A stretch of DNA of 64,000 nucleotides. It comes from Chlorobiota bacterium (GTDB lineage Bacteria > Bacteroidota > Ignavibacteria > OLB7). Below are positions 1 to 64,000 of this stretch, piece after piece. The DNA is taken from positions 1 to 64,000 of the forward strand of contig JAQBOZ010000021.1 in NCBI GenBank assembly GCA_028287785.1, written 5' to 3'. Positions within the stretch are counted from its first letter, which is position 1, and the number at the start of each line of letters is the position of its first letter. A model generated the notes under the pieces. It saw nothing but the letters and a program-made list of their open reading frames with translations, was not told the origin of the DNA and made no database searches. The translations under genes were made by a program, and so were the position numbers.

Positions 1-24
1 GGCGGGTTTGAAACCCGCCCCGAC
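1..24. repeat. Dispersed palindromic repeat, copy 1 (cut by window edge)
   Basis: This is the first of four copies of a palindrome whose arm reads GGCGGGTTT around a single central G, followed by CCGAC. The left end is lost at the window edge. It lies just downstream of dnaJ. Other copies are at 12217-12245, 32190-32210 and 36798-36823, all between genes. Confidence 0.85.
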
Positions 25-65
25 GCCCCGACATAACGCAACAATATTGATCAACGTTTTATCCG

Positions 66-1235
66 CTACGAGAACGCCCCTTTCATCCGCGAGAAGAAGC
101 CGGACTTCTCCCCTTCGCGCTTCACTCTGGTTTGCGGATCGATGTTCGGCATCCCCCCAAGCTGCTCCAGCAGATTGCGCTCGTCATCGCTGATGCGGGT
201 GGGGATGTAGATATTGATCCTGACGATCTGATCGCCCCGGCGGTTGGTATGGAGATACGGTATCCCCTTGTCGCGCATCCTGAGAAGCGTCCCCGGCTGC
301 GTCCCCGGATCGACGGTGATCACCGATGTGCCGGAGAGCGTCGGCACGGTGATATCCGCGCCGAGCGTCGCCTGCGGGAAGCTGATGGTCATGTCGTAGA
401 CCACGTCGTTGCCGTTGCGGACAAAGTGCTTGTGCTCCCGCTCCTCGATCAGCACGATGATATCGCCGGCGGGACCGCCGTGGCGGCCGGCATTTCCCTT
501 GCCACGGAGCGGGATGTAGTTGCCGTCGGACACCCCGGCCGGGATCTCCAGCGTCTCGGAGCCCTCCCCCTGGATGCGTCCCTCGCCGTGACAGGTCCTG
601 CACGGTTCCTTTACCACCTTCCCCTCGCCGCCGCAGTTGGCGCACGCCGCCACATTGACGAACTGGCCGAAGAGCGAACGCGTCACCTGGCGCACTTCGC
701 CGGAGCCGTTGCACTGCGAGCAGGTCACAACGCCCGATGCGGACTCGGCACCGCGACCGGAGCAGTCCGGGCAGGTGTTCAGCTTCTTGATGGTGATCGT
801 CTTCTCCACGCCGGTCGCGATCTCCTCGAGCGTCAGCGGAAGCCGCACCTTCAGATCGCTCCCCGGCTGGCCGAACGTCGCCCCCTGCGAGCGCCGCCCG
901 CCGCCGCCGCCGAAGATCTCGTCGAAGATCGAGCCGCCGCCACCGCCGCCGCTGAAGGCGGAGAAGATATCGTTGATGTTGGAGAACGGCTGGGAGTCGG
1001 CGGCGGCGCCGCGCAGCCCCTGATGGCCGAACCGATCGTATCGGGCCTTCTTGTCAGGGTTGGAAAGCACCTCGTACGCCTCGGCGCATTCCTTGAACAT
1101 CTCCACGGTTTCCGGGTTGTCCGGGTTCTTATCGGGATGATATTTGATCGCCATCTTCCGATAAGCGCTCTTGATCTCGGTCTCCGTGGCGGTGCGGCTT
1201 ACGCCGAGCACCTCGTAATAATCTCGTTTATCCAT
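66..1235 (-). CDS. dnaJ: Chaperone protein DnaJ
   Basis: DnaJ is the Hsp40 co-chaperone that hands unfolded clients to DnaK and stimulates its ATPase. The 389-residue protein has every expected part in order. The J domain occupies residues 4-70 with HPD at 33-35. A glycine/phenylalanine-rich linker at about 85-115 has long glycine runs. A zinc region at about 150-225 carries four CxxCxGxG-type repeats ([32 protein letters not shown]). The substrate-binding C-terminal domains follow. It is the last gene of an hrcA-grpE-dnaJ run on the minus strand, with 120 bp between it and grpE. dnaK is not in the cluster, an arrangement known in Chlorobi. The length is normal for the family. Confidence 0.97.
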
Positions 1236-1355
1236 AAGTCGATTCTATACGTGCGGTATATCATGTATCTCTGCGGCGGGCGGGGAACCCGGTGGCGTGC
1301 CTGGCATCATCACGAACCGAAGGGGGAATTCGGAAATCCCCCCCGGTCTCACATC

Positions 1356-1892
1356 TCAGCTTCCTGCGGAGACGATCACTTTTGCGTGACGGAGCACGCG
1401 ATCGCCATAGGTATAGCCCGGCTCCAGCTCGGTGATGACCGTATCCTCGGGGGCATCGCTCGGCTGGCGCATCAATGCCTCGTGCAGGTCAACGTTGAAC
1501 GGCTGGCCCACGGTTGTCATGCGCTGAACTCCCTGCGCTTCCAGCGTCTTTGCCAGCTTGTCGTTGATCATCGAAACACCCTGGAAGAAGCTCTGGAAGT
1601 CCCCGGACTGCGCCCCCGCCTCCACCGATCGGTGGAAGTCATCGATGATCGGCAGCAGCGACCGAAGCAGCCGCTCGTTGGCGTACTGCACCGTCTGCTC
1701 CCGTTCCACCTGCGCCCGTCGCCGGAAATTGTCGAAGTCCGCCATCGTCCTCAGCGCGTGATCGCGCAGGCGGGCGTTCTCGGATTCCAGTTCCGCCACC
1801 CGATCGGTTTCCTGTGTCTGATCGGTCGCGGCCTCCCGCTGGCTCGAAGTATTGTCCTGCGAATCGTCGATTGGAATGTCTCGCTTGTTCAT
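1356..1892 (-). CDS. grpE: GrpE nucleotide exchange factor
   Basis: GrpE releases ADP from DnaK and so completes the DnaK-DnaJ chaperone cycle in the cytoplasm. The 178-residue protein has a charged, poorly ordered N-terminus (1-35) and a long coiled-coil helix containing the family signature around DFDNFRRRAQVE (about 73-85). The compact beta domain at the C-terminus includes FNVDLHEALMRQPSD and ends with the typical GDRVLRHAKVIVS. It lies between hrcA and dnaJ on the same strand, with 120 bp on each side, so the three are probably co-transcribed. I saw no CIRCE operator in the flanking sequence, so regulation by the neighbouring HrcA is only presumed. Confidence 0.96.
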   Translation of the reverse strand: MNKRDIPIDDSQDNTSSQREAATDQTQETDRVAELESENARLRDHALRTMADFDNFRRRAQVEREQTVQYANERLLRSLLPIIDDFHRSVEAGAQSGDFQSFFQGVSMINDKLAKTLEAQGVQRMTTVGQPFNVDLHEALMRQPSDAPEDTVITELEPGYTYGDRVLRHAKVIVSAGS

Positions 1893-2012
1893 GATAATTG
1901 TTGAATTATTCCGACCGGCCCCCGTGATATTCCCCGCGCGAATCGATCCCTACGAAGCATCCGCCGTCGGGTTCAACGAATCGTAAGCGACGCGAGCCGC
2001 GCCCTGGGACGC

Positions 2013-3086
2013 CTACCTGTCGTGAAAATTATCTGTGATCGTCCTGGCGATGTACTCCACCACCGTAATCATCTTCGAATAATCCATCCGCTTCGGCCCT
2101 ATCAGCCCGATCGTTCCGGTCGTGGTCCCCACTTTATAACGGGTGGTGATCAGGCTGTAGTCCACCATCCGCTCGTTGCCGTGCTCACCGCCGATCGTGA
2201 TATCCACCGTGTGCTCCTCCCCGGAATGGCCGTCCAGCAGATGAATCACCATCTCCTCGTTCTCCACCAGCTCCACGATCCCGCGAAGCTGATCCGGGTT
2301 GGCAAACTCCGGGTGACGGAGGATGTTCTGCGTCGGCGAAATCTGGATACGCTCCCCCTCGGACGACCCCGTGAAGATCCTGTCGGATGAATCGAGGAGG
2401 ACTCTCAGGAGGCTGTCGGAGCTTTCGTCCACCACATCGCGAAGGCGTTCGCGGCAGCTCGACCGTATCTCGCGGAGCGTCAGACCGCCGAAACGCTCAT
2501 TCAAAATCTGAACCAGGAAATCGATCCGCTCGCGTGGAATCTCCTCCTGCACCTCCAGCGTCACGGTCTTGATAAGCCCGGCGCGAAGCGAGAGCACCAC
2601 CAGCAGCCGCGTGCTGGAGAGCGGCACCAGCTCAAGGCGCTCCAGGCTGCTGTCCAGCAGTTCCGGCGCGGTGACAATGCCAAGCTGAAGCGATATCGAG
2701 GCGATCAGCCGGGAGACCTCCTTCATCAGCACGGGAGTGGCGGCGGCCGGGTTGATCTGATTCCGGATGGCCGCCCGCTCCGCCACGCTCAGCTTGTCGG
2801 CGCGGACCAGCGAGTCCACATAGAGGCGATAGCCGCGATCGGTCGGCACCCGTCCGGCCGATGTATGCGGATGAGAGATATATCCCTTCTCCTCCAGATC
2901 GGCCATCGCGTTCCGTATGGTGGCCGCAGAAACCGACTCCTCCTCCATGCGCTTGGAGATATAGCGGGAACCCACGGGGTTGGCCGTGAGGATATAGTGC
3001 TGGACGATATAGCGCAGCACAAGCTCCTCCCGCTCGGTAAGCTCGGGAGCCGCTTTCGGGGTTGCGATATGTCGTGCGGTTGCCAT
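2013..3086 (-). CDS. hrcA: Heat-inducible transcription repressor HrcA
   Basis: HrcA represses chaperone operons by binding CIRCE elements and is kept active by GroE. The N-terminal winged-helix domain starts at LTEREELVLRYIVQHYI and includes NPVGSRYISKRM and the recognition region SVSAATIRNAMADLEEKG followed by HTSAGRVPTDRGYR, all classic for HrcA. The rest is the dimerisation/GAF-like part, ending in the signature TRYKVGTTTGTIGLIGPKRM. I chose the ATG at 3086, giving 357 residues. An upstream ATG at 3152 would add 22 residues that look unlike the family. Neither start has a clear Shine-Dalgarno sequence. No CIRCE palindrome (TTAGCACTC-N9-GAGTGCTAA) was seen upstream. Confidence 0.95.
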   Translation of the reverse strand: MATARHIATPKAAPELTEREELVLRYIVQHYILTANPVGSRYISKRMEEESVSAATIRNAMADLEEKGYISHPHTSAGRVPTDRGYRLYVDSLVRADKLSVAERAAIRNQINPAAATPVLMKEVSRLIASISLQLGIVTAPELLDSSLERLELVPLSSTRLLVVLSLRAGLIKTVTLEVQEEIPRERIDFLVQILNERFGGLTLREIRSSCRERLRDVVDESSDSLLRVLLDSSDRIFTGSSEGERIQISPTQNILRHPEFANPDQLRGIVELVENEEMVIHLLDGHSGEEHTVDITIGGEHGNERMVDYSLITTRYKVGTTTGTIGLIGPKRMDYSKMITVVEYIARTITDNFHDR

Positions 3087-3328
3087 GAGTTGGATAGACG
3101 ATGGGGCTGTATCTCCGATTGCCGCACCGCGCCGGTTGTGACCTGTTGTCATACCAAGGGCGAAGTATCAGCCGTCCGGCGTCGGGTTCAACCCGGCAAC
3201 GATCGGCATCCGCTCCGCCCGGCGTAGGTTCAAGGCTTCTTGTCAGAGCTTCCAGGAGATTGGCCGGCGGTGTTGGGGCCGGCGGGAATATATCGAAACT
3301 TCCAACGCCTCCGCCTCTCCGCTGATTT

Positions 3329-4762
3329 CTACTTCCCCACCGCCCGGATCAGCCACTCGGGGATGAACCCGACGATCAGCGTCCCGGCGATCGTCAGCGC
3401 CAGCGCCACTTTCGTCAGCCCGGTCAGCACCGGCGTCGGCGCCTCATCGCCGTTCGGCTCGCGGAAAAACATGTTGACGATCAGCCCCAGATAGAACCAT
3501 GCGGAGATGACCGAGGAGATGACGCCGACCACCGCGAGCCACGTCATATCGGCGCGGATGGCGGCATAGAAGAGATAGTACTTTCCGAAAAAGCCGGCGA
3601 ACGGCGGGATGCCGGTCAGCGAGAACATGAAGAGCGCCATGATGATGGCAAGCCCCGGACGGCGACGGCCAAGCCCGCGGTAATCATCGATCGTGAGGTT
3701 GCCGCCGTTCTCGCGCTCCAGCATGCCGACGATCGCGAAGGCGCCAAGCTGCATGAAGAGATACGCCGCCACATAGTACATGATCCCGGTCCAGCCGATG
3801 CTGTTCCCCGCCGCGATGCCGATCAGCATATATCCCGCGTGCGCCACCGAGGAGTAGGCAAGCATCCGCTTGATGTTGGTCTGGGCTATCGCCGTGATAT
3901 TTCCAATCAGCATCGAGCCGACCGCGAGCATGGCGATCACCGCGCGGACGTTCGGCAGGCCGGCGGCGTTGCTGGCGACCACCGGCATCATAAAGCCGAC
4001 GAACCCGCTGAATGCCGCGGCCTTTCCAGCCGTGCTCATAAAGCCCGTCACGACGGTCGGCGCCCCCTCATAGACATCCGGCGCCCACTGATGGAACGGG
4101 AACGCCGCCACCTTGAACGCCAGCCCGACGATCATCAGGCCGATGCCGCTCCAGAAGAGCATCGGGAACTTCGTGGTGGCCGCGCCGATCGCGAGCGCCG
4201 CGTAGCTGGTCCCGCCGACCGAGCCATAGACCAGCGCGATTCCGTAGAGAAGGAAGCCGGAGGCAAAGGCGCCCAGCAGGAAATACTTCAGCGCGGCCTC
4301 GTTGGAGGCAAGACGTCCGCGAACCAGGCCGGAAAGGACGTAGAAGCAGATCGACATGATCTCCAGCCCCACGAAGAGGATCATCAGATCGGTCGCGTGG
4401 GCCATCAGCATCATCCCGACGACGGACATCGCGATCAGCGTGTAGAACTCATCGAACATCCCGCCGATGCGCTCCAGATAATCGCGGGAGAGGAGCACGG
4501 TCATGATCCCGCCGCCGCAGAAGATGATATCGTAGACGTTGGGCATTCCACCGATCGCGATCATCCCGTTGAATCCGGGGAGCTTCCAGAGCATCGTGAA
4601 GCCGGCAGCCACGATCCCGCCAACGAAGCCCACGATCGTCAACCAGGTGCAGAGCTTCGTGCTCCGCTCCACCAGAGCATCGGCGAGCATCACGAGAAGC
4701 GCAAACAGGCTTACGATTTCGATCGGTAGCGCCGCGAGAAGATCTGAAGTAATCGAGCTCAT
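3329..4762 (-). CDS. nuoN: NADH-quinone oxidoreductase subunit N
   Basis: NuoN is one of the three antiporter-like membrane subunits that carry out proton pumping in complex I. The 477-residue protein is almost entirely hydrophobic, with about 13-14 membrane segments. It keeps the family hallmarks: a glutamate in the EIMSICFYVLSGL segment (about residue 125), the lysine-containing KVAAFPFHQWAPDVYEGAP around 215-235, and the STAGKAAAF segment that follows. Its ATG overlaps the stop of the upstream antiporter gene by 4 bp (ATGA), so translation is probably coupled. It is the last gene of the nuoL-nuoM-antiporter-nuoN run. The other complex I subunits (nuoA-nuoK) are not in this window. Confidence 0.95.
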   Translation of the reverse strand: MSSITSDLLAALPIEIVSLFALLVMLADALVERSTKLCTWLTIVGFVGGIVAAGFTMLWKLPGFNGMIAIGGMPNVYDIIFCGGGIMTVLLSRDYLERIGGMFDEFYTLIAMSVVGMMLMAHATDLMILFVGLEIMSICFYVLSGLVRGRLASNEAALKYFLLGAFASGFLLYGIALVYGSVGGTSYAALAIGAATTKFPMLFWSGIGLMIVGLAFKVAAFPFHQWAPDVYEGAPTVVTGFMSTAGKAAAFSGFVGFMMPVVASNAAGLPNVRAVIAMLAVGSMLIGNITAIAQTNIKRMLAYSSVAHAGYMLIGIAAGNSIGWTGIMYYVAAYLFMQLGAFAIVGMLERENGGNLTIDDYRGLGRRRPGLAIIMALFMFSLTGIPPFAGFFGKYYLFYAAIRADMTWLAVVGVISSVISAWFYLGLIVNMFFREPNGDEAPTPVLTGLTKVALALTIAGTLIVGFIPEWLIRAVGK

Positions 4763-6036
4763 GAAAAGAATATTAGCCAGACGAGAAAGAGGACCGGCAG
4801 AAGCACCGGCACCGAGAACCTGCTGATATAACCGAAGAATCCGGGCATCCGGACGCCGCGATGTTCCGCGATCGCCCTGACCATGAAGTTGGGGCCGTTG
4901 CCGATATAGGTCATCGCCCCGAAGAACACCGCTCCGGCGGAGATCGCAGCCACCTCCCGACCGTGCGTCAGGAGGAACTCCCGCACGTGCGCCGGATTAT
5001 CGACGCTCAGATGCGCCAGGCCAAGCCCGGCGGTCAGGAAGTTGAGATAGGTCGGAGCGTTGTCCAGAACGCTGCTCAGGCCGCCGGTCACCCAGTAGAA
5101 CCCACCGCTCGACCCTATCCCGAGCGCCGGGGCGTTGGCCGAAAGCCAGTCCAGCGCCGGCAGCATCGTCACGAAAATCCCGGCGAACAGCCATGCCACC
5201 TCCACGATCGGATGGAACGTGAAATGGTTCTCCAGATGGATCTGCCGCTTCGTGCTGAAATAGCTCCCCGCCGCCGCCGCGATCATCACGGCCTCCCGAA
5301 GGAACAGCGGCCGCTCGATAAAAACCGAGCCGATGATGGCCGCCAGAAAGATCAGGTTGCCGAGGCCGGAGATCCTGAAACCGTCATGCCCGGTTTCAAC
5401 CTCCTGCCGGGGCCCGGCCGACACCTTCCGGAAATTCAGAAGGTCCACCATGTAGAAGATCGCCAGCACCAGCGCCAGGGCAAAGGCCCACGGCAGCAGC
5501 ATCGCGCGGGTGATCCAGAAGAACGGGATACCCTTGATAAAGCCAAGGAACAACGGCGGATCGCCGATCGGGGTGATCCCACCTCCAATGTTCGAAACAA
5601 TGAAGATGAAGAAGATCACATGATATGCCGAGAGCCTGTCCCGGTTGTTCCGGAGATACGGCCGGATCAGCAGCATCGAGGCACCGGTTGTCCCCAGCAG
5701 ATTGGCCGCCACCGCCCCTGTCGCAAGCAACGCCAGGTTTTCCAGCGGCGTGGCCCCCCCCTTCATGGCGATATGAATCCCGCCGGAGACCACGTACAGC
5801 GCGCCGATCAGCGCGATAAAGCTGATATACTCGTGAAGCGCCCCGGCAACCTTCCCCGGCGCATCCAGCCCGAACAGATAGTATGCCGCCGTTACGGTCG
5901 CAAGGCCGGACGCCACATATCGATAGTTCTTCTCCCACCACGCGCCGTTGATAAACGGCATCATGGCAATCGCGGCAAGCAGAAGAATGAACGGGATGAT
6001 CCAGAGCGGATTGACCGTCATCTCCATGCCGTGCAC
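4759..6036 (-). CDS. NhaD-like Na+/H+ antiporter (ion transporter superfamily)
   Basis: This 425-residue protein has about 11-12 hydrophobic segments and resembles NhaD/arsenite-permease-type transporters of the ion transporter superfamily. The recognisable stretches are GTTGASMLLIRPYLRNN (about 115-131), FIVSNIGGGITPIGDPPLFL (about 148-167) and SSVLDNAPTYLNFL (about 310-323), which correspond to the two unwound, asparagine/aspartate-containing helices of that fold. The expected activity is sodium/proton exchange in the inner membrane, but the substrate cannot be fixed from sequence. The placement is odd: it begins 2 bp after the nuoM stop and overlaps nuoN by 4 bp, so it is embedded among complex I genes. 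The start could also be one of the close ATGs at residues 4 or 6. Confidence 0.85.
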   Translation of the reverse strand: MHGMEMTVNPLWIIPFILLLAAIAMMPFINGAWWEKNYRYVASGLATVTAAYYLFGLDAPGKVAGALHEYISFIALIGALYVVSGGIHIAMKGGATPLENLALLATGAVAANLLGTTGASMLLIRPYLRNNRDRLSAYHVIFFIFIVSNIGGGITPIGDPPLFLGFIKGIPFFWITRAMLLPWAFALALVLAIFYMVDLLNFRKVSAGPRQEVETGHDGFRISGLGNLIFLAAIIGSVFIERPLFLREAVMIAAAAGSYFSTKRQIHLENHFTFHPIVEVAWLFAGIFVTMLPALDWLSANAPALGIGSSGGFYWVTGGLSSVLDNAPTYLNFLTAGLGLAHLSVDNPAHVREFLLTHGREVAAISAGAVFFGAMTYIGNGPNFMVRAIAEHRGVRMPGFFGYISRFSVPVLLPVLFLVWLIFFS

Positions 6037-6038
6037 CG

Positions 6039-7715
6039 CTACGGCCTTGAGGGCATCGGCGCCGGTGTCACCTGCACGGGCGGCGGCGCGGGAGCAATCG
6101 TGGCACCGGGCGGCGGCGCGACCGGGCTTGCCGCGGGGGCGCCCGGAAGGGCCGGAGCGGCGATGTGCGAGGTATCGCCATTCATCCGCCGGTTGACTTC
6201 CGCCGCGTAACGGTGCTCCCCCTTCATCTCCTCGATCACCCCGACCACAGCCCGCGTGGAGCTCTCCGAGACGCTGAGAAATGTGTTCGGCTGAAAGCCG
6301 ATCCAGACGCAGAAGAGGACCATCGGGACAAGCAGGCCCACCTCCAGCTTGGTCAGATCGCTGACAGTGCGGTTCTCGTTATTAGTGAGCGGGCCGAAGA
6401 ACATCCGCTGGAAAAGGATCAGCAGGTAGACCGCCGCCAGGATAACCCCGGATGCGCCGATGATCGCGAACCAGCGCGATGTGAGATGCTGCGATGTATA
6501 TCCGCCGATCAGCGTAAGATACTCGCCGACAAAACCATTCAGCCCCGGCAGCCCGACCGACGCGAAGACCGCGATGGCGAAGAAGACCGCGTAGACCGGC
6601 ATCGACTTGGCGAGGCCGCCGAAATCCGCCATCTCGCGCGTGTGCCGGCGATCGTAGATAAAGCCGATCAGCAGGAAGAGCATGCCGGTGGAAAGCCCGT
6701 GGTTCACCATCTGGATCACCGCCCCCTGCACTCCCTCCGCCGTCATCGAGAAGATTCCCAGCACCACGAAGCCAAGGTGGGCGATCGACGAATAGGCAAC
6801 CAGCTTCTTGACATCGGTCTGCACCATCGCCAGCAGGGCGCCGTAGATGATGCCGATCACCGCCAGCACGGAGATGAAATCGGCATAGTACATCGAGGAC
6901 TGCGGGAAGAGCTGGAGATTGAACCGGATCAACCCGTACGTCCCCATCTTCAGCATCACCGCCGCCAGCACCACGGAGCCGGCCGTCGGCGCCTGCGTGT
7001 GGGCATCGGGAAGCCAGGTGTGGAGCGGGAAGATCGGCACCTTGATGCAGAACGAGAGCGCGAACGCCAGGAAGAGCCACTTCTGCGCCTCGAACGGAAT
7101 CGATGGGGCGATATGAAGCAGCTTCTGGAGATCGGTCGTGAAATGCCCCGTCTGCACCTCCGCGTAATGCCCCATCCAGACGATCGCCACAAGCATCAGC
7201 AGCGAGCCGGCCATCGTGTAGAGGAAGAACTTCATCGACGCGTAGATCCTGTCCTTGCCGCCCCAGATGCCGATCAGGAAATACATCGGAATCAGCACCA
7301 CCTCCCAGAAGACATAGAAAAGGAAGGTATCGAGCGACGCGAAGACGCCCATCAGGCCGCTCTGCAGGATCAGGAGCATGATGTAATACATCTTCTCGCG
7401 ATCGCGAATCCCCCTCCAGCTCGACATGATCGCAATCGGCATGATGAACGTGGTAAGCATCAGCAGCAGCAGCGACATCCCGTCAAGGCCGAAACGAAAG
7501 CCGATATCGAGCGAGCCGATCCACGGGACGTTGGTCGTGAACTGGAACGCCGGGCTGGTCTTGTCGAAGCTGAACCAGAGCGCCAGCGATACCACAAACG
7601 TCAGGCCCGACCCGATGGCGGCGCCGATCCGGTGCGCGGACGTGTTCCCGGCCGGGATAAGGCTCAGGATCAGAGCGACGACGAGCGGGAGAAAAAGCGT
7701 GACAAGAAGAAGCAT
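6039..7715 (-). CDS. nuoM: NADH-quinone oxidoreductase subunit M
   Basis: NuoM is the middle antiporter-like subunit of complex I. The 558-residue protein carries the conserved glutamate in FWEVVLIPMYFLIG (about 135) and the lysine/histidine-containing segment KVPIFPLHTWLPDAHTQAPT (about 225-245), followed by VMLKMGTYGLIRF. Hydrophobic helices continue to about residue 490. After that it departs from the family: the last 60 or so residues are a soluble tail dominated by proline and alanine (for example PGAPAASPVAPPPG), which ordinary NuoM lacks. The reading frame runs without interruption into the tail, and the next gene starts 2 bp after its stop, so the tail is not a sequencing artefact at an intergenic junction. 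nuoL lies 76 bp upstream. Confidence 0.95.
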   Translation of the reverse strand: MLLLVTLFLPLVVALILSLIPAGNTSAHRIGAAIGSGLTFVVSLALWFSFDKTSPAFQFTTNVPWIGSLDIGFRFGLDGMSLLLLMLTTFIMPIAIMSSWRGIRDREKMYYIMLLILQSGLMGVFASLDTFLFYVFWEVVLIPMYFLIGIWGGKDRIYASMKFFLYTMAGSLLMLVAIVWMGHYAEVQTGHFTTDLQKLLHIAPSIPFEAQKWLFLAFALSFCIKVPIFPLHTWLPDAHTQAPTAGSVVLAAVMLKMGTYGLIRFNLQLFPQSSMYYADFISVLAVIGIIYGALLAMVQTDVKKLVAYSSIAHLGFVVLGIFSMTAEGVQGAVIQMVNHGLSTGMLFLLIGFIYDRRHTREMADFGGLAKSMPVYAVFFAIAVFASVGLPGLNGFVGEYLTLIGGYTSQHLTSRWFAIIGASGVILAAVYLLILFQRMFFGPLTNNENRTVSDLTKLEVGLLVPMVLFCVWIGFQPNTFLSVSESSTRAVVGVIEEMKGEHRYAAEVNRRMNGDTSHIAAPALPGAPAASPVAPPPGATIAPAPPPVQVTPAPMPSRP

Positions 7716-7791
7716 TGATACTTGAAGTTTCTAAAAACTGGGGACAGAATGGGCCGGTCGTCCGCCGGCCGCAACCCGTGAACGGCTGCCG

Positions 7792-9747
7792 TCAGCGGAG
7801 CACCAGCCAGCCAACCACCACCACGATGCCCGCGACGAAGAGCATCGCGTAGTTCTGCGTTACGCCGGACTGAAGCCTGCGGATGAATGTGGAGATGCCG
7901 CCGGTGGCGCGCGCCGAGCCGTTGATGGCGCCGTCGATCACACCGATGTCCACGAAGCGATGAAAGAACGATCGGGAGATTTTCTGGAGCGGAATCACCA
8001 CGCCGTACTCATAGATATTGTCCACGTACCACTTGTTCCAGAGGAGCTTGTAGATCCCCTTCATCCGGCCGGCAACCGCGTCGGCAAGGCCGGGGCGCTG
8101 CTTGTAGAAGTAGCGCGCCAGGAGGATGCCGGAGACGGCGACGCCAAGGGAGATCGCCATCAGGAGCCATTCGCCGGCGTGCGACACCGATTCGTTCTGA
8201 GCGAACTTTGTATAGGCCGGCTCGAAGACCGGCTCCAGCCAGTGCTCCAGCACGTTCACGTTTCCGAACACGCCCGGCAGCCCCAGAAACCCGCCGGCGA
8301 TCGAGAGGATCGCCAGAATCCAGAGCGGAATCGTCATCAACGCCGGCGACTCGTGCGGGTGAACATGATGGTGGTCAAACCGCTCCTCCCCCTCGAACGT
8401 GAGGTAGACCGAGCGGAACATGTAGAACGCCGTGCAGAACGCCGCCGCCACGCCGAAGAACCAGAGGACCGCATTGCCGTTGGAGAAGGCCCGGAAGAGG
8501 ATCTCATCCTTCGAGAAAAAGCCGCTCAGCGGGAAGATGCCGGAGATCGCCAGCGCGCCTATCAGATAGGTCTTGTAGGTGGAGGGCATGTACTTCTTCA
8601 ATCCCCCCATCTTCTGCATGTCCTGTTCGTCGTGCATGCCGTGGATCACCGACCCGGAGCCGAGGAAGAGGAGCGCCTTGAAGAACGCATGGGTCATCAC
8701 ATGGAACACCGCGGCGGTATAGGCGCCGACGCCGAGCGCGATAAACATAAACCCGAGCTGCGACACTGTCGAGTACGCAAGCACCTTCTTGATATCGTTC
8801 TGCACCAGCCCAACCGTCGCCGCAACCAGCGCCGTCGTGACCGCCACCCCCGTGATCACCGCCATCGTGGCCGGAGAGAGGGTGAACAGGGCGGCATTCC
8901 GGCTGATCAGGAAGATGCCGGAGGTGACCATCGTCGCGGCGTGGATGAGCGCGGAAACCGGCGTGGGGCCGGCCATCGCGTCGGGGAGCCAGACGCCGAG
9001 AGGGATCTGAGCGGACTTGCCGCAGGCGCCGAGAAACAGGCAGAGCGTCGCCACCGTCAGCGCGGTGCTCCCCCCCGGATAGAAGCTGTTGCCGGCCGTC
9101 ACGATCTCGGTGATCTGATGGTACTTCAGCGTATGAAATTCGTTGAAGAGGATGAACATGCCGATCAGCATCCCGAGATCGCCGATCCTGTTCACCACGA
9201 ACGCCTTCTTGGCCGCGTCCCCCGTCCACTTGATCCCGACCCCCTCGAACTTCCTGTCGTACCAGAACCCGATCAGCAGGAACGAGCAGAGCCCCACCCC
9301 CTCCCAGCCGAGAAAGGTGACAAGGAAGTTATCGGCCAGAACCAGGTTCAGCATCATGAAGATGAAGAGGTTCAGATAGGCGAAAAACCGGCTGAAACCG
9401 GGATCGCCGTGCATATAACCGATCGAGTAGATATGAATCAGCGTGCCGATGCCGGTGATGATCAGCAGGAAGATGATCGAAAGCTGATCGATCTGATAGG
9501 AGAAATCCACCGAGAACTGCCCGGCGGTGATCCAGGGGACAAGGTCCACCATCACCCGCCGATGTTCGGCCGGCAGGGAGATCATCCCGGCGAACATCAC
9601 GATTGCCAGAACGAACGCGATGCCGACCGTCGCGGTGCCGATAGCCCCCACGGCCTTTTCCGATCCGATTTTTCTGCCGAGAAGCCCGTTGATCAGAAAG
9701 CCGATCAGCGGCAGCAGCAGAACAATCGGAAGTAGCGTTGAGATCAT
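7792..9747 (-). CDS. nuoL: NADH-quinone oxidoreductase subunit L
   Basis: NuoL is the distal proton-pumping subunit of complex I, with a long lateral helix along the membrane arm. At 651 residues this one is full length. It shows the family motifs FLGWEGVGLCSFLLIGFWY (about 145-163), KSAQIPLGVWLPDAMAGPTP (about 245-264), ALIHAATMVTSGIFLISR and the C-terminal helix plus final membrane anchor. A histidine-rich stretch (HHHVHPHESPA) lies at about 465, in a cytoplasmic or periplasmic loop near the C-terminal third. It is the first gene of the nuoL-nuoM-antiporter-nuoN unit. The upstream neighbour is a Uma2-type gene, so the cluster is separated from nuoA-nuoK. Confidence 0.96.
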   Translation of the reverse strand: MISTLLPIVLLLPLIGFLINGLLGRKIGSEKAVGAIGTATVGIAFVLAIVMFAGMISLPAEHRRVMVDLVPWITAGQFSVDFSYQIDQLSIIFLLIITGIGTLIHIYSIGYMHGDPGFSRFFAYLNLFIFMMLNLVLADNFLVTFLGWEGVGLCSFLLIGFWYDRKFEGVGIKWTGDAAKKAFVVNRIGDLGMLIGMFILFNEFHTLKYHQITEIVTAGNSFYPGGSTALTVATLCLFLGACGKSAQIPLGVWLPDAMAGPTPVSALIHAATMVTSGIFLISRNAALFTLSPATMAVITGVAVTTALVAATVGLVQNDIKKVLAYSTVSQLGFMFIALGVGAYTAAVFHVMTHAFFKALLFLGSGSVIHGMHDEQDMQKMGGLKKYMPSTYKTYLIGALAISGIFPLSGFFSKDEILFRAFSNGNAVLWFFGVAAAFCTAFYMFRSVYLTFEGEERFDHHHVHPHESPALMTIPLWILAILSIAGGFLGLPGVFGNVNVLEHWLEPVFEPAYTKFAQNESVSHAGEWLLMAISLGVAVSGILLARYFYKQRPGLADAVAGRMKGIYKLLWNKWYVDNIYEYGVVIPLQKISRSFFHRFVDIGVIDGAINGSARATGGISTFIRRLQSGVTQNYAMLFVAGIVVVVGWLVLR

Positions 9748-9804
9748 GCTAGAACGTCAAAAAGGAAATTGTATGGCCGACAATACCCGGAAGCCGCAAC
9801 GGCG

Positions 9805-10389
9805 CTACCCAGGTTGATTCATCCAGTCGGCCCTGTCGTAGATATCGCTCAGCCCAAGCTCCATCGCAACCGAGGAGAGCACCAGAACACTGTTCAGTCC
9901 ACCCGTTTCGGTGAAGATCCACCGCCCGTCATCCTGCAGGAGATACTGTTCCACCAGCGGCCGGTCCTGTGCCACAAGGATATATTCCCGCAACGAGGCA
10001 ATCCGCCGGTAAGGCTCGAACTTCACGCCGCGATCATATTTCTCGGTCGAGTCCGAAAGCACCTCGATGATCGCCAGCGGGTCGAGCAGCGTATCCTCCC
10101 TGGCGTCCTCGAACTCCTGACAGCCGCACGCGATCGTCAGATCCGGGTACGTATACGTGCCGGGGGGATTGACCTTCACGCGAAGATCGCTCCCGTAGAC
10201 ATCACACCCCCGTCCCTTCAGCCGGCCGCCAATTGCGACGATCAGGTTGGTGACAATCCGGTTGTGCATCCTGCCGGCCCCGGCCGGCGCGAACACTTCG
10301 CCCGCGAAATACTCGCTTCTGTAGTCAGCAGTCCGCTCGTTCGCCAGATATTCCTCCGGCGTAATAGGTACATGTGGCCGAGTTGCCAT
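9805..10389 (-). CDS. Uma2 family protein (PD-(D/E)XK nuclease fold)
   Basis: This is a 194-residue member of the Uma2 (DUF820) family, which has a restriction-endonuclease-like fold and is common in cyanobacteria and FCB genomes, often in many copies. The start PHVPITPEEYLANERT, the central aspartate in TYPDLTIACG (about 113-122) and the glutamate in LAIIEVLSDSTEKYDRGVKF (about 135-154) match the PD-(D/E)XK core. The biological role of the family is unsettled; some members are linked to mobile elements. No transposon ends were seen around it. It sits 57 bp from the nuoL start and 32 bp from the amidotransferase gene, on the same strand, with no evident functional link to either. Confidence 0.88.
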   Translation of the reverse strand: MATRPHVPITPEEYLANERTADYRSEYFAGEVFAPAGAGRMHNRIVTNLIVAIGGRLKGRGCDVYGSDLRVKVNPPGTYTYPDLTIACGCQEFEDAREDTLLDPLAIIEVLSDSTEKYDRGVKFEPYRRIASLREYILVAQDRPLVEQYLLQDDGRWIFTETGGLNSVLVLSSVAMELGLSDIYDRADWMNQPG

Positions 10390-10421
10390 GTGCGCGCGAA
10401 CCTGGTACGGAAAGCTCCAGA

Positions 10422-11318
10422 TCAGGCATTGTACACGAACGCCGCTTTCTCGAACGGAAGCTCGATATCGGCGAAGCGGATCGAAAGATCCTCGTCGATG
10501 ATGAGCATCGAGTTGCGGACGACCTTGGTCCAGTCCGACTTGACGCCGGTAAACGGCTCCGAGGAGATCACCACCGCCTCGCTCCTCCCCTCATCCGGGA
10601 GCATGAACGAGCGATGTTCGGTGGTCATATACTCCTTGCCGAACATATAATAGAGTGATGCCGGCTGCACGCGCGGGTTGGTAGTGTAGCGCGTGGCGAC
10701 GATCGAGCGACCGTTCGAGACGCAGAGGTTCAGGTAGGAATGCTCGCGGACATCATGTTCAAAGAGGAGCCGGTTGAAGTCGGCAAACATCGCGAACATC
10801 GCCTCCACCATCTCCTCGGTGCTCACCGGGCCTTTCGGATCACGGAGATTGTTGAGGAACAGGCCGAACAGATGCTCCGAATCGGTGGAGCCCTGCACGG
10901 CATCGTACGCCTCATCCTTCAGCTCACGCAACAGCGACCGACGGATTTTCCGGAACCCCTGCACCATCCCGTTGTGCATCCATGTCAGCTTGCCGTAGAC
11001 GAACGGATGGCAGTTCAGCTCCTCCACCAGCGATCCGGGCGTTGCCGCGCGGATATGGGCGAAGAGCATCGGCGTCTTGACTTTCTTTGCGAGGAAGCGC
11101 AGGTTCTGATCGCTCCACGACGGATGCGTGGAACGGAACTGGCACGGCTCATCGTCCAGATCGAAGTTGTACCAGCTTATGCCGAACCCATCGCCGTTGA
11201 TGGGAATCGACATCTCCTGGGCTCCAAGCGACTGGCGATCGATCAGCGAATGCTGTGGGCGATAGAGAAGGTCGTCCGCCAGGACGGGCTTACCGATATA
11301 CGCGAGAAATCGACACAT
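10422..11318 (-). CDS. Class II glutamine amidotransferase, EgtC/YafJ-like
   Basis: The protein (298 residues) starts MCRFLAYIG, so Cys2 becomes the N-terminal nucleophile of a class II (Ntn) glutaminase after methionine removal. NGDGFGISWY (about 41-50), FAHIRAATPG (about 88-97), the CHPFVYGKLTWMHNGMV segment and TDSEHLFGLFLNNL are all typical of the YafJ/EgtC branch. EgtC removes the gamma-glutamyl group from hercynylcysteine sulfoxide conjugate in ergothioneine synthesis. Because egtB, egtD and egtA lie a few kilobases upstream on the same strand, it is a reasonable EgtC candidate. However, lipB and lpdA lie between them, and general YafJ-like proteins of unknown role look much the same. 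Family is sure; pathway assignment is inference. Confidence 0.8.
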   Translation of the reverse strand: MCRFLAYIGKPVLADDLLYRPQHSLIDRQSLGAQEMSIPINGDGFGISWYNFDLDDEPCQFRSTHPSWSDQNLRFLAKKVKTPMLFAHIRAATPGSLVEELNCHPFVYGKLTWMHNGMVQGFRKIRRSLLRELKDEAYDAVQGSTDSEHLFGLFLNNLRDPKGPVSTEEMVEAMFAMFADFNRLLFEHDVREHSYLNLCVSNGRSIVATRYTTNPRVQPASLYYMFGKEYMTTEHRSFMLPDEGRSEAVVISSEPFTGVKSDWTKVVRNSMLIIDEDLSIRFADIELPFEKAAFVYNA

Positions 11319-11481
11319 AATCGTTCAATTCGGATTGCGGAAACCGCTTCCATCGCCGGCCCTCGAAGGGCGACGGCCGGGAGCCCGTGTCCAGTGAAGC
11401 CATCTCTGATGTTCAGCCTGCGAATATACGCACGGATCGGCAAAACGAGCCCTATCGCGGAGCATTCGCCGCCGACCGGAT

Positions 11482-12177
11482 CTACATTGCCCCGGCGCCC
11501 TGATCGGGTTCCAGGAACGTCCCGTCCCACGCGCCGGCAACGGCCGCCGCCACCTCCTCCAGTGTCCGCCGGACCCCCGTCTCCACCTCGATCGATGTCA
11601 CCTTGTACTCAGCGATGCCGCAGGGGACGATCGCCGAGAAGCGGTCCAGATCGGTCGTCACGTTCAGCGCGAAGCCGTGCATCGTCACCCATCGTGAGGC
11701 GCGAACGCCGATGGCGCAGAGCTTCCGGTCATCGCACCAGACGCCGCTCATGCCGGGATGCCGCCCTCCGCGCAATCCCCAGGGCGCTATCGCGCGGATG
11801 ATAAGCTCCTCCAGCGTCCGCATGTACCAGCCCAGATCCTCGCGGAAGTCCGCCAGCCGGATGATGGGATAGCCCACAAGCTGTCCCGGCCCGTGGTAGG
11901 TCACATCCCCACCCCGGTCCACGTCGAACACCTCGTATCCGTTGGCCTTCAGGAGATCGCGGGAGAGAAGGAGATTGGAATCATTGCGGGCATTCCGGCC
12001 GATCGTGATCACATCCGGATGCTCGCAGAGAAGGAAGGTGTTGGGGCGATTTCCCCGCATCACCTCGTCGAAGATCCTGCGCTGGAGATCCCATGCGTCG
12101 CCGTAACCGATCCTCCCCAGCCATTCCGGCCGGACAGAGGCGGCGGCATGTTCAATCAGCGGAGTTGTTTTCAGCAT
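11482..12177 (-). CDS. lipB: Lipoyl(octanoyl) transferase LipB
   Basis: LipB moves octanoyl groups from acyl carrier protein onto the lipoyl domains of 2-oxoacid dehydrogenases and the glycine cleavage system. The protein shows the family sequence in order: CEHPDVITIGRNARN (about 50-64), the substrate-site stretch RGGDVTYHGPGQLVGYPII (about 83-101), and GVRASRWVTMHGFALNV with the conserved catalytic-lysine-region context near the C-terminal third. I placed the start at the ATG at 12177 (231 residues). The longer reading from 12264 would run through the palindromic repeat at 12217-12245 and gives an unfamily-like N-terminus. The next gene upstream, lpdA, uses lipoate, which makes co-transcription sensible. 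Confidence 0.94.
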   Translation of the reverse strand: MLKTTPLIEHAAASVRPEWLGRIGYGDAWDLQRRIFDEVMRGNRPNTFLLCEHPDVITIGRNARNDSNLLLSRDLLKANGYEVFDVDRGGDVTYHGPGQLVGYPIIRLADFREDLGWYMRTLEELIIRAIAPWGLRGGRHPGMSGVWCDDRKLCAIGVRASRWVTMHGFALNVTTDLDRFSAIVPCGIAEYKVTSIEVETGVRRTLEEVAAAVAGAWDGTFLEPDQGAGAM

Positions 12178-12216
12178 CGCACGTCTCCGGAATAATCGTT
12201 TGACGTCGGATCGGTT

Positions 12217-12245
12217 GTCGGGGCGGGTTTGAAACCCGCCCCGAC
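12217..12245. repeat. Dispersed palindromic repeat, copy 2 (complete, 29 bp)
   Basis: This is the longest copy: a perfect palindrome with 14-nt arms (GTCGGGGCGGGTTT and its complement) around a central G. It lies in the 109 bp between lpdA and lipB and would form a strong hairpin in the transcript. Confidence 0.92.
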
Positions 12246-12286
12246 ACGCCGACGCTGACTCCATACTTAATACTTGATCCGCAATG

Positions 12287-13690
12287 TCAGATATTGAGCG
12301 CCTCGCCGTATGCGTCGGCGGCGGCTTCCATCACTCCCTCGGAGAGCGTCGGATGGGCGTGAACGGTGTGGAAGAGCGTCTCGGCGGTTGCCTCGGCTGC
12401 GCGCGCCGTGCAGATCTCGGCGATCATCTCGGTCGCCTCCACGCCGACGATATGCCCGCCAAGGATCTCGCCGTACTTCGCGTCGATCACCAGCTTGACA
12501 AAACCGTCGGTCTCGCCGATCGCGCGCGCCTTGCCGCTCGCCTTGAACGGGAACTTGCCGATCTTCACCTCGTAGCCCGCCTCGCGCGCCTTTTTCTCGG
12601 TGAGGCCGACCGAGGCAACCTGCGGCTGGCAGTAGGTGCAGCCGGGGATGTTCGAGTAGTCCACGCCGTGGGTGTCGTGCCCGGCGATATGCTCCGCGGC
12701 GACAACTCCCTCCGCCGAGGCCACGTGCGCCAGCCATGGCGCGCCAATCACATCGCCGATCGCGTAGATCCCCTCGATGTTCGTCTTCATGAACTTATCG
12801 ACCTTGATATGCCCGCGCTCCACGTTCACGCCCAGCGCCTCCAGCCCCAGATTCTCCACGTTGCCGGTCACGCCAACGGCGTTCAGCGCAAGGTCCGCGG
12901 TCAGGGTCTTCCGCTCCCCCTTCTTGTTCTCGACCACCACCTCCACCCCCTCGCCGGCGGCCTTCGCGGAGATCACGCGGGTTTCGGTCATGATATCGAT
13001 CTTCTTCTTCTTGAACGTGCGCGCCACCTCCTTGGAGGAATCCTCATCCTCGACCGGAAGGATCATCGGCTGCATCTCGATCACCGTCACCTTGGTTCCG
13101 AACGCATTATAGAAGTAGGCGAACTCGATGCCGATCGCCCCGGCGCCGATCACGATCATCGAACCGGGAACCTTCCCCTGAAGCATCGCCTCGGTTGATG
13201 TGATCACCTTCTGATTGTCCACCTCGATGCCGGGGAACACGCGCGGACGGGCGCCCGTGGCGATCATGATGTTCTTCGCCTCCACCGTATCGGTCACCTT
13301 GCCGTCCTTGTCGCGGATCTCCACCACGCCGGGACGGGGGATGAACCCGGAGCCGTTGATCACCGTCACCGTGTTCTTCTTCATCAGAAAGCTGACGCCG
13401 GAGGAGTTCGCGTCCGCCACCTCGCGGCTTCGGGCGATCACTTTCGGGAAATCGACGGTGAACTTCTCGATCCCGAACCCGAACTCATCGGCGTGGTTCA
13501 GGAAATGCATGTACTCGGCGTTCTTCAGAAGCGCCTTCGTCGGGATGCATCCCCAGTTGAGGCAGATGCCCCCAAGCCTGTCCCTCTCCACGATTGCGGT
13601 CTTCAGCCCAAGCTGGTGCGCGCGAATCGCCGCGATATAACCACCCGGCCCGCTGCCGATCACGATCAGATCAAAGTTCTTGTCAGCCAT
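12287..13690 (-). CDS. lpdA: Dihydrolipoyl dehydrogenase
   Basis: This E3 flavoenzyme reoxidises dihydrolipoamide with NAD+ for pyruvate and 2-oxoglutarate dehydrogenases and glycine cleavage. The 467-residue protein has an FAD-binding GSGPGG at 12-17, the redox disulfide in GGICLNWGCIPTKALL (Cys43 and Cys48), a second dinucleotide-binding stretch VIGAGAIGIEFAYFY near 175, the AIGDV stretch near 310, and the dimer-interface catalytic histidine in HAHPTLSE close to the C-terminus. These are all the expected features. lipB lies downstream on the same strand after the palindromic repeat. The E1 and E2 partners are not in the window. Confidence 0.97.
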   Translation of the reverse strand: MADKNFDLIVIGSGPGGYIAAIRAHQLGLKTAIVERDRLGGICLNWGCIPTKALLKNAEYMHFLNHADEFGFGIEKFTVDFPKVIARSREVADANSSGVSFLMKKNTVTVINGSGFIPRPGVVEIRDKDGKVTDTVEAKNIMIATGARPRVFPGIEVDNQKVITSTEAMLQGKVPGSMIVIGAGAIGIEFAYFYNAFGTKVTVIEMQPMILPVEDEDSSKEVARTFKKKKIDIMTETRVISAKAAGEGVEVVVENKKGERKTLTADLALNAVGVTGNVENLGLEALGVNVERGHIKVDKFMKTNIEGIYAIGDVIGAPWLAHVASAEGVVAAEHIAGHDTHGVDYSNIPGCTYCQPQVASVGLTEKKAREAGYEVKIGKFPFKASGKARAIGETDGFVKLVIDAKYGEILGGHIVGVEATEMIAEICTARAAEATAETLFHTVHAHPTLSEGVMEAAADAYGEALNI

Positions 13691-13771
13691 GAGAATTGGG
13701 AAATGAGGTAGAGGGGCTCACCGAAGTTGCCGCCCCGTTACGGTTAACGGTTTCTGGGATTTACCGGCGTC

Positions 13772-13793
13772 GGTTCCGGGAAGCTCCGGAACC
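13772..13793. terminator. Hairpin in the egtA-lpdA gap
   Basis: An 8-bp perfect stem (GGTTCCGG/CCGGAACC) with a 6-nt loop lies about 130 bp beyond the egtA stop and before lpdA. No T-run follows on either strand, so a termination role is tentative. Confidence 0.35.
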
Positions 13794-13924
13794 TTGGGAA
13801 GATGTGTGTGCGACCAGGGCGCGGATACCACCGGCAAAGCAGTAAAGTTAGCGAAGCAGTGCGGGCCGGAAAAGCTGCGGTGAGAAGTGTTACAGATTGG
13901 GGAGATGGGATGCGTGCAGCCGTT

Positions 13925-15223
13925 TCACCCCCCCGGAGTAAGCCCGCGCGAGGCGAAGCGACGGTGATATTCATCGGCGATCGAGGCAAGCCGCGGGTCC
14001 TCGATCGATGGAATCGCCATGTGGAGAAGCTCCACGCCGGTCTCGAAATCGGACCGCCAGTAGCCGTCGTGTTCGTACTCCATCCAGCCGCGCCGACGCG
14101 TCCGGTTTTCGATCCGTTCCAGCGCCGCGGCCCGGAGCCCGTCGGTGTAGATCAGCGTGGAGGCAATCGCCAGCGGCACCCCCCACCACTCCTCCGGAAG
14201 CGCGTCGACCGAACGAAGCTCCATCCAGCCGCGCGGGCGGACATCGGGAAAAAGGGTTGTCAGATGGAGCCGCCAGGCATCCATGTCGCAGGTGAACGGC
14301 CCGCCGCGCCGCATCCACTCGCGGAAGCTGACCGGCTCCGGCGGCGGGAGGAACGTGCCGTCCGCCATGCGGATCAGCATCACACGGGCGTCCAGGGCAA
14401 AGCGGAGATAATCGGCGACGGGGTCAAGATCGGGACGATCGTACAGCCGGCCGGTGCGTGAAGGGTCCAGACGGCGCCAGATCTCGTGACGGAAGCTCCT
14501 GTAACGCAGTCCGTTGTGGACATGCGGCGCGTTCGCGAAGATCGCATTGAGCGATGGGGCGATCATGTTCGCCAGCCGCCACCGGTCCGATGCCGCCGCC
14601 GAGCCGAAATCGAGATTGATCTGGAGCGAACAGGTGGCGCGCATCATCTGCCGTCCGAACGGCCCGATGCTGTCGAAGTAGCTGTCCATCGCCGTGTAAC
14701 GCGGCTTGCGGACCTGAAGCGGCAGGGCGTCGGCGGCGTGAAGCCCGCTGTAGCCACGGCTCATCAGCTCGATTCCCATCGCGCCGGCGGCTTCCCGCAG
14801 CAGCGCGACCGTCGCCACAAGATCATCGAGCGCCGCGGCCGGAGAGGCCAGAGCGGGGCCGCTGTACTCGATCTGTCCGGCCGGCTCAAGGGTCAGGCAT
14901 CCCCCACCCGCACGGAGCACGGTTATCGCGCCGCTCGCATCATCGACCCATTCCCATCCATTGCTCGACGCGAACCTTTCCAGCAGCCGGGCCAGCGATG
15001 CGCCGTCGCCAGCGGATCGGAGCGGCACCGGGGCAAGGTTCCCGCCGGAATCGCGGAGCAGCGGGAACAGCTCCAGCTCCACGCCGACACGGTCATCACG
15101 ACGCGGGACAAACGCGCCGAACAGATCGTTCGCAATCATCGCATAGAGGTCCTCCTCGCGGAGCGCGCCCTGCGATAAGCAACTGGGGTGGGATCTCTGG
15201 CCGATCACTGTTGGTTCGTTCAT
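13925..15223 (-). CDS. egtA: Glutamate-cysteine ligase, EgtA type
   Basis: EgtA joins glutamate and cysteine to give gamma-glutamylcysteine, the sulfur donor for EgtB in the actinobacterial-type ergothioneine route. The 432-residue protein belongs to the GCS2/EgtA branch: VGVELELFPL (about 46-55), QIEYSGPALASP near 118, ELMSRGYSGLHAAD, the segment MMRATCSLQINLDFGS (about 190-205) and PRGWMELRSVDALPEEWW (about 315-332). It starts 6 bp after the egtD stop, so egtB, egtD and egtA form one tight operon. That neighbourhood is the main reason to call it EgtA instead of a glutathione-type GshA; no gshB was seen. Confidence 0.9.
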   Translation of the reverse strand: MNEPTVIGQRSHPSCLSQGALREEDLYAMIANDLFGAFVPRRDDRVGVELELFPLLRDSGGNLAPVPLRSAGDGASLARLLERFASSNGWEWVDDASGAITVLRAGGGCLTLEPAGQIEYSGPALASPAAALDDLVATVALLREAAGAMGIELMSRGYSGLHAADALPLQVRKPRYTAMDSYFDSIGPFGRQMMRATCSLQINLDFGSAAASDRWRLANMIAPSLNAIFANAPHVHNGLRYRSFRHEIWRRLDPSRTGRLYDRPDLDPVADYLRFALDARVMLIRMADGTFLPPPEPVSFREWMRRGGPFTCDMDAWRLHLTTLFPDVRPRGWMELRSVDALPEEWWGVPLAIASTLIYTDGLRAAALERIENRTRRRGWMEYEHDGYWRSDFETGVELLHMAIPSIEDPRLASIADEYHRRFASRGLTPGG

Positions 15224-15229
15224 TCCTTC

Positions 15230-16225
15230 CTATCCGTTTTCCCGGCGGGCAAGCGCCAGCGCGAAAAGCTCGCCGGAATCGCTGAAGATGTCCAGCACAT
15301 TCAAACCGGCCGCCGCCATCAGCGCACTCGCGCTTTCGCGCGTGAACTTCCGGCTGATCTCCGTCAGGATCGTCTCCCCCCGACCGAACCGTACATCCAT
15401 CCCGATCGATTCGATGGGGACGACCTGCTCCGTAAGGCTTGCCAGGTGCATCTCGATCTGCGACGCGCGCGGGTTGAAGAACGCGTAATGCCGGAATGAC
15501 CCGGTATCGAACGCGCCTCCCAGCTCGCGGTTGATCACGCGGAGCACGTTGAGATTGAACTCCGCGGTGACGCCGTCGGCATCGTTATACGCGGCGTGAA
15601 GCATGGCCGGGTCCTTCACCAGATCGATGCCGAGGAGGAAGAGATCATCCTCCCCCATCCCCGAGGACACGCGCCGGAGGAATGCCGTGGCCTCCTCCTC
15701 GGTGAAGTTCCCGATGGTGCTTCCAAGGAAGATGATCAGCCGGGGGCCGGGCGCGGTCAGCGGCGGCAGGCCGGCGTTGAAATCGCCGATCACGGCATCC
15801 ACCGCAAGGCCGGGGTACTCGCGGACCAGGCTCTCCGCCGTGGAGAGAAGCATCTCGCGGCTGATATCGATCGGCACGTAGCGTTTCAACACGCCGGCGT
15901 CCTCCATGGCCGAAAGCAGAAGCCGCGTCTTCAGGGAGCTTCCCGAGCCGAACTCCACGAGGGTGGCCGGACGGTAATGCTCGACAAGCTCCGGGGCGAT
16001 ATCCCGCAGGATGGCGCTCTCCGTCCGCGTCTGATAATATTCCGGCAGATCGCAGATCTTCTCGAAAAGCTGCGAGCCGGTCTCATCGTAGAAATACTTC
16101 GGCTGAAGCTCCCTGCGTGGCAGCGAAAGCCCCCGGAGCACATCGGCGGCAAGCGCGGCGCGATAGTCCTCCACCTCCGACTGCTCGGCGATGGTGATGT
16201 TGTCGATCGATTGTTCTGAGTTCAC
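15230..16225 (-). CDS. egtD: L-histidine N(alpha)-methyltransferase EgtD
   Basis: EgtD trimethylates histidine to hercynine with S-adenosylmethionine, the first committed step of ergothioneine synthesis. The 331-residue protein is full length. It has the family start LPRRELQPKYFYDETGS (about 35-51), the tyrosine-bearing LPEYYQTRTE, the SAM-binding loop FGSGSS at 92-97, and the histidine-binding TEISRKF near the C-terminus, where Glu289 and Ser291 correspond to the E-x-S pair that defines histidine specificity in mycobacterial EgtD. It lies between egtB (27 bp upstream) and egtA (6 bp downstream). The function is well supported. Confidence 0.96.
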   Translation of the reverse strand: MNSEQSIDNITIAEQSEVEDYRAALAADVLRGLSLPRRELQPKYFYDETGSQLFEKICDLPEYYQTRTESAILRDIAPELVEHYRPATLVEFGSGSSLKTRLLLSAMEDAGVLKRYVPIDISREMLLSTAESLVREYPGLAVDAVIGDFNAGLPPLTAPGPRLIIFLGSTIGNFTEEEATAFLRRVSSGMGEDDLFLLGIDLVKDPAMLHAAYNDADGVTAEFNLNVLRVINRELGGAFDTGSFRHYAFFNPRASQIEMHLASLTEQVVPIESIGMDVRFGRGETILTEISRKFTRESASALMAAAGLNVLDIFSDSGELFALALARRENG

Positions 16226-16252
16226 ACGATTCCTCGATAGTGTCGTCCGGGC

Positions 16253-17587
16253 TCAGACATCCTGCGCGCAGCGGAACCCGCTGAAGATCTGGCGACGGAT
16301 CGGATAGTCCCAGTTACGAAACGTGTTGCGGATGGCGCCCGGTCGCGTGGCCCAGCTTCCCCCCCGCAGAACTTTGTAATCGGGACCGAAAAAGACGTTC
16401 GAATATTCATCGTACGGAAAGGGCTGGAAGCCGGGATAGGGGGCGAAATCGCTGGCGGTCCACTCCCAGACATCGCCGATCATCCCCTGACAGCCGACGG
16501 GGCTGGCGCCCGATGGGTAAGCTCCGATCTCGGCGGCCATATACCCACGCTGGTCAAGGTTGGCGCGCTCGCGACCCGGAGGCTGGTTTCCCCACGGATA
16601 GATCAACTGCGCGCCGGTCGCGGGGTCCCACGATGCGGCCTTCTCCCATTCGGCCTCGGTCGGAAGCCGCTTGCCGACGAACCGGCAGTAGGCAACCGCC
16701 TCGTGCCAGCAGACATGCACCACCGGCCGCCGCGGGTTCACCGGCTCCACGAAATCCATCGATCGCGTGCTCCACACTCCATCAGCATCGCGGTGCCAGT
16801 GTTTCGGCGCGGTGATGCCGCCGGCGTTGATGAACTCCCAGCCGGCATCATCCCAATACTCACGGCGCCGGTATCCTCCCGCCTCGACGAACTCCATGAA
16901 CCGGCCGTTGGAAACCGGGGCGATATCGATCATGAAATCATCCAGATGAACCTGGTGCCGGCCACGCTCATTGTCATACGCGGATGATCTGTCATCGGTC
17001 CCCATCCAGAACGTCCCGGCCGGCACCAGGGCCATGCCGCCGACCGCCGGATTGCCCGCCGGAAGCTCCCGTCTCCGCGCCGGATGGTACGGCTCCCCCC
17101 GCTTCAACTGGAAGGTCGCAAGGAGCGTCTCGTCGTGCTGATACTCGTGCTGAAGGATCATCCGGTAGAGATAGCCTTCGCGGAGGATCGGGTCATCGCC
17201 GTCAAAATCGGCGACGGCGAGATGGTCCAGGGCGCGGTCGCGAACCTCCGCCAGATAGGCAAGAAGAGCATCGTATGTAGGGAGCGGGAGCTTGTCGCGC
17301 GTGGAGCGTGGATTTTTCATGGCGTCATAGAGGCCATCGTACTCCGGCCTGAGCGCGCCGCCGAAATGCCGCACCAGCCACAGCTCCTCGAAATTGCCGA
17401 TATGCCCCACATCCCAGATGATGGGGCTCATCAGCGGGTCCTGCTGCATGAAAAGCTCATCAACCGGAATCGGGGCAATCAGCTCCATCGTGCGGGAGCG
17501 GGATTCGGCAAGCAACTCCGCAAGGGAATTCCTGAGCATGGCGGGATCGCTCGTGCCGATCTCGGCCTCGGAAAGGGTCTGGCTCAT
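16253..17587 (-). CDS. egtB: Ergothioneine sulfoxide synthase EgtB
   Basis: EgtB is a non-haem iron oxygenase that uses O2 to join hercynine to a thiol (gamma-glutamylcysteine or cysteine). The 444-residue protein has a DinB-like helical N-terminal domain and a C-terminal formylglycine-generating-enzyme domain. The three-histidine iron site is visible: His62 in WDVGHIGNFE, and His147 and His151 in the HEYQHDE motif. The FGE part begins around 170 (ALVPAGTFWMGTD) and includes GDVWEWTASDF and VLRGGSWATRPG. It is the first gene of egtB-egtD-egtA. It makes the pathway oxygen-dependent, unlike the anaerobic EanB route known from Chlorobium. A GC-rich hairpin lies 44-82 bp upstream. Confidence 0.95.
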   Translation of the reverse strand: MSQTLSEAEIGTSDPAMLRNSLAELLAESRSRTMELIAPIPVDELFMQQDPLMSPIIWDVGHIGNFEELWLVRHFGGALRPEYDGLYDAMKNPRSTRDKLPLPTYDALLAYLAEVRDRALDHLAVADFDGDDPILREGYLYRMILQHEYQHDETLLATFQLKRGEPYHPARRRELPAGNPAVGGMALVPAGTFWMGTDDRSSAYDNERGRHQVHLDDFMIDIAPVSNGRFMEFVEAGGYRRREYWDDAGWEFINAGGITAPKHWHRDADGVWSTRSMDFVEPVNPRRPVVHVCWHEAVAYCRFVGKRLPTEAEWEKAASWDPATGAQLIYPWGNQPPGRERANLDQRGYMAAEIGAYPSGASPVGCQGMIGDVWEWTASDFAPYPGFQPFPYDEYSNVFFGPDYKVLRGGSWATRPGAIRNTFRNWDYPIRRQIFSGFRCAQDV

Positions 17588-17630
17588 AATGATTGTTGAT
17601 GCTGTACCGATCGGCGATTATTATCATTGG

Positions 17631-17669
17631 GGGGCGCACGTCCCCCGGAACCTGTTTGGGGGACGCCCC
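17631..17669 (-). terminator. GC-rich hairpin between the propeller gene and egtB
   Basis: GGGGCG and TCCCCC on the left pair with GGGGGACGCCCC on the right, interrupted by a 4-nt bulge (CACG). It lies downstream of the gene at 17736-19283 and just before egtB, so it may terminate the former. It is followed by an A/T-rich stretch but no clean T-run. Confidence 0.5.
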
Positions 17670-17735
17670 GAAGATACATCCGATTTTCGAAGAATCGTAA
17701 CGCGCCGATTTATCAATCGGCAATAATCACCGAGG

Positions 17736-19283
17736 CTAATGAACCACGACCATCGTCCGCGAAACGCTTTTTCCTCCCGCCGTCAGCCGGTAGACATAGG
17801 TGCCGGCGGGTATCGAGCGGGTGTCGAACGGAACTGAATGCTCCCCCGCCTCATAGTGCCGGTTCTCCACAGCGGACGCCACCGGCGATCCAAGCAGATC
17901 GAGCAGGGATATCGAAACATCGCCGGGGCGCGGCAGCGCAAAGCCGATCGTGATCATCCCCGAAGCAGGGTTGGGAAACGACGCGTCCAGACGCAGCCCA
18001 CCGTTCGGCGCGGAGGCATCATCAACGCCCCCCTGAGCGGAGCCCGGCGGCGAGATGATCAGGACCATCGATACGCCGTTGTCGGAGCCGACGTAGAGAT
18101 TGCCGCGGGAATCGCTCTCCAGTCCCACGGGACGCGCCCATGTGTTGCCGTTGCTGTCAAGCTGGAAGCCTGTGAGGAAATCCCCCACCATATCGGCCGT
18201 GGTATCCTGATCGTTGGCGAAGTCGAGATACATCACCTTGTAGCCGGTTGCCGGAAACCGGTTCCAGGAGCCGTGCGATGCCACGAACGCGCCGCGACGG
18301 TACTCGGGTGGAAATGCATTGCTGTTCGGGAACTCGATCGCCATCAGGGCGCTATGCGCCTGAACAAGGGCGGCGGGGGGAACCATCCTCCTGACCCTGG
18401 CGCTGTCGGCGGCGGTGATCGGGAGGATCGCCTTGTAATCGTTGGCCGCCTGGAAGTTGTTGTAGTACTGATAGGAGTGGGCGAACGGCCATCCGTAGAA
18501 GCCGCCATCGCGCACCAGATCGATCCACTCGGGGGGAAGATCGGCGCCCTGATTGTCGTTGCCGTTGTTGGTTGCCCAGAGCTGGCCGGTACGCGGATGA
18601 ATCGCCAGCCCGACGGCGTTCCTGACGCCGCTTGCGTAGGTGCGCCGCCCGGTGCCGTCCATGTTGAACTCGGCGACAATGCCCCGGGTCTCCTCCCGGC
18701 AGGCGTTGCAGGAGGAGCCGATGGAGAGATAGATCTTCTGCCGCACGGTATCGAAGACGATGGTGCGGGTGCTGTGGCCGCCGGACGGATGCTCGGCCAT
18801 CGAGGTGACGTGATCGATAAAGACCGAGGATGTCTCATAGACCCCGTCGCCGTCGGTATCGACGAACTTCACGACCTGATCCTCCCCCGCCACATACATC
18901 GCCCCGTGATAGAACTTGAGGTCATGCCCGCTGCCGCGCGCGGCAATGTAGGCGGTATCGGCAACGCCGTCGTGATTGCGATCCGGAAGAGCATAGACAA
19001 GGCCGCTCCCTTGGTTCGCCACGTAGAGAACGCTGTCAGGCCCCCATGCCATAAAGCGCGAGCCGTTAAGCTCGCCGACGTAGAAGAGCTTCGCGGTCCA
19101 TCCTTCCGGCAGATTGACGGTATGGTTGGGATCGAACGCGCCGCTGAACTTCTCCGGGACGATGATATGCTGGGTCTTCAACGGGACGTCCATATGGGGC
19201 GTCATCGGGATCGATCCCGGCTGCTGGGCATATGCCGCCGTGGCGACGAGGAGCGCGGCGATGGCTGGTAGAATGTGTTTCAT
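17736..19283 (-). CDS. Secreted sugar-dehydrogenase-like beta-propeller with T9SS sorting domain
   Basis: This protein (515 residues from the chosen start) resembles the PQQ-dependent glucose/sorbosone dehydrogenase propeller family. A signal peptide MKHILPAIAALLVATAAYAQ opens it. The propeller includes LPEGWTAKLFYVGELNGSRF, VYALPDRNHDGVADT, a calcium-type DTDGDGVYET, SCNACREETRG, ASGVRNAVGLAIHPRTGQLW and NQGADLPPEWIDL. The last 80 or so residues are a T9SS type A sorting domain (FPNPASGMITIGFALP and GTYVYRLTAGGKSVSRTMVV), so the enzyme should be exported across the outer membrane. The start ATG at 19283 gives the cleanest signal peptide; ATG 19301 is also possible. The substrate is unknown, and cofactor use is a family inference. 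Confidence 0.85.
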   Translation of the reverse strand: MKHILPAIAALLVATAAYAQQPGSIPMTPHMDVPLKTQHIIVPEKFSGAFDPNHTVNLPEGWTAKLFYVGELNGSRFMAWGPDSVLYVANQGSGLVYALPDRNHDGVADTAYIAARGSGHDLKFYHGAMYVAGEDQVVKFVDTDGDGVYETSSVFIDHVTSMAEHPSGGHSTRTIVFDTVRQKIYLSIGSSCNACREETRGIVAEFNMDGTGRRTYASGVRNAVGLAIHPRTGQLWATNNGNDNQGADLPPEWIDLVRDGGFYGWPFAHSYQYYNNFQAANDYKAILPITAADSARVRRMVPPAALVQAHSALMAIEFPNSNAFPPEYRRGAFVASHGSWNRFPATGYKVMYLDFANDQDTTADMVGDFLTGFQLDSNGNTWARPVGLESDSRGNLYVGSDNGVSMVLIISPPGSAQGGVDDASAPNGGLRLDASFPNPASGMITIGFALPRPGDVSISLLDLLGSPVASAVENRHYEAGEHSVPFDTRSIPAGTYVYRLTAGGKSVSRTMVVVH

Positions 19284-19457
19284 AATCATAGGGATATTCA
19301 TGTTAAGCGATATACGACTATACGGGCATCGGCGATCTTTGCTGTTGAAACGGGAAGCTACACGAGTTCTCCATTCGGAACAAACATCATGCTGGAAGCG
19401 TTCGTTCAGAAGCAACTCAGTTTGAATCCATCCTCCGGTCTGCTGAACGATCATCGG

Positions 19458-19659
19458 TCCCCTCATCACTCTTCAAGCTCCATCGGAGCGCGCCGATTGT
19501 AGCACAATGCTCCCATCTCCCGCTCAAGCTCCAGAGGAGCGAACCGTCCCCGCACTCATGAAGAATAGGTACGCTCTGATGGAGTTTGCGATCATGGGAG
19601 GCGTGGCATTGCTACAACCGGTTCCGCCCCGATGGGGCTGGGAAGACCGATGCCGGATG
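19458..19659. repeat. Dispersed ~200 bp hairpin element, copy 1
   Basis: This element aligns along its whole length, same strand, with 59528-59725. It contains three short hairpins of the form GCTCC-N3-GGAGC at 19477-19489, 19528-19540 and 19573-19585 (the last imperfect). The core is enclosed by an inverted repeat, CCGATTGTAGCA at 19493-19504 and TGCTACAACCGG at 19610-19621. Loop sequences differ between the copies while stems are kept. It has no open reading frame of note and no neighbouring transposase. Confidence 0.85.
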
Positions 19660-19765
19660 CTCTCCATAATTTCGAGCATCATGAACCCCGCCCCAGACTC
19701 GGTCACGACCTTTCATTCTCCCGGTAACGATTCAGCAGGCGATGGTGATGGTGGGATAAAACGAA

Positions 19766-19791
19766 GCGGGGAGGTCCGTGGACATCCCCGC
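19766..19791 (-). terminator. Terminator of the Spy-like gene
   Basis: The minus strand has a stem GCGGGGA/TCCCCGC extended by an inner TCC/GGA pairing, followed by the T-rich tract TTCGTTTTATC. It begins 34 bp after the stop of the Spy-like gene. Confidence 0.65.
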
Positions 19792-19825
19792 CGTGGTTCT
19801 TCAGGTTTTTTCCGTCGCGCGCGGC

Positions 19826-20686
19826 CTACTTTTTTGCGGGCGCGGCCTGATCATGCCGCTCCTGCTGCAACTTCTTCAACGCGGCGAGCTGCGTATCGCT
19901 CAGCAGAGCCTTGATCTTCCGCCGGGCTTCCCTGTTGTTCTGCATGACCGAGGTTCTGAGAACCAGGGGCTGGGTGCTGAACTGGCTCCGGACTGTGGCG
20001 TTCTTCGCCTTGTTGTCGCTGAAGATCGTCTGGATCTGCTTCGCCTGATCGTCGGTCAGGTTCAGCCGCGCCCGAAGCTCCTGCATCCTTCCGGCCAGCT
20101 TGCCGAGCCCGGAATCGCCCTCGTTATCTCCGCCGCTGCCGGAGGTCGCGGCCAAAGGGGGCTGTACAATCACGTTCGGCGCGGGGGTTGCCTTCCCATT
20201 TCCGGCGGCCACCGAAAGCGATTCCGGGCGGCGCGTCTCAACAGGCTTTGTCGTGGTCGGCGCAACCTGAGCCGATGGCGGCGGCATCGGACGCTCGTTC
20301 TCGGCCGTTCGCCTCTTCTCATGCGGCACCATGCCCCTCAGCTTCTGCTCCTGTTCGCGCAGCAGCGCCCGCTGGCTCTCCGTCAGCCTTGGCCCGATCC
20401 GCTGCGTGAACGTATCGATCACCGCCTCGTACTGCGATGACGTGGCGGAACGGAGATCGGAGAGTTGATCATACACGCGGTCAAGCTCGCCACGAAGCGA
20501 ATCGCGTTGCGCCTCGGTAAGCTGGAGACGATACACGAAATACTGGACAAACCCCTCGTGCGTGCGAAGCTGCTGCCGCTCGCGGAGATTATCGCGAACG
20601 ATGATCCCGTAGACGAGAGCGCCGCAGAACCCTCCAAGCAGGAATATCAGGCCCAGACCGGCCACGGCCTTTGAACGATTGCTCAT
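19826..20686 (-). CDS. Membrane-anchored Spy/CpxP-like periplasmic sensor protein
   Basis: The 286-residue protein has one N-terminal membrane helix (about 8-28, GLGLIFLLGGFCGALVYGII) and a helical periplasmic domain with repeated LTxxQ-type motifs: LQLTEAQRDSLRGE (about 55-68), LTESQRALLREQ (about 100), and near the C-terminus LNLTDDQAKQIQTIF and LSDTQLAALKKL. Such motifs mark Spy, CpxP, ZraP and CnrX. A proline-rich linker (about 130-180) joins two such helical pairs, so it looks like a tandem arrangement. Its ATG shares one base with the stop of the upstream 88-residue gene, which follows an ECF sigma factor. By analogy with CnrYXH it may sense metal or envelope stress; this is inference. 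Confidence 0.75.
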   Translation of the reverse strand: MSNRSKAVAGLGLIFLLGGFCGALVYGIIVRDNLRERQQLRTHEGFVQYFVYRLQLTEAQRDSLRGELDRVYDQLSDLRSATSSQYEAVIDTFTQRIGPRLTESQRALLREQEQKLRGMVPHEKRRTAENERPMPPPSAQVAPTTTKPVETRRPESLSVAAGNGKATPAPNVIVQPPLAATSGSGGDNEGDSGLGKLAGRMQELRARLNLTDDQAKQIQTIFSDNKAKNATVRSQFSTQPLVLRTSVMQNNREARRKIKALLSDTQLAALKKLQQERHDQAAPAKK

Positions 20687-20952
20687 TACGGTAAGGAGAT
20701 AATGCTTGCTTCGTTATACTGTGTCATCGCGTCGATCAGGTTCGGCCCTTCGCCCACAAACCCGAAGATCATGAGAATCGTGGCAAGCGCGCCGACAGCC
20801 AGACCGACGCGCGGCGTCATGCCGAGAAAGAGTTCCCAGAGCGTGGACCGGCCCTCCGTCATGGCGGCGCTGGCTACCCGCTCGGCAAATCCGTACGGCA
20901 GATTCGGCGGGTATGACTCCCGCAGCATCCGTTCGATCGATTGATCCGACAT
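20686..20952 (-). CDS. Small single-pass membrane protein, possible anti-sigma factor
   Basis: This 88-residue protein has a soluble N-terminus of about 45 residues (SIERMLRESYPPNLPYGFAE) and one membrane helix (about 48-67, VGLAVGALATILMIFGFVG). The C-terminal tail of about 20 residues probably lies in the periplasm. No zinc-finger (HxxxCxxC) motif is present. Its position, 99 bp after an ECF sigma factor and translationally coupled to a Spy-like protein, suggests a CnrY-like anti-sigma factor that holds the sigma factor through its cytoplasmic segment. I recognise no family, so the role rests on size, topology and context. Confidence 0.65.
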   Translation of the reverse strand: MSDQSIERMLRESYPPNLPYGFAERVASAAMTEGRSTLWELFLGMTPRVGLAVGALATILMIFGFVGEGPNLIDAMTQYNEASIISLP

Positions 20953-21051
20953 GGCTTCTTCCTGATATATGTTGATAATCTGCTTCGTGCGCCCCTAGGG
21001 CGGTTCGGTTATCGGCGGGCCGTATGCCCGTTCATCGGAACCTGGGGAGAT

Positions 21052-21657
21052 CTAATCCATCGTATCAAGCTGAAATTCGAGATCGCATCCAGCCAGCAGT
21101 TCCCTCATCTTATCCTTCGCCCTGAAGAGTCGGGATTTCACGGTCCCGGTGGAGATCTCAAGCGCCGCCGCCACCTCCTCCACCGACATCTCCTCGATCA
21201 CCCTCAGCACCAGCACCGTCCTGAATTCCTCCGGCAATGCCGCAAGCGCCTTGACCACCTCCCCCTTCCGTTCGTCGGCGATCACCGGCCTGTCCGTCCG
21301 CGATGTCCCGGCAAATCGCTCATCCGGCGTTCTGGTATCCGAGCCGGGAGCGTCGAAGCTGAGAAAGAGAAAGCCTCGCTTCTTACGACGCTTCGACTCC
21401 CGGTAGCAGTGCCGCAGGGCGATCCGTGTGACATACGTGCCGAACTGCGAATCCCCCCGAAACGACGCCAGCGACCTGTAAACCAGAAGAAAGATATCTT
21501 GCGCGATGTCGGCGGTATCGTCTCTGGAGAGATCGCCCATGACGCTCCGAATCGTCGTGGCGACACGGCGCTCGTATCGACGCACCAGAGAGGCAAATGC
21601 CCCCTGATTCCCCGCGAGAGTCCCCCGTATCAGCTCCTCATCGGTCTGTTGCGTCAT
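21052..21657 (-). CDS. ECF-type RNA polymerase sigma factor
   Basis: The 201-residue protein is a complete two-domain ECF sigma factor. Region 2 runs from about 15 to 85 and contains DTADIAQDIFLLVYRSLASF and the -10 recognition helix GTYVTRIALRHCYRESKRR. Region 4 is at about 135-195, with LPEEFRTVLVLRVIEEMSVE, the turn VEEVAAALEISTGTVKSRLF and RAKDKMRELL. The linker of about 40 residues between the regions is longer than usual. It heads a three-gene unit with the 88-residue membrane protein and the Spy-like protein, which probably form its regulatory partners. A purple-acid-phosphatase-like gene diverges from it 139 bp away. Confidence 0.92.
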   Translation of the reverse strand: MTQQTDEELIRGTLAGNQGAFASLVRRYERRVATTIRSVMGDLSRDDTADIAQDIFLLVYRSLASFRGDSQFGTYVTRIALRHCYRESKRRKKRGFLFLSFDAPGSDTRTPDERFAGTSRTDRPVIADERKGEVVKALAALPEEFRTVLVLRVIEEMSVEEVAAALEISTGTVKSRLFRAKDKMRELLAGCDLEFQLDTMD

Positions 21658-21796
21658 ACTTGGATCATTGCGAAAGATGCGTTACAGCGGGTTAGTGGCC
21701 GATTGCGCCCCGCAGGTTCCCGACAAAATGATATTTATATAGTGAACAGCAATAGCGGGCATCGTTTCCCCGCAATGCTCACCATCAATCAGATGT

Positions 21797-22981
21797 ATGA
21801 AGAGTTCAGATTGGTTCCTCCTTCTCCCCCTCCTGGTCCTCCCCCTGCTGACGGCCCGCGCGCAGCAGCCCGTTCCCCTGACCTTCCTCGCCATCGGCGA
21901 CGCGGGCCTGCCGGGCGACGAGATGGCCGGCAACGCCGCGCATATGCTGGAACAGGCCACGCTGGGGGCCGCCGCGGGTCGCCCGGTGAGCCTCCTGTTT
22001 TTCCTGGGGGATAATTTCTACCCGCACGGATTGAACGGCTACACCGATAAAAAGCGGGTGGAGTTGATCCGGGATGTGATGGGACCGCATCGCAGGCTGA
22101 TGGAGATGCTCGGGCGTGACAATGTGCGGGCGATTCCGGGAAATCACGATTACTACTGCACGGCGCTCGAAGGGACCATCCCGTACGGCGCCTGCGACGC
22201 GGGCAACCAGGCGGAGGCGGAACTGGAGTTCTGGACGTATCATCCCCATTATCCCGCCATCGTCCGGAAAGCAATCGCCGGCGGCTCGCGCGATTCGGTC
22301 GATTTCATCCTCTTCGATTCAGCGCTCCTGCTGAACCAGAAGACCGAAAAATGGAAGCCGGTGCTGGATTCCCTTGAGTCGATCCTTCGCCGAAGCGGCG
22401 CGGCGCGCGGGGTGAAATGGCGGATACTGATGGCCCATCATTCCCCCTACTCCGTGGGCGCGCACGGGGGCTACAGGCTCTGGCAGGCCGCCAGAAAACG
22501 GATAGGATATATCGGCAACTGCCTGTCGGAGGGAGAGGACCCCACCCGCTACGTGCAGGAGTTCTTCTCCGATGAGGACAACTGCACCCCCCACTACCGC
22601 GCATACAAGGATTCGCTGCTGGCGATTCTTGGTCGCAGCAACGCGAACATCCAGATGATGATGGCCGGTCACGACCACAGCCTCCAGTTTCTCTACTATC
22701 CCGACAGCAACAGCGCCTGCCGGACATGTCCGAAGGTCTTTATCATCAACGGCGCCGGCGCGAAACGGGAATCGGTCCGCTCATCCGCGCCGCCGAACAT
22801 CTACACGCATCCGTTCAATACATCGAAGGAGAAGGGGCGAAGCGCGGCCGGGTTCACCATCTGCCGGTTTCAGGAGGGAAAGCTGGAGATCACGTTTATC
22901 GACAGCGCCACGGGGCAGCCTCTCGTCATGGGCGGAGTGACGACATTCACGATCGATGAATCGGGAAAACCGGTGATGTGA
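21797..22981 (+). CDS. Secreted metallophosphoesterase, purple acid phosphatase-like
   Basis: The 394-residue protein starts with a signal peptide (WFLLLPLLVLPLLTARAQ) and then shows all metal-binding motifs of calcineurin-type phosphoesterases: IGDAG (about 33), FFLGDNFYPHG (about 70), PGNHDYYC (about 113), LMAHHSPYSVGAHG (about 212) and GHDHSLQFLYY (about 292). Spacing and the GDNFY form point to the mammalian-type purple acid phosphatase (ACP5-like) group. It probably releases phosphate from organic esters outside the inner membrane. Cysteines near the C-terminal third (CRTCPKVF) may pair. It is followed at 42 bp by a beta-lactamase gene on the same strand. Confidence 0.9.
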   Translation: MKSSDWFLLLPLLVLPLLTARAQQPVPLTFLAIGDAGLPGDEMAGNAAHMLEQATLGAAAGRPVSLLFFLGDNFYPHGLNGYTDKKRVELIRDVMGPHRRLMEMLGRDNVRAIPGNHDYYCTALEGTIPYGACDAGNQAEAELEFWTYHPHYPAIVRKAIAGGSRDSVDFILFDSALLLNQKTEKWKPVLDSLESILRRSGAARGVKWRILMAHHSPYSVGAHGGYRLWQAARKRIGYIGNCLSEGEDPTRYVQEFFSDEDNCTPHYRAYKDSLLAILGRSNANIQMMMAGHDHSLQFLYYPDSNSACRTCPKVFIINGAGAKRESVRSSAPPNIYTHPFNTSKEKGRSAAGFTICRFQEGKLEITFIDSATGQPLVMGGVTTFTIDESGKPVM

Positions 22982-23023
22982 TCGATATGCCCGGCGCAAT
23001 ATTCAACCACAGAACCCACGTTC

Positions 23024-23956
23024 ATGCCCATGCGATATCCACTGGCCTCACTCCTGCTGTTTCTATCCCTCATCCCACGGCTCGCGCTGTCGCAACCGGC
23101 AACGGCGCGGAGGGAACCGCTGCAATCGAGCATCGAAACAATTGCGGCGGCGGTGAATGGAAATGTCGGCGTCGCGATCATGCGGCTGGAAACCGGCGGC
23201 ATCATTTCGCTGCATGGAAATGACCGCTTCCCGATGCAGAGCGTCTATAAATTCCCGATCGCGATGGCCGTGCTCCATCAGATCGATCAGGGGAAACGAT
23301 CGCTCGATACGAAGATCCATGTCGATGGACGTGATTATGCCCCGGCCGGCATGCACAGCCCGCTGCGCGATACATACTCCCCCGGACCGGCCGATATCAC
23401 CATTTCGGAACTGCTGCGCTACAGCGTTTCCGAAAGCGACGGCACCGCGTGCGATGTTCTGCTGCGCATCCTTGGAGGCCCCAAAAAAGTGGAGGCATAT
23501 ATTCACGGTCTCGGCATACGGGAGATCGCGATAGCGACCACGGAGAAGGAAATGGCCGCCGGGCCGATGGTTCAGTACCGGAACTGGTGCCATCCGGCGG
23601 CGATGGCGCGTCTGCTGAACGCCTTTTTCATGGGAAAGGGGCTATCCCCCGCAAGCCATGCGCTTCTATCGTCGCTGATGATAAACACCACAACCGGATT
23701 GAAGAGAATCAGAGGACGCTTGCCCGCGGGAACGGTAGTGGAACATAAAACCGGCACCGCCAGAACGTCCGGCGGGATGACCCGCGCAACCAATGACGTG
23801 GGCATCATCACTCTTCCGAATGGAGATCATATCGCCGTCGCGGTGTTTATCTCCGACAGCCGGTCGGATGAGGGAACCCGCGAGTCGACGATCGCCGGAA
23901 TCGCCAGGGCGGCGTGGAACTATGCTGTGGGGGGGGGAAGGTGGGAACCGCGGTGA
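23024..23956 (+). CDS. Class A beta-lactamase, subclass A2-like with SDG motif
   Basis: The 310-residue protein has a signal peptide and the class A serine beta-lactamase motifs. Ser73-V-Y-Lys76 is the nucleophile tetrad (MQSVYKFP), the Glu174 region TTEKEMA corresponds to Glu166, and Lys242-Thr-Gly is the KTG box (VEHKTGTARTSGG). The layout around VQYRNW and the SVSESDGTACDVL helix resembles the Bacteroidetes subclass A2 enzymes (PER, VEB, CepA). The usual S-D-N triad is S-D-G here (138-140), an unusual change of a residue that normally contacts substrate. Hydrolysis of beta-lactams is expected, but the spectrum cannot be read from sequence. The gene's 3' end overlaps that of the convergent methyltransferase gene by 37 bp. 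Confidence 0.9.
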   Translation: MPMRYPLASLLLFLSLIPRLALSQPATARREPLQSSIETIAAAVNGNVGVAIMRLETGGIISLHGNDRFPMQSVYKFPIAMAVLHQIDQGKRSLDTKIHVDGRDYAPAGMHSPLRDTYSPGPADITISELLRYSVSESDGTACDVLLRILGGPKKVEAYIHGLGIREIAIATTEKEMAAGPMVQYRNWCHPAAMARLLNAFFMGKGLSPASHALLSSLMINTTTGLKRIRGRLPAGTVVEHKTGTARTSGGMTRATNDVGIITLPNGDHIAVAVFISDSRSDEGTRESTIAGIARAAWNYAVGGGRWEPR

Positions 23957-24690
23957 AGCTCGTAGAGCAGGATGGCGGTTGCGATGGCGGCGTTGAGCGA
24001 TTCCCCTCTCCCGCTCCCCATGATCGCGATCGGCTCGGCCCGTTCCAGCAGATCCGGGGAAACCCCGTGCGCCTCGCCACCGATGATATACACGCCGCGT
24101 CGTGGAAGCAACTCACGGCCCAGCACGCGGGCACCGTGGGCATCGAGCGCGAAAAGGGGGAGGCCGAGCGTGATGATATCGTGGGGCGTTATCTCCTCGA
24201 CGACCGGCAGACGGAAGATGGCCCCCATCGAGGAGCGAACCACCTTCGGGTTGAACGGATCGATCGATCCGCGACCGAACAGCACGCCGCCAAGCCCGAA
24301 CCACTCCGCCGTGCGAAGGATCGTCCCGACGTTTCCCGGATCGGCCAGGCCGTCCAGAAAGAGGATCGGCCCGCCACGCCCGGCCAGATCATCCAGCATC
24401 ACCGCATCGGGCATATCGACGATCGCGCCAACCCCCTGCGCCTGCTCCGTGGCGAACAGCGCGCCCGGCTCCTCCGCCACGGAGATCGATGCTCCCGGAA
24501 AATGCCGCGCCAGCCAGCCGCTCTCCTCCTCCGTGCCGAACAGAAACCTGACGCGCGCGGGGCTCTGCGAAAGCTCTTCGAGCAGACGCTTCCCCTCGGC
24601 CAGATACGCCCGCTCGCGCGCTCTTCCCTTGCCACGATGAAGCGAGCGGATCAGCTTCGCGCGGGAGAGCGAGAGATTCAGAATCTCCAC
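23920..24690 (-). CDS. SpoU/TrmH family RNA 2'-O-methyltransferase
   Basis: This is a SPOUT-class methyltransferase (256 residues). An N-terminal substrate-binding domain (LIRSLHRGKGRARERAYLAE) precedes the knotted catalytic domain, whose three motifs are visible: LADPGNVGTILRTAEWFG, YIIGGEAHGVS and GSGRGESLNAAIATAILLYE. These fit the 2'-O-ribose methylating TrmH/RlmB group that acts on rRNA or tRNA. The start is a GTG at 24690 preceded by GGGGAG at a good distance; a longer reading would overlap tlpA by more than 100 bp. It follows tlpA after 43 bp. Which nucleotide it modifies is not clear. Confidence 0.9.
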   Translation of the reverse strand: MEILNLSLSRAKLIRSLHRGKGRARERAYLAEGKRLLEELSQSPARVRFLFGTEEESGWLARHFPGASISVAEEPGALFATEQAQGVGAIVDMPDAVMLDDLAGRGGPILFLDGLADPGNVGTILRTAEWFGLGGVLFGRGSIDPFNPKVVRSSMGAIFRLPVVEEITPHDIITLGLPLFALDAHGARVLGRELLPRRGVYIIGGEAHGVSPDLLERAEPIAIMGSGRGESLNAAIATAILLYELHRGSHLPPPTA

Positions 24691-24733
24691 GCATCTCCCC
24701 CGCTGAATTTGAATGGCGAATCGGGGGACACGA

Positions 24734-25465
24734 TCACATCGCCTTGTCGATGGCGCCGCGGAAATCGGCCTCGCGCTGCATGCCGACGGCCTTCCAGATG
24801 ATCTCCCCCTTCCGGTTGAGGATGAACGTGGTGGGAACGCCCTCAAGCCCGCCGTATGCCTCGATCACCTTGTCGTTGGCGATGGCGAGCGGATACTTCA
24901 GCCCGTTCTTCGTCGCGAACTCCCCGACATGCTGCTCCACCGTCTGAATGTGGTTCTGCATCCTGTCCTCCTCCGCCACGTTCACGCCGATCACCTCGAA
25001 TCCCTTGGCGCCAAGCTTTTCGCGCAGCTTCACGATGTCCGGAAGCTCCATCCTGCACGGAGGGCACCATGTCCCCCAGAAATTGAGCAGCACGACCTTG
25101 CCGCGATACTCCTTCAGCGAATGTTCCTTGCCGTCCGCCCCTTTCCAGGTGAAGTTCGGAGCCATCTGCCCCTCGGTGGCGGTCACATTCTCCTCGACGG
25201 AAACAACGCGGCCAACGCCAGGCCCGGAAGCCGGCGCGGACTCATCATCCATCGATGCAACTCCCCCAACGCCGGCGGCGCCGGCCGATGTCGACGGGAT
25301 GGCTTTGACCTCGGCCCCGCCACCAGTTGCGGGTGTTCCCTGAAGCGGACGCTCCGACTGAGCGGAGTCCGCGCGGGTGGCCGGATCGGATTTCGGTGTA
25401 TTGCAGGCGCTCCCGGCAAGGGCGAGAGCGATAAGAATCGCTGGTACCATGGGTAGACCCTTCAT
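24734..25465 (-). CDS. TlpA-like thioredoxin-fold lipoprotein
   Basis: The 243-residue protein begins with a lipoprotein signal (MVPAILIALALAGSAC, lipobox LAGSAC), then about 85 residues of low-complexity Ala/Ser/Thr/Gly linker, then a thioredoxin domain of the TlpA/ResA/AhpC-TSA type. The active site is NFWGTWCPPCRMELPD with a CPPC motif, and the cis-proline loop is GVPTTFILNRKGEI. It is likely a membrane-tethered thiol-disulfide reductant in the periplasm, used for cytochrome c maturation or similar. I chose the ATG at 25465, which starts directly at the signal peptide. It lies 63 bp after the anti-sigma factor gene, on the same strand. Confidence 0.9.
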   Translation of the reverse strand: MKGLPMVPAILIALALAGSACNTPKSDPATRADSAQSERPLQGTPATGGGAEVKAIPSTSAGAAGVGGVASMDDESAPASGPGVGRVVSVEENVTATEGQMAPNFTWKGADGKEHSLKEYRGKVVLLNFWGTWCPPCRMELPDIVKLREKLGAKGFEVIGVNVAEEDRMQNHIQTVEQHVGEFATKNGLKYPLAIANDKVIEAYGGLEGVPTTFILNRKGEIIWKAVGMQREADFRGAIDKAM

Positions 25466-25528
25466 AAGAATTGAACTGTTGATGGAATTGAATTGGCCGG
25501 GTGCCGGCATGCCGGAAGAAAAGCCCCG

Positions 25529-26425
25529 CTACGATCGCCCGCCGATGAACTGCTCCATGCTCGCTCTGGGTGCGTTGGAGACCATCGCGCAGATGATATC
25601 ACCTTTTTTGAACATCACCAACCGTGCATCGGCGCTCGGCTCCTCCCATATGTCCTCCCCGCGATCCAGACGCTGCATGATGTCATCGGTGATATAGAAC
25701 ACCTTCCCCTGCTTCAGCGTGGCCTGGGGAACCTCGAAGACATAGTAGATCGTGCTGGCGCCGCCGTAGATGAGATGCGCGAAATGGGCATCGCCATGAT
25801 TGCTGACCACGCCGCCTGTAAGCGGGGCCCTGGCCGGAAGGAAGATCACGCCGTACCCCACCCCATTTTCCTTGAAGAAATCGGTAAGCTCCCTGGAGTC
25901 ATGGGTGGCAAGCTGGGGAACCAGATGCCCATCGGCGATGGCGCGATAGTTCTCGTTGGCCTTGTTGAAAAAATTGTCAGGGTGGGGCTTGTCATCGCCG
26001 GCCGAAACCGACGCGGGAGGGCTGTCCAGCACCGCGACCTGCGGTTTCGATCCGCCGAAGACGCCCCACGCCCCCGCGATCACGAGGATCGAGGCGATGG
26101 CAACGCCGACCGGCGAGAGGAAGATATCGCCGAACCTGTCGAACCACCCCTGCTCCGGCTGCGCGGCACCGTTGAGAATGCCGGACTTCCGCTCATCGGA
26201 CAACGCACCGACCTGCCCGGCGATCGACTGACGCAGGCCATCGGGCGTTACCGAACGGGGCGCGCGATCATGCACGACCGTCTTGGTCATGAGCTCAAGC
26301 TCATACGCCGCCCTGCAGTCCGGACAATACTTGATGTGCTGTTGTACCTTTTCCCGGTACTCGTGCTCATCAACACGGTTGTCGACGTAGGCGGTTATCT
26401 GTTCATGAATCTCTTTACAGGTCAC
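25529..26425 (-). CDS. Zinc-finger anti-sigma factor with membrane helix
   Basis: The N-terminus (CKEIHEQITAYVDNRVDEHE, then HIKYCPDCRAAYELE) has the His-x3-Cys-x2-Cys zinc finger of ZAS anti-sigma factors. One membrane helix follows at about 115-135 (VGVAIASILVIAGAWGVFGG). The roughly 150-residue domain beyond it has no family I can name; it contains HGDAHFAHLIYGGASTIYYV and MVSNAPRASMEQFIGG. The start is taken as the GTG at 26425 (298 residues), because the anti-sigma fold begins there; the longer reading needs a TTG start. It presumably binds the ECF sigma factor encoded 298 bp upstream. Confidence 0.85.
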   Translation of the reverse strand: MTCKEIHEQITAYVDNRVDEHEYREKVQQHIKYCPDCRAAYELELMTKTVVHDRAPRSVTPDGLRQSIAGQVGALSDERKSGILNGAAQPEQGWFDRFGDIFLSPVGVAIASILVIAGAWGVFGGSKPQVAVLDSPPASVSAGDDKPHPDNFFNKANENYRAIADGHLVPQLATHDSRELTDFFKENGVGYGVIFLPARAPLTGGVVSNHGDAHFAHLIYGGASTIYYVFEVPQATLKQGKVFYITDDIMQRLDRGEDIWEEPSADARLVMFKKGDIICAMVSNAPRASMEQFIGGRS

Positions 26426-26723
26426 AGTAGAGCGAAAATGCCACCAAAAGGCCTTTACACGCAATCAAATAATCGTTTTGGCTCAAGACATTTCTCACAT
26501 CGATGGTTTTGCCCGCACTCCGGAGGGTCGTGGTGTGACGTTCCGCCGTCGCCATCCATTGTTCCCGCCGGGAACGGGATCGGACGGATCAGCCCCGGAC
26601 AACCCGCACCGGCATCGCCGGTAGATATCGATGGAATACGATGAACGTGGCGAAATGCCACCGTGCGGATCGGGCACGGCAGCCGGGCGGCAACAATCGC
26701 GGGGGTCCGTTCCCGGCGCCGAC
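26426..26723. other. Intergenic region, 298 bp, between sigma and anti-sigma genes
   Basis: I see no gene, repeat or convincing terminator here. The gap is long for a sigma/anti-sigma pair, so the anti-sigma gene may have its own promoter. Confidence 0.5.
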
Positions 26724-27452
26724 CTACGATACGGAGGAGATGGCATCGGCGGGAGCATAGCCCCGTGCCGCGGCATATCCCAGAAGCGAATCGCGCAGGA
26801 GCCTGCGACCGCGATGAAGCCTTGAACGGACCGTGCCGACGGGACAATCGACGAACTCGGCGATCTCCTCGTACGTCAGCCCCTCGATATCGCAGAGGAT
26901 CACCACCGTCCGGAAATCCTCGGGGAGATTCTCCATCGCCAGCGTCACCTCATCATCCATGATATTGGCGAACAGGGCATCGGCGGAGCCCTCGGCGTTC
27001 GGCGAGCCGCCGGGGCGGATCGTGTGATAGAACTCCTGGACGCTCTCGTAATCCACGGTTTCGAGGGATTTCTGCGATTTCCGGTAACGGTTGATGTAGC
27101 TGTTCTTCATGATCCTGAAGAGCCACGCCTTGCAGTTGGTCCCCTCCTCGAACTTATCGAAGAACCGGAACGCCTTCAGATAGGTCTCCTGGACAAGATC
27201 CTCCGCCGCCGGCTGATCCAGCGTCATCCTGATGGCGAAGTTGAACAGGGCATCCATATGCGGGATCGCCTCGCGCTCGAATGCCACGCGACGGGCTTCC
27301 TCGGCCCGGAGAGCCTCCTGACGCGCCGAATGCTCCGCCGTCCGCTCGGCCGCAATCCTGTTCGCCTCCTCCCTCCGCCCCGTCTGGTCGCGAAACGAGG
27401 AAAACGCCTTTCCAATTCCCCTCAGGGGAAACGTGCCGTCATGGATAGCCAT
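26724..27452 (-). CDS. ECF sigma factor with long charged N-terminal extension
   Basis: This 242-residue ECF sigma factor has region 2 at about 62-130 (HMDALFNFAIRMTLDQPAAE, DLVQETYLKAFRFFDKFEEG, NCKAWLFRIMKNSYINRYRK) and region 4 at about 170-225 (LPEDFRTVVILCDIEGLTYE, EEIAEFVDCPVGTVRSRLHR). The closest general type is the SigE/ECF group controlled by zinc anti-sigma factors, and such a gene lies downstream. About 57 residues before region 2 are unusual: rich in Arg, Ala and Glu, with no proline, so probably one long helix or coiled coil. Internal starts are possible, but none is clearly better. It diverges from glgP. Confidence 0.9.
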   Translation of the reverse strand: MAIHDGTFPLRGIGKAFSSFRDQTGRREEANRIAAERTAEHSARQEALRAEEARRVAFEREAIPHMDALFNFAIRMTLDQPAAEDLVQETYLKAFRFFDKFEEGTNCKAWLFRIMKNSYINRYRKSQKSLETVDYESVQEFYHTIRPGGSPNAEGSADALFANIMDDEVTLAMENLPEDFRTVVILCDIEGLTYEEIAEFVDCPVGTVRSRLHRGRRLLRDSLLGYAAARGYAPADAISSVS

Positions 27453-27596
27453 CTACCTGCCCTGATATGATTTTTTAAATGCCGGCCGGAGCATTTGGAG
27501 AGGATCACGCGCCGCAATTCATGAAGCGCGCAATTCTCCGTGTGATAACATGAACAAACGGGGAGAAGTTCCCGGCCCCCCGGCCCCTATCTTTTG

Positions 27597-27604
27597 TATC
27601 TTTG
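27597..27604 (+). promoter_or_regulatory. FCB-type -7 box upstream of glgP
   Basis: TATCTTTG matches the Bacteroidetes TAnnTTTG consensus; a near copy, TATCTTTTG, ends at the base before it. No TTTG -33 box is present. The glgP ATG is 115 bp downstream. Confidence 0.5.
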
Positions 27605-27635
27605 GCCCCCCGGAAACCGGGGCTCATCCGAGATG

Positions 27636-27673
27636 CCCTGAAAGGGCCTCCTTCCTGATAAGGGCTTTCAGGG
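27636..27673 (+). other. Hairpin in glgP leader
   Basis: CCCTGAAAG (27636-27644) pairs perfectly with CTTTCAGGG (27665-27673) across a 20-nt loop. A smaller stem CCCCGG-AAA-CCGGGG precedes it at 27608-27622, and a run of seven T lies 20 bp after it. The layout could attenuate glgP transcription or affect translation, but no known riboswitch is recognisable. Confidence 0.45.
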
Positions 27674-27718
27674 ATATCCCCTCACGGCCGGCTTTTTTTC
27701 GACGTTTTCAATCGGTCT

Positions 27719-30274
27719 ATGCGCCCATTAGTAACCTTCACCGTCGCGCCCCCCCTCCCCGAAACACTGGGTCGCCTGCACGAACTCTACAGCAACCTCT
27801 ACTGGTCATGGAACCCCGATATCCGGGAATTCCTCAGGTCGATCGACCCGGAGACCTGGCACGCCGCCAACCATCACCCGCTGGAGATGATGCGCAACCT
27901 TCCGGCCGGCCGGCTTGAGGAGCGTGCAAACGATCCCGCGTTCATGGAATCGTACCGCACGGCAATCGAGACGCTCGACGGTTATCTGAACGACGGCGGC
28001 TGGTACGGGGCATCCCACGCAAACCGTCATGATTCGATCGCCTATCTCTCCGCCGAGTTCGGCCTTCACGAGTCCGTCCCCCTCTACTCCGGCGGCCTCG
28101 GCGTCCTCTCCGGCGATCACACCAAATCGGCCAGCGATCTCGGCCTCCCGTTCGTCTGCGTCGGGTTGATGTACCAGATGGGCTACTTCCGCCAGCGCCT
28201 GACGCTGGACGGAGCGCAGCTTGAAAGCTACGATATGAACGATCCCTCCACCGTCCCCCTCCGGGAGATGCTGGATGCCGCCGGGCGCCCGATCCGCATA
28301 TCCGTGGACTTCCCGCGCGGCCCCGTCCATGCCCGGATCTGGCGGCTCGATGTGGGACGCGTCCCCATCTATCTTCTTGATACGAATATTTCGGAGAATG
28401 CGATTCCGGAGTATCGCGATATCGCCGATTATCTCTACGGCGGCGATCTGGAAACGCGCATCATGCAGGAGATCATGCTGGGCATCGGCGGGATGCGGGC
28501 GCTGAGGGCGCTCGGGATCGATCCCACGGTGACGCACTCCAACGAGGGACACAGCGCGTTTCTGATGCTGGAACGATCGCGGATGTTGATGACCGAGCTG
28601 GGGATGAACTTCATGGAGGCGGCGGAGCTTGCGGCATCAGGCTCCGTCTTTACCACCCATACGCCGGTCCCGGCCGGCAACGACGCGTTCCCGCTGGAGA
28701 TGATCGACCGCTACTTCAGCGGCTACTGGCCGCAGCTTGGGCTGAGCCGTGATGAATTCATCTCCCTGGGGCATGCCTCCCCCGTGAAAAACACCGAGAA
28801 CTTCTCGATGACCGTCCTGGCGCTGAAGCTCACCTCGAAACGCAACGGCGTCAGCCAGCTTCACGGACATGTATCGCAGTCGATGTGGAAGGAGATCTGG
28901 AACAACCTTCCGGCATCCGAGATTCCGATCGAGGGGATCACCAACGGCGTCCATACCCTGACCTGGATCGCCGACCCGATGCGGACGCTTCTCGACGCCC
29001 ATCTCGGCACGGGGTGGACACGCGCCATCGGCGACCCGGAGACGTGGGACAGGATCGACATGATCCCCAACGCGGATCTCTGGCGGATCAAGAACCATAT
29101 GCGGACCGATCTGGTCGATTACGTCCATCGCCGCCTGGATGAGCAGCACGCCGAGTGGTACTCCCGCACCGAAACAGGTCGCCACGCCGATACCATTCTC
29201 GATCCCTCCATCCTGACGATAGGCTTCGCGCGCCGGTTCGCCACCTACAAGCGCGCCACGCTGCTGTTCCGCGATCCCGAGCGTGCGCTCCGTCTCTTCG
29301 GCGACCGGAAGCGGCCTATCCAGCTTGTCTTCGCCGGCAAGGCGCACCCGAAGGATCTTCCCGGCAAGGAGTTCATTCAGAAGGTGATAGAGTTCATCAG
29401 GGAGAACGAGCTGGAGAGCCGGATTGTCTTTATCGAGGACTACGACATGGGGGTGGCGCGGCAGATGACGCAGGGATGCGATGTCTGGCTGAACACGCCA
29501 CGCCGGCCGCTTGAGGCATCGGGGACCAGCGGCATGAAGGCGGCGGTGAACGGAACGCTCAACCTCTCGGTGCTGGATGGCTGGTATCCCGAGGGATACG
29601 ACGGGACCAACGGCTTCGCGATCGGCAAGGGGGAGGAATTCGCCAATCCCGAGCATCAGGATGAATTCGAATCGCGAAAGCTCTATCGCGTGCTTGAGGA
29701 GTCGCTGATCCCGATGTTCTATAATCGCTCCGAGGCGGATATCCCGCGCGAATGGATCGCCATGCAGAAACGGGCGCTCCGGACGATGGCTGGCGCGTTC
29801 AGCGCGGACCGCATGGTGACTGAATACGCAACGCGTTTCTATCTCCCCTGCTCCGACCGGTTCCAGCGCCTCCGGGCGGACGGCGGAGCGCGCGTGCGCG
29901 GGCTGATAGCCTGGAAGCGCCACATCATGGAACAGTGGAGCAACCTTCGCTTCCACGACGTGCAGACCGACGCGGCCAGCACGATGAAGATGGGGCAGCA
30001 GGTGCGGATCACCGCGCGACTCCAGCTCGGCGAAATCGCCCCGGCGGATATCCGCGTGGAAGCCTATTACGGCGAGATCAATGCCGAGGGGCTTGTGAGC
30101 AATGGCGCCACGGTGCCCCTGGCCATGACGGGGAACGACGGCGGGCTTGCGATCTATACCGGCACGATCACCCTGGCGAGCGACGGCCACGCCGGGCTTA
30201 CCGTGCGGGCGCTGCCATGGCATGAGGATCTTGGAAACAGAGCGGAGATGAACACGATTACATGGGCGCTGTAG
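27719..30274 (+). CDS. glgP: Alpha-glucan phosphorylase (GT35)
   Basis: The enzyme releases glucose 1-phosphate from glycogen or maltodextrins using pyridoxal phosphate. The 851-residue protein is of the bacterial alpha-glucan phosphorylase branch: an N-terminal DUF3417 domain (LPETLGRLHELYSNLYWSWN) followed by the GT-B catalytic domains. Recognisable parts are SAEFGLHESVPLYSGGLGVL, HSNEGHSAFLMLERSR, VFTTHTPVPAGNDAFP, RRFATYKRATLL and the cofactor region EASGTSGMKAAVNGTLNLSV, whose lysine should bind PLP. The final 100 or so residues form an all-beta extension. It is a single-gene unit, with its own -7 box and leader hairpins upstream and a strong terminator downstream. Confidence 0.95.
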   Translation: MRPLVTFTVAPPLPETLGRLHELYSNLYWSWNPDIREFLRSIDPETWHAANHHPLEMMRNLPAGRLEERANDPAFMESYRTAIETLDGYLNDGGWYGASHANRHDSIAYLSAEFGLHESVPLYSGGLGVLSGDHTKSASDLGLPFVCVGLMYQMGYFRQRLTLDGAQLESYDMNDPSTVPLREMLDAAGRPIRISVDFPRGPVHARIWRLDVGRVPIYLLDTNISENAIPEYRDIADYLYGGDLETRIMQEIMLGIGGMRALRALGIDPTVTHSNEGHSAFLMLERSRMLMTELGMNFMEAAELAASGSVFTTHTPVPAGNDAFPLEMIDRYFSGYWPQLGLSRDEFISLGHASPVKNTENFSMTVLALKLTSKRNGVSQLHGHVSQSMWKEIWNNLPASEIPIEGITNGVHTLTWIADPMRTLLDAHLGTGWTRAIGDPETWDRIDMIPNADLWRIKNHMRTDLVDYVHRRLDEQHAEWYSRTETGRHADTILDPSILTIGFARRFATYKRATLLFRDPERALRLFGDRKRPIQLVFAGKAHPKDLPGKEFIQKVIEFIRENELESRIVFIEDYDMGVARQMTQGCDVWLNTPRRPLEASGTSGMKAAVNGTLNLSVLDGWYPEGYDGTNGFAIGKGEEFANPEHQDEFESRKLYRVLEESLIPMFYNRSEADIPREWIAMQKRALRTMAGAFSADRMVTEYATRFYLPCSDRFQRLRADGGARVRGLIAWKRHIMEQWSNLRFHDVQTDAASTMKMGQQVRITARLQLGEIAPADIRVEAYYGEINAEGLVSNGATVPLAMTGNDGGLAIYTGTITLASDGHAGLTVRALPWHEDLGNRAEMNTITWAL

Positions 30275-30354
30275 GATTGCGGTGATGCCGCGCATGGCGG
30301 CTCTTCCGAATTCATCGGAAAGAGTTCACATGTGTTCATGATGATGTTCAACGG

Positions 30355-30384
30355 AAGGATGCTCGTATCGGGCATCCTTTTTTT
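30355..30384 (+). terminator. Rho-independent terminator of glgP
   Basis: The stem AAGGATGC/GCATCCTT closes a 9-nt loop and is followed directly by an uninterrupted T-run to 30384. This is a textbook intrinsic terminator 80 bp after the glgP stop. Confidence 0.88.
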
Positions 30385-30468
30385 ATGGAGAAAGCGCGCC
30401 GGTCCAGGCCCGCCACCGCCCCACAATCCCGTGCCACGTAACACAAAATCACCTCCCCGACCCCCTCC

Positions 30469-30507
30469 TTAACAATTCGGTAACACTGCGGTAACATGGT
30501 CATAATA
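30469..30507 (+). promoter_or_regulatory. Pho-box-like array of 11-bp direct repeats
   Basis: TTAACA (30469), GTAACA (30480), GTAACA (30491) and a weaker ATAATA (30502) begin at exact 11-bp intervals. PhoB-family regulators bind direct repeats with an 11-bp period at pho promoters. The array ends 9 bp before a -7 box and lies upstream of a phosphate porin and the pst genes, so PhoB-type activation is the natural reading. phoB and phoR are not in the window. Confidence 0.7.
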
Positions 30508-30516
30508 CGCCGCCGA

Positions 30517-30524
30517 TAAGTTTG
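30517..30524 (+). promoter_or_regulatory. FCB-type -7 box of the porin promoter
   Basis: TAAGTTTG fits TAnnTTTG. The position where a -33 box would lie (around 30493) is occupied by the third Pho repeat, as expected for an activator-dependent promoter. Confidence 0.65.
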
Positions 30525-30702
30525 CACGCATTGAATCGCACGGCGGAACAAACCGCCAGACGCATTCAGATATCCCCCAATTCCACCGGCGCGAGCGGGT
30601 TCAGCCCAACCGGCCCGCCGGATACCGGAATCGCAACAACAGATGTACTTCCCGTTCGCGCGGAGTTCGCGAACTCATTCACGTAAAATCTCTAAGGAAC
30701 GT

Positions 30703-32127
30703 ATGAACCGATCAGCTATGGTTCTGCTCGCGGCCCTTGTGCTCGGCAGCGGTGTCGCCCACGCTCAGACGGACAATCAGCCCGCCCAGGATGGAACAAC
30801 GGCACAGACCGCGCCGACTCCCGAGGAGCTGAAGGACGCGATGGACGGTATGGGCGATCGTGTTACCACGCTCGAAACCGACGTTGACAAGCTGAAGTCG
30901 CTCAAAATCTCCGGCTACGTCCAGGCCGACTGGCAGCACTACGACCAGTCGTCGAACCAGGGCCGCGTCGTCCCAGGCTATGTGGCTCCAACGAACGCAA
31001 ACGGCACCAACGTCGCCACGTTTCCCGCCAAGAACCTCTTTACGGTCCGTCGTGGTCGCGTGAAGATTCAGAGCAAGCTTGGCGACTGGATGAACGCCGT
31101 GATCCAGCCGGACATCACCGAGAACGGGTTCGCGCTGAAAGAGGCATACGTGGAGCTTGCCCCATTCTCCAGCCCCGTGCTGATGATCACCGCCGGATCG
31201 CAGAACAGGCCCAACTACGAGGTGGAGGTCTCTTCATCGGCGCTCGAGGCGCTGGAGCGCTCGCAGGTCACCAAGGCGTTCTATCCGAATGAATATGATC
31301 TGGGCCTCCAGCTCAGCACCCGCTACGAGCTGTTCGACGGCTTTGATCCGAAGCTCCAGGTTGGCCTCTTCAACGGCAACGGCCCATCGCCGGAGACCGA
31401 TTCCTACAAGGATATCATCACCCGCCTCACCTTCCCGATCCCCTTCGGCTCGGAGTCGCCGGTGCAGGCCGATCTGGGCGCATCGTTCTACTACGGCGGC
31501 GTTCCGCAGCTCGGCGATTCGGTGAAGAAGACGGTTGGCGAGACGACTGTCAACGTGGCGAACGACGCCACCGGCAGCCTGGCCGGCTTCGGCAACAAGG
31601 AGAACTTCAACATCGAGGCGCAGATCTTCCTGGACATCCTGCCGATCGGCGGAACGATCATCAAGGGTGAGTTCATGACCGGACGCCGCCCGACGCTCAA
31701 CACCGTTGCAACATCGGCCACGGTCGGGACCAGGAAGGACTCGCTTGGCAAGGATATCGTCAGCATCACGCCGGGAACGTCGGCGGGCAACCTTCAGATC
31801 CGCAACCAGTCCGGCTTCTACGCCTACTTCATCCAGAACGTCGCCTCCGATCTCCAGATCGTTGCCCGCTACGACATGTTCGACCGGAACACGGATCTGG
31901 CCGGCACGCAGGTGACAAGCGCGGGCGACGCGGCCTCGTCGGTGCTGGGAGTCGGCGCGAACTACTTCTTCGGGAACATGCGGTTCTCGGTGCTGTATGA
32001 GATGCCGACATTCGCGGCGAACGAGAACATCCAGACCGACCCCGCCACCAAGAAGCCGGGCGATGACTATCGCACGATGGATCTGAAGGACAACAAGACC
32101 ACGATCCGCCTTCAGTACAAATTCTAG
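30703..32127 (+). CDS. Phosphate-selective porin, OprO/OprP family
   Basis: This outer-membrane protein should let phosphate or polyphosphate into the periplasm. From the ATG at 30703, preceded by TAAGGA, it has 474 residues: a signal peptide (MVLLAALVLGSGVAHA), a short coiled coil typical of this trimeric porin family (LKDAMDGMGDRVTTLETDVD), then beta-barrel strands starting ISGYVQADWQHY and including LFTVRRGRVKIQSKLGDW, VIQPDITENGFALKEAYVEL and ending on the aromatic-terminal strand TTIRLQYKF. It opens a phosphate block with pst genes, and a Pho-box-like array lies upstream. Phosphate selectivity is inferred from family and context. Confidence 0.9.
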   Translation: MNRSAMVLLAALVLGSGVAHAQTDNQPAQDGTTAQTAPTPEELKDAMDGMGDRVTTLETDVDKLKSLKISGYVQADWQHYDQSSNQGRVVPGYVAPTNANGTNVATFPAKNLFTVRRGRVKIQSKLGDWMNAVIQPDITENGFALKEAYVELAPFSSPVLMITAGSQNRPNYEVEVSSSALEALERSQVTKAFYPNEYDLGLQLSTRYELFDGFDPKLQVGLFNGNGPSPETDSYKDIITRLTFPIPFGSESPVQADLGASFYYGGVPQLGDSVKKTVGETTVNVANDATGSLAGFGNKENFNIEAQIFLDILPIGGTIIKGEFMTGRRPTLNTVATSATVGTRKDSLGKDIVSITPGTSAGNLQIRNQSGFYAYFIQNVASDLQIVARYDMFDRNTDLAGTQVTSAGDAASSVLGVGANYFFGNMRFSVLYEMPTFAANENIQTDPATKKPGDDYRTMDLKDNKTTIRLQYKF

Positions 32128-32189
32128 AGAATAGTGTACGGGCGGATCTTCTGTACGGGCGGGGGGAAGTACAGGCGAGGGGGGGGTAC

Positions 32190-32210
32190 GGGCGGGTTTC
32201 AAACCCGCCC
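32190..32210. repeat. Dispersed palindromic repeat, copy 3
   Basis: Ten-nt arms GGGCGGGTTT around a central C (the other copies have G there). It lies between the porin and pstS. Three direct copies of GTACGGGCGG (32136, 32153, 32186) precede it, the last running into the palindrome. Confidence 0.85.
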
Positions 32211-32211
32211 C

Positions 32212-32261
32212 GATCTGATCTGCTCTGATCTGATCCGCTCTGATCCGCACCGATCCGATCC
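32212..32261. repeat. GATC-rich 15-bp tandem repeat before pstS
   Basis: The unit GATCTGATCTGCTCT occurs at 32212, again with one change at 32227, in degenerate form at 32242, and as a partial copy at 32257. Seven GATC sites fall within 50 bp. The stretch lies 43 bp before the pstS start. Confidence 0.75.
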
Positions 32262-32303
32262 AGCATCGTTCTCAATACAAACCGAATCATACAAACCAAT
32301 ATC

Positions 32304-33137
32304 ATGTATAAGAAAGCAATTCTCTCGATCGCCGTGCTGGTTGCAGCGGTCGCCATCTACGGCTTTATGAGCCTCGACGTGATCACCGTGAAGGGTTCCG
32401 ACACGATGGTGATCCTGGCGCAGCGCTGGGCCGAAACCTATCAGTCGAAGCACCCCGGCGTGCAGATCCGCGTCTCCGGCGGCGGATCGGGAACGGGCAT
32501 CTCCGCGCTGATCAACGGATCGACCGATATCTGCGACGCATCCCGCTCGATGACCGCGGCCGAGAAGAACTCCCTGAAGCAGCGGTTCGGCTCCCCCGGC
32601 GTGGAAGTCCGCGCGGCGCGCGATGGCGTCACCATCTACCTCAACCCGTCGAACCCGGTGAAGCAGCTCTCGATGAATCAGCTCAAGGGGATCTTTACCG
32701 GACAGATCACCAACTGGAATCAGGTTGGTGGCCGCGCCGGCCGGATCATCCTCTATGGTCGTGAGAACAGCTCGGGCACGTACGGATTCTTCAAGGAGCA
32801 TGTGCTGAAGGGACAGGATTTCGCATCCTCCACGCAGACGCTTCCGGGAACATCGGCCATCGTCAACGCTGTGGTGAAGGACCCGAACGGCGTCGGCTAC
32901 GGCGGATTCGGCTACAGCAAGGGAATCCACGTCTGCGGCGTGAGCGCAACGGACGGCGGCGCGGTCTATACGCCATCGGAGGAGACGGTCCGCAATGGGA
33001 CGTACCCGATCAGCCGGTTCCTCTATATCTATCTGAAGAACCGCCCGACCGGAGAGCTGAAGAACTACATCGACTGGATTCTCTCCGATGAGGGGCAGAA
33101 GGTGGTTCGCCAGGCCGGGTACTTCCCGATCAAATAA
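32304..33137 (+). CDS. pstS: Phosphate ABC transporter substrate-binding protein PstS
   Basis: PstS delivers phosphate to the PstCAB importer. The 277-residue protein has the family body: ITVKGSDTMVILAQRWAETY (about 27-46), a phosphate-binding loop SGGGSGTGISALINGSTDIC, ASRSMTAAEKN, GRENSSGTYGFFKEHVL and the C-terminal ILSDEGQKVVRQAGYFPI. The N-terminus is one hydrophobic helix (AILSIAVLVAAVAIYGFMSL) with no lipobox cysteine and no clear cleavage site, so it may stay tethered as an uncleaved anchor. It lies 176 bp after the porin, with repeats between, and ends at a strong terminator before pstC, so pstS can be made in excess of the permease. Confidence 0.94.
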   Translation: MYKKAILSIAVLVAAVAIYGFMSLDVITVKGSDTMVILAQRWAETYQSKHPGVQIRVSGGGSGTGISALINGSTDICDASRSMTAAEKNSLKQRFGSPGVEVRAARDGVTIYLNPSNPVKQLSMNQLKGIFTGQITNWNQVGGRAGRIILYGRENSSGTYGFFKEHVLKGQDFASSTQTLPGTSAIVNAVVKDPNGVGYGGFGYSKGIHVCGVSATDGGAVYTPSEETVRNGTYPISRFLYIYLKNRPTGELKNYIDWILSDEGQKVVRQAGYFPIK

Positions 33138-33187
33138 TCCGCCATCGGGCGCAACCGGCCTGCCGTGGGCCGGCGACGTTACGAATC

Positions 33188-33227
33188 ACAACGCGGCTCG
33201 GGGTATCTCGGGCCGCGTTGTATTTTC
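33188..33227 (+). terminator. Terminator after pstS
   Basis: A perfect 10-bp stem ACAACGCGGC/GCCGCGTTGT with a 14-nt loop is followed by ATTTTCG. It should terminate or weaken transcription between pstS and pstC. Confidence 0.75.
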
Positions 33228-33473
33228 GCCCCGCCGTTGAGACAGCGGCACGCATTTCGGCCTCAGGCTTGCTGGAGAAAGAGTGCCCGGAAAGAATCGG
33301 ACGCGGCTGGACAGGGGGATACCGATCGACGCCATAGATATACGACCGACATTCCCGCGGGAATGGTTTCGTAGCTTTGAGGCACCAGCAGGGCGGGAGC
33401 CGCTGGTCCGTCGGCCGATCCCTTTCAGGGCATCCTGTCAGAAGCTCTCACTGTTCCATCTTGAAAATATTTC
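33228..33473. other. Region upstream of pstC, 246 bp
   Basis: There is no gene. I could not identify a clear -7 box or an 11-bp Pho array here. CTGTCAGAAGC followed by TCTCACT near 33436 is only a faint resemblance to a Pho box. Confidence 0.4.
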
Positions 33474-34859
33474 ATGCCGGACCAACAGACCCCACCTCGT
33501 GAGCCGCTGCGCCCCGGCGCAGGCCCCGAAGGGACATCAGCGCACCTGGCGCGCCTGGAGACCCGACCCTCCTTTACCGAACGGAACAGACGGATCGGTG
33601 AACGGATCGTTGAGGGGCTCATCTTCGGCATCGCCGGGATGTCGATCATCTTCATCTTCCTGATATTCTACTTCACGTTCCGCGAGGCCGCCCCGATCTT
33701 CTTCGGCAGCGGAAAGACCGTGGAGACGGCCGCGGTCATGGATGACTACAGGCTCCCCGGAGAGAAGCCGGAGGCCGACACCTCCTCGGCGGCAGCCAGT
33801 GGCGATACATCGGAGGTCTACAACCCGGACAGCGGAGCGCCGCCGGCACTCCCCGGCGACAGTGCTGCGGCGCCCGCGGTGAAGAAAAAAGATGCCGCGA
33901 CCGGCTCGCCGAAGGGCGATACGTCATCGGGATCGGAGGTCTACAACCCGGAATCGGGCGCGCCACCGGCGCTCCCCGCCGACAGCACCCCGGCACCGGC
34001 ATCCGCGGCCACCGCCGAGCAGACGGCAAAGACCAACGACAGCAACTCGCGCCTGATTGTCGGCAACGATTATCCGATTCTCGATCGGGAGACGCCGATC
34101 AAGCTGAGCTATCTCTATTATCACAACTGGCAGCCGAACTCCGATCACCCGCGCTACGGCATCTTCCCGATCCTGGTCGGCACGCTGAAGACCACGCTGA
34201 TCGCGCTGCTGATTGCCGCGCCGCTTTCGATTCTCGCGGCGCTCTACACCGCCTTCTTCGCACCGAAGCGGCTCCGCGAAACGCTGAAGCCGATCATCGA
34301 GATCCTCGCCGGCTTCCCGTCGGTCGTGGTCGGCTTTTTCTGCCTGATGACTGTCGCATCGCTCGTGCAGACGCTCTTCGGCATCGACTACCGGCTGAAC
34401 GCATTTGTCGGCGGTATCGGCCTGGCGCTGGCGGTGATCCCGATCATCTACACGATCTCCGATGACGCTCTCCGCGCGGTCCCCGGATCGCTCCGGGAGG
34501 CGGCGCTGGCGATCGGCGCGTCGGAATGGCAGGCGGCCTATCAGGTGATGCTTCCGGCGGCAACGCCCGGCATCTTCGCGGCACTGCTGCTGGGGCTTGG
34601 GCGCGCGTTCGGCGAGACGATGATCGCGCTGATGGCTACCGGCAACGCCGGCACGTTCAGTTGGAATTTCTTTGAGCCGGTGCGGACGTTCGCGGCCACC
34701 ATCGGCGCGGAAATGGGCGAGGTGCAGCATGGCTCCCCCCATTATCAGATCCTCTTTCTGCTCGGCGTCATCCTCTTCATCTTTTCCTTTGCGATCAACC
34801 TTGTCACGGAGTTCTACGTGAAGCAGCGGCTCATCAAAAAGTTCAGGGGGGCCGAATGA
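33474..34859 (+). CDS. pstC: Phosphate ABC transporter permease PstC, with enlarged periplasmic loop
   Basis: PstC is one of two permease subunits of the high-affinity phosphate importer. The 461-residue protein has a cytoplasmic N-terminus, a first membrane helix at about 46-70, and the permease core from about 235 (LVGTLKTTLIALLIAAPLSI). The EAA-type loop is at SLREAALAIGASEWQAAYQV (about 342-361), with further helices to the C-terminus. Between helix 1 and the core lies about 150 residues of soluble sequence, much of it Ala/Pro/Ser-rich and tandemly duplicated. Ordinary PstC proteins are about 300-330 residues, so this insert is the main departure. It overlaps pstA by 4 bp. Confidence 0.93.
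   Translation: MPDQQTPPREPLRPGAGPEGTSAHLARLETRPSFTERNRRIGERIVEGLIFGIAGMSIIFIFLIFYFTFREAAPIFFGSGKTVETAAVMDDYRLPGEKPEADTSSAAASGDTSEVYNPDSGAPPALPGDSAAAPAVKKKDAATGSPKGDTSSGSEVYNPESGAPPALPADSTPAPASAATAEQTAKTNDSNSRLIVGNDYPILDRETPIKLSYLYYHNWQPNSDHPRYGIFPILVGTLKTTLIALLIAAPLSILAALYTAFFAPKRLRETLKPIIEILAGFPSVVVGFFCLMTVASLVQTLFGIDYRLNAFVGGIGLALAVIPIIYTISDDALRAVPGSLREAALAIGASEWQAAYQVMLPAATPGIFAALLLGLGRAFGETMIALMATGNAGTFSWNFFEPVRTFAATIGAEMGEVQHGSPHYQILFLLGVILFIFSFAINLVTEFYVKQRLIKKFRGAE
33810..33986 (+). repeat. In-frame tandem duplication within pstC
   Basis: Two 54-bp copies starting at 33810 and 33933, 123 bp (41 codons) apart, encode SEVYNPDSGAPPALPGDS and SEVYNPESGAPPALPADS. The flanking codons are also related, so the duplicated unit is about 40 codons. 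It lies in the extra periplasmic loop. Confidence 0.88.
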
Positions 34860-35971
34860 GGGAGCATCGCAAATCGTTCATCGGCTTTCTGGCGATGCGC
34901 CTGCCGATGCTGGCTACCCTGCTGATCATCCTGACGATCGTGCTGATCATCGGCGATTTCTTCTTCGCCGGAATCGGGCATGTGACATGGGAATTTCTCA
35001 CGCAGCCCCCCAGAAACGCCAACACCGAGGGGGGAATTCTCCCGGCGATCATCGGCACGGCGGAGCTGGTGCTGCTGATGAGCCTCGCGGCCGTTCCCGT
35101 GGGGACGATCACGGCGATCTACCTTACGGAGTACGCCCGGCAGACATCGATCTTCGCGCGGATCATCCGCTTCGCGGTCAACACGCTGGCGGGCGTTCCC
35201 TCGGTGGTGTTCGGCCTCTTCGGGCTCGGCTTTTTCATCCAGACGGTGGGCGGGCAGATGGATCAGGTGCGATGGGATCAGAGGATGAAATCGCTCCACG
35301 CGGTGATTGCCGCCCCCGCCTCGCCGGTGGCCGGCAATCACATCGCAACGGTGGCGCTGGTGCAGACCTATCTTCAGAAGGCCGACAATGGCGACTGGAC
35401 GGATCAGGCAACGAAGCTGAACGGCTTTCCGCGCGGCACGGTGGCGCGGGTGAACGCCGATATCGTCGAGCGATATTTCCGCAACAGCGTCGAGCTGAAC
35501 TGGGGGAAGCCGGGGCTGATATGGGCGGCGCTGACGCTGGCGCTTCTGACGCTTCCGGTGGTGATCGTCTCGGTGGAGGAATCGCTCAGAACGGTCCCGC
35601 GCGATATCCGCGAGGCCAGCCTTGCGCTTGGGGCAACGAAGCTGGAGACGATCATCAAGGTGGTGATCCCCAACTCCCTGACCGGCATCCTCACCGGATC
35701 GATCCTGGCGATCGGCCGCGGGGCCGGCGAGGTGGCGCCGATCCTCTTCACCGGCGTTGTCTACTCCGCGCAGGAAGGGCCGCACGCGCTGACCGATCAG
35801 TTCATGCACCTTGGCTATCATCTCTATATTCTGGCAACGCAGTCCACGAACGTGGAGGCCACCCAGCCGCTGCAATATGCGACCACGCTGGTCCTCCTTG
35901 TCCTTACGCTGGCGCTGAACCTCTCGGCAATCCTTCTCCGTTCCCATATCCGCCGTCGTCAGGTGGCATAA
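34856..35971 (+). CDS. pstA: Phosphate ABC transporter permease PstA, with internal insert
   Basis: PstA pairs with PstC to form the phosphate channel. The 371-residue protein shows LPAIIGTAELVLLMSLAAVP, AIYLTEYARQTSIFARIIRF and VNTLAGVPSVVFGLFGLGFF (about 60-130), then the EAA-type loop DIREASLALGATKLETIIKV (about 248-267). Between these lies about 75 residues of soluble sequence (about 138-212, including NHIATVALVQTYLQKADNGD) absent from standard PstA. Both permease subunits therefore carry extra soluble loops, which may pack together or against PstS. The ATG overlaps the pstC stop by 4 bp; pstB follows after 18 bp. Confidence 0.93.
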   Translation: MREHRKSFIGFLAMRLPMLATLLIILTIVLIIGDFFFAGIGHVTWEFLTQPPRNANTEGGILPAIIGTAELVLLMSLAAVPVGTITAIYLTEYARQTSIFARIIRFAVNTLAGVPSVVFGLFGLGFFIQTVGGQMDQVRWDQRMKSLHAVIAAPASPVAGNHIATVALVQTYLQKADNGDWTDQATKLNGFPRGTVARVNADIVERYFRNSVELNWGKPGLIWAALTLALLTLPVVIVSVEESLRTVPRDIREASLALGATKLETIIKVVIPNSLTGILTGSILAIGRGAGEVAPILFTGVVYSAQEGPHALTDQFMHLGYHLYILATQSTNVEATQPLQYATTLVLLVLTLALNLSAILLRSHIRRRQVA

Positions 35972-35989
35972 CCCGGAAACAGATATCTC

Positions 35990-36760
35990 ATGGCAAAGGA
36001 AGAATATCAAACGAAAATCCGCAGCCAGGATCTCTCCCTCTTCTACGGAGAGAAACAGGCGCTTCGAAATATCTCGCTCGATATGTACGCCAACAAGGTG
36101 ACCGCGTTCATCGGTCCCTCCGGCTGCGGCAAGAGCACATTTATCCGCACGCTGAACCGGATGAACGACCTGATCGCCGGCGTGAAGATCACCGGCTCGG
36201 CGTTTATCGACGGCATCGATGTCTACGGGCCGGGCATCAACGTGGTGAACCTGCGGAAGCGCGTGGGAATGGTGTTCCAGAAGTCCAACCCCTTCCCGAA
36301 GTCGATCTACGAGAACATCGCCTACGGGCCGAAGGTCAACGGCATCACGAAGAAGTCGGACCTGGATGATATCGTGGAGACAAGCCTTCGCGGCGCGGCG
36401 CTCTGGAACGAGGTGAGCGACCGGCTGCACTCCTCGGCGCTGGCGCTCTCCGGCGGCCAGCAGCAGCGCGTCTGCATTGCCAGGGCGATCGCGGTCAACC
36501 CGGAAATCCTCCTGATGGATGAGCCATGCTCGGCGCTCGACCCGATCTCCACGATGAAGATCGAGGAGCTGATCTGCGAGCTGAAGGCGAACTACACCAT
36601 TGTCATCGTCACCCACAACATGCAGCAGGCGGCGCGCGTGAGCGATTACACCGCATTCTTCTACATCGGCGAGCTGGTGGAGTTCGGCCAGACGAAGAAC
36701 ATCTTCACCAAGCCGGTGAAGACGCAGACGGAGGATTATATTACCGGCCGGTTTGGGTGA
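35990..36760 (+). CDS. pstB: Phosphate ABC transporter ATP-binding protein PstB
   Basis: PstB powers phosphate import and takes part in Pho signalling. The 256-residue protein has Walker A GPSGCGKS (about 43-50), the Q-loop in [20 protein letters not shown], the signature [17 protein letters not shown] (about 150), Walker [13 protein letters not shown] and the switch histidine in [15 protein letters not shown]. The PstB-specific sequence TLNRMNDL after Walker A is present. It is close behind pstA and is separated from phoU by 91 bp containing a copy of the palindromic repeat. Confidence 0.97.
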
Positions 36761-36797
36761 TCCGTGGTCGCGATAGTCGGGACGTATCGGAGCGTGT

Positions 36798-36823
36798 GTC
36801 GGGGCGGGTTTGAAACCCGCCCC
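36798..36823. repeat. Dispersed palindromic repeat, copy 4
   Basis: A 23-bp perfect core with 11-nt arms GGGGCGGGTTT around G is preceded by GTC. It lies between pstB and phoU, so a hairpin in the transcript would separate the transporter genes from the regulator gene. Confidence 0.92.
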
Positions 36824-36851
36824 AACTGAGAACTGAACACTTCTATTATCC

Positions 36852-37583
36852 ATGAACAAAATATTCGAAGCAGAGCTGGACAAGCTCCGGACGCGGATCA
36901 TCAAGATGGGAAGCCTGGTCGATGAGCAGGTGGAGTATGCGTTCCGCGCGCTGAACGAGTGGAATGTGGCGATGGCGCATCTGGTGATGGACCGCGACGG
37001 CAAGGTGGACAAGCTGGATCAGAAGATCGAGAAGCAGTGCCAGCGGATTTTCGCGCTTCAGCAGCCGGTGGCCCGCGATCTCCGGCTGATCATGGCCGCG
37101 CTGAAGATCAACAACGACCTGGAACGGATGGGCGATCTGGCCTTCAACGTGGCCCGCTCGGTGGAGCCACTCCTCGCCAGCCGTCGATTTATCGAGTCGC
37201 TGGAGCTGACACAGATCACCGACGCCGTCCATACGATGGTCCGCCACACGATCGACAGCTTTGTCAACAACGATCCCGAGCTTGCCATCACGATCATGAA
37301 GAGCGATATCCGCGTCGATCAGTACGAGCAGCGGATCGGCAAGCAGATCGTGGATATGATGAAGCGGGAGCCCGAGTTTATCGAGGCGGGGGTCAGCCTG
37401 ATCATCCAGCTCAGGAACATCGAGCGCCTGGCCGATCACGCCACCAACATCGCCGAGGATGTGATCTTCTTCACGGAAGCGCGCGTGATCCGCAACCGGT
37501 TCGATACCGAGGCGTTCGAGGAGCTTCAGCGGGAACTTCACGGCGATTCCATCTCCGACGATCCGGACACCGAGGAGGGCTGA
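36852..37583 (+). CDS. phoU: Phosphate signalling regulator PhoU
   Basis: PhoU links PstB to the PhoR kinase and keeps the Pho response off when phosphate is plentiful. The 243-residue protein is all helical, made of two PhoU three-helix bundles. The metal-binding E/DxxxD-type motifs are visible in the first half (VDKLDQKIEKQCQRIFALQQ, LRLIMAALKINNDLERMGDL) and in the second (DVQYEQR-like DQYEQRIGKQIVDMM, LIIQLRNIERLADHATNIAE). The start MNKIFEAELDKLRTRIIKMG is typical. It closes the pst block, on the same strand, after the palindromic repeat. The downstream neighbour, adk, is convergent. Confidence 0.96.
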   Translation: MNKIFEAELDKLRTRIIKMGSLVDEQVEYAFRALNEWNVAMAHLVMDRDGKVDKLDQKIEKQCQRIFALQQPVARDLRLIMAALKINNDLERMGDLAFNVARSVEPLLASRRFIESLELTQITDAVHTMVRHTIDSFVNNDPELAITIMKSDIRVDQYEQRIGKQIVDMMKREPEFIEAGVSLIIQLRNIERLADHATNIAEDVIFFTEARVIRNRFDTEAFEELQRELHGDSISDDPDTEEG

Positions 37584-37624
37584 GGCCGCGACGCGAGGAA
37601 TCCGGTGGCGCCGCGTTCGAGGCA

Positions 37625-37650
37625 CGCCGGGAGCCGGCTCACGCCCGGCG
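37625..37650. terminator. Hairpin between convergent phoU and adk
   Basis: A 7-bp stem CGCCGGG/CCCGGCG with a 12-nt loop lies 42 bp past the phoU stop. No T-run follows, so this is a weak candidate. Confidence 0.3.
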
Positions 37651-37762
37651 GCATTCGCGCGCGCGACCGCGGAGCGTTCAGCCGCCCGTGGCCCGTGCCA
37701 TCAGAGCGGCCATCCCGGGCCGATGGCCGGCAGATCCATTCCCCGGCGTGCAGGCGGAGGTT

Positions 37763-38335
37763 CTACGCGTTGTCCACCTGCACGCTTCCGTTCAGCGCCG
37801 CCACGATCCGCTCATGCACTTCATCTACATCCCCCACCCCGTTGATCTCCGTCACATGGTCGATCGCGCGGAAGTAGTTGAGCACGGGAGATGTCTCGGC
37901 ATCGTACACCTCGAACCGCGTCCGGATCACATCCTCGGTATCGTCCACCCGCCCCCGCTTCAGCATCCGCTCCACCAGCTCATCGAGCGGCGCCGTCAGG
38001 TAGATCACCTTCCCGACCGATGTCCCCTTTGCCGTGAGCGCGGCCGCCAGCGCCTCCGCCTGGCCGATATTCCGGGGATAGCCGTCCAGGATGAAACCGT
38101 TGGCGCAGGCCGGCTCATCCAGCGCATCCAGCGCAATCCGCGTGGTCAGCTCGTCCGGCACCAGGAGGCCATCGTCCATATACCGCTTTGCTTCCAGCCC
38201 CAGAGGCTTGCCCGCGGCCACCGCCGAGCGAAAAATCGCCCCGGTCGAGATATGAGGAACTCCGAGCCGCTCGGCGAGGATCGCAGCCTGCGTCCCCTTG
38301 CCGACGCCCGGCGCTCCGAAGAGAATGATGTTCAT
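37763..38335 (-). CDS. adk: Adenylate kinase
   Basis: Adenylate kinase interconverts ATP + AMP and two ADP. The 190-residue protein is the short form without an extended LID domain. The P-loop GAPGVGKGTQ is at 7-16, the AMP-binding region HISTGAIFR near 30, the FILDGYPRNIGQAEAL segment (about 81-96) holds the conserved Asp-Gly-Tyr/Phe-Pro-Arg, and the short LID GRVDDTEDVIRTRFEVYDAE lies near 130-150. It is alone on its strand, convergent with phoU and divergent from the glycosyltransferase gene. Confidence 0.96.
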   Translation of the reverse strand: MNIILFGAPGVGKGTQAAILAERLGVPHISTGAIFRSAVAAGKPLGLEAKRYMDDGLLVPDELTTRIALDALDEPACANGFILDGYPRNIGQAEALAAALTAKGTSVGKVIYLTAPLDELVERMLKRGRVDDTEDVIRTRFEVYDAETSPVLNYFRAIDHVTEINGVGDVDEVHERIVAALNGSVQVDNA

Positions 38336-38495
38336 AGATAATTGGATTGTAGTATCGAGGATGGCGGGAATGCCATGCCGTACGCGGCCCGTGCCCGCTC
38401 CCGGCGGGTAAGATATTCAAAATTGAGTGGATCGCCAGCGGGGACTTCAGGGGGCCTCTTCGTCGTTTCCCGCTTTCCTCCTATCTTCGGGCTCA

Positions 38496-39821
38496 ATGAA
38501 GAAAGTTCTTATCGTAGCCTATTACTTCCCCCCCTCCGGCGGACCCGGCGTGCAGCGGGTGCTGAAGTATGTTCAATATCTCCGGGACTTCGGGTGGGAG
38601 CCGGTGGTGCTTACCGTGAAGGATGGGAATTTCCCCGCGCGCGATGAGTCGCTGCTGGCGAAAATCCCATCGGACGTGAAGGTCATCCGCACCGATATCT
38701 TCGAGCCGTACGATCTCTACCGGAAGCTGACCGGCAAGCAGAAAAGCGCGGCCATCGATGTCAACACGATGCACAAGGAAGGGGCAAAGCTCCCGGCTTC
38801 GGAGCGGGTGGCGGAGTTCATCCGCGCCACGCTCTTTATTCCGGACGCCCGTATCGGCTGGTACGGCTCAGGCATCAAGGCGGGCATGCGGGCGATCGCC
38901 GAGGAGAAGATCGACGCCATCTACAGCTCATCCCCGCCATACACCTGCGCGCTGATTGCCCGCGGCCTGAAAAGAAAATCCGGCCTCCCCTGGGTTGCGG
39001 GGTTTCGCGATCCATGGACCGGGTTCATCACCACCCCGAAACGGTGGGCGGTGCCGGCCAGGATCGACAGGACGCTGGAACAGGCCGTGTTCAAGGAGGC
39101 GGACGCGGTGGAGGTTGCGTGGCTTGGGATCACCAAGGACGCGCTGAAGAAATATCCGAACCTGGACCCCGCGAAGTTCCATCATCTGCCGAACGGCTTC
39201 GACAGCAGCGATTTCCCCCCCGTGGATCAGGCCAGCCGAACCGATGACCGATTTACCGTGACCTATACCGGCTCGATGTACGGTCGCCGCAACCCCGATG
39301 CCTTCCTGAAAGCAGTGGAGCGCCTGGCGATGCGCGGCGAGATAGACCCCGCGAAGATCCGGCTGCGCTTCATAGGCCGGTTCGGCGATGAGGTGAAGGC
39401 GATGTTCGATGCCAGCGCGCTGGTGAAATCGATCGAGGTGGTGGGCTACATGCCGCAGCAGGAGAGCATCCGGCAGCTCCTGCTTGCCGACGCGCTGCTG
39501 CTGATCGTGGATGAGTGCGATGAGAGCGACGAGGTGGTGCCGGGGAAGGTGTACGAGTATCTGGGCTCCGGCCACCCGGTGATCACCGTGGCGCCGGAGA
39601 AGGGGGCGATCGCCGATCTGATCGCCGAGACGCGCGGCGGGGTGATTGCCCATCAGTCCAATATCGCGGGGATCGCGGCGGGGTTCCTGAAGCTCTATCG
39701 CGATCATTACGAGGGGACGCAGTCGGTGGCGCCGGATCGCGAGGCGATCGACCGCTACGAGCGGCGCAACACGGCGCGCGAGCTGGCCGGGCTTCTCGAT
39801 CATTTCACAAAAAAATCGTGA
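38496..39821 (+). CDS. GT4-like glycosyltransferase
   Basis: A GT-B fold glycosyltransferase of 441 residues. The donor/acceptor half starts KKVLIVAYYFPPSGGPGVQR, a hallmark of a FCB group of GT4-like enzymes, and the second half has FTVTYTGSMYGRRNPDAFLK (about 250), VVGYMPQQESIRQLLLADAL and the nucleotide-sugar-binding region VPGKVYEYLGSGHPVITVAP with the E-x7-E-type arrangement. It probably acts on a cell-surface polysaccharide or lipid. The ATG at 38496 is chosen because homologous sequence begins there; an upstream GTG adds 23 unrelated residues. No other polysaccharide genes adjoin it. Confidence 0.9.
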   Translation: MKKVLIVAYYFPPSGGPGVQRVLKYVQYLRDFGWEPVVLTVKDGNFPARDESLLAKIPSDVKVIRTDIFEPYDLYRKLTGKQKSAAIDVNTMHKEGAKLPASERVAEFIRATLFIPDARIGWYGSGIKAGMRAIAEEKIDAIYSSSPPYTCALIARGLKRKSGLPWVAGFRDPWTGFITTPKRWAVPARIDRTLEQAVFKEADAVEVAWLGITKDALKKYPNLDPAKFHHLPNGFDSSDFPPVDQASRTDDRFTVTYTGSMYGRRNPDAFLKAVERLAMRGEIDPAKIRLRFIGRFGDEVKAMFDASALVKSIEVVGYMPQQESIRQLLLADALLLIVDECDESDEVVPGKVYEYLGSGHPVITVAPEKGAIADLIAETRGGVIAHQSNIAGIAAGFLKLYRDHYEGTQSVAPDREAIDRYERRNTARELAGLLDHFTKKS

Positions 39822-39970
39822 CGAACCCTCTGCCGAAACCGTTATTCACCGATAGGAACATCTCTCACAGGCCGATTCCCCCCCTCATCACATGTACGGT
39901 GGAGCCATGTCCCGGCATCGGGATACATGAGCCGGCGCTCAGAGCCTGCATCCCGGTGCATGAACGGAAA

Positions 39971-39992
39971 TGAAGGATCTCCCCATCCTTCA
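39971..39992. other. Small hairpin downstream of the glycosyltransferase
   Basis: A perfect 8-bp stem TGAAGGAT/ATCCTTCA with a 6-nt loop lies 150 bp past the gene and 91 bp before the next. No T-run follows. Confidence 0.3.
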
Positions 39993-40082
39993 GCGATGAA
40001 GACCATATATCATGCGGTCGCGGACCTGTACGAACCGTGACCGGCACAAAGCATCTTATTCAGTCAATCAGGAGCATCACGC

Positions 40083-40676
40083 ATGGACGAACGGTATACG
40101 AAGAACACCTATCTCATCCGAAAGAAAATGCTCAAGCTGTTCGGCGGAGTTTTCCACGTCTTCGGTCCCGACGGCGAGGCCGGAGCCCCGATCTTCTACT
40201 CGAAGATGAAGGCGTTCAAGCTGAAGGAGGATATCCGGCTCTTCACCGGGGAGGACATGGGAACCGAGCTTCTGGTGATGTCCGCGCGCAAGGCGCTCGA
40301 CTTCTCCGGCACCTACGATGTCACCGATTCACAGACCGGCGAGAAGGTGGGCGCGCTGAAACGGAAGGGAGCGAGGTCGATCCTCCGCGACGAGTGGCTG
40401 ATTCTGGACACGCAGGATCGCGAGGTCGGGACGATCATCGAGGACAGCATGCTGATGGCGCTTCTCCGCAGGTTCGCCACCAGCCTGATCCCGCAGACCT
40501 ATAACGGCACCGTCAACGGACAGCCGGTGCTGGTCTTCAAGCAGAATTTTAACCCGTTTGTTACCAAGCTCAATCTGGACTTCTCGATGGACACCGGCGG
40601 CGTTCTGGACCGGCGGCTCGGCATCGCGGCGGGGATTCTCCTCTGCGCCATCGAAGGAAAGCAGCAGTCGTATTAA
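40083..40676 (+). CDS. LURP-one / phospholipid-scramblase-like protein
   Basis: The 197-residue protein has the tubby-like beta-barrel pattern of the LURP-one-related family (related to phospholipid scramblases). Typical parts are the start TYLIRKKMLKLFGGVFHVFG, MKAFKLKEDIRLFTGEDMGT, VMSARKALDFSGTYDVTDSQ, GEKVGALKRKGARSILRDEW and the C-terminal DRRLGIAAGILLCAIEGKQ. The family is widespread, and its bacterial function is not known. It has no signal peptide. It appears to be transcribed alone, with about 260 bp before it and 250 bp after; these gaps show nothing beyond the small hairpin at 39971-39992. Confidence 0.85.
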   Translation: MDERYTKNTYLIRKKMLKLFGGVFHVFGPDGEAGAPIFYSKMKAFKLKEDIRLFTGEDMGTELLVMSARKALDFSGTYDVTDSQTGEKVGALKRKGARSILRDEWLILDTQDREVGTIIEDSMLMALLRRFATSLIPQTYNGTVNGQPVLVFKQNFNPFVTKLNLDFSMDTGGVLDRRLGIAAGILLCAIEGKQQSY

Positions 40677-40926
40677 GCCCGGCCATCGCGGACCCTGCGG
40701 CCCGGAGATTCTCTTCCGGGCCGCAGGCGGAACCACCGGCGACGGCGGGACTGAAGTAAATCATGCAACCGCATCGCCTGAGCCTGAGCAACGCCGGCGA
40801 TAAAATTCCCAGTCGGAAGGCGCCGCCATTTTAAATTGCGCCATCCCCTCCCTCCCGGCCGGCAGCGGCCGGAGATGAACGGGCTTTCAACGGACAATCA
40901 ACTCTCGTCATACATTTCGCACCAGC

Positions 40927-43590
40927 ATGGCAACAACACGAAGCGGCGCTTCGAAACGCACACCATCGCGGCAGAACGCGCGCCAGCGCGGCGCCGGGTC
41001 CAAATGGGGACTGCCGGAGAACATCGAAACGATGGTGCCGACGAAGTACCACACCCTTCTCTTCGTCGGCCTGATCCTCTTCTCTCTCCTCTGCTTCTTC
41101 GGCGGGGTGATCTTCACCGGCAAGTACTTCGCGACCAACGATAATATCTCCTGGCTCAGCTTCGTGCCGTACCTGGACAAGATGGACGCGGCGGGGCAGC
41201 ACCCGTTCTGGATTCCCTACATCTTCAGCGGCATGCCGGCCTTCGCCTCCTACCTGGTGACGGGGAACCGGTGGTGGGATCTCTCGATGACATTCCTTGG
41301 AAGCGCCGAACATATCGTCGGCTTCGCCAACTACTGGGTGACGCGCGTGGTGTTCCACTACTTCATCTACGGCACCGGCATGTACCTGCTGATGCGGAGC
41401 AAGAAGGCGGCGCGCAGCACATCCTTCTTCGTGTCGATTGCGGCGATGTTCTCCACCTGGATCATCATCTATATCATGATCGGCCACAACACCAAGATCG
41501 GCGTGTTGATGACCTTTCCGTACATCTTCCTCTGCCTTGAACGGCTGATAAAACGCTGGAGCCTCCTCTACACCGGCCTGCTGATCCTGGCGGTCCACTT
41601 CATGAACGAGCAGGCGCACCCGCAGACCATGTTCTACGGGGCTTGCGCGGTGGGCATCTATCTCCTGTTCGAGTTTATCGGCACGCTCATGGAGAAGAAC
41701 AGGGCGGAGATGATCGGTGTGCTCAGGGCCGGGCTGATGATCGCGATGGCGGCCGGGTTCGCCTACGGAATGGGGATGGACCGATACAAGGCCATCGCCG
41801 AGTATACCCCCTATTCCACCCGTGGATCCAGCGCGATCACGGGGGCGAAGAATGGCGAGAAGGAGGATGGCGGGCATGGCTACGATTACGCCACGCAATA
41901 CTCGTTCTCTCCGGGGGAGATGCTCACCTATATCTGCCCCTCCGCCTACGGCTTCGGCCACGTTCGCTACAGCGATCCCGACCACCCCGACCAGTCGCAG
42001 GTGATCTCCACATACTGGGGGCAGATGCCCTTCACCGATGCCGCCCACTACATGGGGGTGGCAGTGCTGATTCTTGGCCTGTTCGGCGGGTGGATGAACC
42101 GGAAGAACAGGTTTGTGCTGGCGCTGATGATGATAGGGCTGTTCGGCCTTGTGCTGTCGTTCGGCAACACGTTCCCGCTCCTCTACAATCTGTTCTACAA
42201 CTACTTCCCGAACTTCAACAAATTCCGCGCGCCCAGCCAGTCGCTGGTGCTGCTGGAGTTTATCTTCCCGCTGCTGGCCGGCTTCGGCATCGAGAGCCTG
42301 ATAGCGATGCACAAGGCGGGGGACAACCCGAAGGTCGACAAGTCGCTCGTCTGGATCGGCATCGGCTTCGTCGCCACCTGCCTGCTCGGGCTGGGCTGGG
42401 CGTCGATCAGCAGGTCGGACTACATGACGATGCTCGGAAGCTCGCAGCACATGGCGCAGTACCCGGAGCAGGTGAAGGATTTCATCTACAACATGATGCA
42501 GAACGACTGGCTGATGTCGGCGTTCTTCGGCGGCGCCACCTTCGCGGCGATGTACATGTATGCCCGCGCCCGGATCACCCCCATCACCTTCAAGGTGGTC
42601 CTCCTGGCGATTCTCCTCTTCGATCTCTGGCGCGTCGACAGCCGCCCGATGGACCCGGTGACCAAGGAGCAGGCGTTCTCGGTCTTCAACAAGACCGACG
42701 TTGATGATTTCCTCGACCAGGACTCCACGAAGTACCGGATCATGGACCTGACACAGCAGCCGGACTATCCGGCCCGGCAGTTCCATGAGAACGTCCTTGG
42801 ATACAGCTCCACCAAGATGCGGATCTATCAGGATCTGATGGATGTCACCAGCAAGGATGGCAGCAACATCGAGTCGCAGACGGCGCTGGACATGCTCAAC
42901 ACGAAGTACGTCGTGACGTTCGAGCAGCCGGGACAGGAGCCGGCCTTCCGCTCGAAGGATCGGTCGGAGCAGGGACATCCGGTGGTGGTGTACAAAAACC
43001 CGAAGGCGCTCCCCCGCGCATGGTTCGTCAACAAGGTGGAAACGGCGCCGAAGATGAAGACGCTGGAGATGCTCCGCGACAACACGTTCGATCCGCATGA
43101 TGTGGCCTACGTGGTCAATCCCCTTCCGGCCAGGGTCGATCCGGTCGGCTATGCGGCAAGCGCACCCGCCGCGCCGACCGACAGCACCCATCCGGCCCCT
43201 GCCGCCGGAAACGGCACGGTGACGATCGCCAGGTGGGAGCCGAACAGCTTCTCGATCGATGTGAACGCCCCCGGCCCCGGCAGCAACTTCCTGGTGATCA
43301 GCGAGATCTACTATCCACCTTCATGGAAGGCCACGATCGACGGCAAGCCGGCCGAGGTCTATCAGACCAACTATCTGCTTCGCGGGCTGATTGTCCCCGC
43401 CGGAAAGCACACGGTGGAGATGCACTACGAGAGCGCCGGGTTCGACAGCGGACGGTATACATCGCTCGCGCTGAACATCGTGACGATCCTGCTGATCGGC
43501 GTTGGGGTGTTCATGGAACGGCGCACCCGGCATCGCGATGAGGAGGACCCGGTCCACAACGCGCCGGAGATCCTGGAAGACGACGTCTGA
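40927..43590 (+). CDS. Large YfhO-type membrane protein (GT-C-like)
   Basis: The 887-residue protein has a basic N-terminus followed by about 13-14 membrane segments over residues 35-600, and a C-terminal periplasmic part. WLSFVPYLDKMDAAGQHPFW, IPYIFSGMPAFASYLVTGNR, FRAPSQSLVLLEFIFPLLAG and the ending NYLLRGLIVPAGKHTVEMHY are typical of the YfhO/DUF6541 group, whose members resemble GT-C glycosyltransferases and are thought to decorate cell-wall polymers. The soluble part after residue 700 has a beta-rich domain (SFSIDVNAPGPGSNFLVISE). A dilysine/alanine-rich N-terminus could be cytoplasmic. Actual substrate unknown. Confidence 0.88.
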   Translation: MATTRSGASKRTPSRQNARQRGAGSKWGLPENIETMVPTKYHTLLFVGLILFSLLCFFGGVIFTGKYFATNDNISWLSFVPYLDKMDAAGQHPFWIPYIFSGMPAFASYLVTGNRWWDLSMTFLGSAEHIVGFANYWVTRVVFHYFIYGTGMYLLMRSKKAARSTSFFVSIAAMFSTWIIIYIMIGHNTKIGVLMTFPYIFLCLERLIKRWSLLYTGLLILAVHFMNEQAHPQTMFYGACAVGIYLLFEFIGTLMEKNRAEMIGVLRAGLMIAMAAGFAYGMGMDRYKAIAEYTPYSTRGSSAITGAKNGEKEDGGHGYDYATQYSFSPGEMLTYICPSAYGFGHVRYSDPDHPDQSQVISTYWGQMPFTDAAHYMGVAVLILGLFGGWMNRKNRFVLALMMIGLFGLVLSFGNTFPLLYNLFYNYFPNFNKFRAPSQSLVLLEFIFPLLAGFGIESLIAMHKAGDNPKVDKSLVWIGIGFVATCLLGLGWASISRSDYMTMLGSSQHMAQYPEQVKDFIYNMMQNDWLMSAFFGGATFAAMYMYARARITPITFKVVLLAILLFDLWRVDSRPMDPVTKEQAFSVFNKTDVDDFLDQDSTKYRIMDLTQQPDYPARQFHENVLGYSSTKMRIYQDLMDVTSKDGSNIESQTALDMLNTKYVVTFEQPGQEPAFRSKDRSEQGHPVVVYKNPKALPRAWFVNKVETAPKMKTLEMLRDNTFDPHDVAYVVNPLPARVDPVGYAASAPAAPTDSTHPAPAAGNGTVTIARWEPNSFSIDVNAPGPGSNFLVISEIYYPPSWKATIDGKPAEVYQTNYLLRGLIVPAGKHTVEMHYESAGFDSGRYTSLALNIVTILLIGVGVFMERRTRHRDEEDPVHNAPEILEDDV

Positions 43591-43637
43591 GCTGACCGCC
43601 GTGGGCCGGTGCCCCGCGGCATGACATCATAACACCT

Positions 43638-43673
43638 GGGGCGTTCTTCCCACCTGAACGGGAGGATCGCCCC
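43638..43673 (+). terminator. Terminator-like hairpin after the YfhO gene
   Basis: GGGGCG and TCCC on the left pair with GGGAGGA and CGCCCC on the right, with small mismatches, followed by TCATTATTT. It lies between the YfhO gene and rlmD. Confidence 0.6.
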
Positions 43674-43684
43674 TCATTATTTAA

Positions 43685-45151
43685 GTGAGACACGTGAGCG
43701 ATATCATATCAGATGGGCCATCGCCGGCCCCATCGCTGAAGAAGGGGGAGGAAGTGACGCTGCATGCCGACTCCGCGGCGTTCGAGGGGGGATGCGTGGC
43801 GCGCCACAACGGCATGGCGGTCTTCGTCACCGGCTGCGTGCCGGGTGATACCGTCCGCGCGATGATCACGAAGAAACGGAAGCGCCACGCCGAGGCCAGA
43901 ACCCTGGAGGTGCTGGAGCCGAGCGATGTGCGCGTGGAGCCCCCCTGCGTCTATTTCGGCGATTGCGGCGGCTGCAAGTGGCAGAACCTTGCCTATGCCG
44001 AGCAACTCCGCTGGAAACGCCAGCATGTCGAGGACGCGTTTCAGCGGATCGCCGGGCTTGAAGGGGTCGAGGTGCGCCCCGCGATCGGCTGCGCCGAGGA
44101 ATATTTCTACCGCAACAAGATGGAGTTCTCCTTCGGCGACCAGCGCTGGCTGACCGCGCGGGAGATCGGGACCGGGCTTGAGATGAACCGCGATTTCGCC
44201 CTCGGGCTCCATGTCCCCGGCCGCTACGACAAGGTCCTGGATGTCCACAAATGCTGGCTTCAGTCGGAGCTGAGCAACGCCATCGTCAACGCCACGCGCA
44301 ACTTTGCGCTGGAACGCGGGCTTTCGATCTACAACACGCGCACGCACGAGGGGCTTCTCCGCAACCTCGTCATCCGCCTCTCCCGCGCCTCCGGGGAGAT
44401 CATGGTGATCCTCGTCACCAGCGACGATGCCGATGATGTGATCACCGACTACGCGGCCATGCTCCGGGGCGCCGTCCCCGAGGTTACGACGCTTGTACAG
44501 GGGATCAACCGGAAGAAGGCGCAGATCGCCTTCAGCGAGGAAACCCGCGTCCTCCACGGGCCGGGGACCATCACCGAGACGGTGGCCGGAAACGCGTTCT
44601 CCATCTCCCCGTTCTCATTCTTCCAGACCAACTCCCTCCAGGCGGACCGGCTTTACCGCGAAGCCCTTGCGGCGGCCGAGCTGAACGGCGGCCAGCATGT
44701 CTGGGATCTCTACTGCGGCGCCGGGACCATCACCCTGGCGGCGGCACGGAGCGCGGCATCGGCGGTCGGGATCGAGATCAACCCCGTATCGATCGATGAC
44801 GCGCGGGTCAACGCCGTGCGGAACGGCATCGCCAACGCCGGCTTTATCGCGGGAGACCTGAAGGATGTGATGCTCCGTCGCGGCACGGGCGAGGCTGCAA
44901 ACGAGCTGCTTGCGGCGCGGCCGGATGTGATCATCACCGATCCCCCACGCGCCGGCATGCACGAGGACGTGGTCCGGGCGATGCTGGAGGTGGGGCCCGA
45001 GCGGATAGCCTATGTAAGCTGCAACCCGGCCACCCAGGCCCGCGACTGCGCCATCCTTGCCGAGAGCTACACGGTGGAGTATGTGCAGCCGGTGGATATG
45101 TTCCCGCAGACCTATCACGTGGAGACGGTGGCGCGGCTGGTGAGGAAATAG
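43685..45151 (+). CDS. rlmD: 23S rRNA (uracil-C5)-methyltransferase, RlmD/RumA family
   Basis: This class of SAM enzyme methylates uracil C5 in 23S rRNA (or tRNA in related TrmA). The 488-residue protein has a TRAM domain (about 20-75, ending GDTVRAMITKKRKRHAEART). An iron-sulfur cluster cysteine set follows (CVYFGDCGGCKWQNL, about 88-102, with a further cysteine in VHKCWL). The Rossmann domain contains HVWDLYCGAGTITLAAARSA. The catalytic cysteine is in YVSCNPATQARDC, and the ending is DMFPQTYHVETVARLVRK. It uses a GTG start at 43685 (another GTG is 9 bp on). RlmD versus a paralogue such as RlmCD cannot be fixed without alignment. Confidence 0.9.
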   Translation: MRHVSDIISDGPSPAPSLKKGEEVTLHADSAAFEGGCVARHNGMAVFVTGCVPGDTVRAMITKKRKRHAEARTLEVLEPSDVRVEPPCVYFGDCGGCKWQNLAYAEQLRWKRQHVEDAFQRIAGLEGVEVRPAIGCAEEYFYRNKMEFSFGDQRWLTAREIGTGLEMNRDFALGLHVPGRYDKVLDVHKCWLQSELSNAIVNATRNFALERGLSIYNTRTHEGLLRNLVIRLSRASGEIMVILVTSDDADDVITDYAAMLRGAVPEVTTLVQGINRKKAQIAFSEETRVLHGPGTITETVAGNAFSISPFSFFQTNSLQADRLYREALAAAELNGGQHVWDLYCGAGTITLAAARSAASAVGIEINPVSIDDARVNAVRNGIANAGFIAGDLKDVMLRRGTGEAANELLAARPDVIITDPPRAGMHEDVVRAMLEVGPERIAYVSCNPATQARDCAILAESYTVEYVQPVDMFPQTYHVETVARLVRK

Positions 45152-45222
45152 ATCGGAGGATATGGGCATCTGCCGGGAGGGAGCGCAATGCAGCTCCCTC
45201 CCGGCATGGATGGGATAATGGG

Positions 45223-45330
45223 CTCTGCTTCGATGGCGGTGATATCGAGGCCACGGCCGGCACGTATAACCTGACGATGTACGACCGTAACGGCGCGACG
45301 CTGGCATCCACGCGATTCATCAAACAATAG
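45223..45330 (+). pseudogene. Relic C-terminus of a T9SS-exported protein
   Basis: Thirty-five codons ending at the TAG at 45328-45330 encode a stretch ending GTYNLTMYDRNGATLASTRF-IKQ, which looks like the last strands of a T9SS sorting domain (compare GTYVYRLTAGGK in the gene at 17736-19283). The frame has no start codon of its own and begins 71 bp after rlmD. A strong terminator follows 9 bp later. The simplest reading is that a secreted-protein gene was deleted, leaving its tail and terminator. Confidence 0.6.
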
Positions 45331-45339
45331 ACTAGCCAT

Positions 45340-45386
45340 GCGGGGGCCGGAGGTGTGATAAACAGTACATCACCCTCCGCCCCCGC
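45340..45386 (+). terminator. Long terminator hairpin after the relic
   Basis: The left arm 45340-45358 and right arm 45370-45386 pair over about 16 bp with one or two bulges (GCGGGGG...CCCCCGC at the base), followed by TGTACATTTTG. It directly follows the relic stop codon and may also serve rlmD. Confidence 0.7.
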
Positions 45387-45772
45387 TGTACATTTTGACA
45401 CCACTGATCGCCACGCAGCCCAGTCCCCGTCCGGCTTCGGCGCACATACTCTCACAATCGAGTAGTCTTTATTTGCATGCAATTCGCCTTAGCTTTACAG
45501 TTCGCCGGGGCCGGATCGTGCCAATTGTGCCGGTCCCCCGATGTGTCGGTCAACAGCAACGTCTATCAGGCAGTCATGAACGAAAGCAACCATTTACTCG
45601 CTTCGGCTCGGTCCAGCAACACGTCGGAGAAACATTGTGAGTTTCCGGCATTCCTTGTCGCGGCGGCGATCGCCGGGGCGGTGCTGCTGATCATTGTCAT
45701 CACCGTCGGGCTTGGCGGAGGGTTCCAGCCACAGTAATCCCTCGGCCCGGTGGCGCCTGACCAGATCCCCCA
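45387..45772. other. Sparse region between rlmD and the Coq4-like gene
   Basis: Only the small open frame at 45576-45737 is noteworthy. The stretch around 45440-45475 is A/T-richer than its surroundings (TCTTTATTTGCATGC at about 45466) and could hold a promoter for it, but it lacks an exact TAnnTTTG. Confidence 0.45.
45576..45737 (+). CDS. Possible small single-pass membrane protein
   Basis: From the ATG at 45576 this frame encodes 53 residues: a polar N-terminus and one strongly hydrophobic helix (FLVAAAIAGAVLLIIVITVG) followed by LGGGFQPQ. An in-frame start at 45477 would give 86 residues but adds sequence with no clear character. It is convergent with the Coq4-like gene 36 bp away. I recognise no family. 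The clean hydrophobic helix makes it more believable than a random frame, but it remains uncertain. Confidence 0.35.
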   Translation: MNESNHLLASARSSNTSEKHCEFPAFLVAAAIAGAVLLIIVITVGLGGGFQPQ

Positions 45773-46381
45773 TCAGAGAAGGCGGGCGATGACCAGGGCC
45801 AGCCCCAGCAGCGCCGCTATCGGTGGCAGCATCACGAGCGTCACGGCAATCACACCCCACAGCAGAAACCCGAGCAGATCGCCCATGCCGGGATGGCGAA
45901 GGGAAAGCCCGAGACCGAGCTTCCGCCGCATCGAGCCGATTGTCTGCGAGAGCAACGCATCGTTGAATGGCATCGCGTAGAGATTGGAGGATATTCGCCC
46001 CCGCGCAAATGCCCGGTACGTCCTGCCTGGCGCCAGCATCAGCCCGATGGCGAACGCGTAGAGATTGAGAATCCACGCGGGCCAGTGCCCCCGGCAGCCG
46101 CTGGCGATCTCCCACGCCCCGATCTCCGCCTCCCCCACCCAGGTCGCCGGATATTCCGTCAGCACATGATGCAGATCGTGATATTTCACCGCGATGACGC
46201 GCGCCGGAATGTTCGGAAAGAAGATGGGAATCGGGCCGGCCTGAAGCCGTACCCAGGCATCATCATAGCCACCATTGTTGAACCCGTACCGCTGAAAGTA
46301 AAGCTCGCGCGCATCGCGAAGCGAAAGCCCCGGATCGTACCAGGTCAGCTCATCGCGTGATATCGAGTGTTCGGGATTCAT
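45773..46381 (-). CDS. Coq4-like protein with C-terminal membrane segment
   Basis: This 202-residue protein contains VKYHDLHHVLTEYPATWVGE followed by AEIGAWEIASG (about 63-93). That is the HDxxH...E metal motif of Coq4, the protein that in eukaryotes and some bacteria removes C1 carboxyl and hydroxylates during ubiquinone synthesis. Other Coq4-like features are PFNDALLSQTIGSMRRKLGL and the helical layout. Unlike standard Coq4 it ends in a strongly hydrophobic stretch (about 165-200, LLGFLLWGVIAVTLVMLPPI), suggesting membrane attachment. FCB bacteria usually make menaquinone, so the role here is open. The ATG at 46381 is preferred over one 36 bp upstream. Confidence 0.75.
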   Translation of the reverse strand: MNPEHSISRDELTWYDPGLSLRDARELYFQRYGFNNGGYDDAWVRLQAGPIPIFFPNIPARVIAVKYHDLHHVLTEYPATWVGEAEIGAWEIASGCRGHWPAWILNLYAFAIGLMLAPGRTYRAFARGRISSNLYAMPFNDALLSQTIGSMRRKLGLGLSLRHPGMGDLLGFLLWGVIAVTLVMLPPIAALLGLALVIARLL

Positions 46382-46405
46382 GACGTGCCTCGGCATCGTA
46401 ACAAT

Positions 46406-46440
46406 GAAGGGGGACAACTCCCCCGCCCGTCTCCCCCTTC
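46406..46440 (-). terminator. Hairpin between the TonB-receptor-like gene and coq4-like gene
   Basis: GAAGGGGG pairs with CCCCCTTC, extended by AC/GT with a small bulge, around a 13-nt loop. On the minus strand it is followed by ATTGTTACG. It lies between the two minus-strand genes. Confidence 0.5.
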
Positions 46441-46452
46441 AACCATCCCCTG

Positions 46453-48606
46453 CTAATCCACCAGCGCCCAGTTGGCCCCCAGAAACACCCCGCGTCCGAA
46501 CGTCGGATAGCGATCGATGGTATAGAACGGGACATCGAGAATGTTCCGCATTTCCAGACGAAGGTAGGCCGATCCGATGCGCGCCTGGAGATATGCTCCC
46601 CAGAGCGGGAACGGCATGCCGGCAACAACGGCATCGGCGGCGTTCATATAGAATCGATTGGAAACCACATCGTATCGCACGCGCGATGCGCTGCTTTGGT
46701 ATTCGAGCGATGTGCCGAGCCGCAGATCCAGGTTGCCGCCGAGCAGACGGAGCTGGGCATAAAGCTCGCTCTCGCCATAGAACACCGGATGCGGCGTCGT
46801 TCCCCGGTCGCCAAAGGTTCCGATAAAATGGTTGTCCAGCGAGAAGACGCTGTAGGGAATGATGATCCGCGCGTCCGCACCGGTCACCGTTGTGCTTGGA
46901 AGCCCGCTTCCATCCGGGGCGGAGATACGATGGATATATCCCCCCAGCTCGATCCGCATCCTCCCGTCGCGCCAGCCAAGCGCGACCTCCGCGAGTTGAC
47001 CGCGCGGGTCATCGGCCAGATAGCGGATGGTCAGGGTATCGGGATTCGACGTGCCGGCACTGTCCGCGGCCTTCAGACGCGATGTATTGCGGACCGTGAG
47101 CCGGAGCGAAATGGAATCGGTGACGTTCAGCACCCCCTCCACCACCTCCACCAGATAGGGAGCCAGCCGGTCATTGAAGAGCTTTGCCCCCAGGCGGACG
47201 GCAACGGCGCGCGCGGGTGCAAGCTCCGCCAGCGCCCCAAGATCGTACCGGAGCTTCTGCGTCGAGCCATCATCGCCCAGCCTGAACGTATCCAGATAGG
47301 TCTCGATTCCCTCCTTCACCAGCTCGGCATTCGCGTTCCCGAGCAGCTTGACCAGCGGCGTAACGAGCGAAAGGCCGAGCCGTCCGCCAATGTGCTGATC
47401 GGTCTTCGGCTGCGATGAGAACGGGATTGCGGCGGCGTGACTGCCAACCAGCAGATCGCGCTCCAGATGGCTGTAGTAGAGCGATCCATCGATCCGGTAG
47501 CTGGTATCGGCATTGTGATACAGGCTGTCCTCGGGCGTGTGCACGTAGCCCGCCATTGCCGGATACCAGCGGGCTGTGAGGGAGATATCGTGCCGGAGCA
47601 TCCGCTCCTGAAGCGAATCGTTCGTCGTCTGCGCGAACACCTCCACGGTGCTGCTTTCCGGCGTCAGGCCGCCGCTGGCGCCACGCGTGACATCGCTGAA
47701 GATCTCCGTGATGGAGGCCGCGAGCGCGTCGGAAAAATCCCATCGCAGGGAGCCACGACCATTCCAGCTCGACACCCGCTGATCGTTCTCAGCGAAGGAG
47801 CCGCTCCCAAGCGTGTAGACGCCGTTGCTGGAGCTTCGCCTGAAGCCGAGCGAGAGATTTCCCCGCCGCCCCACGTTCCGGTCGTAGGTGATGTCGCCGG
47901 CGGTGCTGCTTCCGGGCGCCTGCGCGTACCAGAGGCGCGTGTAGCTCCCTTCAACATCGTACCGCGGCTGCACGAAGTTGAGCGCTATCAGCGACTCCCC
48001 GCTGCCGACGATCGCGGCGCGTGCCCCGCGCACCACCTCCACCCGTTCCAGAAACTCCGCCGGATAGAACTCCGGCTCATACGCCGCGCCGAACAACCCC
48101 AGCAGCGGCCGCCCATCGTACAGATAGCTGATGGCGCCGGGCGCCGAGGTCCCGTAACTGAGCGTCCTGAGAAGCCCCGGCACCCCCTGCGAAAGCGGAT
48201 AGGCCGGAAGCACGCGGGCGATGAAATCGTGCGGCGTGGTATATCGCTCCCAGATAAGATCGCGCTTGGTAATGAAGCTCACCCCCGGCACCGCGAACAG
48301 CTCGGCAACCGAGCCAAGCGGCGCCCCAAGCTCCCTGACGGGAAGCCGCGTGCGGAGAGAATCGAGGCGGGCGGTGCTGTCGGCGATAAGGGTATCGATC
48401 CGGCCGGCGGAGTCGATTCTTGAAGGGATTGCCCCTTTCGCGAGCGAATCGATCCGGCCGGCGGCGTTGCCCCGTGCCGTATCGGGAGGCGCGGTCACTG
48501 GCTGCGCGATGGCCGGAAGTACGCGGAATGCAAACGTCAGCAACAGGAGAACAACGGGCCGGAGGACGCGATATCCTCGGCGTTGTTTGGTACGGCCTTG
48601 AGTCAT
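46453..48606 (-). CDS. TonB-dependent receptor-like outer membrane protein
   Basis: From the ATG at 48606 the protein has 717 residues and a signal peptide (VLRPVVLLLLTFAFRVLPAIA). A linker of about 50 residues contains two 18-residue repeats with RIDSL-type units. A plug domain (about 105-210) includes AISYLYDGRPLLGLFGAAYE and LERVEVVRGARAAIVGSGES, which is the typical TonB plug sequence. The remainder has the alternating polar/aromatic pattern of a 22-strand barrel and ends YPTFGRGVFLGANWALVD, close to the usual aromatic end. No obvious TonB box was found, and the ligand is unknown. The linker repeats are also visible in DNA (17-bp copies at 48394 and 48448). Confidence 0.82.
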   Translation of the reverse strand: MTQGRTKQRRGYRVLRPVVLLLLTFAFRVLPAIAQPVTAPPDTARGNAAGRIDSLAKGAIPSRIDSAGRIDTLIADSTARLDSLRTRLPVRELGAPLGSVAELFAVPGVSFITKRDLIWERYTTPHDFIARVLPAYPLSQGVPGLLRTLSYGTSAPGAISYLYDGRPLLGLFGAAYEPEFYPAEFLERVEVVRGARAAIVGSGESLIALNFVQPRYDVEGSYTRLWYAQAPGSSTAGDITYDRNVGRRGNLSLGFRRSSSNGVYTLGSGSFAENDQRVSSWNGRGSLRWDFSDALAASITEIFSDVTRGASGGLTPESSTVEVFAQTTNDSLQERMLRHDISLTARWYPAMAGYVHTPEDSLYHNADTSYRIDGSLYYSHLERDLLVGSHAAAIPFSSQPKTDQHIGGRLGLSLVTPLVKLLGNANAELVKEGIETYLDTFRLGDDGSTQKLRYDLGALAELAPARAVAVRLGAKLFNDRLAPYLVEVVEGVLNVTDSISLRLTVRNTSRLKAADSAGTSNPDTLTIRYLADDPRGQLAEVALGWRDGRMRIELGGYIHRISAPDGSGLPSTTVTGADARIIIPYSVFSLDNHFIGTFGDRGTTPHPVFYGESELYAQLRLLGGNLDLRLGTSLEYQSSASRVRYDVVSNRFYMNAADAVVAGMPFPLWGAYLQARIGSAYLRLEMRNILDVPFYTIDRYPTFGRGVFLGANWALVD

Positions 48607-48810
48607 GGCGGCGATATTACGCCGGTCGCGGCAAGCGTGCAAATATGAAGGTTGAAAGGGAGCGTTTCGATCGGATCGATCCATGTAAAAAGCACCTTAC
48701 GATACCCCCTTTTACGTAATCTCGTGTTGTGGCGACGGTGATTCATACCGATCGCGTGAGTTTTTCAACGGGATAACGATGTTCCCAATTCATCTCCAGG
48801 GAGAACCCAT

Positions 48811-50151
48811 ATGAACAACCCGATACAACGGCGATGCTCCGACGCGCGCAGGCATGACAGGTTGGTTGCCTGCGCGGCGATAATGCTCTGGACCCTGGCC
48901 CTCGCCTCCATGCCGGCAAACGCGCAGTGGCAGGCGGTGGAGAGCCCGAAGCTCAAGGGGGCGCTCCTCTATGGTCTGGACATCCCCGCCGACACAGCCA
49001 TCTATGCCATCGGGTATAACGCGGCCGGAAGATCGGCCATCTACAAGTCGACGGATGCCGGAACGGTCTGGAGCGCCATCACCGTCCCCGGAATGTCCCT
49101 GTTCGATATGGAATTTGTCGACGCATCGACGGGATTTGTCGCGGGGCGCGGAACGCAATGCGGATGCCCGACGGTCAGCAGGACGACCGATGGAGGAGCG
49201 CACTGGAAGCTCGATACGATCCGCAATGCGGGCGGGGGAATCGACAAGATCAGCGCAAGCACCGGCCTGACCTCCTTCCACTTCAGCAGCCCCGACACGG
49301 GCTATGTGGTCGGGGTGGGTGGAATTATCGCAAAGACAACCAACGGGGGCGTCACATGGCACGCCGAGACCACCGGGGAGGCGGGGGATTATTTTGCCGG
49401 CATCGCCATCACCCGGCCGGGACATGGTTTTGCGCTCGCCGCCGCCGCCACGACGGATTACGTGAATCAATTCTACCACTCGAACGATGATGGCGAGCAC
49501 TGGACAAAAATTTCCGGCCCAGGGGAGAATTCATCCTTTCGGAACGTCACATTCCCCACGGGCGATACGGGCTTTCTGCTCGGCGGCGATAGCACGGGAG
49601 CGATCTACAAGACAACCGATGGAGGAGAAACCTGGTCGCGGAAATATACCGGAGCCCGCAATGTGGACATATTTCAGGTCGCGTTCCGCGATGCGATGGA
49701 GGGATTTGCGGTGGGCATGTCAGGCACCGTGCTTCATACCGGCAATGGCGGCGATACATGGACTGTTGAGAATGAAGGGGATTCCATCATCCTCTCGGAC
49801 GTGGCGATTACCTCGGATATGGTGTACGTCATAGGCCCCGGAGGTCTCTTCCGCCGTTCACTGGCGCAGTCCGGCGTGGAGAGCCCCGCGCGTCCAACCG
49901 GCCGGAGCATCATCATCACCCCCAATCCCCTCCTGGATCACGCGGTCATTCATCCGGCCGCTCTGCTTCCCGGCTCCGACTATTGTTTCGAGCTCCATGA
50001 TCTTCTCGGAAGGGAGGTACGAAAGATCGATGGGATGCTTGAGGAAAAGGGGATCGATCTGTGGCGCGGCAACCTCGGCTCGGGGACATATTTCTACAGG
50101 CTGAGTGCCGGCAACCGGGTGGTGGGATTCGGAACGGTGGTGATCCGCTGA
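48811..50151 (+). CDS. Ycf48-like beta-propeller with T9SS sorting domain
   Basis: The 446-residue protein has a signal peptide (IMLWTLALASMPANAQ) and repeated Ycf48/BNR-type blades with the pattern STDAGTVWSAI, RTTDGGAHWKLD, KTTNGGVTWHAE, KTTDGGETWSRK and HTGNGGDTWTVE. The end (ITPNPLLDHAVIHPAALLPG and LGSGTYFYRLSAGNRVVGFG) is a T9SS type A sorting domain, so export to the cell surface is expected. Such proteins are abundant in Chlorobi, Ignavibacteria and Kapabacteria; the enzymatic role, if any, is unknown. It diverges from the TonB-receptor-like gene, with about 200 bp between the chosen starts. Confidence 0.88.
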   Translation: MNNPIQRRCSDARRHDRLVACAAIMLWTLALASMPANAQWQAVESPKLKGALLYGLDIPADTAIYAIGYNAAGRSAIYKSTDAGTVWSAITVPGMSLFDMEFVDASTGFVAGRGTQCGCPTVSRTTDGGAHWKLDTIRNAGGGIDKISASTGLTSFHFSSPDTGYVVGVGGIIAKTTNGGVTWHAETTGEAGDYFAGIAITRPGHGFALAAAATTDYVNQFYHSNDDGEHWTKISGPGENSSFRNVTFPTGDTGFLLGGDSTGAIYKTTDGGETWSRKYTGARNVDIFQVAFRDAMEGFAVGMSGTVLHTGNGGDTWTVENEGDSIILSDVAITSDMVYVIGPGGLFRRSLAQSGVESPARPTGRSIIITPNPLLDHAVIHPAALLPGSDYCFELHDLLGREVRKIDGMLEEKGIDLWRGNLGSGTYFYRLSAGNRVVGFGTVVIR

Positions 50152-50187
50152 TCCGCGTTCTCCCACGGAGGGCGGGGAGGTCTCGAT

Positions 50188-50221
50188 CGGGCATTGAAAC
50201 GGCTTGACGTTCCAATGCCCG
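50188..50221. terminator. Bidirectional terminator between the Ycf48-like gene and ppa
   Basis: CGGGCATTG pairs perfectly with CAATGCCCG, and the inner AACG pairs with CGTT, making about 13 bp with one mismatch around a 6-nt loop. It lies between convergent genes and is well placed to stop both. Confidence 0.65.
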
Positions 50222-50247
50222 TGACGTATTTCATCGGCAACCGGAAC

Positions 50248-50808
50248 CTACTCGCCCGCTGCCCCGGCCTTCGAGTCGCGGTAGCGCGCGATCGATTCGG
50301 TGATGATCCTATGGGCGTAGCCAACATCCTCCCATCCCTGGAACTGCGTCTGCTTCCCCTCCAGATCCTTGTAGACCGAGTAGAAATACTCGATCTCGAT
50401 CAACGTATGCGGCTTCATGTCGTCGAGCGAGAAATAATGATGATAGCGCATGTCGTTGATCGCCACGGCAATCACCTTGTCATCGAGCATGCCTCCATCC
50501 ACCATTTTCATCACGCCGATCGGACGAACGTCGATCAGGCAGCCGGTAAAGGTTGGCTCATCGATCAGCACGAGGATATCGAGGGGATCGCCATCGATAT
50601 AGAGGGTGTTCGGCACAAAGCCGTAGGCCGTGGGATAGTGCATCGGAGATGCAAGGACGCGGTCCAGCTTGAAGCAGTTGTACTCGATGCAGTATTCGTA
50701 CTTGCTTCTGGAACCGCGAGGGATCTCGATGATCGCGTTCAGCTTCTCCGGGGCGTTGGGGCCGGCGGGAAGGTCGATATAGCTGACATTGGGGTTGATA
50801 CTCTGCAA
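50248..50808 (-). CDS. ppa: Inorganic pyrophosphatase
   Basis: This is a soluble family I pyrophosphatase (186 residues) that hydrolyses pyrophosphate and pulls biosynthetic reactions forward. The motifs are AIIEIPRGSRSKYEY (about 25-39), YPTAYGFVPNTLYIDGDPLD (about 58-77), PIGVMKMVDGG and FYSVYKDLEGKQTQFQGWED, with the metal-binding aspartates in DGDPLD and in VDGGMLDDK. It is the last gene of a minus-strand run that also holds the 2Fe-2S protein, an unknown protein and a lipoprotein; the 77 bp gap before it may contain its own promoter. Confidence 0.95.
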   Translation of the reverse strand: MQSINPNVSYIDLPAGPNAPEKLNAIIEIPRGSRSKYEYCIEYNCFKLDRVLASPMHYPTAYGFVPNTLYIDGDPLDILVLIDEPTFTGCLIDVRPIGVMKMVDGGMLDDKVIAVAINDMRYHHYFSLDDMKPHTLIEIEYFYSVYKDLEGKQTQFQGWEDVGYAHRIITESIARYRDSKAGAAGE

Positions 50809-50885
50809 AACTTGTGTCTACCGAAAATGAATAAAAAATGCCCGGAATATTTCCACGCGCCGGCCCGGCATCGGAACGCCGGCCA

Positions 50886-51251
50886 TCACGCTCCGTCCGG
50901 TTCGCCCGGCCCGAACGTCAACGAATCGGGCGTGTAGCGACGGTCGGCTATCAGGAGCCGCTCCACCGGGACATCGCCGATGAAATGCGATTCGATGATC
51001 TCATCAACATCGTCAACAGTCAGGCCACCGTACCAGACGCAGTCGGGATAGACAACCGCGGAAACGCCGTACTGGCAGGCGTCCAGGCAGCCGGCGGCGT
51101 TGGCGCGGATGGTCCCCTTCAGGCCACGTTCCTTCAATGCCGCCTTGAATCGCGCCCGCACGTCCGCTCCCCCTTTCCGGCCGCAGCAGCCGCGGGGATC
51201 TTCGGGGTCGCGCATGTTCTCGCAGATAAAGATGTGTCGCTGATATCGCAT
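50886..51251 (-). CDS. Thioredoxin-like [2Fe-2S] ferredoxin
   Basis: The 121-residue protein matches the small (2Fe-2S) ferredoxin family with a thioredoxin-like fold (related to the NuoE C-terminal domain). The start HIFICENMRDPEDPRGCCGR supplies Cys residues at about 10, 22 and 23, and the second half NAAGCLDACQYGVSAVVYPD, VWYGGLTVDDVDEIIESH supplies the other ligands. Such proteins are cytoplasmic; physiological partners are not well known. It lies 43 bp downstream of a 105-residue unknown protein and precedes ppa. Confidence 0.9.
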   Translation of the reverse strand: MRYQRHIFICENMRDPEDPRGCCGRKGGADVRARFKAALKERGLKGTIRANAAGCLDACQYGVSAVVYPDCVWYGGLTVDDVDEIIESHFIGDVPVERLLIADRRYTPDSLTFGPGEPDGA

Positions 51252-51294
51252 GATCGTTCAAGAGTATTGATGTCGGCGGGGCATCCCCCCGCGC

Positions 51295-51612
51295 TCACTT
51301 GTGGCAGGCCTGCCCGTCGGCCATGAAGAGGAGATCCCCCTGCATGGTTCCCTTCTCGCCGAAGCGATCGGTCATCCTGTACTCGAAATCCCTGGTCATG
51401 TTATAGAGCCCGATCTTCTCATAATCCGGCGAATAGTAATGGATCTGGTCGGCGATCAGCGGCAGCGCCCGCTCCACGATATCATCCACCATGATCGTGG
51501 CCCTGACGATCTCGCCGCTGAAGCCCTTGCAGACCATCACATCGATCGTGTCGCCGGTGATCGGAACCCTCATCCGAGGGAGCGAGTCATAGCCTGTTGA
51601 TGCATCTTCCAT
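51295..51612 (-). CDS. Conserved-looking unknown protein, 105 residues
   Basis: I do not recognise this protein. It has no signal peptide or membrane helix. It contains two cysteines (VMVCKGFSGEI and the extreme C-terminus DGQACHK) and a helical/beta mixture with IVERALPLIADQIHYYSPDY and MTRDFEYRMTDRFGEKG. The frame is well bounded, 31 bp after the lipoprotein gene and 43 bp before the [2Fe-2S] ferredoxin gene on the same strand, so it is likely a real member of that operon. A link to iron-sulfur or redox chemistry is possible from context only. Confidence 0.7.
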   Translation of the reverse strand: MEDASTGYDSLPRMRVPITGDTIDVMVCKGFSGEIVRATIMVDDIVERALPLIADQIHYYSPDYEKIGLYNMTRDFEYRMTDRFGEKGTMQGDLLFMADGQACHK

Positions 51613-51643
51613 GAGGTCATCTCACCCTTATTGAGCCAGTGCG

Positions 51644-52774
51644 TTACTTTGTCCCGGAGCTTGCGCGCCGCTCCAGCTCCGCGGCGTACTCATTGCGGAG
51701 CCGGTCCGCCTCGCGCGGGTAGAGCTTTTCGGCCAGATCGATCCATGTCACCACGAAATCCCTCCGCGCCGTCGATGTCTGAAAAGCGGATGTGGCGATG
51801 ACCGTATCGGCATGGTCCACGAGCGAATCGGTGTTTGCCGATGTGATGCTCCGCAGTTCCAGCCGAAGCCCGACCTGATCGCCCGGCAGCGGCGTGACGA
51901 TCCCGGTCAGGAATCGATCGATGCCGATGTTGAAGAGCGCCCGGCGCTCCAGCCCCGCCATCGGCGCGTAATCCTCAACGGCCAGGATATTGACGGTACG
52001 GAAGATCTCGCGCCGCGATTCGTAATCCAGCGCCACCAGCTCCGGCACGTTGATCCGCGCATATTCCCCAAGCGCCTTCACCCCCTCGGAGGCCATATCC
52101 TGACGCTCCGTCGCAATCCGCCCGAGCTTCGGGTCCTTCGCGATCACCAGCCCGGACACCACCAGCGGCTCCGTGACAACGGGCATCGCCTCGTTGTGCG
52201 CCACGCCGAAATATTTATAGAGCGATTTCCTGACGGCATCGTAGAGAGCCGGTCCCAGAAACATGGTCCCGGCGGTATCGCGATAGCGGATCATGCTGAA
52301 GGAGATATCGCGGAAGATGGCCCGGCCGCTGGCGGGATCGACAATGCGCAGCTCGACGGCCAGCACATTGCTGAAGCGGGCGGCGCGCGTGAAGACGACG
52401 CCGTCCACGTTCAATCGCTTCGCCAGCTCCTCGATCGGAACCCCCTTCTTTCCCTCCGCGACCGCGGCGTCGGCCAGCGAGTCGCGGAAGTTGATGGTAA
52501 CGTATCCGGCCGACGGGATGGAATCGATCGTCTGGCGGATCGCCTGATCGACGAAGAACGGCGTGATGATGGCGGCGCTGTCGCGGGCCTCGGAACCGCC
52601 CAGCACAAGCCGGCGCGGGCGGGCAACGGCCGCCTGACTGGAAGCGGGCCGGAGCGTATCGGAGGTGCGCCCGCCGTCGTTCGATCCGGTGGCGCACGAG
52701 CAGAGCGCCACAAGAAGGATTGTCACGATGATTCCGAAGAGGATACGATAGAGCATTGCCGTCGATATCTTCAT
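51644..52774 (-). CDS. Unknown lipoprotein, possible CsgG/LpoB-like fold
   Basis: From the ATG at 52774 (376 residues) the protein has a lipoprotein signal (ILFGIIVTILLVALCSC, with the cysteine followed by ATGS). The centre has AGYVTINFRDSLADAAVAEG, then VPIEELAKRLNVDGVVFTRA, LAVELRIVDPASGRAIFRDI, an arrangement reminiscent of CsgG/TolB-N/LpoB domains that bind periplasmic partners. The C-terminal half is without a recognisable family. It is probably the first gene of the run with the 105-residue protein and the [2Fe-2S] ferredoxin gene. An upstream start would add 53 unlikely residues. The CsgG resemblance is weak inference. Confidence 0.7.
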   Translation of the reverse strand: MKISTAMLYRILFGIIVTILLVALCSCATGSNDGGRTSDTLRPASSQAAVARPRRLVLGGSEARDSAAIITPFFVDQAIRQTIDSIPSAGYVTINFRDSLADAAVAEGKKGVPIEELAKRLNVDGVVFTRAARFSNVLAVELRIVDPASGRAIFRDISFSMIRYRDTAGTMFLGPALYDAVRKSLYKYFGVAHNEAMPVVTEPLVVSGLVIAKDPKLGRIATERQDMASEGVKALGEYARINVPELVALDYESRREIFRTVNILAVEDYAPMAGLERRALFNIGIDRFLTGIVTPLPGDQVGLRLELRSITSANTDSLVDHADTVIATSAFQTSTARRDFVVTWIDLAEKLYPREADRLRNEYAAELERRASSGTK

Positions 52775-52990
52775 GAAACGCGCGATGCGCCGCGCGCGGA
52801 TTGCCGGTCGAAAAGCGAGGCCAGACGATGGGGGCCACCGGCCTCCGGTATCAGCGGAATAAAATACGATGAAGGCCCGGCGCGCGATGTATTTTTCTAC
52901 TACGGACGGCCGCTCCCCGCCCGCCGCGGCCACGAACCGGAATTCATCTTCTTTTTCCGATTTCCGGATACGCCGTCGCCGCCCAAACCG

Positions 52991-52998
52991 TACTTTTG
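52991..52998 (+). promoter_or_regulatory. FCB-type -7 box for the glycosyltransferase at 53056
   Basis: TACTTTTG matches TAnnTTTG and lies 57 bp before the ATG. The upstream -33 region has no clear TTTG. Confidence 0.5.
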
Positions 52999-53055
52999 CA
53001 GCCGGAGCGGAACGGACACCCTTGTTTTGAACGAAGATTATTTACCGATACCCCG

Positions 53056-54189
53056 ATGCGCGTTGCAACGGTATGTTTTTCCAGAACTGTCGGAGGTCTT
53101 GAGCTGGCGACGCTGCGGCGTGGCGCCGAGCTGCGCGAGCGGGGACATCATGTGATATCGGTGCTGCCGGACGCCCCCGATCTGATCGCCAGGGCCGAGG
53201 CCCTTGGGCTTCCCGTGGACAGAATCGCCCCCACGCTCCCCTATCTCGATCTCCCGGCAGCGCGCAAGCTGAACATCGTCCTCCAGCGCGAGGAGATCGA
53301 GCTGATTCTCGTGGCGCGCACGCGCGATCTCTCCACCGCGATGATCGCCGCCGGACGCGATATCGCCGTGGTCCTCTACCAGCAGATGCAGTCCGGCCTG
53401 GACAAGCACGACTGGTTCCACAACAAGGTCTTTCGCCGACTGGATGGCTGCGTGGCAATCACCCGCCGCGGTCGCGATGAGCTGGCCGCCAACACCGTCA
53501 TCGCCCCCGAAACCATCAGCGTGATACCGTACGGCATCGACACGGCCCGGTTCTCCCCCGACGCCATCGACCGCCGGGAGGCACGGTCCCGGTTATCGGT
53601 GGCCGCCACCGGCTTTACCGTGGGAATCGTCGGCGGGTTCAATCCGGGAAAGGGGCAGCGGGAATTTCTGCGGGCGCTGGGAATAGCGGCGAAGCGCGAG
53701 CCGGAACTATCGGGGACGCTCAACGCTCTGCTCATCGGCGAGCGGCCGGGAGATTCCAGCGAGTATATCGCCGAACTGCATGCGCTCCGCGACGCGCTTC
53801 CATTTGCCGAGCGGGTTCAGCTTCTCCCCTTTGCGGACGACCCGCGTTTCGCCTACGGCGCGCTCGATCTGTTTGTCCTGGCATCCCATTCGGAGACCTT
53901 CGGCATGGTGCTTCAGGAGGCGATGGCGATGTGCGTCCCGGTTATCGCCACAAACGCCGGCGGCGTGCCGGAGATCGTGATCGATGGGGAGACGGGGCTT
54001 CTCGTGGAGCCGGCAAATGCCGAGGCGATCGCCGAAGGGATCGTCAGGCTCTATCGCAACCCGGAGCTTCGCGCGACGCTTGCGGAACGGGCGCGGCGCT
54101 TCATCGTGGAGACTTATGATTCCGAGCGGCAGTATACGGCATTCGAGAAGGCGCTGGCGGATGCCCTCGAAAGGCGGAGGAATGGGTAG
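53056..54189 (+). CDS. Glycosyltransferase family 4 protein
   Basis: The 377-residue protein is a GT4 enzyme. It opens MRVATVCFSRTVGGLELATL and in the second half has GFTVGIVGGFNPGKGQREFL (about 193-212) and the sugar-nucleotide site ASHSETFGMVLQEAMAMCVP with the E-x7-E motif (about 276-295), followed by NAGGVPEIVIDGETGLLVEP. It probably transfers a sugar to a lipid or surface polysaccharide. The ATG at 53056 is used because a longer frame from 52996 overlaps the promoter box. It is convergent with the very large T9SS gene, with a terminator between. Confidence 0.92.
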   Translation: MRVATVCFSRTVGGLELATLRRGAELRERGHHVISVLPDAPDLIARAEALGLPVDRIAPTLPYLDLPAARKLNIVLQREEIELILVARTRDLSTAMIAAGRDIAVVLYQQMQSGLDKHDWFHNKVFRRLDGCVAITRRGRDELAANTVIAPETISVIPYGIDTARFSPDAIDRREARSRLSVAATGFTVGIVGGFNPGKGQREFLRALGIAAKREPELSGTLNALLIGERPGDSSEYIAELHALRDALPFAERVQLLPFADDPRFAYGALDLFVLASHSETFGMVLQEAMAMCVPVIATNAGGVPEIVIDGETGLLVEPANAEAIAEGIVRLYRNPELRATLAERARRFIVETYDSERQYTAFEKALADALERRRNG

Positions 54190-54228
54190 ATATCCCCCAA
54201 TGCTGAAACATTGCGCCCGAAAACAACA

Positions 54229-54260
54229 GCGCCCCCTCCGATATGATTCGAAGGGGGCGC
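54229..54260. terminator. Bidirectional terminator between GT4 and the large T9SS gene
   Basis: A 9-bp perfect stem GCGCCCCCT/AGGGGGCGC closes a 14-nt loop whose ends (TCG/CGA) also pair, followed on the plus strand by ATTCTT. Confidence 0.7.
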
Positions 54261-54285
54261 ATTCTTATGGCGACGAGCCGGTGAT

Positions 54286-57200
54286 TTACCGGACGATCAC
54301 CAGTTTCTCCACCATGCGATTCCCGCCATAGCGGCACTCGACCAGATAGGCGCCCGGCAGAAGCGCCCGGCAATCGATATCCAGCACGTATCGGCCCGCC
54401 TCGGTCATTGTTGTCTCGATGGGCTGCGCGACACGCCGTCCGCCGCCGTCGTAAATCGTCATCGAGACATCCTCGCGATCCGGGATCGAGAAGAAGATCT
54501 CGGCATGATCCGACACCGGGTTGGGCTGCAACGACATCCGGCCAAGCTCGCCGGTCACCCTGTCGATGCGGCGGAGCCGCGGAAGGATCGGGCCATCGAC
54601 CATGCTTCCAACTTCAACCGTCGGAAAGCGTGACACTCCGGTTACCGTAACTGTCGGAAGCGTATTCACGGGCTGAATTCGCATACGGACATAATAGGTT
54701 CCGGAGATAAGATCATACGTCTTCGATACGGTGGTATCGTTGAAGATCGCCACCGATGTCAGCCGGAATGAATCCAACTGGCCTTTCACCGAACCGCTGG
54801 CCGAATCGACCAGTTCGGCAATGACATCGACGGGATAGGGGGCGTATGTGGCCGAATCCCCGTAGAGAGCTTCGAACAACTGGCAACCGATCGTCGTCGA
54901 ATCGTGAGCATGGAAATATCCGGTTCTCATCAACGACCGGACCTGCGGAAGGCTGTCGACGAACCTGACGGAATCCGGGTAGGAGATCATCGCCACGCCC
55001 CCCGCCGCATCATCGTCCGCAAACCACACATCGTGCAGTCGCAGGCTGACCCCGGTACGAAGGGAGTCATTGATCCGCAGGTTTGTCTGCCGTCCAACCG
55101 CCGTATACCCCGTCGGTCGCGTCTTCGCGAAGAACTGCCGGGAGGTGGTGAGCGGCGGGAACGATGCGGTTGTCGTCTCATACAGAGCTACTTCGCGCAA
55201 CGGCTGACGCACAGGGGAGGCGGCGCCATTCGGATGCCATCCGCCGACGGAATAGTTATAAACCGTGGCGGCCTCGTGAATGGCGTAGTGCTGGATTGCC
55301 TGCCGCATTCCATGCGATCCCGTCTTGGACATCACCAGCCCGAAATGAATCAGAGCATCCTGATGCGCCAGCGCCGTATCCCGCTCGTTGAGGGATGACG
55401 TGTTGGGATAGACGTACTCGCTTACCAGGCCGGAAGCAGTCATCGGGCCCTCCACCAGAAGCTTGTTGTCGGTCCACTGGCTGGTGGCGCCGGGCATGAT
55501 CGTATTCAGGCTGCTGAAATGAACCCAGGTCCGCATTGCATGAAAGCCAAAGAAGCTTATGTTCTCGATGCTCTCCCACGTAATCCCCTCATGCAGCTCA
55601 TGCCAGACATCCTGCGTTGCATCCAGGGAGGGGTGAACGTTCATCTTATCCTCCCCCTGGCTGATCACACGCTGGTTGAAGACGCCAACCTGATCGGTCC
55701 CCGCAATAACCTTGTGAAGCAGCCGGCCATACTGAATTTCAGTGCGACTGGCCCCGACAATCATCCGCTGCCATGCAATGCCGATATTCGAATCATTGAC
55801 GACATGGGCGAATGCCGGCATGGTCGGGGCGGTCGAGAATCCGGCGGGCTGCGTGCCGGCCAGCGCAACGTTCGTGATCGGCGTATAAAGCACGCCGGTA
55901 GCCGAGGGCTGCCACCAGTTGGCTCCTCCTCCCAGACGCCGCAGCCGTGAGCGGATGCCCAATGCGGAATCCGCCCAGGCGATCATGTCGCCTCCAAACA
56001 GGCGGCTGACCACCGGCATTGCCCAGAGCGTATCGATCGATCCGGCAACCCGCGCCACGGTTTCAGGCCCCTGTGCAACCCCGACCGTAGTGCCGCTGGA
56101 TACGATGTTCCGCAGATAGACATTTCGAGCGGTTGGCCCGCCATAGCCGGACCAGACCACGGTTGCCACCGTGTCCGTTTTGGAGGAATTGGTACGCAGG
56201 CGGACGGTGATCGAAGGAAACCTCTGCTGAATCGACAGCGAATCGACGAACGTCGTATCCGACAGGAGATATTCGGTGGGCTCCCAGCGAATTCCGCCGA
56301 TGGTATCATACATCGGCTCGGAGCGCCGGTAGAAAACCTCCTCATCGTTGCTGGAGGTTTGCTTTTTGACCCCTATGGGACCCTGAAGCGGCCTCAGGAA
56401 ATTAACACGCTTGTAATAGCAGGCATGATACCGCCGGCCGTCGAAAACGATTTTTCTCTGGCTGCTGAAACGGATATCCCCGCCGGTAAACTCGTTGGTT
56501 GACGGAGCATAGGTAATACGAAGCAGAGAACCACCGCCCGGACGAAGCGTAAGCGCAACAACACTGTCGCCATTGAGAATGGTATCGAGCGTATGGCGCG
56601 CCACTCCGGTCCACGGCAGCGGCGTAACATCCGGCTGGATTTCCGTTACGCGAACGAAATTATAGTGACCGCCATCCGGGTGAGTCAGATTGAGCTTGAG
56701 ATTGATCGTCCGCGTCTCGGCGAGGCTGTCCATAAGATGTCCCAGCGCCGTGGTGGAATCGACATCCGTTGGCCGCTCGAACGTCCGGCGATTGACAACA
56801 AACACGTAATTGGTATCGAGCATATGATCGCTGCTGTCAGCACCATGATGCCTGTCGAAAAAGCCCAGCTCGACGAATGTGAATTGCGCCGGGTCCTGCT
56901 TTCCGAATCGATCCTGAGCGGTGACGGCCGTCACGATATCGTTGGATGGCAACAGACGCGCGGGATACTGCGGCGGACCGCTGAAAGTGGGCTGTGCAAC
57001 GGTGGTATGGATCGAGTAACCCTCACGCCAGCGCAGCTTCATGATTTCCGGGCCGATCCGGGTGAGCCATGAATCAATGTTTCGGATCTCACGCATGCGT
57101 ACCCCGAAGCCGATATAGAAATCAGGGATAGTAATGGCGGCGGGTCCCGGCGGAGTAAGTATCAGTGGCAAGGCGCGATCCATGGAATCGCTGAGGTGGA

Positions 57201-59259
57201 CTCCCATAAAACCGAAATCATTATCCCAATTGTAGAGCTGCGCGGTGGGAGCACTTGGCAGATGCAGGCTTGCAGATGCAGGCGCAAAATTTGTCGGCGC
57301 AAACCCCGCAAATGAATAATGCACTCCGGAAACTCCGTAGCAAAGCCCGAGAGAAACATTCGTGCGTATCTCGGCCGCATCCGGGAGATGGACAATTCCG
57401 GTATCAAGACGAGCATACGAAGGATTGGCCTCATCGGTCACCCAGTGAAGCGCGCCCGAGATATGCACGCCGGGCCACTGAATCAGCCTGCGCCCAGTGC
57501 GCCGCCCCGCCCATGCCGCATGGCCGAGTTTATTGACCATCCAGGCATACTCCACGTCCTTGAGCGAATCGCGCGTATAAAACCCGAGCGACCAGTACTG
57601 CTCGGCCTTCGAATAAAGTTCGATGCTGTCGCGCGCGGCGCTTGGATTATTGGGATCGAGAGCCAGCTCCAGAATGCCGAACCGCCCACCGTTATGCTGC
57701 CTGATGGTGGGAACATTCCAGACATATGCGGGAAGCGGATATCGATCGCTCACGGAATAAGCAAACTTGTAACCATACGATGGGTATGTCTCCACGCCGA
57801 TCTCGTTTGCGCTGGACATGTAGGGATCATCTCCCGAAAAGGCCCGCCATGCCCGCGTTCCACGCACCGCGCTGTCATGGGCGGCCGATCCGTACTGCTC
57901 GGGATACCGGCGGTAAATGAGCGAGTCCAGGTAATTATAGCCGGCGACCCTTGTATTCCCCGATTCATCACCCGTGTAAAAGCGGGTAACCTTTCCGGTT
58001 CTCGTATTGTCGGTGCCGCTGGGCCCCTTCATGACACGATCGACTTCGTCCACAATAGTCTGCCGCTCGGTAGCACCATCGCCATTGCGGGCAAAAAGGA
58101 GATGCGACATCTCATCCTCCAACGCAATGCTCCTGAGCGCGACCTTCTCGGTGCCGACCCATCGGACGCGCATATCCATCCGATGCGCGCTGTTTTCATC
58201 GCAGAACGGGCCGTACGATCCGCTTACAGGATCTTGAAAAAGATCGACTTTATAGGATAGCACCCTGTATTTATTATAATCCGGGACGATATCCACGGGA
58301 GCAAGATCGCTCTTGGTAACGAGAATCGTTTTGTAGAGAAATTCCCGATCGTTGGTGTTATCAGCGGTGGCCGGCGCGGAAGATGATTTATATTTGGTTC
58401 CCTTGGGGACCTCGGTATAGATATCGATTGCGAGTACGGGATCACTATTACTGGCACCGCCACCTCCGCCACTTACCGGATCGAACAAATGCGCGTTGAG
58501 TACCATATAAAGATTACGATGGTTACCATAATCCAGATCATTCCTGTCATACATTGCGCTCGAATTCTCCGCGCTGTCAAGATAAGCGGATCCCTTTACG
58601 AAATATCGATAGAGATGTACGGTCGGATCATATCCAAATACAATGCGCTTCGCGACGGTGTCGTTTGCCGTCGTGTTCGAGCTTGAATACACCATCTCCG
58701 TGGCCTGATGACCATAGATATCACTCATGGCGGAAGACGGATTATAGCTCTTGACACCCATCCCCGAGTCGATCGTCTTGAACCTGCATTGCCAATAATA
58801 GGATTGCACGGTATCCCAGGGAAAGAAGACAACCTGGCGCGCAAAGCCGGCAAGATTGTTCAGGCCATAGCACGCAATGACACGCTGATCCCATACACCG
58901 CCGCCACTACGACCGTTCGCGGCATCGATAAGTGAGTCCATAGCATGGTATACAGGTGATTCCCGCCATTCCACGATTTTAATATTCATGGTGTTGAGGA
59001 ACGACCACAAATGACTCCAGTTATAGTCATCCGACCTGACCCCCCAATAGGAGCCGATCCAGAATTCACCGGGGTTGACACCGTATATCTCACGAACGGA
59101 CACGGCGGTATCCGGTACGGGCTGATGCATGACAAACTGGTCGGCATCAATATATTGTGCCTGCGACGTATCACAGGTCGCAAGCATGAAAATAATCCCA
59201 CAGATCAGAGCAAGCAGTAGCTTGGGCCATCGTAATAATGGCCTTCGAGTTCCAGACAT
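54286..59259 (-). CDS. Very large secreted protein with T9SS sorting domain
   Basis: The protein has 1657 residues from the ATG at 59259, beginning with a signal peptide (PKLLLALICGIIFMLATCDT, then SQAQ). It ends in a clear T9SS type A domain (LQPNPVSDHAEIFFSIPDRE, LLPGAYLVECRYGGNRMVEK). I do not recognise the body. Around residues 625-650, DAAEIRTNVSLGLCYGVSGV resembles the strand-helix pattern of TIM-barrel glycoside-hydrolase-like proteins, and LTLRPGGGSLLRITYAP (about 910) resembles the end of a beta-sandwich that follows such barrels. A glycoside-hydrolase-related role is therefore possible but not shown. Its G+C is visibly lower than the neighbours, mostly toward the 5' half. Three direct repeats lie just upstream. 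Confidence 0.85.
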   Translation of the reverse strand: MSGTRRPLLRWPKLLLALICGIIFMLATCDTSQAQYIDADQFVMHQPVPDTAVSVREIYGVNPGEFWIGSYWGVRSDDYNWSHLWSFLNTMNIKIVEWRESPVYHAMDSLIDAANGRSGGGVWDQRVIACYGLNNLAGFARQVVFFPWDTVQSYYWQCRFKTIDSGMGVKSYNPSSAMSDIYGHQATEMVYSSSNTTANDTVAKRIVFGYDPTVHLYRYFVKGSAYLDSAENSSAMYDRNDLDYGNHRNLYMVLNAHLFDPVSGGGGGASNSDPVLAIDIYTEVPKGTKYKSSSAPATADNTNDREFLYKTILVTKSDLAPVDIVPDYNKYRVLSYKVDLFQDPVSGSYGPFCDENSAHRMDMRVRWVGTEKVALRSIALEDEMSHLLFARNGDGATERQTIVDEVDRVMKGPSGTDNTRTGKVTRFYTGDESGNTRVAGYNYLDSLIYRRYPEQYGSAAHDSAVRGTRAWRAFSGDDPYMSSANEIGVETYPSYGYKFAYSVSDRYPLPAYVWNVPTIRQHNGGRFGILELALDPNNPSAARDSIELYSKAEQYWSLGFYTRDSLKDVEYAWMVNKLGHAAWAGRRTGRRLIQWPGVHISGALHWVTDEANPSYARLDTGIVHLPDAAEIRTNVSLGLCYGVSGVHYSFAGFAPTNFAPASASLHLPSAPTAQLYNWDNDFGFMGVHLSDSMDRALPLILTPPGPAAITIPDFYIGFGVRMREIRNIDSWLTRIGPEIMKLRWREGYSIHTTVAQPTFSGPPQYPARLLPSNDIVTAVTAQDRFGKQDPAQFTFVELGFFDRHHGADSSDHMLDTNYVFVVNRRTFERPTDVDSTTALGHLMDSLAETRTINLKLNLTHPDGGHYNFVRVTEIQPDVTPLPWTGVARHTLDTILNGDSVVALTLRPGGGSLLRITYAPSTNEFTGGDIRFSSQRKIVFDGRRYHACYYKRVNFLRPLQGPIGVKKQTSSNDEEVFYRRSEPMYDTIGGIRWEPTEYLLSDTTFVDSLSIQQRFPSITVRLRTNSSKTDTVATVVWSGYGGPTARNVYLRNIVSSGTTVGVAQGPETVARVAGSIDTLWAMPVVSRLFGGDMIAWADSALGIRSRLRRLGGGANWWQPSATGVLYTPITNVALAGTQPAGFSTAPTMPAFAHVVNDSNIGIAWQRMIVGASRTEIQYGRLLHKVIAGTDQVGVFNQRVISQGEDKMNVHPSLDATQDVWHELHEGITWESIENISFFGFHAMRTWVHFSSLNTIMPGATSQWTDNKLLVEGPMTASGLVSEYVYPNTSSLNERDTALAHQDALIHFGLVMSKTGSHGMRQAIQHYAIHEAATVYNYSVGGWHPNGAASPVRQPLREVALYETTTASFPPLTTSRQFFAKTRPTGYTAVGRQTNLRINDSLRTGVSLRLHDVWFADDDAAGGVAMISYPDSVRFVDSLPQVRSLMRTGYFHAHDSTTIGCQLFEALYGDSATYAPYPVDVIAELVDSASGSVKGQLDSFRLTSVAIFNDTTVSKTYDLISGTYYVRMRIQPVNTLPTVTVTGVSRFPTVEVGSMVDGPILPRLRRIDRVTGELGRMSLQPNPVSDHAEIFFSIPDREDVSMTIYDGGGRRVAQPIETTMTEAGRYVLDIDCRALLPGAYLVECRYGGNRMVEKLVIVR

Positions 59260-59275
59260 TGTAATTATCCCTTGA

Positions 59276-59349
59276 TTAACGTTGATCCCAGAATACAATT
59301 AACGTGGATGTATTCCAGTATATAGTTGACGTTGATCTATTCCAGATAT
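59276..59349 (-). promoter_or_regulatory. Three direct repeats upstream of the large T9SS gene
   Basis: TTAACGTTGAT (59276), TTAACGTGGAT (59299) and TTGACGTTGAT (59326) begin imperfect 23-27 bp units that also share ATTCCAG-type 3' parts. They lie 17-90 bp before the ATG at 59259, where a promoter or operator would be expected. Confidence 0.65.
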
Positions 59350-59527
59350 TTTCCCGATATCCCGGTTTACTTCAATCTCTCACGATGATTGCGCGAAGCT
59401 GATTTTCGATTGACTGCATGAAAAATCAGTACATCATAATAATCAGCCCATCTCACAAAGGATTAATAGCGACGCTACGGCATTTTCACGTAGCATCACT
59501 ATGCTGAATAATCATCGATCGAGACGA

Positions 59528-59725
59528 TCCCTTCATTACTCCTCAAGCTCCGTGGGAGCGCGCCGGTTGTAGTACCGATGCTCCCATTTCCTACGCAAGC
59601 TCCAGAGGAGCGAACCATCCCAGCCTTTATGAAGCACTGTACGCTCCGCTGGAGCTTGAGATCATCCAAGTGGCGATGCTGCAACCGGTTCGCCCTGATG
59701 GGGCTGAAACGGTAGATGCCGGATG
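59528..59725. repeat. Dispersed ~200 bp hairpin element, copy 2
   Basis: This matches 19458-19659 in the same orientation. The three hairpins are perfect here: GCTCC-GTG-GGAGC (59547-59559), GCTCC-AGA-GGAGC (59599-59611) and GCTCC-GCT-GGAGC (59643-59655). The enclosing arms are CCGGTTGTAGTA (59563-59574) and TGCTGCAACCGG (59677-59688). Confidence 0.85.
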
Positions 59726-60061
59726 AAGTCCATGATGGCTCGAGCATCCTGAACTTCATCCCACACTGAGTCACCATTCGGAAAGATTCCGATAGGGCGC
59801 AACGTCCATGACATAATTGGAGCAGTGAGTTCAGGTCGGAGCCCAGGGAAGGCTGGTGATGGTGTAAGACATCTGATTTCATCGAGTGCCAAAGGCGGTG
59901 GCCGATTTCCCGGCCGCATCATATCATCGGGCATCCTCCCCAAACGCCAAGCGCCTCATCCGACATCATTGCCGAAGGAGGCGCCTGTTATTCCGAGAGT
60001 ATAGTTCATGCCGCCGCGTGAAAGCCCCGCCGGCCACATTCCTGGAGCCTTCGCGCCCCGC

Positions 60062-60391
60062 TCACCAGTACCTGGTGGTCACCGTCACATCCCCCCGCAC
60101 TTCCGCCTGACAGCTTGCCCGCTCGTTCCCCGCAAACTGCTCCCGCTGAATCAGCCGGGCTTCCGGTGGCTCGATCGGTGAAAGATTCTCCCAACCGGAG
60201 AGCACCTGCATGCGGCACCAGGAGCAGATGGCAAACCCGCCACACGATTGCGCCACCGGCAGGCCCACCGCCCGCGCTGCTTCCAGCAGGGAAGTCCCCC
60301 GCGCCACGGTAATCCGACGACCCGAAGGCTCAAACCGGACGTTCCCCGACCCGGATTGTTCGATATCCCCGAAAAGATCGAGCGTGCTCAA
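60062..60391 (-). CDS. [2Fe-2S] ferredoxin, plant/adrenodoxin-type fold
   Basis: The 109-residue protein has the 2Fe-2S cluster motif SCGGFAICSWCRMQVLSG (Cys-x5-Cys-x2-Cys, about 50-58) and a fourth cysteine in ERASCQAEV near residue 93. The preceding GRRITVARGTSLLEAARAVG is the usual beta-grasp start. It is probably a soluble electron carrier; its partner is not evident. It lies 47 bp downstream of pyrH on the same strand and may be read from it. There is no terminator in between. Confidence 0.93.
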   Translation of the reverse strand: MSTLDLFGDIEQSGSGNVRFEPSGRRITVARGTSLLEAARAVGLPVAQSCGGFAICSWCRMQVLSGWENLSPIEPPEARLIQREQFAGNERASCQAEVRGDVTVTTRYW

Positions 60392-60438
60392 CTGTCTACG
60401 CCGTTGAAGTTCTTAAGGCAGGTTCGGGAAGGGCCATA

Positions 60439-61179
60439 TCAACCTTCATGTACCACCGAAGCGTGCTCGCCAACCACCGTGCCGATATCCTCCCCCAGCA
60501 CCAGTCGCTTCAGGTTTCCGGAAACGCCCATGTTGAAGACGAGAATCGGCAGCTTGTTCTCCTGGCAGAGAGTTATGGCCGTAAGATCCATGACGCGCAG
60601 GTTCCGTTCATGTACTTCGCGATAGCTGATCGAGGTGAACCGGCGGGCATCGGGCACCACACGCGGATCGGCGTCGTAGATGCCATCGACACCATTTTTC
60701 CCCATGATCAGCGTATCTGCGTCGATCTCGATGGCGCGGAGCGCGGCGGCTGTATCGGTTGTGAAATATGGGTTGCCGGTGCCGGCGCCGAAGATCACCA
60801 CGCGACCTTTTTCCAGATGGCGCACCGCCCGGCGACGGATGAACGGCTCGGCGATCTGCTCCATCTTGATCGCGGTCTGCAATCGCGTGGTCACTCCATG
60901 TTTCTCCAGAGCGTTCTGAAGCGCCAGGGCGTTGATGACCGTTGCCAGCATCCCCATATGGTCGCCTGTGACCTTGTGAATTCCCTCGGCGATCGCCTGG
61001 ACGCCCCGATAGATATTCCCCCCGCCGATCACAATGCCGATCTCGATGCCAAGTTCATGGATCGAACGGACCTCACCGGCGAATGTATCGAGCATGGCGG
61101 CATCGATGCCGTAGCCGATATCACCCATCAACGCCTCTCCACTGAGCTTCAGAAGCACCCGCTTGTATCGTGGGACCAT
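60439..61179 (-). CDS. pyrH: UMP kinase
   Basis: PyrH phosphorylates UMP to UDP for nucleotide and cell-wall precursor synthesis. The 246-residue protein starts [19 protein letters not shown], has the phosphate-binding [13 protein letters not shown] (about 50-62), [19 protein letters not shown] and the nucleotide site [40 protein letters not shown]. The ATG at 61179 is preceded by AAGGAA. A longer frame upstream overlaps the tsf terminator and is not family-like. It has its own -7 box and follows tsf, the common order. Confidence 0.96.
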
Positions 61180-61320
61180 TGAAATTTCCTTTCTACTCTC
61201 TGATAACGGAATAGGCCATCGGCCCGTGAATCGAAGCCCTCCAATCGGCCGGCAACCGTACAGGCTGTCAGCCCCGATGCGCCGCTCCGGCGGAAACGGC
61301 GTCCCCCCGTTCGCGGCGCG

Positions 61321-61328
61321 CAAAGGTA
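61321..61328 (-). promoter_or_regulatory. FCB-type -7 box for pyrH
   Basis: On the minus strand TACCTTTG fits TAnnTTTG exactly and lies 141 bp before the pyrH ATG. It begins one base after the T-tract of the tsf terminator, so the -33 region of this promoter is inside the terminator hairpin. Confidence 0.6.
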
Positions 61329-61329
61329 C

Positions 61330-61364
61330 AAAAAAAGTCCCGCGACCATCGAGGGTCACGGGAC
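61330..61364 (-). terminator. Rho-independent terminator after tsf
   Basis: Reading the minus strand, GTCCCGTGACC and GGTCGCGGGAC form an 11-bp stem (one G-T-type mismatch) around a 6-nt loop, followed directly by seven T. It lies about 110 bp past the tsf stop and ends the ribosomal/tsf transcript before pyrH. Confidence 0.88.
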
Positions 61365-61474
61365 TCTGAAACCGATTGATGTATTCAGCGGCGATTGACG
61401 CGCGCCGCATAAGCTCTTGACAGGATGGGCAGTTGGCCCTTTAAAGGAGGCCCTGCCAGGACACACTGCCAGGC

Positions 61475-62341
61475 TTACTTGCCGGCCTGCTCGCCCAGGT
61501 TGAAGCGAATGAAGCGAACCACATTCACATCCGATCCAAGATCCTTGCTGAAGTCGGCGAGGATATCGCGGATCATCTTCGAGGAGTCCTTCACGAATGT
61601 CTGCTCCATGAGGCAACTGTCGGCAAAATACTTCTCCAGACGGCCGGCAATGATCTTGTCGGCGAACTCCGGCTTCTTTCCCTCGTTGATCGCGAGCTGG
61701 CGATAGATCTCGCGCTCCTTCTCGAGCGTGGTCTCGGTAACCTCATCGCGATGGACATAGGAGGGGTTCATCGCCGCGACCTGCATCGCGATATCGCGGG
61801 CGACCGAGGCGACCTTCTCGGAATCGCCGGAGCCGGAGAACTCCACGAGCACGCCGAGCTTGTCGCCGTTGTGGACATAGTCGGCAACGAAGCCGCCATC
61901 GGTCTTCACAACATCGAAGCGCTTGATCTCGATACGCTCGGAGAACTTGCCAAGCAGCTCGCTCAGCCACGTCTGCACGCTCTTCCCTTCGATCTCGCCG
62001 GCCATCAGCTCATCCATGCTGTCCGGGTTGTTGTTCAGGACATACTCGGCAAGGTTCCGGGTAAAGGTGCTGAACTCCTCGTTGCGGGCGACGAAGTCGG
62101 TCTCGCAGTTGACCTCGACCATCGCGGCGCGGGAACGATCGGCGGAGATCGCGGTTGCGATCACGCCCTCGTTGGCGGCCTTGTCGGCGCGCTTTGCTGC
62201 GGTGGCGGCGCCCCTCTTGCGAAGAACCTCGATGGCTCCGTCCATATCGCCATTGGCCTCTTCGAGCGCCTTCTTACAGTCTGCCATGCCGGCGCCCGTA
62301 CGGTCGCGCAGGCTCTTAACGTCTTGTGCTGAAATTGCCAT
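61475..62341 (-). CDS. tsf: Translation elongation factor Ts
   Basis: EF-Ts exchanges nucleotide on EF-Tu. The 288-residue protein begins with the UBA-like N-terminal domain (LRDRTGAGMADCKKALEEAN) and has the core signature VEVNCETDFVARNEEF (about 77-92) with Thr-Asp-Phe-Val that contacts EF-Tu. GLVGS-type paired subdomains follow: SGDSEKVASVARDIAMQVAA and YRQLAINEGKKPEFADKI. The length is typical of the long bacterial form. It follows rpsB with 137 bp between and is followed by the terminator at 61330-61364. Confidence 0.97.
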   Translation of the reverse strand: MAISAQDVKSLRDRTGAGMADCKKALEEANGDMDGAIEVLRKRGAATAAKRADKAANEGVIATAISADRSRAAMVEVNCETDFVARNEEFSTFTRNLAEYVLNNNPDSMDELMAGEIEGKSVQTWLSELLGKFSERIEIKRFDVVKTDGGFVADYVHNGDKLGVLVEFSGSGDSEKVASVARDIAMQVAAMNPSYVHRDEVTETTLEKEREIYRQLAINEGKKPEFADKIIAGRLEKYFADSCLMEQTFVKDSSKMIRDILADFSKDLGSDVNVVRFIRFNLGEQAGK

Positions 62342-62478
62342 GATATATCACCTGATTGATGTAACAGTCACTGGTTCGCAGAACGGCGCCGCAACTCTTG
62401 ATGGCCGCAGACGCCGCTCGGATAAGGCTCGATCCATAAGTCCATCCGGCGGGGAGCCGGATGGATTCCACATGGGGA

Positions 62479-63420
62479 TTATGCTCCGGCGCTTGCCTCG
62501 GTATTGCTCCTGGTTCCCTCGGTCTGTCCGGTGGTCTCCGGCTGTGCCTCGGGCGCCTTTGCTTCCGGCGGGGTAAAGTCCTCTCCCTCGGCTCCAACGC
62601 CGGCCGGAGCACCTTCCTCACCACGGCGGGTACGGGAGCGACGACGGGTGCGCGCGCCCACATCCTCGCGATTCTCCGTGCCCGACTCCTTCATCTCACG
62701 ATCGTCGGCGGACATGTTCTCGATCTGGCTGGCGCGGCTGGCCTCGCGTCCAAGCGCGATACCGTCGGCGATCACCTTGGTGATCAGCGCAACCGTCTTC
62801 AACGAGTCATCGTTGGCGGGGATCGGGAAATCGACATCGCCCGGATCGGTGTTGGTATCGACAATCGCGATCACCGGGATGCCAAGCGTCTTGGCCTCCT
62901 TGACGGCGAGGTGCTCCTTCTTGATATCGACGATGTAGAGCGCGCCCGGAAGGCGGTTCATATCGACGATGCCGCCCATCACGCGGAGGAGCTTCTCCTT
63001 CTCGCGCGAGATCATCAGGCGCTCCTTCTTGGTGAAGTTGTCGATCGTCCCGTCGTTCTCCTGCTTCTCGATCGTCTGAAGCCGCTTGATCGACTTGCGG
63101 ATCGTGGCGAAGTTGGTAAGCATCCCACCCAGCCAGCGGTCGGTGACGTAGTTGGCGCCGATACGGAGGGCCTCCACGCGGACAACGTCGCGCGCCTGCT
63201 TCTTGGTGCCGACGAAGAGAATCCGCTTGCCGTCCGCCGCGATCTTCTCGGCAGCGTTGCGGGCCTCATCGATAAGACCCTGGGTCTTCATCAGATCGAT
63301 GATATGAATTCCGTTCCGCTCCATGAAGATGTACGGGCGCATCCTCGGATTCCAGCGACGGGTAAGGTGGCCGAAATGTGCTCCCGCGGCCAGCAGGTCT
63401 TCGATCTGTACGTACGGCAT
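62479..63420 (-). CDS. rpsB: 30S ribosomal protein S2
   Basis: Ribosomal protein S2 of the small subunit, 313 residues. The body from LLAAGAHFGHLTRRWNPRMR through RFIFVGTKKQARD-like KRILFVGTKKQARDVVRVEA, NYVTDRWLGGMLTNFATIRK and IPVIAIVDTNTDPGDVDFPI is standard. The last 75 or so residues, after GREASRASQIENMSADDRE, are a charged low-complexity tail (an Arg-rich patch TRRRSRTRRGEE, then Glu/Pro/Ala). E. coli S2 is 241 residues. Such tails occur in FCB relatives, but its function is unknown. rpsI lies 274 bp upstream, with a large hairpin in between. Confidence 0.97.
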   Translation of the reverse strand: MPYVQIEDLLAAGAHFGHLTRRWNPRMRPYIFMERNGIHIIDLMKTQGLIDEARNAAEKIAADGKRILFVGTKKQARDVVRVEALRIGANYVTDRWLGGMLTNFATIRKSIKRLQTIEKQENDGTIDNFTKKERLMISREKEKLLRVMGGIVDMNRLPGALYIVDIKKEHLAVKEAKTLGIPVIAIVDTNTDPGDVDFPIPANDDSLKTVALITKVIADGIALGREASRASQIENMSADDREMKESGTENREDVGARTRRRSRTRRGEEGAPAGVGAEGEDFTPPEAKAPEAQPETTGQTEGTRSNTEASAGA

Positions 63421-63632
63421 GTTCTGCGTTGATTAAGGGTTTGTGTTGCTGCATCCTCTACCTCCGTCATCTCGGCTCGCCAACCCGCGGAGTTTCCGGC
63501 GGGCACACACGAGCGATCGGGAGGTATGCGCGATTGATATTGACGTAATGCGTTTGACGGGAACCCTGGGAAGAGGCCGTCCGACGTGCCATCAGGCATA
63601 TCGGAGCGTGGTAGCATCTTCTCCATAATACA

Positions 63633-63670
63633 GATTGCGGATTGACCTTCTGAGGAGTCAACCCGCAATC
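63633..63670 (-). other. 14-bp hairpin between rpsI and rpsB
   Basis: GATTGCGGATTGAC (63633-63646) pairs with GTCAACCCGCAATC (63657-63670) with one mismatch and a 10-nt loop. It begins 25 bp past the rpsI stop. No T-run follows on the minus strand, so it may be an attenuator, a leader structure for rpsB or an mRNA-processing site. The rest of the 274-bp gap shows nothing clear. Confidence 0.5.
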
Positions 63671-63694
63671 GGAATGCTGGCGTTGGCGGACGGA

Positions 63695-64000
63695 TCAGCG
63701 CTTGCTGAACTGGAAGCGCTTACGGGCCTTCTTCTGGCCGTACTTCTTCCGCTCAACCATACGAGGATCACGGGTCATGTGGCCGCCGTGACGGAGCGCC
63801 GATTTCAGCGTCTCGTCGATCTCCACGAGGGCGCGGGCGATGCTGTGACGAACCGCGCCGGCCTGGCCGGCATGGCCGCCCCCATGCACGTTTGCATGGA
63901 TATCGAAGCGATCGACCATCTCCACGGTGTGAAGCGGCGAGAGGACGACCTGACGATCGAAGCCGTCGGGGAAGTAGTTCTCGAACTCACGTCCGTTGAC
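63695..64000 (-). CDS. rpsI: 30S ribosomal protein S9 (partial, runs off the window)
   Basis: The C-terminal 101 residues of S9 are present; the 5' end lies beyond the window. Visible sequence includes NGREFENYFPDGFDRQVVLS, DRFDIHANVHGGGHAGQAGA, the conserved VRHSIARALVEIDE and the basic tail DPRMVERKKYGQKKARKRFQ-FSKR that enters the decoding region. It heads rpsI-rpsB-tsf here; rplM would be expected further upstream. Confidence 0.97.
   Translation of the reverse strand, partial: VNGREFENYFPDGFDRQVVLSPLHTVEMVDRFDIHANVHGGGHAGQAGAVRHSIARALVEIDETLKSALRHGGHMTRDPRMVERKKYGQKKARKRFQFSKR

Follow-up and report, generated by a model that had tools for sequence, protein, structure and literature searches.

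The repeat found twice in the window, which is the whole stretch of 64,000 nucleotides of Chlorobiota bacterium DNA analysed here, is very probably a non-autonomous DNA transposon (MITE), probably moved in trans by an IS1-like transposase at 8-bp targets and built inside as a foldback of palindrome doublets. The original prediction had described an element of about 200 bp with three hairpins and had offered two readings of it, a MITE-like element or a structured RNA. The first of these was supported by the terminal inverted repeats (TIRs), the 8-bp target-site duplications (TSDs), about 100 dispersed copies, the lack of coding capacity, and the existence of autonomous relatives with the same 12-bp ends. 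Among the two observations named beforehand as counting against the original prediction, flanking duplications were found, which mark the repeat as a transposon, and a loss of stem conservation in other copies was not found.

Boundaries, copies and target sites of the element

The two window copies lie in the same orientation 40 kb apart, as had been noted, and were 77% identical over about 250 bp (blastn, E = 3e-47, 179 bits), whereas dinucleotide shuffles of copy 1 scored at most 33 bits. Both copies extended further than had been described (Table 1), and the family to which they belonged comprised about 100 copies dispersed over their own genome assembly (4.75 Mb, 37 contigs), from which 42 well-aligned copies were recovered. 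A scan with the TIR pattern gave 86 + 87 TIR-like ends in this genome and 0 in the reversed control, and the palindrome unit AAGCTCC-N3-GGAGCG was present 264 times, compared with 2 for its control. The element boundaries were set from the alignment of 43 stretches with their flanks, and copy 1 was delimited by alignment to 36 full-length copies. The intact element was about 309 bp long (consensus 309 nt), began with GGTAGTGACTCAGTTTGAATCCA and finished with CTGAGTCACTACC, bounded by 13-bp TIRs (GGTAGTGACTCAG...CTGAGTCACTACC). Subfamilies with these common ends were mostly 228-331 bp in length. The element had no coding capacity and carried no transposase, in agreement with what had been read from the two copies. 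The 12-nt inverted repeat that had been taken as the outer border proved to be internal, and the true ends may have escaped the first reading because they are decayed in both window copies. No match to the repeat was present in the plasmid collection, and its core sequence had no blastn match in 60 relatives.

The flanks of 42 copies agreed only at a length of 8 bp, with a mean match of 70.5% against 24-31% at other lengths. In a test on 52 copies found by the left end only, 36 showed an 8-bp TSD matching at no fewer than six of the eight positions, while 1.1 were expected when the flanks were re-paired by shuffling. By a gene model based on a rough codon score, which left many loci with no gene call on at least one side, 47 of 50 empty sites looked intergenic and the other 3 fell inside a predicted gene; the genes flanking the copies were found in all orientations. 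Tandem or nested clusters of copies with shared ends were also observed at four loci (L043, L331, L337, and L327). Many contigs of the assembly (C2, C7, C10, C11, C17, C18, C19, C23, C24, C25, C29, C33, and C35) started or ended in or beside a copy, and these repeats were probably the cause of assembly breaks.

Table 1. Positions of the two MITE copies and their parts in the window
Feature	Position	Strand	Remarks
MITE copy 1, whole element	19408..19710	+	aligned to 36 full-length copies; ends AGAAGCAACTCAG / CTCGGTCACGACC are decayed TIRs
Copy 1 left TSD GTTCGTTC	19400..19407	.	from sequence; right partner TTTCATTC matches 6/8; 8-bp length set on the family
Copy 1 right TSD TTTCATTC	19711..19718	.	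from sequence
Copy 1 palindrome 1 GCTCCATCGGAGC	19477..19489	.	
Copy 1 inner repeat CCGATTGTAGCA	19493..19504	+	GGTTGTAG-type tag
Copy 1 palindrome 2 GCTCCAGAGGAGC	19528..19540	.	
Copy 1 palindrome 3 GCTCTGATGGAGT	19573..19585	.	other arm of palindrome 2
Copy 1 inner repeat TGCTACAACCGG	19610..19621	-	
Copy 1 palindrome 4 GCCCCGATGGGGC	19626..19638	.	partner of palindrome 1
MITE copy 2	59465..59778	+	left end lost or replaced; right TIR decayed: CTGAGTCACCATT
Copy 2 palindrome 1 GCTCCGTGGGAGC	59547..59559	.	
Copy 2 palindrome 2 GCTCCAGAGGAGC	59599..59611	.	
Copy 2 palindrome 3 GCTCCGCTGGAGC	59643..59655	.	
Copy 2 palindrome 4 GCCCTGATGGGGC	59692..59704	.	

The IS1-like transposase as the candidate mobiliser

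The TIR GGTAGTGACTCANNTTG was present in 13 of 391 genomes of the class, the own genome included, and the short elements of the other genomes that carried it also had 8-bp TSDs. When GTDB genomes and viral contigs were scanned with GGTAGTGACTCATTTTG, many short elements of 78-588 bp were obtained from Acidobacteria, Deltaproteobacteria, Bacteroidota, and others, together with long elements of 2.3-3.4 kb whose ends matched at 11-12 bases and whose 8-bp TSDs were exact (L142, L156, L168, L191, and L241), all of them in other organisms or viral contigs. Two further loci, L259 and L200, were long elements of the same description, with broken or truncated transposase frames. Each intact long element encoded a protein of about 300 aa in one ORF, and the three proteins tested matched Pfam DDE_Tnp_IS1 (PF03400) at 29.7-33.0 bits, above the cut-off of 24.1. 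The best NCBIfam family was likewise IS1 (E 6e-16 to 3e-20), at 59-73 bits, which is under its cut-off of 100 bits. Five of the transposases aligned with conserved acidic residues that are compatible with a DDE-type site, and no relatives were found in the PDB. Some of these elements bore passenger genes within the TIRs, namely a Gp49/HigB-like toxin with an HTH antitoxin (L191:5001-5868), a HigB-like toxin with an HTH/IrrE protein (L200:4094-5540), and a ClpP-like SDH protease (L156:614-1528). Where this TIR bounded MITEs elsewhere, as in L085, L231, and L134, the interiors were quite different, and several of these were palindromic too.

A profile search of 38 genomes detected related transposases, either complete or as fragments, in 16 of them, and those at L292 and L307 lay in elements with similar (variant) ends and exact TSDs. 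In the own genome, whose assembly is 95% complete, the only remnant was a decayed fragment of 66 codons with two stops. Neither the own genome nor its genus yielded an intact transposase bounded by exactly these ends, and the best end of a copy from the same genus (L295) carried 3 mismatches. The kind of mobiliser, an IS1-like transposase, is well supported, and an intact local partner, which is not a strict requirement for a MITE, is missing. Since the assembly holds only the decayed fragment, the family may by now have ceased to move, or its mobiliser may be a gene copy that the assembly lacks. In the proposed mechanism, a transposase of this type, supplied in trans, would recognise the GGTAGTGACTCA-type ends and insert the element, for the most part in intergenic DNA, at targets staggered by 8 bp, and such an enzyme probably moved the copies in this genome.

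Two other partners were considered and rejected. IS1595 was suggested by the 8-bp TSD, but the three IS1595-type genes of the own genome had none of these TIRs, and the IS1595 elements of relatives had other ends with no match to those of the MITE. The IS1595-type transposases at L064, L065, and L066 differed from one another, were each present in single copy, and had no recognisable TIRs. ISL3 was absent.

Interior palindromes and the conservation of their stems

The consensus formed one full-length foldback hairpin with a free energy of -148 to -166 kcal/mol. Where three separate hairpins had been described, there are in fact four palindromes: the second and third hairpins together make up a single larger inverted repeat, each forming one arm, and the partner of hairpin 1 is a fourth palindrome present in both copies. 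Read from either end inward, the core consists of the palindrome AAGCTCC-N3-GGAGCG, GGTTGTAG, about 25 nt, and a second palindrome, forming two doublets that face head-to-head. Some subfamilies, with elements of 257 and 239 bp, lacked entire palindromes, and the full set of four is therefore dispensable. Copy 2 shared 98% identity with a family member on contig C7.

In the first comparison, covering 36 copies, the stems were 99.2% identical and the loops 84%. Because many of these copies had been found via the core, the test was redone on left ends identified with only the TIR, and the claim made here is drawn only from this set of 76 left ends, in which nearest neighbours were paired on non-stem positions and the differences counted. 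Differing sites made up 2.6% of the stems, 12.6% of the loops, 13.7% of the spacers, 13.7% of the flanks, and 12.3% of the right TIR. Fisher tests of the stems against the other regions gave p values of 1e-16 to 1e-58, which overstate the case since the compared pairs are related, and the roughly five-fold contrast is the finding. The palindrome stems were thus better conserved than all other parts of the element, even in decayed old copies. The observation that stems are kept while loops differ held overall, except that the third stem of copy 1 is inexact (GCTCT/GGAGT). Selection for structure, which had been suggested from it, is partly supported, in the form of a palindrome sequence conserved over loops, flanks, and right TIR; none of the stem pairs showed a compensatory change.

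This last result bears on the reading of the repeat as a dispersed, functional RNA, either structured or regulatory (for example a terminator or a 3'-end stabiliser), whose hairpins are kept by selection. Conserved stems with free loops and the very strong foldback would suit such an RNA, yet compensatory changes were seen in 0 of 20 pairs of the four palindrome stems and in only 1 of 43 pairs of the long foldback, which points to the palindromic sequence, in preference to pairing within an RNA, as the conserved feature. No Rfam family matched the whole window above its gathering score, and the palindrome motif gave sub-threshold matches only, mostly to microRNA families, which look like chance matches to hairpins. 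With TIRs and TSDs as the mark of mobility and flanking genes in all orientations, an RNA of this kind, the second reading in the original prediction, is improbable. Appreciably more probable, although a little short of an even chance, is that the stems seem conserved only via the need of the source copy for transposition or via arm-templated repair, fixed copies being unselected. Private changes were about equally common in the stems (1.05%) and the TIRs (0.86%), and the long foldback is a template for arm-to-arm correction. On the other side stands the right TIR, which is needed in any source copy as well and differs nearly as much as the flanks and spacers; this speaks for a large part of the changes having accumulated once the copies were inserted, with the stems spared. 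The conservation could come partly from source-copy constraint, gene conversion or palindrome-templated repair. In the simplest reading, a putative host or element protein would read the stems as dyad-symmetric DNA sites, possibly in fixed copies too.

The palindrome unit is not restricted to this family. A search of the own genome and its relatives, as the original prediction had proposed, found the unit in 31 of the 80 genomes, one of them the own genome, and the other 79 contained 100 exact units compared with 7 for the control. Several of these outside units kept the doublet spacing of 48-53 nt, and in some of them TTTGTAG followed the palindrome, for example AAGCTCCGTAGGAGCGATATGTTTGTAG at L367, with L360 and L374 as further cases. 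At these loci, L362, and other class genomes, a REP-like arrangement was seen, in which AAGCTCC-N3-GGAGCG is followed by about 10 nt, GTAG, and the second palindrome; these doublets were not tied to any transposase here, and a literature search with the doublet motif strings returned only unrelated papers. As similar doublets occur outside the MITE family in the same class, the interior of the MITE is probably a captured REP-like sequence, and the palindromes alone could be old REPs. That the whole repeat is a REP/REPIN family with a RAYT (Y1) transposase as its mobiliser is, by contrast, very unlikely. Its palindromes do lie near GTAG in inverted pairs and the own genome has Y1_Tnp genes (3 matches), but GTAG-tagged AGCTCC-N3-GGAGC units stood beside none of these three genes, and all 20 own-genome loci fetched around AAGCTCC-N3-GGAGCG, which had been chosen for carrying it, placed the unit in MITE-like copies, some with decayed ends. 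Neither GTAG at the foot of the palindrome nor a RAYT flanked by REPs was found here. TIRs of 13 bp and TSDs of 8 bp are not known as RAYT products, and RAYT mobility of this element is largely refuted by the TIR/TSD structure and by Y1 genes without palindromes.

Relation to known elements and meaning of the family

The autonomous relatives resembled the single-ORF type of the IS1 family in that their transposase exceeded the Pfam DDE_Tnp_IS1 cut-off and their ends began with GG. IS1 elements produce TSDs of 8-11 bp, a range that includes the 8 bp of the MITE. The autonomous relatives differed from that family in the single-ORF transposase of about 300 aa that fell below the NCBIfam IS1 cut-off, in the GGTAGTGACTCA-type ends, and in the passenger genes that several of them bear, such as the HigB/Gp49-like toxin and HTH antitoxin. 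The MITE itself is like other bacterial MITEs and foldback repeats in being short and non-coding, with TIRs, TSDs, and many mostly intergenic copies, but unlike them its interior consists of two head-to-head palindrome doublets with stems more conserved than the right TIR. With GTAG-tagged REPs (Di Nocera et al. 2013, PMC3733652) it shares short G+C-rich palindromes that lie near GTAG and are paired and intergenic. GTAG stands about 10 nt off the palindrome here and at the palindrome foot there, and the present units are inside a transposon bounded by TIRs and TSDs, with no RAYT association in this genome. Moreover, the repeats of Chlorobi and Bacteroidetes were listed as CGTC, not GTAG (Di Nocera et al. 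2013, PMC3733652).

As a new MITE family with IS1-like ends, the repeat is of an ordinary kind, and the conservation of its palindromes is its one unexplained feature. It is conceivable, though rather doubtful, that the MITE spread a palindromic site found across the class (GCTCC-N3-GGAGC with a GTTGTAG tag), which would be kept in immobile copies by putative host-protein binding, as an operator or nucleoid-protein network. The family represents a clear case of a burst of IS1-type MITEs with multiple subfamilies in a poorly studied Bacteroidota lineage, and it can be classified because end-matched autonomous relatives exist elsewhere. With its conserved stems, it offers a concrete example, open to testing, of palindromic DNA sites that are seeded by a mobile element and may then be kept by selection.
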